Assembly: GCA_021324165.1 (NCBI GenBank)
Contig: JAJPJR010000032.1
Coordinates: 1-36,454, forward strand
Source of the DNA: Armatimonadota bacterium
GTDB lineage: Bacteria; Armatimonadota; Fimbriimonadia; Fimbriimonadales; ATM1
DNA: 36,454 nucleotides
Direction: 5' to 3'
Every line of letters starts with the position of its first letter. Positions within the stretch are counted from its first letter, which is position 1. A program made the translations under genes and the position numbers. Under the pieces are notes generated by a model. The model was not told the DNA's origin and ran no database searches. It was given only the letters and a program-made list of their open reading frames with translations. Shown in pieces: positions 1 to 36,454 of the stretch.

Positions 1-157
1 AGACCACCAGCACATTATCGGGGTCAATCTTGTTGCCTTTGGCCTGCATCAGCACGTCGGCCCGCGCAATTTTGGCAAGCCACGGCGGAGAAGCGATCCC
101 CACCGCGATAATCGCGCCGCTTCGCAAAAAGTCTCTTCTTGTAAGGTTGTCTGCCAT
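1..157 (-). CDS. DUF1501-family Tat-exported protein (N-terminus only)
   Basis: Only the first 52 codons lie in the window; the gene runs off the left edge. The ATG is at 157 on the minus strand behind an AGGAG Shine-Dalgarno about 7 nt away. The protein opens with a twin-arginine signal (TRRDFL at residues 6-11), a hydrophobic stretch (AIIAVGIA) and then DPDNVLVV, which matches the start of the DUF1501 domain. DUF1501 proteins are secreted, of unknown biochemical role and usually encoded beside a DUF1800 protein, as here: the DUF1800 gene ends 25 nt upstream on the same strand. Family assignment rests on the signal, this short motif and the neighbour. Confidence 0.8.
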   Translation of the reverse strand, partial: MADNLTRRDFLRSGAIIAVGIASPPWLAKIARADVLMQAKGNKIDPDNVLVV

Positions 158-182
158 CGGTTTCTCCTGTGCTTATGATTGT

Positions 183-1625
183 TCAACAAAAATGAAAATC
201 TGGTGCCGCAAAGATCAGTTTTGACATCGCCTGCAGCGCTTTTTGGGACTTTTGGCCGTTTTCCAGCCACCCAATTCCGCCATTTTGGTCGCACACCTCG
301 ATGATCCCTTTGAGCTCGGCCGCCCCCAGTTTTGTATCGTAAATCTCCAAAAGATCGTTTACCACATCTTTCGAATCCTTCGGCTTGCGCGCCTTGATCG
401 AATCGGCGACCCATTGAGCCGCCACAGCCGCATTGCGGCCCGAATACAGCGTCGAGGCAAATTTGATCCTCTCCACCATCGTGGCCGACGAAATCCATTG
501 GGGTCCCCAATCCCAACCAGCGACATCGGGCGGAAACAGCAGCTGCATTCCCATGTTCGACATGCTCGCAAACAGCTGCTGCAATGCGCCGCCAAACTGC
601 CGAACGGCATTCGTGTTGTCAGGATCGAACTGCTGGGTGAGCAGAACACCCAATCCAAGCTGCCTGCCCAAGCCCACAACGAAGTCCACAGGACTTTTCA
701 CCATGTGCCGCACGCATTTGGGTTCATAAAACTCGTTCGCTTGCGCAATTGCAAACAAGATCGGCTTGATTTCGAATCCTTTATCCAAATACAGGCGAGT
801 GAGCTTATCGTGCAGTTTTTGCGGCAGCTCGTCCATGGCAAAAAACTTCCACAGTTTCGACGTGATGTATCGCGCGGTGTCTTCCCTCGGCGCTAAAATC
901 CCAATCACATCGTCGCCCGTGAAGTTTCCTTCATTACCCAAGATCTTTTTCATTCCGTCATCGTGAAGCCGCGGACGAAACATAAACTGCACCAGCGGCT
1001 GGCCGTTTTTCACCGAATCTTCCACTTCTTCTTTGGTCGGCCTTGCCGCACCGGCCCTTGCGAAACTCCATCCGGTGAAAGCCCGTGCCGCCTCTTGAAT
1101 GTCGGTTTCGGTGTAATGTCCGATGCCCATCGTGAAAAGTTCCATCACTTCGCGCGCGAAGTTTTCGTTCGGTTTGCCTTTCACGTTGGTGTTGTTGTCG
1201 AGCCATTGCAGCATTGCGGGCTCTTTGCTCGTATCCCGCAAAAGATACATAAAATTGCCGTTCGCATTTTTGCGCAACGTCTCCAAGTACTGGTACATCA
1301 AGAGCCCTTGATTCACTTTCGAACCGCTGATGGCAAAATGATCGTGCCAAAAAAGCGTGAGTTTTTCCTGCATCGGACGCTGCGTAACAAGCATCCGCAA
1401 AATCCACCAAGCCGCAACCTGCTGCGGACGAAGCTGCAAAATGTCTCCCTGAGCCCGCGCGAAGGTGTAAATCGGAATGTTGAACCCCTCATCCACCTTT
1501 TCGAAGTTGATCAGCCGGTCGAGCGTGCCGTCAACGCCCAGCCTTTCGTAATAGTCCAACTCTGACTTGCTGGCGCCAAGCCCAAACCGCCTTAGAATAT
1601 GCGCAACCTTCTCTCTTGTGGTCAT
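183..1625 (-). CDS. DUF1800 domain-containing protein
   Basis: A 480-aa protein of the DUF1800 family. It starts with the family-typical HILRRFGLGAS (residues 8-18) and carries TLFWHDHFA, NENFAREVMELFTMGIGHYTE, FTGWSF and a late FPPDVAGWDWG segment, all recognisable DUF1800 landmarks. The length is normal for the family. No signal peptide is evident. It lies directly upstream of the DUF1501 gene on the same strand, a widespread pairing in Planctomycetes, Armatimonadota, Proteobacteria and others; the function of the pair is not established. There is no good SD before the ATG; on the minus strand an AT-rich TAATAAT ends 11 nt before it, so a short-leader or leaderless message is possible. Confidence 0.93.
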   Translation of the reverse strand: MTTREKVAHILRRFGLGASKSELDYYERLGVDGTLDRLINFEKVDEGFNIPIYTFARAQGDILQLRPQQVAAWWILRMLVTQRPMQEKLTLFWHDHFAISGSKVNQGLLMYQYLETLRKNANGNFMYLLRDTSKEPAMLQWLDNNTNVKGKPNENFAREVMELFTMGIGHYTETDIQEAARAFTGWSFARAGAARPTKEEVEDSVKNGQPLVQFMFRPRLHDDGMKKILGNEGNFTGDDVIGILAPREDTARYITSKLWKFFAMDELPQKLHDKLTRLYLDKGFEIKPILFAIAQANEFYEPKCVRHMVKSPVDFVVGLGRQLGLGVLLTQQFDPDNTNAVRQFGGALQQLFASMSNMGMQLLFPPDVAGWDWGPQWISSATMVERIKFASTLYSGRNAAVAAQWVADSIKARKPKDSKDVVNDLLEIYDTKLGAAELKGIIEVCDQNGGIGWLENGQKSQKALQAMSKLIFAAPDFHFC

Positions 1626-1768
1626 TTTCCAGCCCCATTATTAACGCGCGAAACGGCGTTTTCGCCATTTGATGTAGTTGACGCGCAGAGATCTCATCTG
1701 TTCAGTACCCACGAGGCCATTAGTTGGCTCGGTCAATCCCTGACCACGGGCGGAAATCCTAAAACAAG

Positions 1769-1774
1769 TATAAT
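1769..1774 (+). promoter_or_regulatory. Putative -10 box (TATAAT) for the Cys-rich/membrane/pseudopilin cluster
   Basis: A perfect TATAAT in the 182-bp gap between the divergent DUF1800 gene and the Cys-rich ORF. No convincing TTGACA-like -35 lies at 16-18 bp. A transcript would start near 1781 and give a leader of about 30 nt containing an AGGGGGG run at 1798-1804. Confidence 0.5.
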
Positions 1775-1816
1775 TACTAGCTGACAGAGAACCCACCAGG
1801 GGGGTACTTGCTGCGT

Positions 1817-2326
1817 ATGCCAGATATCGAATCTGCCAGTCGGTCGGCGGTCTCTACTTTGCTCTTTTTCTCGCAGTTGGGACTGATTCTGCTGGAAGAC
1901 CGTCCTAATTCGCCGAATTTTCTGCCCCGAGAAACCTCAGGATGCCACTCTACTGAACCCACGCCGCCTTCCGTTGATCAACCTGCGGAGCAGATCCGGT
2001 CTTCCCGCCATCTCAAGGAACCCGACTCCCAAACTCTGCCTGCCGACAACCTCCCGCTCACCCCCTGCAAGTCGTGTGTTCCGATCAACTCAACGGCGCA
2101 GGACTGGTGCGTACTCCGCCCGCCTGGCACGGACTGCTCGCCTGTTCTGCCCTGGAACAACAACTTCAGCAGGCAAAGAATCTTGTACTGGTACCAGTGT
2201 TCGCAGGGAGTAGCCATCTGCTGCTCTCCGTGGCAAGATAATGACTGTTGCAATGAGTCTCAGGCCGAGCCGGCCTGCTCCGGCGGCGGCGCAACCTACA
2301 GATGCTCAGACCTGAACTGTCCGTAA
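1817..2326 (+). CDS. Cysteine-rich, probably exported protein of unknown function
   Basis: Not a family I recognise. From ATG 1817 it is 169 aa (an in-frame TTG lies at 1808). A hydrophobic segment (STLLFFSQLGLILL) near the N-terminus could be a signal or anchor. The C-terminal half holds 12 of the 13 cysteines, with CKSC, two CC pairs and several lone Cys between Trp, Asn and Pro residues, as in a disulfide-knotted extracellular domain. Its stop lies inside the next gene (25-bp overlap), and that gene overlaps the pseudopilin, suggesting one translationally coupled unit. Support: the upstream TATAAT, the non-random Cys pattern and the coupling. Weakness: the only SD-like run (AGGGGGG) is about 12 nt from the ATG. 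Confidence 0.6.
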   Translation: MPDIESASRSAVSTLLFFSQLGLILLEDRPNSPNFLPRETSGCHSTEPTPPSVDQPAEQIRSSRHLKEPDSQTLPADNLPLTPCKSCVPINSTAQDWCVLRPPGTDCSPVLPWNNNFSRQRILYWYQCSQGVAICCSPWQDNDCCNESQAEPACSGGGATYRCSDLNCP

Positions 2327-2706
2327 AGCACCGCCTTTCACAGATCATCACCTGCGCCGTTTTGTCTTGCGCAATGATCGGCGGAATCAATTTCGTCCTA
2401 TTGTACTTGCTCGGCGGAAGTTCGGCAGGAACTCTGCTCATGCAAGCGGTTTCGCTGGAAACGATTGTGGCATTTTGCACAACAGTGCTCTGCATCCGAC
2501 TCGTTCCAAAATCCGGAACTGCTCCGCTTATCGCTGGGCTCTCGATCATGGCGGCCGCAGGTGCCGGCAGTGTCCTTCGGCTGAGACTAAACCTTTCGCA
2601 CTCTGAACTGTTGGAATGGGTCCTGTTTCTGTTGTATCTGTCTGGCGTTCTGCTCAGCTCTTTGGGCCTTTGTAAACTTCTCCTAAAAACATGGTCAAGC
2701 GATTAA
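2302..2706 (+). CDS. Small polytopic membrane protein of unknown function
   Basis: A 134-aa protein made mostly of hydrophobic helices: roughly residues 14-37, 42-62, 74-90 and 103-127, so probably four membrane spans with short loops and basic flanks. I do not recognise a family. Its start lies within the last codons of the Cys-rich gene and its stop overlaps the pseudopilin start by 16 bp, so the three genes are probably translated from one message by coupling; there is no independent SD. The context suggests that it accompanies an exported Cys-rich protein and a pseudopilin at the cell envelope. That role is inference. Confidence 0.65.
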   Translation: MLRPELSVKHRLSQIITCAVLSCAMIGGINFVLLYLLGGSSAGTLLMQAVSLETIVAFCTTVLCIRLVPKSGTAPLIAGLSIMAAAGAGSVLRLRLNLSHSELLEWVLFLLYLSGVLLSSLGLCKLLLKTWSSD

Positions 2707-3350
2707 ATGCCAGCAGCGGCGCCGGATTCACGCTTGTCGAGCTGCTTGTCAGCGTGTTCATCGTCGCAGTCATGGTCTCGCTGACTTTTGCTGCGTTTCA
2801 GAAGTCCAGGCAGGTCAGCAAACGATCCGGCTGTATTGCACAGCTTCGGCAGCTTGGTGAAGGAATTGAAGTCTATGAACAAGATGCCGGCAGTCTGCCC
2901 CAAGATTTCGATCTTCTTGCGGACACGGGATACCTTGCAGCGCCCCAGATTCTGTTGTGTCCGTCCGACCCGTTCCTCGGTTATTTCAGCGAATTCGCCA
3001 ACTGTCACCAAGGAGGGGTACGCGTCCCTCACCATCGCCAGTCTTACGAAACGAACCTGTGGTGGCCGCAAAACATGAAAACAGCTCTTCAGCAGGCAGA
3101 TCAAAATTATGGAATCGCCGCGTGCCGGCTTCACGCAAATCGCACCGAACTGTTCTCTTCAAACCCAACCCAGTTTTGTTCGAAAGCGTGGCTGATGTTC
3201 GATGGCCCCCTGCTCAGGCTCAGAAAAGATGGGTCGGTTCAAACCGCCCGACTTACGTTGCGCCCCGAACCAAACCTTCAAGGCTCTGGTCTGGGTTTCA
3301 ATGTGTATTGGTTATACACCGACGAAAAAGTTGAACCGCCGCCGCCGTAA
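2691..3350 (+). CDS. Type II secretion/competence-like pseudopilin (class III signal)
   Basis: A 219-aa prepilin-like protein. It has a short basic leader, then G12|FTLVE with Glu at position 5 of the mature protein, followed by a single hydrophobic helix (LLVSVFIVAVMVSLTFAAF): the hallmark of prepilin-peptidase substrates. The long globular part carries several Cys (RSGC, ILLCPSDP, NCH, AAC, FCS) and ends in a proline run. The CPSDP segment resembles that of DUF1559/H-X9-DG-like pseudopilins. It is the third gene of the overlapping cluster starting at 1817. Its stop abuts the stop of the convergent rhaB gene with no gap. It is probably a minor pseudopilin; its partners are not in the window. 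Confidence 0.85.
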   Translation: MVKRLNASSGAGFTLVELLVSVFIVAVMVSLTFAAFQKSRQVSKRSGCIAQLRQLGEGIEVYEQDAGSLPQDFDLLADTGYLAAPQILLCPSDPFLGYFSEFANCHQGGVRVPHHRQSYETNLWWPQNMKTALQQADQNYGIAACRLHANRTELFSSNPTQFCSKAWLMFDGPLLRLRKDGSVQTARLTLRPEPNLQGSGLGFNVYWLYTDEKVEPPPP

Positions 3351-4730
3351 TTATCCACTGCCATTCATCCACTCGATCCACCGATCGTGATGCTTCGGTT
3401 CAAACTCCCGCACGGGCAGATTTCGAACGAGCCTTCGACCCTCGAACAACGCGCTGCCAATCGCGCCGACCGCTTCGAACTGCACAAGCGCGTTGCCCAA
3501 CACGGTCGCCTCCACCGGCCCCGCAAGTACCGTTTTCCCAGCGGCGTCGGCGGTCATCTGGTTGAGCAGTTCGTTCTGCGAGCCGCCGCCCACAAGATGA
3601 ATTGTGTGAATCTCCTTTCCTTGAATCTTTTCGATCTGCGCGATGTTGCGAGCATAGGCGGCGGCAAGGTTTTCAAAGATCGCCCGGAACAACGAAGGTT
3701 CATCTTCGATCGGCGCATCCGCAAGGCTGCGGATCGCGGCGGCCATGTCGGGCGGGTTAATCAACGAGGAGTCATCGGGATCGAACCTCGCCGCAAACGG
3801 CGCGGCGCGTTTGGCGAGTTCGATGCATTCCACCGCGGATTTTGAGCCGCGCGTGCGTTCCAAAAGCCACAACCCGCTGCAGTTTTTCAAGAACCTGAAC
3901 GTCCCGCCATATCCACGCTCGTTGCCGAAGCCGTGCGCCGCGGCTTCCTCGGTTGTGATCGGCGAATCTGTTTCAACACCGACGATGGACCAAGTTCCCG
4001 AAGATAAAAACGCCCAGCCGCCGCTTTGCGCAGGACAAGCAAGCACCGCCGACGCGGTATCGTGCGAAGCAACGGTTCTCAACTGAATGCCGTTCACGCT
4101 GCCGAGCAATCGGCCTGCCGGTTCTGCATCCCGAAGCAGCGAACCAGAAACACCGATCCTATCGAGCAGTTCTTGGTCCCATCGGCCATCCAGTGCAAGC
4201 ATTTCGGTTGTAGATGCGATCGTCTGTTCGAACGCAGGCTTGGCGTTCGCAAGCATGGATGCCAACAGATCGGGCATCATCGCGAGCGTCGCAGCGTTCT
4301 CAAGTTCATCATCATTGCGCAGTTTGCGCGCCATCAACTGCGAAGCGGTATTGAACGGCAGCGGTTGAATCCCGATGCGATTGAAGTGACGCAGCGGATT
4401 CAACGCCTTTTGCAAATGCGCGAACCCCGCGTGGTGCGAAGGGTCCCGATACCGGATCGGATTCGCAACCAGTTCATCGCGGCGGTTCAGCAATCCAAAA
4501 TCAACACCCCACGTGTCAATGCCCGCAGAGATCGCATCGCCGGCGCGCGAAAGCCCTATGTTGATGTTGGCGATCAGGTCGGGAATCAGCCATCTTTCAA
4601 ATCCGTTTTGAATGCCGCATGGGGTTTCAAATCTGTGCAGCTCTTCGATTTTCAGCTGCGAACCTTGAAGCGCGACCGCAGCGACGCGGCCCGAAGACGC
4701 ACCCAAATCAATTGCAATCACTTTGGCCAT
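3351..4730 (-). CDS. rhaB: Rhamnulokinase (FGGY kinase)
   Basis: A 459-aa FGGY carbohydrate kinase that would phosphorylate L-rhamnulose to L-rhamnulose 1-phosphate using ATP. The N-terminal phosphate loop is IDLGASSGR (residues 7-15). SAGIDTWGVDFGLL, the YRDPSH stretch and GIQPLPFNTASQL are the features that separate RhaB from xylulokinase and glycerol kinase. FLSSGTWSIVGVE and HLVGGGSQNELLNQMTADA form the C-terminal ATP-binding half. The length is close to the family norm. No other rhamnose gene (rhaA, rhaD, transporter) is nearby, so the pathway is dispersed. On the minus strand a TACGAT lies 15 nt before the ATG, a possible -10. The divergent GNAT gene starts 68 bp away. Confidence 0.92.
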   Translation of the reverse strand: MAKVIAIDLGASSGRVAAVALQGSQLKIEELHRFETPCGIQNGFERWLIPDLIANINIGLSRAGDAISAGIDTWGVDFGLLNRRDELVANPIRYRDPSHHAGFAHLQKALNPLRHFNRIGIQPLPFNTASQLMARKLRNDDELENAATLAMMPDLLASMLANAKPAFEQTIASTTEMLALDGRWDQELLDRIGVSGSLLRDAEPAGRLLGSVNGIQLRTVASHDTASAVLACPAQSGGWAFLSSGTWSIVGVETDSPITTEEAAAHGFGNERGYGGTFRFLKNCSGLWLLERTRGSKSAVECIELAKRAAPFAARFDPDDSSLINPPDMAAAIRSLADAPIEDEPSLFRAIFENLAAAYARNIAQIEKIQGKEIHTIHLVGGGSQNELLNQMTADAAGKTVLAGPVEATVLGNALVQFEAVGAIGSALFEGRRLVRNLPVREFEPKHHDRWIEWMNGSG

Positions 4731-4782
4731 GCCGTTTCAAAACAGATCGTACCGAACCCTGAAAACACGCGGCACGGCGTTG

Positions 4783-4788
4783 CATACT
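4783..4788 (+). promoter_or_regulatory. Putative -10 box (CATACT), leaderless start of GNAT gene
   Basis: CATACT ends 10 nt before ATG 4799 and there is no SD in between, so transcription would begin almost at the start codon. Confidence 0.45.
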
Positions 4789-4798
4789 CGATAACTCC

Positions 4799-5356
4799 AT
4801 GTGCCCGCCCGAAGGTTTGCGAATCGAGATGGCATCGCGCGAAGACCCCCGCGTGCACCTCGTGCCCGATTCGCTGCGGTTCGTCTATGAATCTTCGTAT
4901 CAGTACGAACTGGAGCCGCGCGAGACCGCGGTCGGATTTTCTTTTGTGCTGGCGCGCCGAGGCGCGAAACCGCCGCTTCACGTGGAGCGCAAGTGGGTTC
5001 CGTTCGAATCGGGGCCGAATGCGAGGTGTTACGTGGCTTGGCTGAACGGCAAACCGGTCGGCTGCGCCGAGTTCACCATCAAGGAGCCCGAACGTGAATG
5101 TGTGATCTCGCTGCTGCTCGTAGCCCAAGAGCATCGGCGGCAGGGCATCGGCAGGGCGCTCCTTGGCATTGTGGAACAAGCGGGGCGCCACGCCCGCAGC
5201 CCGCACATTCTGGTCTCGTGCCAGGCGGTCAACTTGGGCTCGATCGAGGCCCTTCGGCGCTGCGGGTTCGACTTTTGGGGAGTTTTTTCGCGGCCCACGC
5301 TCGGGCCGGAAGTCGAAATCACCCTCGGAAAGCCGATTGCCGCCGCAAATCGGTAA
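4799..5356 (+). CDS. GNAT-family N-acetyltransferase
   Basis: A 185-aa protein with an acetyl-CoA-binding GNAT fold in its second half. The core is CYVAWLNGKPVGCAEFTI (beta strands), then ISLLLVAQEHRRQGIGRALL, the motif A with the R/Q-x-x-G-x-G/A pyrophosphate loop, followed by NLGSIEALRRCGF, the usual motif B region. The first 75 residues are a poorly conserved N-terminal extension. The substrate cannot be read from sequence; streptothricin-acetyltransferase-like GNATs have a similar layout. The gene is divergent from rhaB and appears leaderless. A 61-codon ORF with two CxxCG motifs begins immediately after its stop codon. Confidence 0.85.
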   Translation: MCPPEGLRIEMASREDPRVHLVPDSLRFVYESSYQYELEPRETAVGFSFVLARRGAKPPLHVERKWVPFESGPNARCYVAWLNGKPVGCAEFTIKEPERECVISLLLVAQEHRRQGIGRALLGIVEQAGRHARSPHILVSCQAVNLGSIEALRRCGFDFWGVFSRPTLGPEVEITLGKPIAAANR

Positions 5357-5542
5357 ATGCCCTGCAACACCTGCGGGGCAAAAAGAGTTTATACTTTAAG
5401 GCAACCTTGGAGCCGCGCCGCTGCTCGGGCGGCCGGCCCGTTTTGTGTGAACTGCGGGCTAACCGAGCGGAGGAAGAAGGTCATCCGAGGGGGACTATCG
5501 CCCTGGAATGATTTCGGGGCTGACATTAGCTCAGGAGGCTAA
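5357..5542 (+). CDS. Candidate small zinc-ribbon protein
   Basis: A 61-codon ORF that starts at the base after the GNAT stop codon and ends 3 nt before the lipoprotein ATG. It contains two CxxCG knuckles, CNTCG at residues 3-7 and CVNCG near residue 30, separated by a basic segment and followed by ERRKKVIRGG. That is the layout of a one-zinc ribbon. No SD precedes it, so translation would rely on coupling to the GNAT gene. A TATACT box lies inside it, so the stretch may instead be only the leader of the lipoprotein mRNA. The Cys spacing is what makes it more than a random ORF. Confidence 0.42.
   Translation: MPCNTCGAKRVYTLRQPWSRAAARAAGPFCVNCGLTERRKKVIRGGLSPWNDFGADISSGG
5390..5395 (+). promoter_or_regulatory. 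Putative -10 box (TATACT) for the repeat lipoprotein
   Basis: A TATACT hexamer, without a clear -35, about 150 nt before the lipoprotein start. If used it would give a long leader. I looked for a known riboswitch in that leader and recognised none. Confidence 0.35.
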
Positions 5543-5545
5543 CAA

Positions 5546-5866
5546 ATGAACAAGAGACTGATTTCGCTCCTCATCGGAGCGACCCTGATTGGCGGCATCG
5601 TTCTTGCCGGGTGCAGCGGCGGAGAGAACAACTCCACCGACGGAACCAGCGGCACGAAGGCGACCAACGGCACCGGCGGAACCGGAACCGGCGAAATGGG
5701 TACCGGCTCGACCGGCTCCGGCGGAACCGGAACCGGCGAAATGGGTACTGGCTCGACCGGCGCCGGCGGAACCGGTACCGGCGAAATGGGCTCCGGCTCG
5801 ACCGGCACCGGCGGAACCGGGGCTGGCGGAACTGGAACCGGCGCCGAGAAGAAGAGCGGCGGCTAA
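5546..5866 (+). CDS. Gly/Thr-rich repeat lipoprotein
   Basis: A 106-aa protein with a strong SD (CAGGAGG) about 7 nt before the ATG. It has a basic n-region (MNKR), a hydrophobic core and lipobox LAGC, so Cys23 would be lipidated and the protein anchored to a membrane. The rest is low complexity: three copies of a 15-residue unit of the form GTGTGEMGTGSTGxG (residues 45-89) plus a partial fourth copy, ending in EKKSGG. There is no folded domain. The repeat is nearly identical at DNA level, so copy number probably varies between strains. It is transcribed as a single gene or with the preceding small ORF and is followed by a strong terminator. Function unknown. Confidence 0.88.
   Translation: MNKRLISLLIGATLIGGIVLAGCSGGENNSTDGTSGTKATNGTGGTGTGEMGTGSTGSGGTGTGEMGTGSTGAGGTGTGEMGSGSTGTGGTGAGGTGTGAEKKSGG
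5678..5812 (+). repeat. Three tandem 45-bp repeats inside the lipoprotein gene
   Basis: Units begin at 5678, 5723 and 5768, each encoding 15 residues (GTGTGEMG-type). The copies differ by a few bases; a partial copy follows. They are in frame, so gain or loss of a unit keeps the reading frame. Confidence 0.9.
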
Positions 5867-5889
5867 GCCTCGATTCTTCGTGGATTGAA

Positions 5890-5921
5890 GGCGGTCATGG
5901 GGCAACCCTGACCGCCTTTTT
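5890..5921 (+). terminator. Rho-independent terminator after the repeat lipoprotein
   Basis: GGCGGTCA (5890-5897) pairs with TGACCGCC (5909-5916), with an inner GGG/CCC pair in the loop, followed directly by TTTTT. It separates the lipoprotein from rnpB. Confidence 0.92.
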
Positions 5922-5925
5922 GCGT

Positions 5926-5931
5926 TATAGT
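5926..5931 (+). promoter_or_regulatory. Putative -10 box (TATAGT) of rnpB
   Basis: TATAGT lies 7 nt before the predicted 5' end of RNase P RNA and just after the lipoprotein terminator; no good -35 is visible. Confidence 0.55.
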
Positions 5932-5937
5932 GGATGT

Positions 5938-6265
5938 TGAGAGTCGGCCGGGCGGCGGCTCCGGCAAATGCCGGAGAGGAAAGTCCGGGCTCCAAAGGGC
6001 AGAGCGCCCCGATGGGAAATCGGGGGCGAAGCGATTCGACGGAAAGTGCAACAGAAAAAACACCGCCTCGGCTTGCCGGGGTAAGGGTGAAAAAGTGAGG
6101 TAAGAGCTCACTCCGATTCGTGGCAACGCGTTCGGTGGCAAACCCCGCTCGGAGCAAGGCCTAATAGGAAGGGGATGATGCGGCCCGCGGACCCTTCGGG
6201 TTGGCCGCTTAGACAGATCGCCGCACAAAGACAGAACCCGGCTTACAGGCCGGCTCTCGCTTCTG
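5938..6265 (+). ncRNA. rnpB: RNase P RNA, bacterial type A
   Basis: The catalytic RNA that removes 5' leaders from pre-tRNA. The conserved GAGGAAAGTCCGGGCTC is at 5976-5992, the internal AGAGCTCACTCCG and AGCAAGGCCTAATAGG regions are present, and the 3' conserved ACAGAACCCGGCTTACAGG begins at 6231, with its pairing to the 5' region (P4) intact. Helix P1 is formed by GAGAG at 5939-5943 with CTCTC at 6254-6258. The order of segments and the roughly 325-nt length fit the ancestral type A fold. Ends are set from P1 and the upstream -10 and may be off by several bases. Confidence 0.95.
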
Positions 6266-6298
6266 AACCAAATCAGCCCTGGCGAACGGAAGGAGTTG

Positions 6299-6450
6299 GG
6301 ATTCCACGCTCCCCCCTGCATATAGGGGGGAGCCCCGTGAGCGAAGCGAACGGTGAAGGGGGTTTTACCAAGCGGTGGACCCCCTTCCGGCGCTTCGCGC
6401 CACCTTCCCCCTAACGGCAGGGGGAAGGATAGAGATAGGATTCCACGCTC
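6299..6450. repeat. Hairpin-rich intergenic element bounded by 13-bp direct repeats
   Basis: GGATTCCACGCTC occurs at 6299-6311 and again at 6438-6450. Between them lie nested inverted repeats: a 10-bp stem at 6308-6317/6324-6333 (GCTCCCCCCT), GAAGGGGG/CCCCCTTC at 6355-6362/6380-6387, GGCG-GCGCC around 6389-6401, and a 10-bp stem CCTTCCCCCT/AGGGGGAAGG at 6403-6412/6419-6428. There is no coding sequence. It resembles a REP/MITE-like non-coding repeat inserted between rnpB and the response regulator. A related copy of its right half is at 30076-30128. Confidence 0.7.
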
Positions 6451-6511
6451 GAGGCTCGTTTCGAGGCCTCGACCTGCCGAAAATACTAACAGGTTACAGC
6501 GGAGCCTTGAA

Positions 6512-7561
6512 GTGAGCGGCGGAAGAATTAAGCGCGAATCGCGCATCCTCATAATTGACGACGACCCTCAAAACGTGCTGCTCCTGGAGCGGATGTTGGA
6601 ATGGGCAGGATTCGACCGGGTGTATGCAGCAAGCGACCCCACAAAAGTTTCGCAAACCTATGACGAGGTGGATCCCGATCTTGTGCTGTTGGATCTGCAC
6701 ATGCCCCAAGTTGATGGGTTTCAAGTTTTAGAAATCCTGAAAGCGAAATCGCCCGATGTGATCGTTCCGGTTCTTGTGTTCACAGCCGATGTGACGCGCG
6801 ACGCTAAAGAGAAGGCGCTGAAAGCAGGCGCGCATGACTTCTTGACAAAACCCGGCGACCCGGCAGACATCGTCTTGCGCGTAAACAACTTTCTGCACGT
6901 TCGAAGACTTCAACAAGAGCTGGTTGATTACAACTTGCACTTAGAAAAGCGTGTGGCGGAGCGGACAAAACTGCTTGCCACCGCGTATCAAGAAGTTTTA
7001 GACAGGCTGGCCATCGCCGCAGAATTTAGAGACGATGAGACCGGTGAACACGCCCAGCGCGTCGGCGATCTATCTGCGGCGATTGCAGCCGAATTGGGAT
7101 TCGACGAACCTTATTGCGCTCTCATCCGGTCGGCAGCTCGTCTTCACGACATCGGCAAAATCGGCGTTCCCGACGCCATTCTCTTGAAAAAATCCACGCT
7201 CACCAAAGAAGAGTTTTTGCAGATGCAGCTGCACACCGTCATCGGCTCGCAAATTCTTGCCAACGGTCAAAGCGATCTGATCAAAATGGCCGAAGTGATT
7301 GCGCGAACGCATCATGAAAAATGGGACGGCACCGGATATCACGCAAAACTGAAAGGGGATGAGATTCCCATCGAAGGCCGCATTGTGGCCGTGGCCGATG
7401 TGTTCGATGCGCTCACAAGCGAAAGGCCGTATAAGCCCGCGTGGCCGCTCGACGATGCTCTGAATGAGATTCAAGCCCACGCCGGCACGATGTACGACCC
7501 CTCAGTGGTTGAAGCGTTGATGCGAACGGAACACTCCGCCGCGCGCCGGCGGGCAGCATAA
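6512..7561 (+). CDS. Response regulator with HD-GYP-type output domain
   Basis: From GTG 6512 (GGAG 7 nt upstream) this is 349 aa. Residues 10-128 form a receiver domain: acidic pocket IDDD (15-18), phosphoacceptor Asp61 in LLDLHMP, and Lys113 in TKPGD. A helical linker (about 131-165) leads to an HD-GYP domain with metal ligands HD (212-213, LHDIGKIGVPD), THHEKWDG (266-273) and VADVFDAL. Such proteins usually hydrolyse cyclic di-GMP in response to phosphorylation. The signature GYP tripeptide reads GYH (residues 275-277), a deviation from the family. No sensor kinase is adjacent. The frame stays open upstream through the repeat element, but no SD or homology supports a longer start. Confidence 0.93.
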   Translation: MSGGRIKRESRILIIDDDPQNVLLLERMLEWAGFDRVYAASDPTKVSQTYDEVDPDLVLLDLHMPQVDGFQVLEILKAKSPDVIVPVLVFTADVTRDAKEKALKAGAHDFLTKPGDPADIVLRVNNFLHVRRLQQELVDYNLHLEKRVAERTKLLATAYQEVLDRLAIAAEFRDDETGEHAQRVGDLSAAIAAELGFDEPYCALIRSAARLHDIGKIGVPDAILLKKSTLTKEEFLQMQLHTVIGSQILANGQSDLIKMAEVIARTHHEKWDGTGYHAKLKGDEIPIEGRIVAVADVFDALTSERPYKPAWPLDDALNEIQAHAGTMYDPSVVEALMRTEHSAARRRAA

Positions 7562-7592
7562 CTCCCCGCCAGCGGTCGGCGAAACGACGGCT

Positions 7593-9497
7593 TTAGTTGA
7601 TCACCCAAGCCGCCACGTCAATTCTGCCGGTGAACAGCGAGTTCATCAGCGAACTGGGCACATACGAAACGCGCGCGCGTACCGCGTTGTTCGGCCCCAC
7701 AAACCGTGCCAAATTCCCCGACGGCGTTACCGTAATCGTAGAATCCGACAGCGTTGCCGTGCGCGAATCAACAAGCTCGTAACTGAACGTTTGGAAGTTA
7801 TACAGTTCGACGTTCTGCGTTTCGGTCCCTTGGCTCACGCTCGCTTCCAACTGAAATTGGAATGTGCTCGGCGCTGCCGACGGCGAAAAACTCTCAATCT
7901 GAATCTGCAATGGCGCTCCAGGCGCCGCGGCCGGCGAACCGGGACTCACAACAAGCTTCGAATCGTCGCTGCTGTAAAGATCGGGCGTGTCGCCGCTGAT
8001 GTAGTTTCCACGCAAAATCGTGAACGATGTGGCCAAAGTAGCCGATGTTCCCACGTTCACATGATAAGGAACGGAAGGAATGCCGTTAGCAACCACTTCC
8101 AAAACGCTCGGCCCGATTTCGGGCGAGCCCGGAACTTGAAAGTTGGTTGAAACGATCGCATTGCCCGTCGCAACTCCCATCGTGCTGTGATCGTGCGTGC
8201 GGCAATACATCACGTGTCCGGAGCGCAAGTTGGTCAAGCGCACAATCGGATAGTTCGTCGGCGCCCACGCATCGTCACCATAACTATCGCCTTGGGTGAT
8301 GCCGTTGAGCTGTCTTCCAAACAGTGGATAATCGGAAGCGGGCATCAGCGTTGTTGGGCACGACGTGATCGAAGGCGCCCACGAAGGATCATACGTTCCA
8401 TCCGGCGTGTAAACCCACACTTGGCTGTTGCTGGTTGTGTAGAGCACCTGCCCCGTTGGAAGCAGCAGCATCCGGCTGTTATAAGGAAATCCACCCGAGT
8501 TGCCCGGATCGGGAACCCGGTAAATCGAAGTGCCATCGTATTCGCACATATAGGTTGGGCTTCCAAAGCCGCCGTGCACGAACGGCCCAAGCGCCATCAG
8601 CACTTTTCCGTTTGGCAGACAAGCCAGCGGAGCGTCGGCCGCAACAAGGCTGCGTCCATTGACCACCGGCGTTCCCGGCCCTGCCACCCATGTGCCCGGA
8701 TCGAGCGGGTTGGCAGGCATGATATACGTGTCGCTCACGGCGTTCGCGCCGATATGAAAACATTGCCCGTTGGGCATGAGCGCGCCTCCGCCAACTTCGA
8801 ACGAACTGTTATCCACAAGATCGAGCGGAACGTTTCCCATGTTGATCCAAACGTTGTTCGGCCAAACATACTTTTCGCTGCCCGGATGGTTCCAGCATTT
8901 CACGCACAGCACGGTGTTGTCGGGCATCAGCGTCCATGTCTCTTCGGTTCCAAGTTGATCGAACTTGTTGGGTCCGGCGGTCCAAGTTCCTGTCGCCGGA
9001 TTCCAGATGGCGGTGCGGTTGTCAGGAATGGAGCCGAGCATGAATCTGCCGTCGGGAAGAACCATGCATGCGGCGTCTCCGATTTCCGACCAGCCCGCAG
9101 GCGGTGAGATTTCCGTCCACGTATTGGAAATCGGATCGTAATACTCGCACCGGTTGGTTTCGCTGCCAGCATTGGAGTATTCGCCTCCGCACAGCAGCAC
9201 ACGGCCATCGGCAAGCACCGACCCCGCGTAATACAAACGGGTTACGTGCATCGAAGCGACCTGAGACCAAGTGCCGTTCACATAACTTCCGTTCGCATCG
9301 GGAGTAAGAACCCAGTTCGCCGTGCTGTTGTTGTATGCCTGAACAAGCACACGTCCATCGGTCAGAAGTTCGGCTGTGCAGGCGTTGAAAGAAGGTTGAT
9401 GCGCGAGCGGCTGCCAACTGCCGGCTGCGAGACAAAATTGAAATGCTGCGGCGGATACCGCTAAGGCGAGCGACTTGCCCGAATGCTTCATTAACAT
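7593..9497 (-). CDS. Secreted kelch/galactose-oxidase-like beta-propeller protein
   Basis: A 634-aa protein (second ATG at 9491) with an N-terminal signal peptide (LALAVSAAAFQFCLA). About residues 30-430 contain repeated kelch-like blades: ELLTDGRVLV, SVLADGRVLLCGGEY, MVLPDGRFMLG, ALMPNGQCFHIG, ACLPNGKVLMALG and LLPTGQVLYTTS. The C-terminal part, from about residue 490, looks like the Ig-like domain found in galactose oxidase and glyoxal oxidase homologues. The Cu-ligand Tyr/His set cannot be assigned confidently, so enzymatic activity is unproven. A GGAG SD lies 5 nt before the first ATG. It is a single gene, 108 bp after acuC. Confidence 0.85.
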   Translation of the reverse strand: MLMKHSGKSLALAVSAAAFQFCLAAGSWQPLAHQPSFNACTAELLTDGRVLVQAYNNSTANWVLTPDANGSYVNGTWSQVASMHVTRLYYAGSVLADGRVLLCGGEYSNAGSETNRCEYYDPISNTWTEISPPAGWSEIGDAACMVLPDGRFMLGSIPDNRTAIWNPATGTWTAGPNKFDQLGTEETWTLMPDNTVLCVKCWNHPGSEKYVWPNNVWINMGNVPLDLVDNSSFEVGGGALMPNGQCFHIGANAVSDTYIMPANPLDPGTWVAGPGTPVVNGRSLVAADAPLACLPNGKVLMALGPFVHGGFGSPTYMCEYDGTSIYRVPDPGNSGGFPYNSRMLLLPTGQVLYTTSNSQVWVYTPDGTYDPSWAPSITSCPTTLMPASDYPLFGRQLNGITQGDSYGDDAWAPTNYPIVRLTNLRSGHVMYCRTHDHSTMGVATGNAIVSTNFQVPGSPEIGPSVLEVVANGIPSVPYHVNVGTSATLATSFTILRGNYISGDTPDLYSSDDSKLVVSPGSPAAAPGAPLQIQIESFSPSAAPSTFQFQLEASVSQGTETQNVELYNFQTFSYELVDSRTATLSDSTITVTPSGNLARFVGPNNAVRARVSYVPSSLMNSLFTGRIDVAAWVIN

Positions 9498-9605
9498 GCC
9501 CTCTCCAGTTTGGTTCGCACGTGCAGAAACGCGCGTTGCCGCTAATAGTAGCAGAGATTTTCGCCCAGTAGAAACGGCGTTTGAAATACCCGGTAATTTG
9601 CTGAG

Positions 9606-10676
9606 TCAGATCTCGAATCGTTCTTGCAGTTCTTGAATGCGGCGTTCGGCGTATGCCCTTCCGCGTTCGCGAGGAACCGGCAGCGAGGCATCGAAATACG
9701 ACGGCATTCGCAACTCGCGCTGCCACTTCGCCGGCAGTTCGGGCCCGAACTCGATGTCCTCGAGCGTCATACACGCCGCCGCCCACATCCGCGCAACGTT
9801 TCGAAGGTCATAGCCGCCGCCGCCGCAAACGACCATCGGCACGTCCACGCTCTTGATCAGCCTCACTGCCTCGAGCCATTCCTGGGCGGTTACGTTCAAA
9901 TGTCCCAGAGGATCGGTAAAGTGCGGATCGCATCCCATCTGCAAAACGATCGCCTTCGGATCAAACCGTTTGAGAACGCTCGGCACCACGTGCCGAAACG
10001 CATCCAGCCACACATCGCCCGTCGTGCCCGCCTCCAGCGGAATGTTCACGCAGTGCGGCTGCCCGGTTCCAACGTCGTCTGTAAACCCAGTGCCCGGATA
10101 CAACGTTTCACCCGATTCGTGAATGCTGATCGTCATCACGTTCGGGTTGTGATAAAACAACGCCTGCACGCCGTCGCCATGATGAAGATCAATATCAACA
10201 TACGCAACGCGTTCGAATTTTTGCAGCAGCATCGCGATGACGATGGCAGGGTCGTTGTACACACAAAAACCGCTTGCCAAAGAACGCTGCGCATGATGCA
10301 GCCCTCCCGAAATGTTGAATGCCAGCCGTTCGCCATCCAGCACAGCCTGCGCCGCAGCCGCCGATCCACCCACATACCACAAACAGAATTCGTGCATGCC
10401 TGGCATGATCGGCACATCGCCCGTGCCTAAACCGTATTTCAAAAACCGGTGTGGATCGCCGCGCGAACTGCCAGCCTCGATCACCGCATTGATATATTCA
10501 TCCGAATGAACCAGCTGCAGGTGTTTGCGCGATGCAGGTTCGGGGATGATCGGTTCGACCGCGTTCTCATCGCGCAGAAGTTCAACGGTCTGCAAAAGCC
10601 TTTCCGGTCGCAGCGGGTGATCGCTCCCGAGGTCGTATTCGGCCATCTCCTTTCGAAAAAAGAAGTTCGGAATCAT
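9606..10676 (-). CDS. acuC: AcuC-type histone-deacetylase-family amidohydrolase
   Basis: A 356-aa class I HDAC-superfamily protein (acetoin utilization deacetylase type) that would remove acyl groups from lysines or small amines. The zinc site is complete: HH at 127-128 (GGLHHA), D163 and H165 (VDIDLHHGDGV), and the later Asp in QMGCDPHFTDPLGHL. CGGGGYDLRNVARMW supplies the transition-state Tyr. In Bacillus AcuC deacetylates acetyl-CoA synthetase; no acs gene is present here. Its ATG overlaps the stop of the ABC ATPase gene by 4 bp, making it the third gene of the permease-ATPase-acuC operon, an unusual setting. Confidence 0.92.
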   Translation of the reverse strand: MIPNFFFRKEMAEYDLGSDHPLRPERLLQTVELLRDENAVEPIIPEPASRKHLQLVHSDEYINAVIEAGSSRGDPHRFLKYGLGTGDVPIMPGMHEFCLWYVGGSAAAAQAVLDGERLAFNISGGLHHAQRSLASGFCVYNDPAIVIAMLLQKFERVAYVDIDLHHGDGVQALFYHNPNVMTISIHESGETLYPGTGFTDDVGTGQPHCVNIPLEAGTTGDVWLDAFRHVVPSVLKRFDPKAIVLQMGCDPHFTDPLGHLNVTAQEWLEAVRLIKSVDVPMVVCGGGGYDLRNVARMWAAACMTLEDIEFGPELPAKWQRELRMPSYFDASLPVPRERGRAYAERRIQELQERFEI

Positions 10677-11407
10677 TGGGCTGAAAACTTTTCGTATGCG
10701 GAAACGACTTGATCGGTTTCGCCCACCATCTGCACGGCGCCATCTTTGAGCCAGATCGCTCTACTCGCGGCGCTTCGCACAGCGGCCATATCGTGCGAAA
10801 CGAACAATATTGACCCGCCTTCGGACTGAAAACCGCGAATCCGTTCCATGCATTTGCGCTGAAACTCGAGGTCGCCGACCGCGAGCGCTTCGTCCACTAA
10901 CAGTACCGATGCGTCCACATGAACCGCGACGCTGAATCCAAGCCTCAACAGCATTCCGCTCGAATAAGTGCGAACCGGAGCATCAATATAATGCCCGATC
11001 TCGCTGAAATTGATAATGCTTTCCATTCTTTCGCTCACCTGTTTGCGCGTGAGGCCCAAAATGACGCCGTTGAAGAACACGTTTTCGATTCCGGTTAAAT
11101 CGGGATGAAACCCCGCGCCGAGTTCGAGGAGCGGAGCCACCCGACCCGAGATTTTCAGTCCGCCCGATGTGGGCTTGTACACGCGGGCAAGTATCGAAAG
11201 CAGCGTGCTTATTCCTGCACCGTTTCGGCCGATGACCGCCACGCATTCGCCCGGCATCACATCGAGCGAAACATCGTTCAGCGCTTTGAGCGTTTCGGTG
11301 TTCCGTTTTTTCCACCACAAAAGCGCGCCTTTGAACGATGCGTATCCGGTGTGCACCAATCGGAACTCTTTGCATAAGCCGCGGACTTGAATGGCAGGCT
11401 CTGTCAT
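10673..11407 (-). CDS. Polysaccharide-export-type ABC transporter ATPase with altered Walker A
   Basis: From ATG 11407 (4-bp overlap with the permease) it is 244 aa, the size of TagH/Wzt-like ATPases without the C-terminal carbohydrate-binding domain. The layout fits: residues 40-59 lead into the P-loop, a typical LLELGAGFHPDLTGIENV segment (93-110), signature YSSGM (148-152), Walker B VLLVDE (168-173), and switch His205 in FVSHD. The P-loop reads GRNGAGIST (60-68): Ile66 replaces the invariant catalytic Lys (codon ATA instead of AAA). All other ATPase residues are intact. Either the protein binds nucleotide weakly, or this is a recent mutation or sequencing error. No RBS other than coupling is evident. 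Confidence 0.93.
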   Translation of the reverse strand: MTEPAIQVRGLCKEFRLVHTGYASFKGALLWWKKRNTETLKALNDVSLDVMPGECVAVIGRNGAGISTLLSILARVYKPTSGGLKISGRVAPLLELGAGFHPDLTGIENVFFNGVILGLTRKQVSERMESIINFSEIGHYIDAPVRTYSSGMLLRLGFSVAVHVDASVLLVDEALAVGDLEFQRKCMERIRGFQSEGGSILFVSHDMAAVRSAASRAIWLKDGAVQMVGETDQVVSAYEKFSAQ

Positions 11408-12270
11408 GGCCGCTCCACAAACTGCCACTTCTTTTTGTTGAAAAACGCATACCCAGCGAACATCACCGAAATGCACACGGCGGCGCAGATCGCCATCAAA
11501 GTCCAATCCAAAGGCAGTGATTCTGCCAAACCGCCTTTGCCCGGAAGCGGCACGTTTTGCGGATCGAGCATCACTTTGCGATATGCCGTCATCAGCATCG
11601 CCACCGGATTCAGGTGATACAAAAAGTAAACCGTGCCGCGATACTCTGCGGGAATGCCGCTCGCATAGCGCACCTGTTCGCTGAAATACATAATTGGGCA
11701 CAAAAACAAAAGCAGATATAGCATCACGCTGACCAGATACTTCACATCTTCATAAAACGTGTTCAACGCGGAGATGAAGAGCGCCGCCCCAAGGGTCAGC
11801 GCGAGCTGAAGCAGCACGATGAACGGAAGATAAATAACGGTCGCGCGGAACGGGTTGTCTCCCGGATGCAGCAGCCATATCACCAAAAGATATGCAAAAA
11901 AAACGCTCATCGCAAGCAGAAAGTGAATGAAATTCGCCAGCACCGATCCGATCGGCAGAATCTCGCGGGGAAAGTAGATCTTTTTCAAAAGCGAAATCTG
12001 GCTCAAAACCGACTGCGCCGAATCCAGCACCGCCAACTGAAAAAACATGTAGGGCAGGTAAGCGGCAAGAATGTATGCGCTGTAATTCGGAACGCGCTGG
12101 CCCATCACATATTCAAAAACCAGCGTCATCACAAGAACCGTGACAAGAGGGTTCAAAACCGACCAGAAAAACCCCAAAACCGAGTTCTTATAACGGATGC
12201 GCAGTTCGCGGATGACGAACGACCAAAGCAGTTCGCGGTACCGCCACAGTTCGGTGAGTTCCCCCCGCAT
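11404..12270 (-). CDS. ABC-2 type polysaccharide/polyol-phosphate export permease
   Basis: A 288-aa membrane protein of the TagG/Wzm (ABC2_membrane) family, which moves lipid-linked glycans out of the cytoplasm. The N-terminus RELLWSFVIRELRIRYKNSVLGFFWSVLNPL is the conserved interfacial/first-span segment, LLKKIYFPREILP is the coupling region, and about six hydrophobic spans follow, with FYEDVKYLVSVMLYLLLFLCPIMY and YHLNPVAMLMTAYR near the end. It heads an operon with the ATPase and acuC. No glycosyltransferase cluster is nearby, so the substrate is unknown. No SD precedes the ATG; a TAGACT box lies 9 nt upstream, suggesting a leaderless message. Confidence 0.93.
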   Translation of the reverse strand: MRGELTELWRYRELLWSFVIRELRIRYKNSVLGFFWSVLNPLVTVLVMTLVFEYVMGQRVPNYSAYILAAYLPYMFFQLAVLDSAQSVLSQISLLKKIYFPREILPIGSVLANFIHFLLAMSVFFAYLLVIWLLHPGDNPFRATVIYLPFIVLLQLALTLGAALFISALNTFYEDVKYLVSVMLYLLLFLCPIMYFSEQVRYASGIPAEYRGTVYFLYHLNPVAMLMTAYRKVMLDPQNVPLPGKGGLAESLPLDWTLMAICAAVCISVMFAGYAFFNKKKWQFVERP

Positions 12271-12279
12271 CAGCCGGAA

Positions 12280-12285
12280 AGTCTA
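12280..12285 (-). promoter_or_regulatory. Putative -10 box (TAGACT) of the ABC export operon
   Basis: Read on the minus strand, TAGACT ends 9 nt before the permease ATG with no SD between. Confidence 0.45.
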
Positions 12286-12356
12286 CCGAACGATTCCGCG
12301 GGCGCAATTCGTCCCAACTCACAGGCGGGATTACCTGCCGGAAAGGGGCAACAATC

Positions 12357-13565
12357 ATGCGCAGTTTTACGATTCTTGGCGTCCTTTTGGCGGCGGCTGG
12401 GCTGCAAGCCCAACAAGCGCCCGAAGCCTGGGCAAGATACAGGGTGTGGGCGCACAACGACGCCGAAATTCAAAAACTTTCGGACTCCGATTTTGGGCTG
12501 TTTTCCGACTTCGTCGGCCCGGTCACCGACATCGTGGTCAAAAGTTCGCAGCTTGCCGAGTTGAAAAGCCTCGGCTTGGAATACGCCTTTGTGAACCTGC
12601 TGGAAGATCCGCGCGACTGGGCGGGCAAGACCATCTGGTCGCTCGATTACCGCACCGCTTACATGCGCTACAGCGACATCCTGGCTCAATACGAGGCATG
12701 GCGGAACGCCAACCCAAAAATGATCAGCCGGCAGCAGATCGGAACCTCAGTTCAAAACCGGCCGATCTGGATGTATCGCCTTCACGGAGCGATAAGTTCG
12801 GACGGTTCCACCCCCCGGTTTTCGGTTGTGTTCTTCGCGGGAATCCACGCCCGCGAGTGGATTTCGGAACCGGTTGTGATGTACCTGCTCGATAACCTGG
12901 TGCAAAAGTCCAAAACCTCGCCTGCGATCCGTCAGCTGCTCAACAGTTGCAGCATCTATTTCATCCCTGTGCTCAACCCCGATGGTTACGAATACACATG
13001 GACTAACGACCGTTATTGGCGCAAAAACCGCCGCAGCAACGGCGGCGGCTCCTACGGGGTTGATCTCAACCGCAACTTCAGCAAAGGGTTCGGCGGCGGC
13101 GGCAGCAGCGGAAACACCAACTCCGACACGTATCGCGGCCCCTCGGCGTTCTCGGAGCCCGAAACCCGCGCCCTTCGCGACGCGGTGCTGGCGATTCCGC
13201 GCGTTCGGGGCCTCATTGATTTTCACAGTTATGCGCAAATCGTGTTGTGGCCGTGGGGCTACACAGGAAGCGCTCCTCCCACCGCCTCCGAGCTCGACCG
13301 GGTGGGCGCAATCATGCAGAACGCCATCCTTGGCTCGCACGGAGTGCATTACGACGAGGGTCAATGCTACTGGGTGCTTTATCAGGCTTCGGGCGTGAGC
13401 ATGGACTGGTCGTATGATCTGGGGGTGCCGTACTCCTATTCGATCGAGCTGCGGGACACGGGACAATACGGTTTCGAACTTCCTGCCAACCAGATCATCC
13501 CCACACAGGAGGAGATTTACGCCGCAGTCGAGCAGTTTCTGTTCCAACTTCAGAGCAAGTATTAG
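12357..13565 (+). CDS. Secreted M14 zinc carboxypeptidase
   Basis: A 402-aa preproenzyme with signal peptide MRSFTILGVLLAAAGLQAQ and an AAAGGGG SD 7 nt before the ATG. Residues 25-100 look like the prosegment; the catalytic domain follows. Zinc ligands H164 and E167 (GIHAREW) and H290 (DFHSY), substrate-binding N238-R239 (DLNRNF) and catalytic E364 (SIELRDTG) are all present in the order and spacing of M14A carboxypeptidases (CPA/CPB/CPT). It removes C-terminal residues from peptides outside the cytoplasm. Specificity (A-like or B-like) cannot be read with confidence. It is divergent from the ABC export operon and followed closely by a lipoprotein gene. Confidence 0.95.
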   Translation: MRSFTILGVLLAAAGLQAQQAPEAWARYRVWAHNDAEIQKLSDSDFGLFSDFVGPVTDIVVKSSQLAELKSLGLEYAFVNLLEDPRDWAGKTIWSLDYRTAYMRYSDILAQYEAWRNANPKMISRQQIGTSVQNRPIWMYRLHGAISSDGSTPRFSVVFFAGIHAREWISEPVVMYLLDNLVQKSKTSPAIRQLLNSCSIYFIPVLNPDGYEYTWTNDRYWRKNRRSNGGGSYGVDLNRNFSKGFGGGGSSGNTNSDTYRGPSAFSEPETRALRDAVLAIPRVRGLIDFHSYAQIVLWPWGYTGSAPPTASELDRVGAIMQNAILGSHGVHYDEGQCYWVLYQASGVSMDWSYDLGVPYSYSIELRDTGQYGFELPANQIIPTQEEIYAAVEQFLFQLQSKY

Positions 13566-13577
13566 AAACGCCGCCGG

Positions 13578-13583
13578 TATACT
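13578..13583 (+). promoter_or_regulatory. Putative -10 box (TATACT) of the DUF4397-like lipoprotein
   Basis: TATACT lies 19 nt before ATG 13603, leaving a short leader that includes an AAGG SD. Confidence 0.45.
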
Positions 13584-13602
13584 CAGCCGTCTAAGGATGG
13601 GT

Positions 13603-14328
13603 ATGCCGCGTCTCAGATTCTCGGTTTTGCTGGCAACGGCAGCGTCGCTAATCGGCGCTGCGGGCTGCGGCGGAGGAGGCGGAGCCTCCGAGATCTCGTT
13701 CTCGGATCGGTTCACAAACGTCGTGCCCGATCTGGGTGGCGTTGATTTCTATGTGGACGATGTGCTTCGCATCTCCAACCAGGCTTTCGGCGACTCCAGC
13801 GCCTACGAAAAACGGAAAGCCAAAGACCCGACCGAGGTCGTGAGCGTGAACGACGCCGGCACCGGCAACGTGCTCGACGCGATCGAAATTGACCGCGTGA
13901 ACAAGAAAAGCGCGCACGTGTTTTCGCTCGGGCTGGCCAACCCCGGAAACCAACAGCCCGGTCTCAGGCTTTTGGCGCTTCTGATCAACCGAACGCCTCC
14001 CAGCGGCAACAACTCGCGGGTGATCGTGGTGCACGGCTATATCCGCGCTGTGGGCTTCCCCACGCCTAACGTGGATATCCACCGAACCCCCGATATCATC
14101 GAGGTTTCGAACCTGCCCTTCGGGCAGTCCGATTCGTTCACCATCGCCGCCGGCACCTACGATTTCACCGTGAGAATCACGGGAATCAAGGACAGCCAGC
14201 TGATCTTCGATCCCGGCCGGCAGATCGAAGGCGGAAAGGTCTATCTGATGCTCCTTCAAGGAGTGGAGGGCGAAGGCGGAAACATCGCCCCTGCAATCCA
14301 GTTCATCGAAGAGCCGCCGGACAACTAA
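13603..14328 (+). CDS. DUF4397-like lipoprotein
   Basis: A 241-aa exported protein. I chose ATG 13603 because AAGG lies 6 nt upstream; ATG 13597 is in frame but has the AAGG directly against it. The signal peptide ends in a lipobox-like AAGC (Cys22) followed by a Gly run. The rest has GGVDFYVDD near residue 45 and VVHGYIRAVGFPTPNVDIH in the middle, the alternating pattern of DUF4397 (an Ig-like surface domain often annotated for proteins with anchor-like roles). Family membership is moderate; function is unknown. It lies between the carboxypeptidase and the DtxR-family gene with 37- and 20-bp gaps. Confidence 0.8.
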   Translation: MPRLRFSVLLATAASLIGAAGCGGGGGASEISFSDRFTNVVPDLGGVDFYVDDVLRISNQAFGDSSAYEKRKAKDPTEVVSVNDAGTGNVLDAIEIDRVNKKSAHVFSLGLANPGNQQPGLRLLALLINRTPPSGNNSRVIVVHGYIRAVGFPTPNVDIHRTPDIIEVSNLPFGQSDSFTIAAGTYDFTVRITGIKDSQLIFDPGRQIEGGKVYLMLLQGVEGEGGNIAPAIQFIEEPPDN

Positions 14329-14333
14329 CCGCG

Positions 14334-14339
14334 TATACT
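14334..14339 (+). promoter_or_regulatory. Putative -10 box (TATACT), leaderless start of DtxR-family gene
   Basis: TATACT ends 9 nt before ATG 14349, within the 20-bp gap after the lipoprotein stop. There is no SD. Confidence 0.5.
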
Positions 14340-14348
14340 TCTTACCGT

Positions 14349-15065
14349 ATGGCCCGCGCTGACCTCTCCCTGAGAGTCCCACCCAGTTGCCGTCCGGGCG
14401 ACCACAATAAAACGCGCCGCGCATTCCCGGAAACAGTGGAGGAGTACGTCGAAGGGATATTCAAACTCCACGAGGCGTTCGGCCGGGCTACGATGGGGGA
14501 ACTGGCTGACTATATGCAGGTCTCGGCAGGCAGCGCCACCTCGATGGTCAAAAAGCTGGCATCGCTGGGGCTCGCTTCTTACACGCCTTACAAAAGCGTC
14601 GAACTGACTCCCGACGGGATCAAACTCGCCAAAGTGCTGACCCGCACGCACCGTGTTTTGAAGAGCTTTCTTGTCGAGATGGTCGGCCTCCCTTGGAATG
14701 ATGTGCACGAACTCGCATGCAAACTGGAGCATTACATCTCGGTTGATGTGATCGAGCAGATGTATGAAAGGCTGGGCCGCCCAAAAACCTGTCCCCACGG
14801 CAACCCGATGGACCCCGACGTCCACGACGGGAGCATTCAGCTGGCGAACGCCAAAGTGGGAGACACCCTGCGGGTGGTCAAACTCACCAACGAAAGCCAC
14901 GATTTTTTGAGGTTTATCGAGGAGATCGGGCTGCTCCCCGGCACCGAGTTCAAGGCTGTTGGCTCTACGGAGTTCGACGGTCTGGTTCATCTGGAGATCA
15001 GGGGCACCCCCCGAACGGTGGGCCGCGAGGTCTCCCGGCACGTTTGGGTGCATTGTGTAAACTAA
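14349..15065 (+). CDS. DtxR/MntR-family metal-dependent transcriptional regulator
   Basis: A 238-aa regulator. After a roughly 25-residue basic extension comes the DtxR winged helix: TVEEYVEGIFKLHE, then MGELADYMQVSAGSATSMVKKLASLGL (helix-turn-helix) and SVELTPDG (wing). The dimerisation/metal domain has THRVLKSFLVEMVGLPW and ACKLEHYISVDVIEQM, with the family H-x-x-E-H-x-style ligands, followed by CPHGNPM. The C-terminal 75 residues form an FeoA/SH3-like domain (LANAKVGDTLRVV, GLLPGTEF). It would repress metal-homeostasis genes in response to Fe or Mn. No transporter is adjacent, so its regulon is elsewhere. The gene appears leaderless. Confidence 0.93.
   Translation: MARADLSLRVPPSCRPGDHNKTRRAFPETVEEYVEGIFKLHEAFGRATMGELADYMQVSAGSATSMVKKLASLGLASYTPYKSVELTPDGIKLAKVLTRTHRVLKSFLVEMVGLPWNDVHELACKLEHYISVDVIEQMYERLGRPKTCPHGNPMDPDVHDGSIQLANAKVGDTLRVVKLTNESHDFLRFIEEIGLLPGTEFKAVGSTEFDGLVHLEIRGTPRTVGREVSRHVWVHCVN
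15058..15063 (+). promoter_or_regulatory. Putative -10 box (TAAACT) for the phosphodiester glycosidase gene
   Basis: TAAACT overlaps the stop region of the DtxR-family gene and would place the transcript start near 15070, just before a perfect hairpin. Confidence 0.4.
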
Positions 15066-15076
15066 GGTAAGGGATG

Positions 15077-15094
15077 GTCGGACGGGCGTCCGAC
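15077..15094 (+). promoter_or_regulatory. Perfect 7-bp hairpin in the 5' leader
   Basis: GTCGGAC (15077-15083), loop GGGC, GTCCGAC (15088-15094), placed about 6 nt before the AAGGAG SD of the next gene. There is no T-run, so it is not a typical terminator; it could stabilise the mRNA 5' end or be a palindromic operator. Confidence 0.4.
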
Positions 15095-15110
15095 AATGGG
15101 AAGGAGAGTC

Positions 15111-15866
15111 ATGCGGCTGATTTCCGCCTTCTTGCTGATAACTGCTGGATTCGGGCCCGTTCTGGGCCAAACCGTTTCCTACTCGAGCCGAACCGTTGGC
15201 CGAGCGTCTTTCCACGCCGTGGTTGTGGACCTCCGGTCAGAAAACGTCAAGGTGAGCGGCCTGATGACGAGCGAATTAGGAAGGTCGCAGTCGGCAATCC
15301 GCATGATCGAGGACGCAAAACCGGATGTGGCGGTCTGCGGCACGTTCTTCTGCACCGAATCGAACCTGCCGGTCGGGGGCATTGTGCTGGAAGGGATCGA
15401 AATGGCCAAAGGCGCGCGCGGCACCGCATTCGCGATTGATTATATGAACCATCCTCGCATCTTCGACACAGGCTACGGCCAGAAGATTGACCCGAATGCA
15501 TACCGATTTATGCTTCGAGGAGGCGTGAGGATCGTTACCGCAGGCAAGACCACGATCTATCCCACCGATCAGAAGTTCCGATTGAGCAGCGTGGGTGGAA
15601 AGGCTCCCCGCACGGCCGTGGGGCTCACCAAAGAGGGCAAGATGGTGATTCTGGTCACCACCCAAAACGTGTACCTGAGGGACACCGCCGCGGCGATGAA
15701 GTCTTTCGGCGTGCAGGATGCGATTTCGTTCGACGGCGGCAGCTCCACCACGCTGTATTACAAAGGCAGGATGATTGTCAAGCCGGGGCGCAGATTGACC
15801 AACCTTCTGGTGGTGTACGAAGCGCCCGGCGCGGCTTGGCAGACAAAGCCGGTCGTATCGAAGTAG
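15111..15866 (+). CDS. Secreted phosphodiester glycosidase (NAGPA-like) family protein
   Basis: From ATG 15111 (AAGGAG SD 5 nt upstream; the in-frame ATG 15096 lies before the SD) it is 251 aa. The signal peptide MRLISAFLLITAGFGPVLG is followed by the PF09992 domain: DVAVCGTFFCTESNLPVGG, FAIDY, KAPRTAVGLTKEGKMVILVT, and the strongly conserved DAISFDGGSSTTLYYKG (near residues 202-218) ending in GRRLTNLLVVY. Family members cleave phosphodiester-linked sugars or process cell-wall glycans. It precedes alr, a cell-wall precursor gene, by 23 bp, which would suit an envelope role, but alr has its own promoter-like box. Confidence 0.9.
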   Translation: MRLISAFLLITAGFGPVLGQTVSYSSRTVGRASFHAVVVDLRSENVKVSGLMTSELGRSQSAIRMIEDAKPDVAVCGTFFCTESNLPVGGIVLEGIEMAKGARGTAFAIDYMNHPRIFDTGYGQKIDPNAYRFMLRGGVRIVTAGKTTIYPTDQKFRLSSVGGKAPRTAVGLTKEGKMVILVTTQNVYLRDTAAAMKSFGVQDAISFDGGSSTTLYYKGRMIVKPGRRLTNLLVVYEAPGAAWQTKPVVSK

Positions 15867-15875
15867 CCAATCGTC

Positions 15876-15881
15876 TAAACT
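15876..15881 (+). promoter_or_regulatory. Putative -10 box (TAAACT), leaderless start of alr
   Basis: TAAACT ends 8 nt before ATG 15890, in the gap after the glycosidase stop; no SD is present. Confidence 0.5.
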
Positions 15882-15889
15882 TGGCGAGC

Positions 15890-16993
15890 ATGGCGCAATT
15901 CCCAAGGACGTGGGCCGAAATTGATCTGTCGGCGTTTCGCAGCAACATCGGCGAAATCCGTTCAGCGATCGGCCCCAAGGTGAAACTCTGCTTGGTGATG
16001 AAGGCCGATTCGTACGGTCATGGGTTGATTCCGATGGCAAGGGCTGCAGCGCGATTCGGAGCGGACTGGATTGCGGTGGCAACCGTGCAGGAAGGAATTG
16101 CGCTTCGCGAAGCCGAAATTGACGCGCCGATTTTGGTGCTGGCTCCTGCGCTTCCGATCGAATCAGCTCAAGTTGTGTTTTACGATCTACGCAGTCAGCT
16201 CGAATCGTTGGAAAGCGCCGCCGCAATATCGGCTGCCGCGATGAGCCAGTCGAAAATCGCGAACGTTCATATGAAGATTGACACCGGCATGGCGCGGTTC
16301 GGGGTTCACCCTCAGCGCGCCTTGCAGTTGGCTCAAGAGATTCTTGCGCTTCCGAACGTCGAACTCGAGGGCGTGGCCACGCATTTTGCCGACTCGTCGC
16401 GCAATCCCGAATTCACAAAAAAGCAGTTCGAAACGTTTCAAACCGCGCTTTGCGAACTGCAGGCTCATAACATCGTTCCAAAAATCCGCCATGCGGGCAA
16501 CAGCGGTTCCATTCTGAAATATCCAGAATTCAATCTCGATATGGTTCGCGTAGGAATCTTCGCTTACGGGATTTCGCATCAAGGGCCGACGCGGTTGAAC
16601 CTGAAGCCCGCGCTCACATGGAAAGCGCGCATCATGGCGATGCGCGAACTGCCCAAAGGAGCAAAAATCGGATACAACACGACCTATGAAACCACGCGCC
16701 CTTCGCGCATCGCAACGCTTGGAGTGGGATATGGAGACGGCTACCATCGGATGCTCAGCAATAAAGGTTTTGTGGTGATTCACAACCAGCGCGCGCCGAT
16801 CCGCGGTCTGGTTTGCATGGATCAGATGATGGTGGATGTAACCGACATTCCGAACGCGCAGGTTGGCGACGAGGCGGTTTTGTTGGGAGAGGCAGCGCCC
16901 GCGCACGAATTCGCGTCGCTGGTAGGCACCACGCCGCACGAGTTTCCAACGCGGATCATGTCGCGCGTTCCGCGCCGATATCTCAACGGCTAA
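15890..16993 (+). CDS. alr: Alanine racemase
   Basis: A 367-aa PLP-dependent fold-type III racemase that supplies D-alanine for peptidoglycan. The start at 15890 gives the usual RTWAEIDLSAFRSNI beginning; an upstream in-frame ATG overlaps the previous gene. PLP Lys38 sits in VMKADSYGHG, IDTGMARFG and RHAGNSGS are conserved, and the opposing catalytic base is Tyr281 in GVGYGDGY. CMDQMMVDVTD and GDEAVLLG are typical of the C-terminal beta domain. The length matches the family. Its stop overlaps the stop of the convergent membrane protein gene by 4 bp. Confidence 0.96.
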   Translation: MAQFPRTWAEIDLSAFRSNIGEIRSAIGPKVKLCLVMKADSYGHGLIPMARAAARFGADWIAVATVQEGIALREAEIDAPILVLAPALPIESAQVVFYDLRSQLESLESAAAISAAAMSQSKIANVHMKIDTGMARFGVHPQRALQLAQEILALPNVELEGVATHFADSSRNPEFTKKQFETFQTALCELQAHNIVPKIRHAGNSGSILKYPEFNLDMVRVGIFAYGISHQGPTRLNLKPALTWKARIMAMRELPKGAKIGYNTTYETTRPSRIATLGVGYGDGYHRMLSNKGFVVIHNQRAPIRGLVCMDQMMVDVTDIPNAQVGDEAVLLGEAAPAHEFASLVGTTPHEFPTRIMSRVPRRYLNG

Positions 16994-18891
16994 TCGAGTT
17001 CGAACAAGAACCCGCGCCCTTGAGTCTTGATAAGCCTCAGCCTGCCGCTGACCGCCGCCTGCACAACGAACCTTCTCCACGGCTCTGAAGGGGCAAGTTT
17101 CGAAAGTGCGGTTGGATCCCCACGCAAGCCTTGCATCATATCCTCGGAAAGTTGTGGACTCAAAACGTCGAGCCCGCACGAAACATAAACGTGCGTTATG
17201 CCAAGCGATTTCAGCGCTGCGATAAGATCGTCTCCGCTTGCTAACTTTTCATACGGAATCAAAGTGTGGTGACCAGGATTTGCCCAGATGTAAGGCACAT
17301 CGAAATAAAAACCGCGGACTTCGTCGAACAACGCGACGTTGACCTTCCTCTGCTTGCCAAGATCGTTTAGATACTCGCAGGCGAAATAATCAGGAAGCCG
17401 CTGCCGCAAAAACCCGCTGACCGATTCACCGCCCAAAATCACCCGCAGTTGATCGCCCAGCGGCGAAACCGATGAACCGAACAAAACCAGACACCAAACG
17501 CCCTGAATCGCCGCCGAAAAACGGATGAGCATCCGCGACGTCGCGATCTTCTCCGCCGCTCCACCCAAAAGAACCGCAACCGGAAACGTCAACCCTAAAA
17601 TATAGCGCGACTGCTGCGTGAGAAAAAACCAGCTGAGCAGTGTGATTGTGCAGCTCAACATCACGCCGGATTCAAACGGCGTCTTTTTCTTCGAGAAGCA
17701 CCAAACAACCAGGCCGAACACGAATAACGGTCCCACGGCTCCCCACGGCGTGCCGTTATTAATCTGCTTGCCGGGCTGAAGTGAGAGCGCCGTTACCGAT
17801 CCGGGAATCGCCGCAATCTGTCTGCCGTTTTCTGTCTGCCCAATGCCGAATCGGCTTTGTTCTGCTTTGTATGCCGCTTCGGCGCTCGAATTCCAGTTGC
17901 GGCCTCCAAACACAGAATAAAAGAACGGATACACCGGATTGCCGGTGTTCACAACGTTGCGAATGAGCCACGGCGAGCAGATCACGAGAGCCGCGGCGAT
18001 CATTGCGGCTGCGGCTTTTGCATGAGTCAGCAGCCGCTTTTGAAAGGCGCCGAACATCACCATCGCAATTCCGATGCCCAGCGCCGCTTGAAACCCGGTG
18101 TATTTGGTTGAAAACGCAAGACCCAGGAGCAGCGCGCTCGACGCAAGGTGCCGCCGGCTCCGATCCGCGAGCCAGCTGCACGCGAAAAGGATTGCGAAAC
18201 CGGAATAGATGCCGTGCGGAATATCAATGTAGGCGCTTCCAGCTTCCCAAACGAACACGGGGATCACCGCAGCGCACACAGCCGCAATCCAACCCGCATC
18301 CGCGCCGTAGCGCATCGAAGCGAACCCGCCGACCGCGCAGATCGCAAACAGTGCGCACATCCAGATGAGCGTCTTTGCCGCATACTGATCGCCGAACTGA
18401 AGCATCGGCACATAAGCGCAGTTGACCGCCGCCGGAATGTTGCTGTGATCCATAAACGGAATCCAATCTACGCGACCGTGCAGCAGCCAGATTTTGCTCA
18501 TCGCCATCTGATGACTGATGGAATCCCAATCGTTCGCATCGCTTGGCGAAAGCACGCCGCCAAGCCTGATGATCAGCAGCGCCCCGATGCCGAAGACACA
18601 GATTAATTCAAGCGGACTCTTTGTTCTGATCGCTTGCAAAAAACTTCCCGCGCCGCGAATCGAAAACGCCGCAAGCAGAAACACAACCGCCAGTCCAACC
18701 GCGCCGAACTGCGGAACGCCCAGCACACCAAACAGAAACACCAGCGTGCCCAAAATCCCCACACCAACGGCTCCGCCCAAGCCGAATTTCAAAGCAGCTG
18801 GCAGTGCAAGTTTCAACGCTTTCAGAACGAGCGCGCCAGCACCAACGCATGCGAGGCTCGAAAGAAGCCCGACAAAAAATCCTTGAATCAT
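16990..18891 (-). CDS. Polytopic GT-C-like membrane protein (putative glycosyltransferase)
   Basis: A 633-aa membrane protein with about ten to twelve hydrophobic spans through residue 470, then a 150-residue soluble C-terminal region. The first long loop contains LSPSDANDWDSISHQMAMSKIW, an acidic loop in the position expected for lipid-phosphosugar-dependent (ArnT/PMT/DUF-type GT-C) transferases; ICSPWLIRNVVNTGNPVYPFFYSVF is another stretch frequent in that class. The tail has GITHVYVSCG, often seen at the end of such proteins. Substrate and donor are unknown. Its ATG overlaps the stop of the DUF2993 gene by 4 bp, so the two form an operon. Confidence 0.75.
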   Translation of the reverse strand: MIQGFFVGLLSSLACVGAGALVLKALKLALPAALKFGLGGAVGVGILGTLVFLFGVLGVPQFGAVGLAVVFLLAAFSIRGAGSFLQAIRTKSPLELICVFGIGALLIIRLGGVLSPSDANDWDSISHQMAMSKIWLLHGRVDWIPFMDHSNIPAAVNCAYVPMLQFGDQYAAKTLIWMCALFAICAVGGFASMRYGADAGWIAAVCAAVIPVFVWEAGSAYIDIPHGIYSGFAILFACSWLADRSRRHLASSALLLGLAFSTKYTGFQAALGIGIAMVMFGAFQKRLLTHAKAAAAMIAAALVICSPWLIRNVVNTGNPVYPFFYSVFGGRNWNSSAEAAYKAEQSRFGIGQTENGRQIAAIPGSVTALSLQPGKQINNGTPWGAVGPLFVFGLVVWCFSKKKTPFESGVMLSCTITLLSWFFLTQQSRYILGLTFPVAVLLGGAAEKIATSRMLIRFSAAIQGVWCLVLFGSSVSPLGDQLRVILGGESVSGFLRQRLPDYFACEYLNDLGKQRKVNVALFDEVRGFYFDVPYIWANPGHHTLIPYEKLASGDDLIAALKSLGITHVYVSCGLDVLSPQLSEDMMQGLRGDPTALSKLAPSEPWRRFVVQAAVSGRLRLIKTQGRGFLFELD

Positions 18892-19706
18892 CGCGGCTTC
18901 TCCGGAATGTGCGCTTCTCCGCGAAGTTCGACATACTGATCGCGGACGATAACTTCGCGCATCTTCAACGCTCCGTACAGATTCAGGTCGCGGTTTTCGT
19001 CAATCACTGGATTCAACGACTGCAACAGCGCGCGCGAAGCGCCTTCGGTTGCCGGTACGCCGTCCAAGAACACCTTTGCATTCGAAAGCCAGATCTGCGT
19101 TCCGTTAACAGGCTCCAGATCGGCGATCACGAAGAACTTCGATTTCACGAACAGAAACGTTCCCGACCCTTCGGCGATCAACTTTCCGCCGCGCAGTTCC
19201 ACGCTGATCGTCTCGATCTCTTGGTATTTCTTTAAAATGAACTTTTCGAGCGCATCGCGTTCGACGCGCACAAACCCTTCGCCAAAGCCGGACTTTGAAA
19301 GTCGGAACTTTCGCGCGCGAAGCGCGAGCGCGAAATCGAATCGGCAGTTTGGAATATCGGCGGAGAGTTCCGCACAGATGAGGCCGCGCAGATCGAACCG
19401 CTTCAGCCTGATGCGCAGCGTCCCCACACGGCCCGCCTTGCTGCGGCTCGGCTCGGTGAAGAGCGGCAGACCGTCCACTTGAAACTCCTCGGCCTGAATG
19501 GTTACCGACTGCACATCGCCCCACAAACAGGCAAACCCGTTCGGAACAGCATGAACAGACACGGTTTTACGCTCGCCGGCAAGATTCGATCCGATCTCCA
19601 CCGCAGCGGCGCGCTCAAAAACCGCAATCTGCGAGCCGCCGAAAACCCCGCCTGCGATTCCCAGCCCAAACAGACTCCACCAAACTGCCCCGTTGCCATC
19701 AGCCAT
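18888..19706 (-). CDS. DUF2993 (LmeA-like) family protein
   Basis: A 272-aa protein with an N-terminal hydrophobic segment (VWWSLFGLGIAGGVFG) likely to act as signal or anchor. The remainder resembles DUF2993: VSVHAVPNGFACLWGDVQSVTIQAEEF, LRIRLKRFDL, and an end segment LLQSLNPVIDENRDL. Related actinobacterial LmeA binds phospholipid and acts in lipoglycan elongation; the partner here is a GT-C-like membrane protein in the same operon, which is consistent with envelope glycan assembly (inference). On the minus strand a TAGATT box ends 6 nt before the ATG, without an SD. Confidence 0.75.
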   Translation of the reverse strand: MADGNGAVWWSLFGLGIAGGVFGGSQIAVFERAAAVEIGSNLAGERKTVSVHAVPNGFACLWGDVQSVTIQAEEFQVDGLPLFTEPSRSKAGRVGTLRIRLKRFDLRGLICAELSADIPNCRFDFALALRARKFRLSKSGFGEGFVRVERDALEKFILKKYQEIETISVELRGGKLIAEGSGTFLFVKSKFFVIADLEPVNGTQIWLSNAKVFLDGVPATEGASRALLQSLNPVIDENRDLNLYGALKMREVIVRDQYVELRGEAHIPEKPR

Positions 19707-19712
19707 TCAGAC

Positions 19713-19718
19713 AATCTA
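19713..19718 (-). promoter_or_regulatory. Putative -10 box (TAGATT) of the DUF2993 operon
   Basis: Minus-strand TAGATT, 6 nt before ATG 19706. It physically overlaps the plus-strand TATGAT box of ygfZ, so the divergent promoters share bases inside a 24-bp gap. Confidence 0.4.
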
Positions 19719-19722
19719 TGAT
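19717..19722 (+). promoter_or_regulatory. Putative promoter of ygfZ (TATGAT, with TTGCCA at 19693)
   Basis: TATGAT ends 8 nt before ATG 19731. TTGCCA at 19693-19698 gives an 18-bp spacer and lies within the divergent DUF2993 gene. No SD; leaderless start likely. Confidence 0.5.
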
Positions 19723-19730
19723 GACGTGCG

Positions 19731-20540
19731 ATGGGTTCCAATATCCCCCGGCTTTATGAAGATGTGCTCCAAGGGCTCGTGAAACTGCCCCTGAGCCAGT
19801 TCGCCGCCCTGACAATCGAAGGCCCCGACAGACGCGCGTGGCTTCAAGGCCAACTGACGCAAGACGTGCAAGCCCTGCACCCCGGCGCGTTTGCAAGGGC
19901 GTGCATTCTGACTCCAACCGGACAGATGACCGCCGACGTAGCCATCGCCACCGATTCCGAACGGTTTTTCGTTCTCATGGAATCAGCCCTAAAGGAACGG
20001 GTTCGTGAACGCTTCCACGAGTTTCTGATCATCGAGGACGTGGCGATCAACGATTGCGACGAGATGTTCGAATGGAACCCCTGCACGCAAAACGGCGATT
20101 TCAAAGGCGATTCCGAAGCCGTTTCGTTTTGTGCCAAACCACCCATGGAGCCTCAGGCCGAGCTGTTCGAGATTCTCCGCATCGAACAAGGCGTTCCGAT
20201 GTTTGCAAAAGATTACGATGCAAAAACCTTAGCATTGGAACTCGGCCAAAAGTTTGTGCAATCGCGCATCAGTTTTCAAAAAGGCTGCTATGTTGGGCAG
20301 GAAGTTGTGCACCGCATTTATGCGCGCGGCCACACCAATCGCACATGGATCGGGCTTCGGTCGGAAAATCCGATGCAGCCTGGAGATGAGGTGATAACCG
20401 GATCGGGTGAAACGGCGGGGAGAGTCACCAGCGCGGCAGTCTCTCCTCGGCTCGGCCCGATCGCCCGCGCGATGATCAAAAACCAGCACCTCGGGCAAAG
20501 CCTGTCAGTGAACGGCGGACCGGTGTTCGAAATCGAATGA
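19731..20540 (+). CDS. ygfZ: YgfZ/GcvT-like folate-binding protein
   Basis: A 269-aa member of the YgfZ (IbaG/COG0354) family, a tetrahydrofolate-dependent factor in maturation of some iron-sulfur proteins. The diagnostic K184-G-C-Y-x-G-Q-E191 motif (KGCYVGQE) is intact, preceded by the RISFQ segment and followed by a GcvT-C-like barrel ending in LSVNG. The N-terminal part shows WLQGQLTQDV and ACILTPTGQM, typical of the family. It overlaps the next GNAT gene by 4 bp (ATGA). Confidence 0.92.
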   Translation: MGSNIPRLYEDVLQGLVKLPLSQFAALTIEGPDRRAWLQGQLTQDVQALHPGAFARACILTPTGQMTADVAIATDSERFFVLMESALKERVRERFHEFLIIEDVAINDCDEMFEWNPCTQNGDFKGDSEAVSFCAKPPMEPQAELFEILRIEQGVPMFAKDYDAKTLALELGQKFVQSRISFQKGCYVGQEVVHRIYARGHTNRTWIGLRSENPMQPGDEVITGSGETAGRVTSAAVSPRLGPIARAMIKNQHLGQSLSVNGGPVFEIE

Positions 20541-21043
20541 GAACCGTTCGTTTGGCGGCAGATACGGATGCCGAATCCGTTCGCGCGATCCATGCCGCCG
20601 TGGCGGAAGAGGTGACCTCGCGGTTGGGCCAGGGCTATTGGAGCAAACAGCCGAAGTTGGAACGGGTTCGCGAAGCGATTAGAAAAACCAACGGAAGCGT
20701 GTATCTGCTTGAAGACGAAAAGGACGTGATCGGCACGGTAACCGTCTCGACGAAGCCCGCGCACTTTTGGCGCAAACGGATGTGGCGCGAGCCCGATGCG
20801 CCCGCGTTGTGCGTTTATGGTCTGGCGGTTCTCCCCGAAAAGTACCGAACGGGAGCAGGCACCCAGTTGATGCGGTTTTGCGAAAGCCTCGCGCGAAGCC
20901 TCGGCCTGCGTTATGTGCGGTTGGACGCGTTCGAGGCGAACCCGGCATCGAACGGTTTCTACCTAAGCCTTGGGTTCGAAGTCCGCGGCTCGCTGGTGGT
21001 CGGCGGAGTGGCGCTCACCCTGTATGAGCTGGCGGTGATGTGA
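20537..21043 (+). CDS. GNAT-family N-acetyltransferase
   Basis: A 168-aa protein that is nearly all GNAT domain. GSVYLLEDEKDVIGTVTV forms the early strands, LCVYGLAVLPEKYRTGAGTQLMRFCESLARSLG is motif A (the pyrophosphate loop reads R-T-G-A-G-T), and YVRLDAFEANPASNGFYLSLGFEVRG is motif B with the usual Asn and Tyr positions. The substrate is unknown. It is translationally coupled to ygfZ and ends immediately before the groESL operator region; its last codons lie a few bases from the groES -10 box. Confidence 0.9.
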   Translation: MRTVRLAADTDAESVRAIHAAVAEEVTSRLGQGYWSKQPKLERVREAIRKTNGSVYLLEDEKDVIGTVTVSTKPAHFWRKRMWREPDAPALCVYGLAVLPEKYRTGAGTQLMRFCESLARSLGLRYVRLDAFEANPASNGFYLSLGFEVRGSLVVGGVALTLYELAVM

Positions 21044-21049
21044 TAAAAT
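21044..21049 (+). promoter_or_regulatory. Putative -10 box (TAAAAT) of groESL
   Basis: TAAAAT follows the GNAT stop codon and overlaps the first two bases of the CIRCE element, so a bound repressor would block polymerase. No clear -35 is visible. Confidence 0.55.
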
Positions 21050-21074
21050 AGCACTCACCACCCGAGAGTGCCAA
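21048..21074 (+). promoter_or_regulatory. CIRCE operator (HrcA-binding) of groESL
   Basis: ATAGCACTC (21048-21056), 9-bp spacer, GAGTGCCAA (21066-21074). This matches the CIRCE consensus TTAGCACTC-N9-GAGTGCTAA with two mismatches and lies 28 bp before the groES ATG. It predicts heat-inducible control by HrcA, whose gene is not in the window. Confidence 0.95.
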
Positions 21075-21102
21075 TCGCGCTCGGTATACGGAGCAAACCG
21101 AA

Positions 21103-21438
21103 ATGAAACTCAAACCATTGCACGATCGAATCATTGTCAAGGCCGCCGAGAAGGAGACGACCACCGCTTCGGGGATCATCCTTCCCGACTCGGCTCAGGA
21201 AAAGCCTTTAAAGGGCACGGTGTTGGCTGTCGGCCCAGGCAGGCAGCTTGACAGCGGCAAGTTTACGCAGATGGACGTGCGGGCAGGCGACACGATTCTT
21301 TATGGGAAGTATTCGGGCACCGAAGTGAAAGTCGAGGGCGAGGAGTTTGTGATCCTGCGCCAGGAAGATGTGCTGGCGATCGTCGAGGGCTCGTCTCGAA
21401 AGGAGCTGGTCGGCGCCGGCAAAAAGGGGAAGAAGTAA
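21103..21438 (+). CDS. groES: Co-chaperonin GroES
   Basis: A 111-aa co-chaperonin that caps the GroEL ring. KLKPLHDRIIVKAAEKETTTASGIILPDSAQEKP contains the mobile loop and IIL hydrophobic contact, then GTVLAVGPG, VRAGDTILYGKYSGTEVKVEGEEFVILRQEDVLAIVE, all canonical. It carries an unusual extra tail (GSSRKELVGAGKKGKK), about 15 residues longer than most GroES. A GGAG SD lies 9 nt before the ATG. Its stop is directly followed by the groEL ATG. Confidence 0.97.
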   Translation: MKLKPLHDRIIVKAAEKETTTASGIILPDSAQEKPLKGTVLAVGPGRQLDSGKFTQMDVRAGDTILYGKYSGTEVKVEGEEFVILRQEDVLAIVEGSSRKELVGAGKKGKK

Positions 21439-23046
<1,608 letters not shown>

Positions 23047-23075
23047 ACCTTTCAAAAGGGATCGCCGCGACGGGT

Positions 23076-23110
23076 GAGGGGGTTCGTCACCGCTGATGAA
23101 CCCCCTCTTT
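23076..23110 (+). terminator. Rho-independent terminator of groESL
   Basis: GAGGGGGTTC (23076-23085) pairs with GAACCCCCTC (23098-23107), extended by TCA/TGA across one mismatch, loop CCGC, followed by TTT. It lies 30 bp after the groEL stop. Confidence 0.85.
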
Positions 23111-23206
23111 CGCAACGCCCTTCGCGCACCCAAACGCAGCGGCCGTAACGTCAATAACGAGCAGCCGTCCATAAAGTGGCGGCGTCAAGCGCCAGGGAGG
23201 ATTGAC

Positions 23207-24910
23207 ATGCTGATTATCACGCTCATCGCTTTTGCAGCGGCACAAGGGGGGCAAGGGTGGCAAGGCGGCTATGGCGGAGGCGGTTTTGGCGGCGCAATGG
23301 GCGGAAGTTTCGCCGGGCGGGAGCTCCCTCTATCCGAGCAACGGTTTGAACACATCCTAACGCCTGGCGATCGCACCGATTGGCCGTTCGAAGCGAAGGA
23401 AGGCGACGTGCTCATTTTGCGTGCCGAATCGGACGTGTTCGATCCCGCCATCGAAGTGGACGACAAAAACGGCACGAAAATCGCCGAGAACGATGACGAA
23501 GAGCCGGGCAAACAGAATGCCCGCGTGCTTGTGTACATCTCCCAGCCTGGCACATATACCGCGCACGTCAAGAACTATCATTCGACATCGGGTGGCAGAT
23601 ATGTTTTCTTCTCGCGCAGATACAGAACCAAAATGATCGTTCCCGAAGAGCCGGCCGTCGTTCCCAGCCGCGATGGATTTGACATGTTCAGCATTCGTCT
23701 CAAAAGAGACGAGGTTGTCTGCTTTGACAAAGATCAGATGATCTCCCTTATCGTTGGGCCCGACGGCTTCACAAAGAACAGTGAGGAGATTGACGGCGGC
23801 TACGCAGGCAACTTCATTCACGCCGAACAAGACGGCGTGTACCTGATTAACGGGGCGTTCCGTTCCAATTCGCGCTCGGAACCCGTGAAAGTTGTTGCCC
23901 ATCGCGCCCGGTTTTTCGATAGGCCAAGCGCCTTAGGAAATCTTGAGCAGACACTCGTACCCGGCGGGGCAGATGGGTGGAGAATTCACATCAAAAAACA
24001 GGAGTTCATTTCGTTTTCGTGCGATCCGAAGCAGAAGATCCAGTTCTTCTTGAAAGCTGAGAAAGAAACGGCGCCAACCGATTTCAATGATCAAAACCCC
24101 GCCATCACAGGCCGGCAGCCTCTGCCCAAATATCGAAGGATTGATACATTCGCCAAGGCAAGGGCGGAGAAAAAGTATGTGTTCTTGAAAGAAGGCGATT
24201 ACACATTGTACGTCCGCTCGATGAGCGACAGCCCCGAATCGTACCGAATCACCGCCGCCAACCCTTGGGTCGAATGGGATGGAAAATCGCCTCTCAAAGC
24301 CCGGCTCAATATCGGCGAGACAGCGTTCTATCGGTTTACTGGACAACAGGACGACATACTGCGCTATCGCATAGATTCAACGGGGTTCGACGTTGAAGCC
24401 AAACTGTTCGATTCCGATTTCAATGTTGTGTCCACCGCCGACGATTCGCCCGATGGGATCGAGCATTGCGAACTTGGCACCGAGTTTGTGAGCCCGAAAA
24501 CATTGTATTTGTCGGTTCACTGCGTGGGCGATGGCGGAAGCGGAGGCTATCAAATTACGCCCGTGATCGGAAAAGTGCAGACGATAGAATTGGGAGACGT
24601 GGTGAATGCAAAACTCTCTCAACCGAAAGACGGCTCGTGGAAAATGACGCTCGACAAGCCCCAGAAATTCGGAATCGTCGTGAACGGTTCGGACACGATC
24701 TTCATCAGCGTCAGCGACGATCAGGGTCAGCCGGCGAATCAGCAGCGATTGGACCTGCAGACTGGAACGCTGGTGGTGCTCATCACTCCGACCGACGGCG
24801 ATAAGCCGCAGATCTTTCGCATCAAACTGAGTTCGTGGACGCCCGGAGCTGCCGTGCAGATTTCAGTTCTGCCTGCGGCGGAGTTAGCAAAACGGATCGG
24901 GGGACAGTAG
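23207..24910 (+). CDS. Secreted PPC-like beta-domain protein of unknown function
   Basis: From ATG 23207 (GGGAGG SD 6 nt upstream; the open frame extends back to 23096 but through the groEL terminator) it is 567 aa. A short signal peptide (LIITLIAFAAAQ) is followed by a Gly/Gln-rich linker and then several repeats of a pre-peptidase-C-terminal (PPC) or CARDB-like beta fold: EGDVLILRAESDVFDPAIEVDDKNGTKIAENDD at about 60-95, and QQDDILRYRIDSTGFDVEAKLFDSDFNVVSTADD around 380-420, each ending in an aromatic Y-x-x-H/Y strand. No catalytic domain is visible. Likely extracellular or periplasmic binding protein. Confidence 0.82.
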   Translation: MLIITLIAFAAAQGGQGWQGGYGGGGFGGAMGGSFAGRELPLSEQRFEHILTPGDRTDWPFEAKEGDVLILRAESDVFDPAIEVDDKNGTKIAENDDEEPGKQNARVLVYISQPGTYTAHVKNYHSTSGGRYVFFSRRYRTKMIVPEEPAVVPSRDGFDMFSIRLKRDEVVCFDKDQMISLIVGPDGFTKNSEEIDGGYAGNFIHAEQDGVYLINGAFRSNSRSEPVKVVAHRARFFDRPSALGNLEQTLVPGGADGWRIHIKKQEFISFSCDPKQKIQFFLKAEKETAPTDFNDQNPAITGRQPLPKYRRIDTFAKARAEKKYVFLKEGDYTLYVRSMSDSPESYRITAANPWVEWDGKSPLKARLNIGETAFYRFTGQQDDILRYRIDSTGFDVEAKLFDSDFNVVSTADDSPDGIEHCELGTEFVSPKTLYLSVHCVGDGGSGGYQITPVIGKVQTIELGDVVNAKLSQPKDGSWKMTLDKPQKFGIVVNGSDTIFISVSDDQGQPANQQRLDLQTGTLVVLITPTDGDKPQIFRIKLSSWTPGAAVQISVLPAAELAKRIGGQ

Positions 24911-24917
24911 TCGGCCC

Positions 24918-25247
24918 CTAATCCAAACTCGGATGCTCGGGCAGGCTGCAGGTGGTGGGTTCGCCGACGGTTTTCAGGTCATAAGTCCCGCCCATCGGAC
25001 ATTGCGGAATCCGTTTGAGATACGGCGCAACGTCGCCGATCACAACCACGTGCGTGTCGGGCAGGTTGTTGTCAATCGCACATTGGGCCTTTGCGCAGTC
25101 ATAGTCGCGCATGTTTTTTTGGCATGTGCGTTTCGACGCGTTTGAACGCGCCGTGATCATTTGCGGAATGGCGATCGAAAGCAGCAGACCGATGATCAAA
25201 ATGGTGATCATCAACTCGACCAGCGTAAACGCTCTTCGCCTTTTCAT
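24918..25247 (-). CDS. Type II pseudopilin (short, CPxGG type)
   Basis: From ATG 25247 it is 109 aa. The prepilin signal is MKRRRA6|FTLVE with Glu at mature position 5 and a hydrophobic helix LMITILIIGLLLSIAIPQM; Ala rather than Gly precedes the cleavage site, which prepilin peptidases tolerate. The short globular part has TCQKNMRDYDCAKAQCAIDN and ends with IPQCPMGGTYDLK, a CPxGG pattern common in pseudopilins of Armatimonadota and Planctomycetes. Open reading extends further upstream without homology. No strong SD. It is convergent with the PPC protein (7-bp gap) and divergent from galK. Confidence 0.88.
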   Translation of the reverse strand: MKRRRAFTLVELMITILIIGLLLSIAIPQMITARSNASKRTCQKNMRDYDCAKAQCAIDNNLPDTHVVVIGDVAPYLKRIPQCPMGGTYDLKTVGEPTTCSLPEHPSLD

Positions 25248-25337
25248 AGCAGATTCAACGGGAGCCAAATCCGGGCGGCGTTGGATTCGTCTCCCGCTGG
25301 ATGGATGATTCCACGCGAAACGTTCGACCGCGGCAGG

Positions 25338-25343
25338 TACTCT
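25338..25343 (+). promoter_or_regulatory. Putative -10 box (TACTCT) of galK
   Basis: TACTCT ends 6 nt before the GTG at 25350, the spacing seen at other leaderless-looking genes here; this supports the GTG over the upstream ATG. Confidence 0.3.
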
Positions 25344-25349
25344 AACCGG

Positions 25350-26486
25350 GTGTTTTCGGGTTCGCTCAGCGCTCTTTGGAAGCAAAACTGCTCAGGAGAA
25401 TTCGAATGCGAATCGTCGGCTCCGGGCCGCATCAACCTCATCGGCGAACATACCGACTACAACCAAGGCTTTGTATTTCCAGCCGCCATTTCGCGCCGCA
25501 CACGCGGGCTGTTTCGCATTTCAACTCGAATGAATCTGTATTCAAATCCGATAGGGCCCGCCGCAAACCTTCAGAACTTTGACAACATTCCAACGCGCGG
25601 CTGGACGCGTTACGTGGCGGCATGCGCGCACGCGATTCGCGACGAACTTAACGCGTTTCCTCCGCTTTTGGAAGGAGTGCTCGATTCCGATCTTCCTTCG
25701 GGAAGCGGTCTGAGCAGCAGCGCCGCTTTAGAAATCTGCCTCATTTCGGCATGGAACGCATTGTGCAAGTTCAACCTGACTCCCGAAAAAATCGCAGAAA
25801 TCGCTTGGATTGCCGAAACGCGCTACGTGGGCGTGAACTGCGGCAAAATGGATCAGTTGGCCGTTGCCTGCGGCAAAAGGGCTCATGCGATGTTCATTGA
25901 CACGCGCAGCCTTCAGTTCGAACACGTTCCAATTCCAGCAGGTATTGCACTTGTGGTGCTCGATACGTGCAAATCGAGGGCGCTCGCCGCATCGGCCTAC
26001 AACGAGCGGGTTGCCCAATGCCGATCGGCCGCCGAAACGTTGGGAAAAACCTCGCTGCGCGATGCAACTTTGCACGAGCTTGAATCCGCGCGCAAGCGCG
26101 GCATGGATGAAACGGTTTACAAACGGGCACGCCATGTGATTACAGAGAATGAGCGCGTTTTGCAGTTTCGCGTTGCGCTTCAAGAAGCGGATTTCAAAAA
26201 AATCGGCGAACTTTGCCGCCAATCTCACGAAAGCCTAAGAAACGACTATAACGTGAGTTCGCCGGAACTCGATGCGATGGCCCGCTCAGCATGGAATGCG
26301 CCCGGATGCATCGCTGCGCGTTTGACCGGAGCGGGTTTCGGAGGCTGCTGCGTCGCGCTCGTTCATTCCGACAAGTTCAAGAACTTCGAGCGATCTGTGA
26401 AGGCTTCTTACGGCATGTACGCATTTCCGGTTCCGGCCATCTGGCGTGTGGATGCCGACGACGGCGCAAAGGCGTTTCTCAGGTAA
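25350..26486 (+). CDS. galK: Galactokinase
   Basis: A GHMP kinase that phosphorylates galactose at C1 with ATP. Signature SAPGRINLIGEHTDYNQGFVFP at the N-terminus, P-loop-like LPSGSGLSSSAALE in the middle, CGKMDQLAVACG, and C-terminal RLTGAGFGGCCVALV are all present. From GTG 25350 the protein is 378 aa with 23 residues before APGR, as in E. coli GalK; an in-frame ATG at 25305 would add 15 residues and has no SD. No other Leloir gene (galT, galE) is in the window. It is followed by a LuxR-type regulator after a 198-bp gap. Confidence 0.92.
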   Translation: MFSGSLSALWKQNCSGEFECESSAPGRINLIGEHTDYNQGFVFPAAISRRTRGLFRISTRMNLYSNPIGPAANLQNFDNIPTRGWTRYVAACAHAIRDELNAFPPLLEGVLDSDLPSGSGLSSSAALEICLISAWNALCKFNLTPEKIAEIAWIAETRYVGVNCGKMDQLAVACGKRAHAMFIDTRSLQFEHVPIPAGIALVVLDTCKSRALAASAYNERVAQCRSAAETLGKTSLRDATLHELESARKRGMDETVYKRARHVITENERVLQFRVALQEADFKKIGELCRQSHESLRNDYNVSSPELDAMARSAWNAPGCIAARLTGAGFGGCCVALVHSDKFKNFERSVKASYGMYAFPVPAIWRVDADDGAKAFLR

Positions 26487-26684
26487 ATCTACTGCAAAGA
26501 TCGGGTTTCGGTTCGCCGAAAATCCCTTTGGGTTGATCGGCCCGCACGGAAGCGGCGGCCGGCGATCGCCGAACGATTTTTTTGAAAAAACCAACAGAAA
26601 GTGGGCCCGAGTTGTTCGGAATCCGTACTTTCTATGGAACAAGAATCGTAAGCGGCGAGACCTACTGGAGTGTGGGGTGAATCT

Positions 26685-26957
26685 ATGGCAATGCCTAATG
26701 CGAGACCAAACCAGAGCCATCGGCCTGTGCGCCTAACCAAGCGCGAGGTTGAAGTGCTCAGTTTAATCGCTCAAGGTTTCAGCAGCAAGGAAGCGGCTGA
26801 TAAACTTTTCGTTTCGAAAAGAACCGTTGATTTTCATTTGGGAAACATCTATGAGAAGCTCGAAGTGAGCAATCGCGTGCAGGCGTTTCGTGCGGCGACG
26901 CGGCTCGGCTTGATTCCCTTCGAACCAACGTTCAATCATCACGGCGGCGAATCTTAG
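26685..26957 (+). CDS. LuxR-type HTH regulator, DNA-binding domain only
   Basis: A 90-aa protein consisting of a short polar N-terminus and one LuxR/FixJ HTH domain: LTKREVEVLSLIAQGFSSKEAADKLFVSKRTVDFHLGNIYEKLEVSNRVQAFRAATRLGL, a near-consensus match including the recognition helix TVDFHLGNI. There is no receiver or ligand domain, so it resembles GerE-like stand-alone regulators. ATG 26685 has GGGGTGA 4 nt upstream; an in-frame GTG at 26670 is an alternative. The 198-bp upstream gap holds a weak CGGC-GATC-GCCG hairpin before a T7 run (26556-26584). A good terminator follows the gene. Confidence 0.9.
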   Translation: MAMPNARPNQSHRPVRLTKREVEVLSLIAQGFSSKEAADKLFVSKRTVDFHLGNIYEKLEVSNRVQAFRAATRLGLIPFEPTFNHHGGES

Positions 26958-26978
26958 CGAAGAGACTCTTAGCGATGC

Positions 26979-27024
26979 AACCGGCGCGTACTGTGGGAGG
27001 ATGCGCCGGTTCGTCTCTTTTTTT
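26979..27024 (+). terminator. Rho-independent terminator of the LuxR-type gene
   Basis: AACCGGCGC (26979-26987) pairs with GCGCCGGTT (27003-27011); a T7 run ends at 27024. Outer AGAGAC/GTCTCT pairing may extend the stem. It abuts the end of the convergent gene, so it may act on both. Confidence 0.85.
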
Positions 27025-27027
27025 CAG

Positions 27028-27582
27028 TTAGTAAAAACTCGATCCCGAAGAAACCAGCCCCACCTTGATGGAACCGAGCGCCTTTCGCGCGGCAGCCTTT
27101 CCTTCGGTTGAACTGTCGGAAAAGCCGACACCCACCTGCCAAAGCTGCCGGCCAGCTCCAATGAACAGCGCATCGTATTCGAAATGTTTACCGCTCAAGG
27201 TGTAGTACCCTTCCAGCGACACCGCGGGCTTGTCTTCGCGCCGAACGTCTTTGGTTGTAAACCGAACGTCGCTCACGCCGGCCTGGGACTTGATTCCATC
27301 AATCGCCCCTTGTACGGCCTTTTTCAAGTCCACGGCCACGTTTTCGGCATAAAGCGTGTAGCGGATCAGAAAGTACGCTCCGGGGACCGAAGCCTCATAA
27401 CTCACCTGCTTTTCGATCAGCTTTGCCGCCTCGGCTCGAATTTTCGTTTCCAGCCGCTTGGGCTGAACCGGCAGTTCGAGAGCGATCTGGGCATCGGGAA
27501 GTTCAAGGCTGCGCCACGCGCCCGTTCCTGAACCTTGAACAGGAACGGCAAACACACAAGCGGCGATGACAGAACAGAACAC
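27028..27582 (-). CDS. Exported protein of unknown function
   Basis: A 184-aa protein starting at GTG 27582; an in-frame TAA lies two codons upstream, so no longer start exists. The first 20 residues (CSVIAACVFAVPVQG) are hydrophobic enough for a short signal peptide. The body alternates strands and helices: LELPVQPKRLETKI, YFLIRYTLYAENVAVDLKKAVQGAIDGIKSQ, and the C-terminal YYTLSGKHFEYDALFIGAGRQLWQVGVGFSDSSTEGKAAARKALGSIKV, a pattern like secreted proteins that measure or bind a ligand, ending with a helix used in many 'DUF' proteins. I do not recognise a named family. Confidence 0.7.
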   Translation of the reverse strand: MFCSVIAACVFAVPVQGSGTGAWRSLELPDAQIALELPVQPKRLETKIRAEAAKLIEKQVSYEASVPGAYFLIRYTLYAENVAVDLKKAVQGAIDGIKSQAGVSDVRFTTKDVRREDKPAVSLEGYYTLSGKHFEYDALFIGAGRQLWQVGVGFSDSSTEGKAAARKALGSIKVGLVSSGSSFY

Positions 27583-27630
27583 GGCTTATGTTGTGATGAC
27601 GAACGACACCCGCCGAAGTTTTGCCAGAGG

Positions 27631-27636
27631 TAAGAT
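27631..27636 (+). promoter_or_regulatory. Putative -10 box (TAAGAT), leaderless start
   Basis: TAAGAT ends 7 nt before ATG 27644 of the 55-aa membrane protein, with only TCCCCCC between. Confidence 0.5.
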
Positions 27637-27643
27637 TCCCCCC

Positions 27644-27811
27644 ATGAAGAGGGACTTCCGCCAACTCGTGACCATCGGGCTTGTGGTGCTGGTGATTTTG
27701 GGCGTCATCATGTGGTTTGCGATCCGAGGACCGGAGTCGTATGGCCCCGGGAGCAAACTGGCTCCGCCGCAAAACAAGGGAGCCGCCTCTTCTAAAACCG
27801 AAAAGCAGTAA
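27644..27811 (+). CDS. Small single-span membrane protein
   Basis: A 55-aa protein: basic N-terminus (MKRDFR), one transmembrane helix (LVTIGLVVLVILGVIMWFAI, residues 8-27) and a polar tail rich in Pro, Gly and Lys. The topology is probably N-in. I do not recognise it. The frame is open upstream to 27566, but the -10-like TAAGAT 7 nt before ATG 27644 and the sudden onset of a membrane helix favour this start. It is divergent from the exported unknown protein, with 61 bp between them. Confidence 0.6.
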   Translation: MKRDFRQLVTIGLVVLVILGVIMWFAIRGPESYGPGSKLAPPQNKGAASSKTEKQ

Positions 27812-27861
27812 ACCGGCCCCGGTTCCGCCATCGCCCGGTCCTGTGGACGCAATCCGCGGCT

Positions 27862-28062
27862 TTATTTGACTTCTTTTACGTCGGTTTTGTTATACAGCTC
27901 CTCGTTCACGAACTTCCAAAGGTTCCGACCGTCGTGGGTGCCGATCAACGCGTAGCGCGTCTGGGTTCCCGATTTGGTCTTCTTGGTCATCTTTTTCTTC
28001 GTAATTGCGCTTTCCGAGATTTTCACCTTCTTGCGCGATTTGACATCATAGAACTCAACCAT
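27862..28062 (-). CDS. Small basic protein of unknown function
   Basis: A 66-aa, lysine-rich protein with an excellent SD (GGGAGG, 5 nt before ATG 28062). It begins VEFYDVKSRKKVKISESAI, has a run of KKKMTKKTK, then TRYALIGTHDGRNLWKFVNEELYNK. The order (short beta strand, basic loop, strand, C-terminal helix) suggests a compact nucleic-acid- or ribosome-associated protein, but no family is recognised. A TAAGAT -10-like box on the minus strand lies about 37 nt upstream. The divergent neighbour is the Fur-family gene, and a CAGATTCTATCTG palindrome lies between them. Confidence 0.75.
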   Translation of the reverse strand: MVEFYDVKSRKKVKISESAITKKKMTKKTKSGTQTRYALIGTHDGRNLWKFVNEELYNKTDVKEVK

Positions 28063-28099
28063 TTTTCCTCCCGGCTGCTCATTTTGCCGAACCTGAGGA

Positions 28100-28105
28100 A
28101 TCTTA
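28100..28105 (-). promoter_or_regulatory. Putative -10 box (TAAGAT) of the small basic protein gene
   Basis: Minus-strand TGTAAGAT, giving a leader of about 30 nt that contains the GGGAGG SD. Confidence 0.45.
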
Positions 28106-28121
28106 CAGGTCGGCTTCGAGC

Positions 28122-28134
28122 CAGATTCTATCTG
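28122..28134. promoter_or_regulatory. Palindromic candidate operator CAGATTCTATCTG
   Basis: A perfect 5-bp inverted repeat around TCT, matched at 11 of 13 positions by CAGAATCTATCTC at 28229-28241. It lies between the divergent small basic gene and the Fur-family gene; see the second site. Confidence 0.4.
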
Positions 28135-28228
28135 AGATTCGCCGCGTTTCGGGGCAATTTCACCCCAAAACAGGCGATTTATTTCAGGTTCCAAGACGAA
28201 ATGGACGCCCGAATCGCGTCAAATCCGT

Positions 28229-28241
28229 CAGAATCTATCTC
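28229..28241. promoter_or_regulatory. Second copy of the candidate operator, at the Fur-family start
   Basis: CAGAATCTATCTC ends 5 nt before the Fur-family ATG and contains a CTATCT -10-like hexamer. A regulator bound here would cover the start of its own gene, suggesting autoregulation (inference). Confidence 0.35.
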
Positions 28242-28246
28242 GAGGG

Positions 28247-28717
28247 ATGAACACAGCCAACTGCAACGCCGTGGAACCCAGCCTGGCTTCGGAGTTCGAA
28301 TCCAGAGCGCTCGAACGCCTTAAGGCGGCTGGCCTGCGCGTAACGACCCCGCGAAGGCTCGTTCTGAGAACGTTAGGGGCCACCCGCAAACCGATGGGGG
28401 CGTATGAGATTCGGGATGCCGTCAAGCGCTCGGGCGGCAGGATTGATGTGGTGAGCATTTACCGGATTCTTTCTGCCCTGGCAGCGGCCGGACTGGTGCA
28501 TCACATCGGCAGTGTGGACGGGTATTTGGCCTGCACGGGCCGGCCCGGCGAAGAGTCGAAAACCTTGCATCTGATCTGCTCGAAATGCGGCTGCGTGCAA
28601 GAACTCCCGCCGTCGCAGGCGGCGGGAATCGAAATCGGGGTTACGGCTTCGCGCCAGGGGTTCCTTTCGGAAACCACCCGAATCGAAACGGTGGGCGTTT
28701 GCGAGCACTGCCGGTAG
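28247..28717 (+). CDS. Fur-family metalloregulator (Zur/PerR-like)
   Basis: A 156-aa regulator. The winged helix spans about residues 20-95: LKAAGLRVTTPRRLVLRTLG, AYEIRDAVKRSGGRIDVVSIYRILSALAAAGLVHHIG. The metal half has TLHLICSKCGCVQEL, giving one His and the structural CxxC, and the second CxxC is the C-terminal CEHC. This is the Cys4 structural zinc site of Fur/Zur/PerR. Which metal is sensed cannot be decided; the shortened end after CEHC and the lack of an HHH cluster resemble Zur. The start ATG follows GAGGG with no spacer. It lies 25 bp upstream of pyrH. Confidence 0.9.
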   Translation: MNTANCNAVEPSLASEFESRALERLKAAGLRVTTPRRLVLRTLGATRKPMGAYEIRDAVKRSGGRIDVVSIYRILSALAAAGLVHHIGSVDGYLACTGRPGEESKTLHLICSKCGCVQELPPSQAAGIEIGVTASRQGFLSETTRIETVGVCEHCR

Positions 28718-28719
28718 AG

Positions 28720-28725
28720 TAATCT
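28720..28725 (+). promoter_or_regulatory. Putative -10 box (TAATCT) of pyrH-frr
   Basis: TAATCT directly follows the Fur-family stop; 17 nt separate it from the pyrH ATG, leaving a leader of about 10 nt without an SD. Confidence 0.35.
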
Positions 28726-28742
28726 TTCGGGCGCCCACACCT

Positions 28743-29480
28743 ATGTCTTCCGAAGCCGACAGACCGCGCCTGAACAGAGTGCTGTTGAAGTTGAGCGGCG
28801 AGGCCCTCGCCGGAGAAGAAAAATCGGGCTTGAACGCTCCGATGGTGCGGTTCATTGCCGAACAGATCGCGCGGGTGGCCCGAGAGGGAGTACAGATCGC
28901 GGTGGTGGTGGGCGGCGGAAACTTCATCCGCGGCGACCGATTGAGCAAAGAATCGGGCATTGATCAGGCCGTTGCCGACCAGATGGGCATGCTCGCCACA
29001 CTCATCAATTCGCTGGCTTTGCAAGAGGCGATCGAAAAACAAGGGGTGCTGACGCGCGTGATGAGCGCCGTAACCGTGCAAGCGGTTTGCGAACCTTATG
29101 TCCGCCGGCGCGCTGTTCGACATTTGGAAAAGGGCCGCGTGGTGATCGTGGCTGCCGGCACCGGCAATCCGTTTTTCACAACCGATACGGCCGCCGTTCT
29201 GCGCGCCCTTGAAATCAGCGCCGACGCTTTGGTAAAAGCGACCAAAGTTGACGGCGTTTATGACAAAGACCCGGTGAAATTCGGCGATGCTCTGCGGTAT
29301 TCGAAAGTGACGTATGACGATGCGATTTCGCACAAACTCGGCGTGATGGATCAAACCGCGTTCACCATGTGCGAAGAACACGGCCTGCCGATCATCGTCG
29401 TCAGCGTGTTTGAAGAGGGCTCGATGCTGAAGGCGGTGATGGGCGAGAATATCGGAACTTGGGTTGGAGGTGAAAAGTGA
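28743..29480 (+). CDS. pyrH: UMP kinase
   Basis: A 245-aa hexameric UMP kinase making UDP for nucleotide and cell-wall synthesis. Canonical segments: RVLLKLSGEALAGEEKSGL, IAVVVGGGNFIRGD, QADQMGMLATLINSLALQEAIEK (read as AVADQMGMLATLIN), VIVAAGTGNPFFTTDTAAVLRA, KATKVDGVYDKDP and ILPIIVVSVFEEGSMLKAVMGENIGT. It overlaps frr by 4 bp, a common arrangement in bacteria, and carries the frr SD (GGAGGTGA) in its last codons. Confidence 0.97.
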   Translation: MSSEADRPRLNRVLLKLSGEALAGEEKSGLNAPMVRFIAEQIARVAREGVQIAVVVGGGNFIRGDRLSKESGIDQAVADQMGMLATLINSLALQEAIEKQGVLTRVMSAVTVQAVCEPYVRRRAVRHLEKGRVVIVAAGTGNPFFTTDTAAVLRALEISADALVKATKVDGVYDKDPVKFGDALRYSKVTYDDAISHKLGVMDQTAFTMCEEHGLPIIVVSVFEEGSMLKAVMGENIGTWVGGEK

Positions 29481-30043
29481 CACAACAAGCAGAAAAGTTC
29501 ATTAAAGATGGCGAGCACCGAATGCAGCAAGCCGTAGAAGCCACGCTGCGCGATTTTCAAAGTTACCGAACCGGGCGCGCAAACCCTCAGGTGTTGGCGC
29601 GGGTGCATGTGGATTACTACGGCACCGAAACTCCGCTGACGCAGATTGCGAACATCAGCGTTCCTGAACCCAGACAGCTGCTCATTCAGCCTTATGACAA
29701 AAGTTCGTTTCCTGCCATTGAAAAGGCGATTTTGAAAAGCGATTTGGGAATGGCACCCGTGAACGACGGAACCGGAATCCGTTTGAACTTCCCGCCCATG
29801 ACCGAAGAGCGGCGGAAAGATCTGGTAAAGCAGGTTCACAACCGCGCGGAAGAAGGCTGCGTGGCCGTCCGCAACATCCGCCGCGACGTAATGGAGCATC
29901 TGCGCACGCTGAAAAAGGAAAAAGCGATGGGCGACGATGAAGAAAAACGATATGAAGAGCAGGTGCAAAAACTCACCGACAAATACATCGCCGAAATCCA
30001 CGAGCTGCAAAAGAAAAAAGACGCGGAGTTGATGGAAGTTTAA
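29477..30043 (+). CDS. frr: Ribosome recycling factor
   Basis: A 188-aa RRF, which splits post-termination ribosomes together with EF-G. It starts with GTG in a GTGA overlap with pyrH, preceded by GGAGGTGA. The conserved core is SYRTGRANPQVLARVHVDYYGTETPLTQIANISVPEPRQLLIQPYDKSS, IRLNFPPMTEERRKDLVKQV, and VRNIRRDVMEHL, with the long C-terminal helix DDEEKRYEEQVQKLTDKYIAEIHELQKKKDAELMEV. The length is normal. Confidence 0.97.
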   Translation: MTQQAEKFIKDGEHRMQQAVEATLRDFQSYRTGRANPQVLARVHVDYYGTETPLTQIANISVPEPRQLLIQPYDKSSFPAIEKAILKSDLGMAPVNDGTGIRLNFPPMTEERRKDLVKQVHNRAEEGCVAVRNIRRDVMEHLRTLKKEKAMGDDEEKRYEEQVQKLTDKYIAEIHELQKKKDAELMEV

Positions 30044-30075
30044 CCGTTATCTCGCTGAGAGAATCGCTGGAAGAC

Positions 30076-30128
30076 AACCTTCCATCCGCCCTGCGGGCAC
30101 CTTCCCCCCTTTGAAAAGGGGGGAAGGG
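30076..30128. repeat. Second copy of the hairpin element (right half)
   Basis: ACCTTCC, a GC-rich mini-hairpin (CCGCCCTGCGGGC) and then CCTTCCCCCCTTT/AAAGGGGGGAAGG parallel the segment at 6380-6428. No flanking direct repeats are visible here. Confidence 0.65.
30100..30127. terminator. Bidirectional hairpin between frr and the TIGR03118-like gene
   Basis: CCTTCCCCCCTT pairs with AAGGGGGGAAGG around TGAA. It sits between two convergent genes 57 nt past frr and may terminate both, though there is no long T-run on the plus side. Confidence 0.5.
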
Positions 30129-30146
30129 CTTGATTGACTCCTGTCA

Positions 30147-31220
30147 TCAACGTTTTACGCTATCATCTCGGCCCTGTTCCAAGGCGATTTCGCCGAACAG
30201 CCCGTGCTGTTCGTCGTCCGGCCCGGCCGTGAAGTACAGATCGTCTTCATCGCTCATCACTCCGTTGCCGAAACTCAAACCCCAAAGACCGTCAATCACG
30301 ATCGGCTCATCGTTCTCGTCGGACAGTGTGCCCAAGTAAGCGCCGTTTCCAAAGCGGAACGCATTGATCGTTCCGTCGCCGAAGTTTCCGATCAGCAATG
30401 CGCCGTGAAACTTTCCAAACGCATCGCTGGGCGCCAGCGCGATCCCCCATGGAGAGTTCAGCACGCCGTGCGAAACCAAACGCCGCACCAAAACGCCGTT
30501 CGGCCTGAAAAGATCAACGAAACCGTTTCCAGGCCCGTGAATGTCGTCGCCCGTGTCGGGATCGCGCTTTGCAAACGTCACAACCAAAAAACCCCTCACG
30601 TTTGCGATGCCGAACGGTGAAAAGTCGGACGGCACACGAGGATCGGTAAACGTTCGAACCAAGCGGAATTTGTGGTCGTAAACCTCGACTCGCCGCGCGG
30701 CGAAATTCGTCGCAAACAACGCATCATCTTGTCCCAACTTCGCCATTGCGCACCCTTTATACGAAGCGCCGGATGCCGAATTGTCAATGGCCGTTATCGC
30801 GTTCGTAAAGTCCACGCCGGGACTCCAGCCCGAAATCACGCCGTCTTCGGTAACGAACAGAAACCTCGACGGGCCTTTTTTCGGTCCTTCGCTCACCACA
30901 AATCCGTTTCCGCCATAAAACGCGGTTCCGGTCGGTGCCGAATCAGCGGGAGGAATGCTGACCACAAGCGGGTTGCCGGGTGGCTGAGGCACGCCGTCGC
31001 CGTCATATAACGTCGAGGTTCCTGTTCCGTTGTTTGCAATCCAAAACGGTCCAGTCGGGCTGAGCGAGATTCCCCACGCGTTAACAAGGTTGGGATCAAT
31101 CGTTACAGCGGGAACAGAGCCGTCCGATACCAAATTAGTTACGCTAAATTGTGCGGGCGCAGCGGTCGGCCAAACGCACACCGACGATGCCGCAATCAAC
31201 ATCCATAAAACTTTCTTCAT
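30147..31220 (-). CDS. TIGR03118-family secreted beta-propeller protein
   Basis: A 357-aa exported protein with signal peptide MKKVLWMLIAASSVCVWPTAAPA and an AGGAG SD 7 nt before the ATG. FSVTNLVSDGSVPAVTIDPNLVNAWGISLSPTGPFWIANNGTGTSTLYDGDG is the near-consensus start of TIGR03118 (uncharacterised, NHL/propeller-like, often PEP-CTERM-linked). Later blades read GYKGCAMAKLG-type, LFATNFAARRVEVYDHKF, PFGIANVRGFLVVTFAKRD and LLIGNFGDGTINAF. There is no PEP-CTERM or other sorting tail: it ends in GRDDSVKR. Function is unknown. Confidence 0.9.
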   Translation of the reverse strand: MKKVLWMLIAASSVCVWPTAAPAQFSVTNLVSDGSVPAVTIDPNLVNAWGISLSPTGPFWIANNGTGTSTLYDGDGVPQPPGNPLVVSIPPADSAPTGTAFYGGNGFVVSEGPKKGPSRFLFVTEDGVISGWSPGVDFTNAITAIDNSASGASYKGCAMAKLGQDDALFATNFAARRVEVYDHKFRLVRTFTDPRVPSDFSPFGIANVRGFLVVTFAKRDPDTGDDIHGPGNGFVDLFRPNGVLVRRLVSHGVLNSPWGIALAPSDAFGKFHGALLIGNFGDGTINAFRFGNGAYLGTLSDENDEPIVIDGLWGLSFGNGVMSDEDDLYFTAGPDDEQHGLFGEIALEQGRDDSVKR

Positions 31221-31316
31221 ACCGTTCTCCTGAGCAGTGATTCGCGCATGTCCGAGGTTCTATTACGGGCTTGCGCTGACGGCGTTCGAAGAATCTTTCC
31301 GAAGGCGGAAGAACGG

Positions 31317-32375
31317 TCAGATTGCGGAGGTTTGCTGCGCCATCGCCTGTTTGCTGGTCTCCATCGCAAGGCGTCCGGCAATCGAGCGAAAACAGTCGGC
31401 GGCAGATGACTCCGGCGACGCGATTACACAAGGCACCCCCGCATCGCCCGATGCGCTCACCGAAGCGTCCAACGGAATCGAGCCCAAAAACGGCACATCG
31501 AACTGTGCGGCCAACTGTTCGCCGCTTTTTCCTGCGAAAACTTTGGTTTCGGCGCCGCAGGATGGACACACAAAACCCGCCATGTTCTCGATCACGCCGA
31601 TGATCGGCGCCTTCAGCCGTTCGAAAAGCTTCACCGATTTGCCCGCTATGTTTGCCGCCACATCGTGCGGAGTGGCCACGATCACCACTCCGGTGAGCGG
31701 AACCAACTGCGCTAAGGACATCGGCGCGTCTCCTGTACCCGGCGGAAGGTCCACAATCAAATAATCCAGATCGCCCCAATCCACGTCTTCCAACAGCTGC
31801 TTCACGGTTCCTGCGACCATCGGCCCGCGCCACAGCACCGCTTGGCCTTCTTCCAACAGATGTCCCAACGACATCGTTTTCAACCGGTACTTTTCAATCG
31901 GGATGATTTTCTGATTCTGAGTCATCGGTCTTTCGTGCGCCGCGCCGAGCATCATCGGAACGCTTGGGCCGTAAACATCCGCATCCAGCAGCCCGACTTC
32001 GGCGCCGCTTTGCGCAAGCGCCACCGCAAGGTTCACGCTCACGGTGCTTTTTCCAACCCCGCCTTTGCCCGAAGCGACCGCCACAACGTTTTTCACCCCA
32101 GGCAGCAGAGGCGAGTCGTGCATCGAGTCGCGCACCCTTGCCGAAAGCAGAATCTCGACGTGCGACACGCCGTCGAGTGCGGACACAGCCTCCTCGGCCT
32201 GCGACTTGAGGTGATCTTTCACCGGGCAAGCCGGGGTTGTGAGTTCCAGCCGGAACGAAACCCGCCCGCCCTGAACGCTCAAATCCTGCACAAATCCAAG
32301 AGAAACGATGTCTCGAAGGAGATCGGGGTCGCGCACCTGTCGCAACGCGTCCAAAACGGCGGCTTCAGTGGGCAT
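31317..32375 (-). CDS. mrp: Mrp/ApbC-family iron-sulfur cluster carrier ATPase
   Basis: From ATG 32375 it is 352 aa: an N-terminal MIP18/DUF59 domain (residues 1-85, with LRDIVSLGFVQDL and TPACPVKDHL), then the deviant Walker A P-loop SGKGGVGKST (102-111), DADVYGPSVP, a Walker A' / switch DLPPGTGDAP, and the cluster-binding C270-P-S-C273 in GFVCPSCGAE. These proteins carry Fe-S clusters to apo-targets. Longer open frame to 32579 has no support; a minus-strand TAAACT box lies 10 nt before this ATG and there is no SD. It is 97 bp upstream of the TIGR03118-like gene. Confidence 0.93.
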   Translation of the reverse strand: MPTEAAVLDALRQVRDPDLLRDIVSLGFVQDLSVQGGRVSFRLELTTPACPVKDHLKSQAEEAVSALDGVSHVEILLSARVRDSMHDSPLLPGVKNVVAVASGKGGVGKSTVSVNLAVALAQSGAEVGLLDADVYGPSVPMMLGAAHERPMTQNQKIIPIEKYRLKTMSLGHLLEEGQAVLWRGPMVAGTVKQLLEDVDWGDLDYLIVDLPPGTGDAPMSLAQLVPLTGVVIVATPHDVAANIAGKSVKLFERLKAPIIGVIENMAGFVCPSCGAETKVFAGKSGEQLAAQFDVPFLGSIPLDASVSASGDAGVPCVIASPESSAADCFRSIAGRLAMETSKQAMAQQTSAI

Positions 32376-32385
32376 GGGAATCGTA

Positions 32386-32391
32386 AGTTTA
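32386..32391 (-). promoter_or_regulatory. Putative -10 box (TAAACT), leaderless start of mrp
   Basis: Minus-strand TAAACT ends 10 nt before the mrp ATG at 32375; no SD is present. Confidence 0.45.
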
Positions 32392-32517
32392 CTTTGAATC
32401 CCGTCCCAACTTCTTCTGCCGTTCGGCCTGGCTGCCTGCTGAAAGATTGGGCGCTTCGGCATCACGAATCGTTTCCGAAACCCCCATCGTCCCTCCCCAT
32501 AGACACGGAGGTGCACG

Positions 32518-32808
32518 ATGGCGAGGATCGCCGACGACTTGTGGAAATACAATCTTGCCAAGATCACGGTTGTAGACACCAGCGACGACTACAAGTTGAT
32601 GCTCGACCCGCTTCCTTGTTCGATGTATCCCGTGCTGAAAGAGGTGTGGGTGCCGCGATACCTGCTGCCAACCGGACTGTTGCATCAGGAGCTTGTTTCG
32701 GGTTATCACTACGATTGGCACGAGGTGCCGGTCTTTGGCGATGAGATCGAGCACTGGTATGTGGGCGTTGTGGATGATGCGGCGTTGAACATCACCACGC
32801 CGATCTAA
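32518..32808 (+). CDS. Hypothetical 96-aa protein
   Basis: A 96-aa soluble protein with a clear SD (GGAGG, 6 nt before ATG). It contains LWKYNLAKITVVDTSDDYKLMLDPLPCSMYPVLKEVWVPRYLLPTGLL and ends HWYVGVVDDAALNITTPI; it is rich in Trp, Tyr and His and has one Cys. No family is recognised. It stands alone between the divergent mrp and convergent hslV genes. The short length with good SD and non-random composition argue for a real gene. Confidence 0.72.
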   Translation: MARIADDLWKYNLAKITVVDTSDDYKLMLDPLPCSMYPVLKEVWVPRYLLPTGLLHQELVSGYHYDWHEVPVFGDEIEHWYVGVVDDAALNITTPI

Positions 32809-32810
32809 TA

Positions 32811-32827
32811 AAACCGCTACGCGGTTT
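32811..32827. terminator. Hairpin at the convergent ends of the 96-aa gene and hslV
   Basis: AAACCGC (32811-32817), loop TAC, GCGGTTT (32821-32827). On the minus strand it is followed by T-rich TTATTAG; the hslV stop codon lies within it. Confidence 0.45.
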
Positions 32828-33347
32828 CGATCACAATCTTGTCGTTGGTGTACACGCAGATTTCACTTGCAATCTGCAGACTGTGTTGGGCAATCTGTTC
32901 TGCGCTGAAATTCGTGTGCCGAAGGAGCGCGCGTGCGGCTGCCATAGCGAATGCTCCGCCCGAACCGATTCCTGCAACGCCGTCGTCCGGTTCAAGAACG
33001 TTTCCGTCTCCCGAAACAACCAGAAGTTTTCCGTGTTCAGCCACCACCATCATCGCATTCAGATTGCGAAGGACTTTATCGGTTCGCCACTCTTTGGCGA
33101 ATTCCACCGCGGCGCGCAGCAGGCTGCCCTTATACTGATCCAGTTTGGTTTCGAAACGCTCTTGAAGAGCCTGCGCATCGGCGACACTTCCCGCAAATCC
33201 AGCAATCACGTTCGAGCTGCCAAGCCTTCGCACTTTGCGCGCGGCGGATTTGATGATCGTTGATTCGGATAGCGTAACTTGTCCATCGGCGGCTACCGCC
33301 ACGTTCCCATCGCGCAGCACCCCGACGACCGTCGTAGATCGAGTCAT
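32817..33347 (-). CDS. hslV: HslV (ClpQ) proteasome-like peptidase subunit
   Basis: From ATG 33347 it is 176 aa. MTRSTTVVGVLRDGNVAVAADGQVTL places the catalytic threonine pair at Thr5/Thr6, so the active form would arise by removal of four residues. KSAARKVRRL, VIAGFAGSVADAQALQERFE, AVEFAKEWRTDKVLRNL, AIGSGG-type GIGSGGAFAMAAARALL and ICVYTNDKIVIE are all characteristic of HslV, the threonine protease of the HslUV complex. The ATPase partner hslU is not adjacent, which is unusual. A minus-strand TAGAAT ends 8 nt before the ATG, without SD. Confidence 0.94.
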   Translation of the reverse strand: MTRSTTVVGVLRDGNVAVAADGQVTLSESTIIKSAARKVRRLGSSNVIAGFAGSVADAQALQERFETKLDQYKGSLLRAAVEFAKEWRTDKVLRNLNAMMVVAEHGKLLVVSGDGNVLEPDDGVAGIGSGGAFAMAAARALLRHTNFSAEQIAQHSLQIASEICVYTNDKIVIETA

Positions 33348-33355
33348 TGGCGGCG

Positions 33356-33361
33356 ATTCTA
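33356..33361 (-). promoter_or_regulatory. Putative -10 box (TAGAAT), leaderless start of hslV
   Basis: Minus-strand TAGAAT, 8 nt before ATG 33347, in a 37-bp gap shared with the divergent kinase promoter. Confidence 0.5.
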
Positions 33362-33370
33362 CCAAGAGCG

Positions 33371-33376
33371 GATAAT
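33371..33376 (+). promoter_or_regulatory. Putative promoter of the histidine kinase (GATAAT, TTGGCG at 33347)
   Basis: GATAAT ends 8 nt before GTG 33385; TTGGCG at 33347-33352 gives an 18-bp spacer and overlaps the hslV start codon. Leaderless start is likely. Confidence 0.5.
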
Positions 33377-33384
33377 CTAATAGG

Positions 33385-34644
33385 GTGCGCCGCGCCCCAT
33401 ACCTGCTTTTGATCTGCGTTTTTGCGCTGATCTCGGCTGTTTGCTTCGCGTTCGCATTGACCGGCCACAGTTCGGGCCTAAAGGTTGGGGCGGCGGCATT
33501 CGCACTGTTTTGCCTTCTGCTGCTGGGGCTCATTCTGAAGCGTGAATCGCGAATCCGTGAGCTTGCTGCCGCTCTCCACGAGGCGGAGGAAGCCGCGCGC
33601 TCGAATCTCGAGCGGGTTGATGCGGAGCGATCAAAGGCGTTGAGCGTTTGCGACTCGCTGCCGTGCATTCTGTTGATGTGCCGAAAATCCGGCACGGTCG
33701 CTTTTGCAAACCAGATCGCACAGACCGTGTTCGGATCCGACTTGCAAAACAAAACCGTTCTTGAAATAAGCCTGAGCGTTGATCTTCAGAAACTAATCGA
33801 GTCGGCTGCGGAAATCGGCGAAGCGTGTACGCAAAATATCACTCTGAATTATCCCCAGACCCGCGACTACTTGGCAGCTTGTTGGCCCGCGAAATATGGC
33901 GCTGAAATGCTCGTTCTGTCGCTGCACGACCGAACGGAACTTACACAAACGCGACGATTGCGCGCAGACTTCGTTGCCAACGCAAGCCACGAACTGCGAA
34001 CGCCGATGGCCACCATTCGTTCTATGGCCGAAACCGTGCTCGACGAAGCACACCTCAGCGATGAAAAACACAGAAGGTATTTGAAAAAGATACTTTCCGA
34101 AGTGGATCGTTTGACCTTGATTTCGGAAGACCTGATGACGCTTTCCGAAGCGGAATCTCAGCCGCCCCAAAAGCACAGGTGCGATCTTTCGGAACTTGCA
34201 AGATACGTCTGTTCGCAAATGGAACCGCGTGCCGAAAACGCGGGCCTTCAATGGTCGTGCGATATTCAACCCGGCGTGTTCGTGCAGGGCGACGATTCGC
34301 AGCTGGTTATCGCCATGCTGAACGTTGTGTCGAACGCGATCCGCTATACCGATGAAGGCTCCATCTTAGTTTCCTTGTCAACAGAAAACCGATGCGCGGT
34401 GTTCAAAGTCTCAGATACCGGCATCGGAATCGCGAGCGAACATCTTCCCCGCATTTTCGAACGGTTTTATCGGGTTGATAGGGCGCGCTCGCGCGAAACA
34501 GGCGGAACCGGTCTTGGACTCAGCATTCTAAAGCACATCGTCGAAGCGCACGGCGGGCGGGTGGACGTGAAAAGCGATCTTAATGTGGGATCAACCTTTT
34601 CGATTTTTCTGCCGCTGGATGAGATCACCGAACCTGTCGAGTGA
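33385..34644 (+). CDS. PhoR-like membrane sensor histidine kinase (orphan)
   Basis: A 419-aa kinase starting at GTG. Two membrane spans (residues 7-27 and 34-51), a coiled-coil-like linker, a PAS-like domain (about 85-185: ILLMCRKSGTVAFANQIAQTVFG) and then HisKA with phospho-His202 (NASHELRTPMATI). The HATPase_c domain has MLNVVSNAIRYT (N box), VSDTGIGI (G1), IFERFYRVDRARSRETGGTGLGLSI (F and G2) and GSTFSIFLP. The order is that of PhoR/ResE-type class I kinases that sense envelope or phosphate signals. No response regulator is adjacent. The end overlaps the convergent lipoprotein gene by 20 bp. Confidence 0.92.
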   Translation: MRRAPYLLLICVFALISAVCFAFALTGHSSGLKVGAAAFALFCLLLLGLILKRESRIRELAAALHEAEEAARSNLERVDAERSKALSVCDSLPCILLMCRKSGTVAFANQIAQTVFGSDLQNKTVLEISLSVDLQKLIESAAEIGEACTQNITLNYPQTRDYLAACWPAKYGAEMLVLSLHDRTELTQTRRLRADFVANASHELRTPMATIRSMAETVLDEAHLSDEKHRRYLKKILSEVDRLTLISEDLMTLSEAESQPPQKHRCDLSELARYVCSQMEPRAENAGLQWSCDIQPGVFVQGDDSQLVIAMLNVVSNAIRYTDEGSILVSLSTENRCAVFKVSDTGIGIASEHLPRIFERFYRVDRARSRETGGTGLGLSILKHIVEAHGGRVDVKSDLNVGSTFSIFLPLDEITEPVE

Positions 34645-35050
34645 ACCGAACTCCAATGGGAGACGATCTGCCTGCGGGGAAAACAATTTCGCCGTTTTGA
34701 AAATCGCCCACCATGTCAGCAGCGCGGACGATCGTTCCGCTCGCATCGGGGCGGTTCACGGGCAGCCCTCCAACGGTTTCGGCGCGCAGCCGAACGTTCG
34801 CGCCGTCGCGGCTCCACACGCCTTCGATTCTTGTCATCAAATCGAGACGGTATTTTCCGTTGTCAAAGATCTGAAGTTCGCTCTCATTTGCGGCGTTGAT
34901 CTGGAACCGAAGCGATGGATCGTTGCGATCCAAACCTTCTGGAACAATCGGTTCACCTTTCCAATGACCGACCACCGAACGGCTCGACGGAGCGATTCGG
35001 CAGGCGGCGATTGCAAACACCGCTAACAAAACGGCGGCTGTTTTTTCCAT
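34625..35050 (-). CDS. Small lipoprotein of unknown function
   Basis: A 141-aa protein whose signal peptide ends in the lipobox-like AIAAC (Cys17). The mature part contains GHWKGEPIVPEGLDRNDPSLRFQINAANESELQIFDNGKYRLDLMTRIEGVWSRDGANVRLRAETVGG: a lipocalin- or META-like small beta barrel that starts with a G-x-W motif (GHW, about residues 28-30). The G-x-W after a lipobox is common in such one-domain proteins, but family assignment is tentative. Its start overlaps the end of xylB by 28 bp and its end overlaps the kinase by 20 bp on the opposite strand. Confidence 0.75.
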   Translation of the reverse strand: MEKTAAVLLAVFAIAACRIAPSSRSVVGHWKGEPIVPEGLDRNDPSLRFQINAANESELQIFDNGKYRLDLMTRIEGVWSRDGANVRLRAETVGGLPVNRPDASGTIVRAADMVGDFQNGEIVFPAGRSSPIGVRFTRQVR

Positions 35051-36420
35051 CGTTCAAATTCCTGCCGCAGCCATGCGTGTTTTCGAGCATTCGGCTCGAA
35101 CACCTGAGATATCCGCACTGCGTGTTCGCACGCATCGTGCACACTGCTCCAAACTCCCGCCGACACTCCGGCCAACAGCGCCGCGCCGAAAGCAGGCCCT
35201 TCGTCCACGCTCATCCGCTGCGTGGGCACGCCAAACAGGTCGGCAAGGGTTTGCATCCAAAAGTCACTTCTGCTGCCGCCTCCGTTTACGCGAATCGCAC
35301 TGCACGGTGCGGTGCGAAGCGTCATCAGCGCGTCATAACCTTCCAACAAACCGAATGAAACACCCAGAAGAGTGCAGAACGCAATTTCGGGTTTGCCGGT
35401 GGACAATCCAAGACCGGAAAACGACGCCCGAAGGTTGGGATCGTTGTGCGGAGAGCGTTCACCCGCAAGATACGGCTTGAACAGTTCGGTGGACAACCTT
35501 GCCCGGCTTGCGAACGCATCGAATTCAGCAAAGTTTTGGAATCCAAACCGATCCACAACCCATTGCAGCGCGCCGCCGCAGCTGAGCATCACGCTCATCG
35601 CGTGCCATTTGCGATTGGCATGACAAAACGTGTGCACGCGGCCGCCCGGGTCATAACTCGGCGAATCTTGCGCCGAGAACACAACGCCGCTCGTTCCTAA
35701 ACTCATCGAAACCACGCTGCTCGAAACCGCGCCGATTCCCACCGCCGCCCCGGCCTGATCGCCCGCTCCGGCTGCTGCCACGGCTTTGCCGGCACGTCCG
35801 GCGGCTTCGCCGCTTTCGAAAGCCGGCGGAAACAGGCTGGGATCGAGTTCGAACCGTTCGATCAGTGCGTTCGACCATCGCCGGTTCGGCACGTCGAAAA
35901 GCCCGACGCCGCTCGCATCGGTTACGTCGGTTGCGAATTCGCCAGTCAATCGAAACCTGATGTAATCTTTTGGAAGAAGAACTTTGCGGACTTCCTTATA
36001 GTGTTCTGGCTCCCACTTTTTCAACCAAAGAACTTTGGGAGCCTGAAAACCTGTCATCGGCGGGTTGCAGGTGGTTTTCAGCAGCTCGTCTTTTGCCAGA
36101 GCGTTCATCTGTTCGACTTCGGATTCGGTGCGCTGGTCGTTCCACAACAGTGCCGGCCTGATGACCTCCCCTTTAACGTTCAAAAACACCGACCCGTGCA
36201 TCTGTCCTGAAAGGCCGATCGCATCGAACTGCATATTGATTTTGGCGATCCCTTTTTGCACGGCGTTCCACCAGTCTTCGGGGTTTTGTTCCGTCCATCC
36301 AGGTTTTGGCGTAAGGAGGGGATACTCACAGCTGGCGGTTTGCAAAAGTTCGCCGTTATGATTGACCGCCGCCAGTTTGCAAGCCGAGGTGCCGACGTCA
36401 ATTCCCAGCAGAGCGGCCAT
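35023..36420 (-). CDS. xylB: Xylulokinase (FGGY kinase)
   Basis: A 465-aa FGGY kinase phosphorylating D-xylulose. GIDVGTSACKLAAVNHNGELL at the N-terminus, LSGQMHGSVFLNVKGEVIRPALLWNDQRT (catalytic Asp in NDQR), LPKDYIRFRLTGEFATDVTDASG, VSMSLGTSGVVF and LFKPYLAGERSPHNDP with INGGGSRSDFWMQTLADLFG (read as RVNGGGSRSDF) are typical of XylB. The length is slightly short (about 480 is common). Xylose isomerase and transport genes are not in the window. The downstream lipoprotein overlaps its 3' end. No clear SD precedes the ATG. Confidence 0.94.
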   Translation of the reverse strand: MAALLGIDVGTSACKLAAVNHNGELLQTASCEYPLLTPKPGWTEQNPEDWWNAVQKGIAKINMQFDAIGLSGQMHGSVFLNVKGEVIRPALLWNDQRTESEVEQMNALAKDELLKTTCNPPMTGFQAPKVLWLKKWEPEHYKEVRKVLLPKDYIRFRLTGEFATDVTDASGVGLFDVPNRRWSNALIERFELDPSLFPPAFESGEAAGRAGKAVAAAGAGDQAGAAVGIGAVSSSVVSMSLGTSGVVFSAQDSPSYDPGGRVHTFCHANRKWHAMSVMLSCGGALQWVVDRFGFQNFAEFDAFASRARLSTELFKPYLAGERSPHNDPNLRASFSGLGLSTGKPEIAFCTLLGVSFGLLEGYDALMTLRTAPCSAIRVNGGGSRSDFWMQTLADLFGVPTQRMSVDEGPAFGAALLAGVSAGVWSSVHDACEHAVRISQVFEPNARKHAWLRQEFERWKKQPPFC

Positions 36421-36454
36421 AAACTATCTGCTTCGATCCAGGCTGCGGTATTGC
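36421..36454. other. Window edge, upstream of xylB
   Basis: 34 bp 5' of the xylB start; too short to judge a promoter. Nothing recognised. Confidence 0.3.

Follow-up and report, generated by a model that had tools for sequence, protein, structure and literature searches.

The closest working model for an exported protein that cooperates with pilins is PilC/PilY1 of the type IVa pilus (Neisseria, Myxococcus), a Sec-exported non-pilin that acts with minor pilins. PilY1 itself is large and carries a beta-propeller domain at its C-terminus. Together, PilY1 and the minor pilins constitute the tip and priming complex of the filament (PMC7541494), and in Neisseria a G tract of 9-20 inside the gene makes pilC phase-variable (PMC5953494). 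Small polytopic inner-membrane proteins encoded beside pilins have also been described, namely the pilin accessory proteins TfpX/TfpY/TfpZ (FimB), for which a role as chaperone or adapter in pilus initiation has been proposed (PMC11841053). In the Fimbriimonadia, pseudopilins of the COG2165/PulG and DUF1559 types occur in many copies, and F. ginsengisoli carries 79 PulG-like genes, 65 of them with the methylation motif (PMC4072686). Another multi-gene set with prepilin-type proteins is the Verru_Chthon cassette (NCBIfam TIGR02596-TIGR02600). To our knowledge, this cassette has no Cys-rich partner.

The window analysed here, a stretch of 36,454 nucleotides from an Armatimonadota bacterium (assembly GCA_021324165.1, contig JAJPJR010000032.1), harbors at 1817-3350 three overlapping genes, all on the plus strand, which encode a Cys-rich protein (A), a protein with four transmembrane (TM) segments (B) and a prepilin (C). 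The coordinates confirm the layout described in the first-pass annotation, with an A/B overlap of 25 bp (2302-2326) and a B/C overlap of 16 bp (2691-2706) behind one TATAAT (Table 1). Its description of the products holds as well: the first carries 12 Cys near its C-terminus, the second four hydrophobic segments corresponding to the predicted spans, and the third a prepilin signal above the N_methyl cut-off together with five Cys. The trio is flanked by a DUF1800 gene and by a gene for an FGGY-family carbohydrate kinase, both on the minus strand, and the same genome encodes a prepilin peptidase and PilB/PilT-type ATPases. Elsewhere in the window, 5546-5866 encodes a predicted lipoprotein built from Gly-Thr-Gly-Glu-Met/Ser repeats. 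Literature searches returned no description of such a three-gene module, nor of the pairing of C with A and B.

Table 1. Features of the trio in the window, and G/C tracts and sigma-like genes at A in related loci (positions within the named locus; tract lengths are those of draft metagenome assemblies, with a possible error of one)
Feature	Position	Strand	Remarks
-10-like TATAAT ahead of the trio	1769..1774	+	from sequence; consensus only, no good -35
GGGGGG, Shine-Dalgarno-like	1799..1804	+	G6, below the length callable as a phase-variable tract
Gene A, exported Cys-rich protein (predicted), 169 aa	1817..2326	+	ATG start; conserved in relatives
Hydrophobic N-terminal segment of A (signal peptide or anchor)	1847..1897	+	from sequence; aligns with clear signal peptides of relatives
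Cys domain of A, residues 84-168	2066..2320	+	12 Cys; predicted four beta strands
Gene B, 134 aa, four TM segments	2302..2706	+	predicted N-in/C-in; fused to prepilin in two relatives
Gene C, prepilin, 219 aa	2691..3350	+	subfamily ending G-x-LLRLRKDGSVQ...LYTD
Class-III prepilin leader of C, 12 residues	2691..2726	+	GAG^FTLVE (cleavage G^F); from sequence, N_methyl match
Tract in L068	5068		G12; in frame
Tract in L104 (L104a)	3744		G15; in frame
Tract in L043	7865		C11; in frame
Tract in L104 (L104b)	6492		G10; leader and Cys domain in different frames
Tract in L106	5126		G9; leader and Cys domain in different frames
Tract in L112	3488		G10; leader and Cys domain in different frames
ECF sigma-like genes 5' of A	L104 5830-6519; L102 oriented 4133-4888; L112 2820-3500; L106 oriented 3198-3896; L185 oriented 2831-3706		

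C and A were matched together, in the same order and with the same spacing, in genomes G027, G025 (two loci), G004 and G005, and every time the gap between them holds a B-like four-TM gene. A comparison of G025 with G027 shows one nucleotide change in A and seven in B, all eight synonymous and at third codon positions, with no amino acid replaced in either protein. At E <= 0.001, iterated A profiles found relatives in 26 of the phylum's 291 genomes, of which one (locus L190) is probably false; this amounts to about 35 Cys-rich relatives in about 25 genomes. These belong to two families besides that of the window within the order and to at least two families outside it, and the spread is patchy, the module being present in 3 of the 8 genomes of the window's own family. 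Where the flank is long enough, nearly every relative of A is closely followed, on the same strand, by a pilin of the C subfamily, the gene order being A-B-C or A-C-B. Six-frame scans of the loci, with one profile for A and one for the globular part of C, located a same-strand C downstream in 36 of 36 A genes, some of which had been selected through their pilin; a fairer test is offered by the 11 hits obtained only with the last A profile, eight of which have the pilin, most of these with a TM gene, while of the remaining three one lies at a contig end and L190 and L191 show no visible pilin. Weak profile matches were left out of the members, namely L190 (no adjoining pilin), L183 (contig end), L191 (no pilin by motif scan) and G110. 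A scan of genome contigs gave none with A alone and, with the pilin, two loci that were already known, in G025 and G004. In G005, A at L041 7290-7732 carries a mid-gene one-base frameshift, either an error or real decay. Whether the trio recurs in other Armatimonadota is thus answered in the affirmative by about 35 loci with the same order and strand, and the earlier reservation, that the frame at 1817-2326 might lack counterparts in relatives, is contradicted by the conservation of both frame and Cys pattern in distant ones. Judged from these sequence comparisons, the trio is a real conserved functional unit.

Gene A, for which an alternative in-frame TTG start lies at 1808, encodes 13 Cys in total, 12 of them within residues 84-168. 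Ten of these 12 match columns at least 90% conserved among 22 aligned relatives, which settles in the affirmative whether the Cys positions are kept; one Arg and one Trp are also conserved in this alignment. The signal peptide of window A, MPDIESASRSAVSTLLFFSQLGLILLEDRP, is weaker than those of its relatives, with no clear A-x-A and an acidic n-region, and consequently the exact start or cleavage site is uncertain. A has no relatives in Pfam, NCBIfam, PADLOC or PDB, and a plasmid search with it gave zero matches. AlphaFold models from three-row alignments were poor (pLDDT 50); that of A places four strands at residues 88-145 (pLDDT about 60-77), and Foldseek and VIA searches with this weak model returned no significant fold, and none to a known adhesin. 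The light chain of methylamine dehydrogenase, a candidate prompted by the richness in Cys and by a MauE gene in L108, was dropped because A matches no solved structure and no Pfam family. Near the two modules of L104 a further small secreted Cys-rich protein, unmatched by the A profile, is encoded at 2139-2510. The T4P_PilY1 domain (PF05567) is absent from window A and from the 14 A-family members scanned with Pfam. A search for PilY1 across 113 genomes was blank for control genomes too and is given no weight here. Unlike PilC/PilY1, A proteins are about 100-200 aa long, Cys-rich and without a Pfam match, and whereas PilC/PilY1 systems comprise a minor-pilin operon, here one pilin is accompanied by an extra four-TM protein. 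By the features tested, A is not a PilY1, nor is it homologous to PilY1.

C passes both the Pfam N_methyl model PF07963 (22.9 bits, cut-off 21.2) and TIGR02532 (19.3, cut-off 16.3), and has Cys at residues 48, 90, 105, 145 and 163. Its subfamily ends in G-x-LLRLRKDGSVQ...(F/Y)TD, and three Cys are common to most members. The weak AlphaFold model, also from a three-row alignment, starts with a long helix and has a sheet at its C-terminus; LOV/PAS matches to it were set aside, as they cover only about 40 residues of low confidence. C is one of the many prepilin-like proteins of the Fimbriimonadia, but in contrast to the many-copy pseudopilins its subfamily has its own Cys pattern, the LLRLRKDGSVQ/TD ending and the pairing with A and B. 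The DUF1559 model (SBP_bac_10, PF07596) fails on C, with 17.1 bits against a cut-off of 23.3 and residues 37-71 only, and the Verru_Chthon C and D models match it weakly via the N-terminus, far below their cut-offs.

Taking these features together, we hypothesize that the trio is a self-contained minor-pilin module, a reading to which we assign about even chances. A would be a tip or surface protein rich in disulfides, C its carrier and B a partner in assembly, and the module would operate much as PilC/PilY1 does with minor pilins. The prepilin peptidase would process C, which would then become part of a type IV filament or pseudopilus, whereas A would be exported by Sec and fold in the periplasm as a small disulfide-stapled beta domain. 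By contacting A, C would then carry it at the surface, most likely at the filament tip, where A may serve as a variable adhesin-like or contact protein, and B is expected to be a four-helix inner-membrane partner of C that helps it to load A or to become incorporated into the filament. Several relatives carry a G/C tract behind the signal-peptide codons of A, and slipped-strand changes there would switch A on and off, as the poly-G tract does for Neisseria pilC. Against the pilus-tip model stand the absence of a long tract from window A, the lack of homology or fold match to any known adhesin, and the pilin loci L042, L044, L113 and L114, which have no A.

B and C are linked directly by gene fusions. 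The hydrophobic segments of B span residues 18-34, 49-65, 76-92 and 107-123, leaving a C-terminus of 11 residues, and the charge balance suggests an N-in/C-in topology; across relatives almost no residues are conserved, and the four TM segments are kept in most loci. In G087 (L062, oriented 6222-7304) and G013 (L066, 5864-6907), which represent two genera, B and the prepilin are encoded as a single open reading frame, in which no ATG, GTG or TTG occurs from the last TM segment to the cleavage site. Given these in-frame fusions, B and C are likely to act together, and a fusion of four TM segments with both ends inside would place the leader site in the cytoplasm, where prepilin peptidase cuts and may process it. 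Like TfpX/TfpY/TfpZ, B is a small polytopic inner-membrane protein encoded beside a pilin. TfpY-like proteins, however, combine three TM helices with a C-terminal globular domain in the periplasm, whereas B consists of four TM segments, lacks a globular domain and in two genera is fused to the prepilin. Hence B resembles the TfpY-like proteins in its proposed role, not in architecture, and by the features tested it is not a TfpY. The behavior of B also bears on a different explanation, in which A would act as a secreted bacteriocin rich in disulfides, B, as a polytopic membrane protein, would confer immunity to it, and C would deliver or export A. This would account for a Cys domain far more variable than the A leader and for the fast divergence of a four-TM B, and laterosporulin (6lwy), a bacteriocin with a defensin-like fold, does appear in the weak fold list of A (Z 3.1, rmsd 2.6, 47/49 residues). 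Nevertheless, that score is shared by cystatins and COMMD proteins, A has no PADLOC match, and B tracks not A but the pilin, to which it is fused in two genera and beside which it persists at L042, L113 and L114, where A is missing. We consider a toxin with its immunity protein rather unlikely.

A second line of evidence is provided by repeat tracts in related loci. In several relatives, a G/C tract of 9-15 lies just behind the signal-peptide codons of A or just 5' of its start; those inside A lie around +53 to +128 nt, either within the signal-peptide codons or right after them (Table 1), and at L064 2058 (G9) and L100 5809 (G10) the run precedes the A start by 34-36 nt. The G9 of L064 sits between TTGACA and TACTTT and is possibly a promoter-spacer switch. 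G/C runs of at least nine are rare genome-wide; the 392 kb of fetched loci contain 12, nine of which fall in A or within 60 bp upstream, that is, in 5% of the fetched sequence (binomial P = 4e-10 for an enrichment noticed after the fact, in loci that were not selected by tracts). Window A has no such tract, its longest G run being the G6 of Table 1, and for this reason no switching is claimed for it. In G032, two tandem modules have a common 236-nt 5' block (96% identity), spanning the sigma tail, leader, G tract and a GGCGC motif, and no other detectable DNA similarity, and L068 and L110 share a 286-nt block (92%) with the same end point, which suggests, at the level of DNA comparison, a constant 5' part with exchanged 3' parts. 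By analogy with Neisseria pilC, the tracts, the shared 5' blocks with unrelated 3' parts and the ECF sigma genes described below may be regarded as marks of a phase-variable surface protein.

The tracts would also favor a surface-exposed A, adhesin or tip, over mere cargo, and thereby weigh against the possibility that C is a dedicated pseudopilin pushing out A as the soluble product of a type II-like system. That possibility draws on the best-scoring models for C, GspG and ComGC, both below their cut-offs (GspG, TIGR01710, reaches 25.9 bits against 88.85 and only at the N-terminus), and on A being small and predicted to be Sec-exported, like substrates of type II secretion. We know of no one-to-one pairing of type II pseudopilins with cargo, and we regard the secretion of soluble cargo as unlikely. 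If the tracts and exchanged segments are joined to the pilus-tip model, a broader proposal can be formulated. The modules would then belong to a family of pilus-tip cassettes that is variable in both phase and sequence and unrelated to PilY1. Leader and G tract would stay constant, the short disulfide-stapled surface domain behind them would be exchanged, and its loading would fall to a four-helix membrane protein that can itself be a giant prepilin leader, as a 4TM-prepilin fusion cut by prepilin peptidase. We consider this possible but doubtful.

In several f2 and f19 modules an ECF sigma gene is located directly upstream of A and overlaps its leader codons (Table 1), and in L112 and L185 the sigma frame continues into the Cys domain. 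This arrangement would suit a surface sensor in which A, B and C perceive contact or the redox state and pass the signal to an ECF sigma factor. However, the window and its nearest relatives have no sigma gene at the locus, the sigma factor may simply drive transcription of the module, and B has no soluble anti-sigma domain; such a sensor seems very unlikely to us. At another locus (L108 2759-4330, in G214), the start of A is overlapped by a gene that encodes a MauE domain together with a redoxin-like part. This gene, which is absent at the window, fits disulfide formation in the periplasm and hints at a dedicated pathway for it. That A does not code for a protein, or is decaying next to an ordinary pilin, as the weak window signal peptide, the frameshift in G005 and the loss or breakage of A in some g12 loci might suggest, is hardly credible and is refuted by the conservation of the frame, with the Cys pattern kept over 22 sequences and the silent changes between G025 and G027. 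Overall, the toxin-immunity, soluble cargo and sensor readings explain less than the pilus-tip model. The first-pass suggestion, in which a pseudopilus displays or exports a disulfide-rich cargo or adhesin, therefore survives in part: the three-gene unit in about 35 loci, the B-prepilin fusions and the MauE-redoxin gene speak for it, its adhesin part finds no homology to a known adhesin, and the mechanism is one that we infer.

Genomes of the Fimbriimonadia group contain tens of pilin-like genes without an assigned job, and the module described here ties one subfamily of them to an exported protein and a dedicated membrane partner, giving a testable division of labour for that subfamily. In a phylum that has received little study, phase-variation tracts would indicate a surface structure exposed to shifting selection, for instance by phage, grazers or attachment. 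The 4TM-prepilin fusions would broaden the notion of a prepilin leader.
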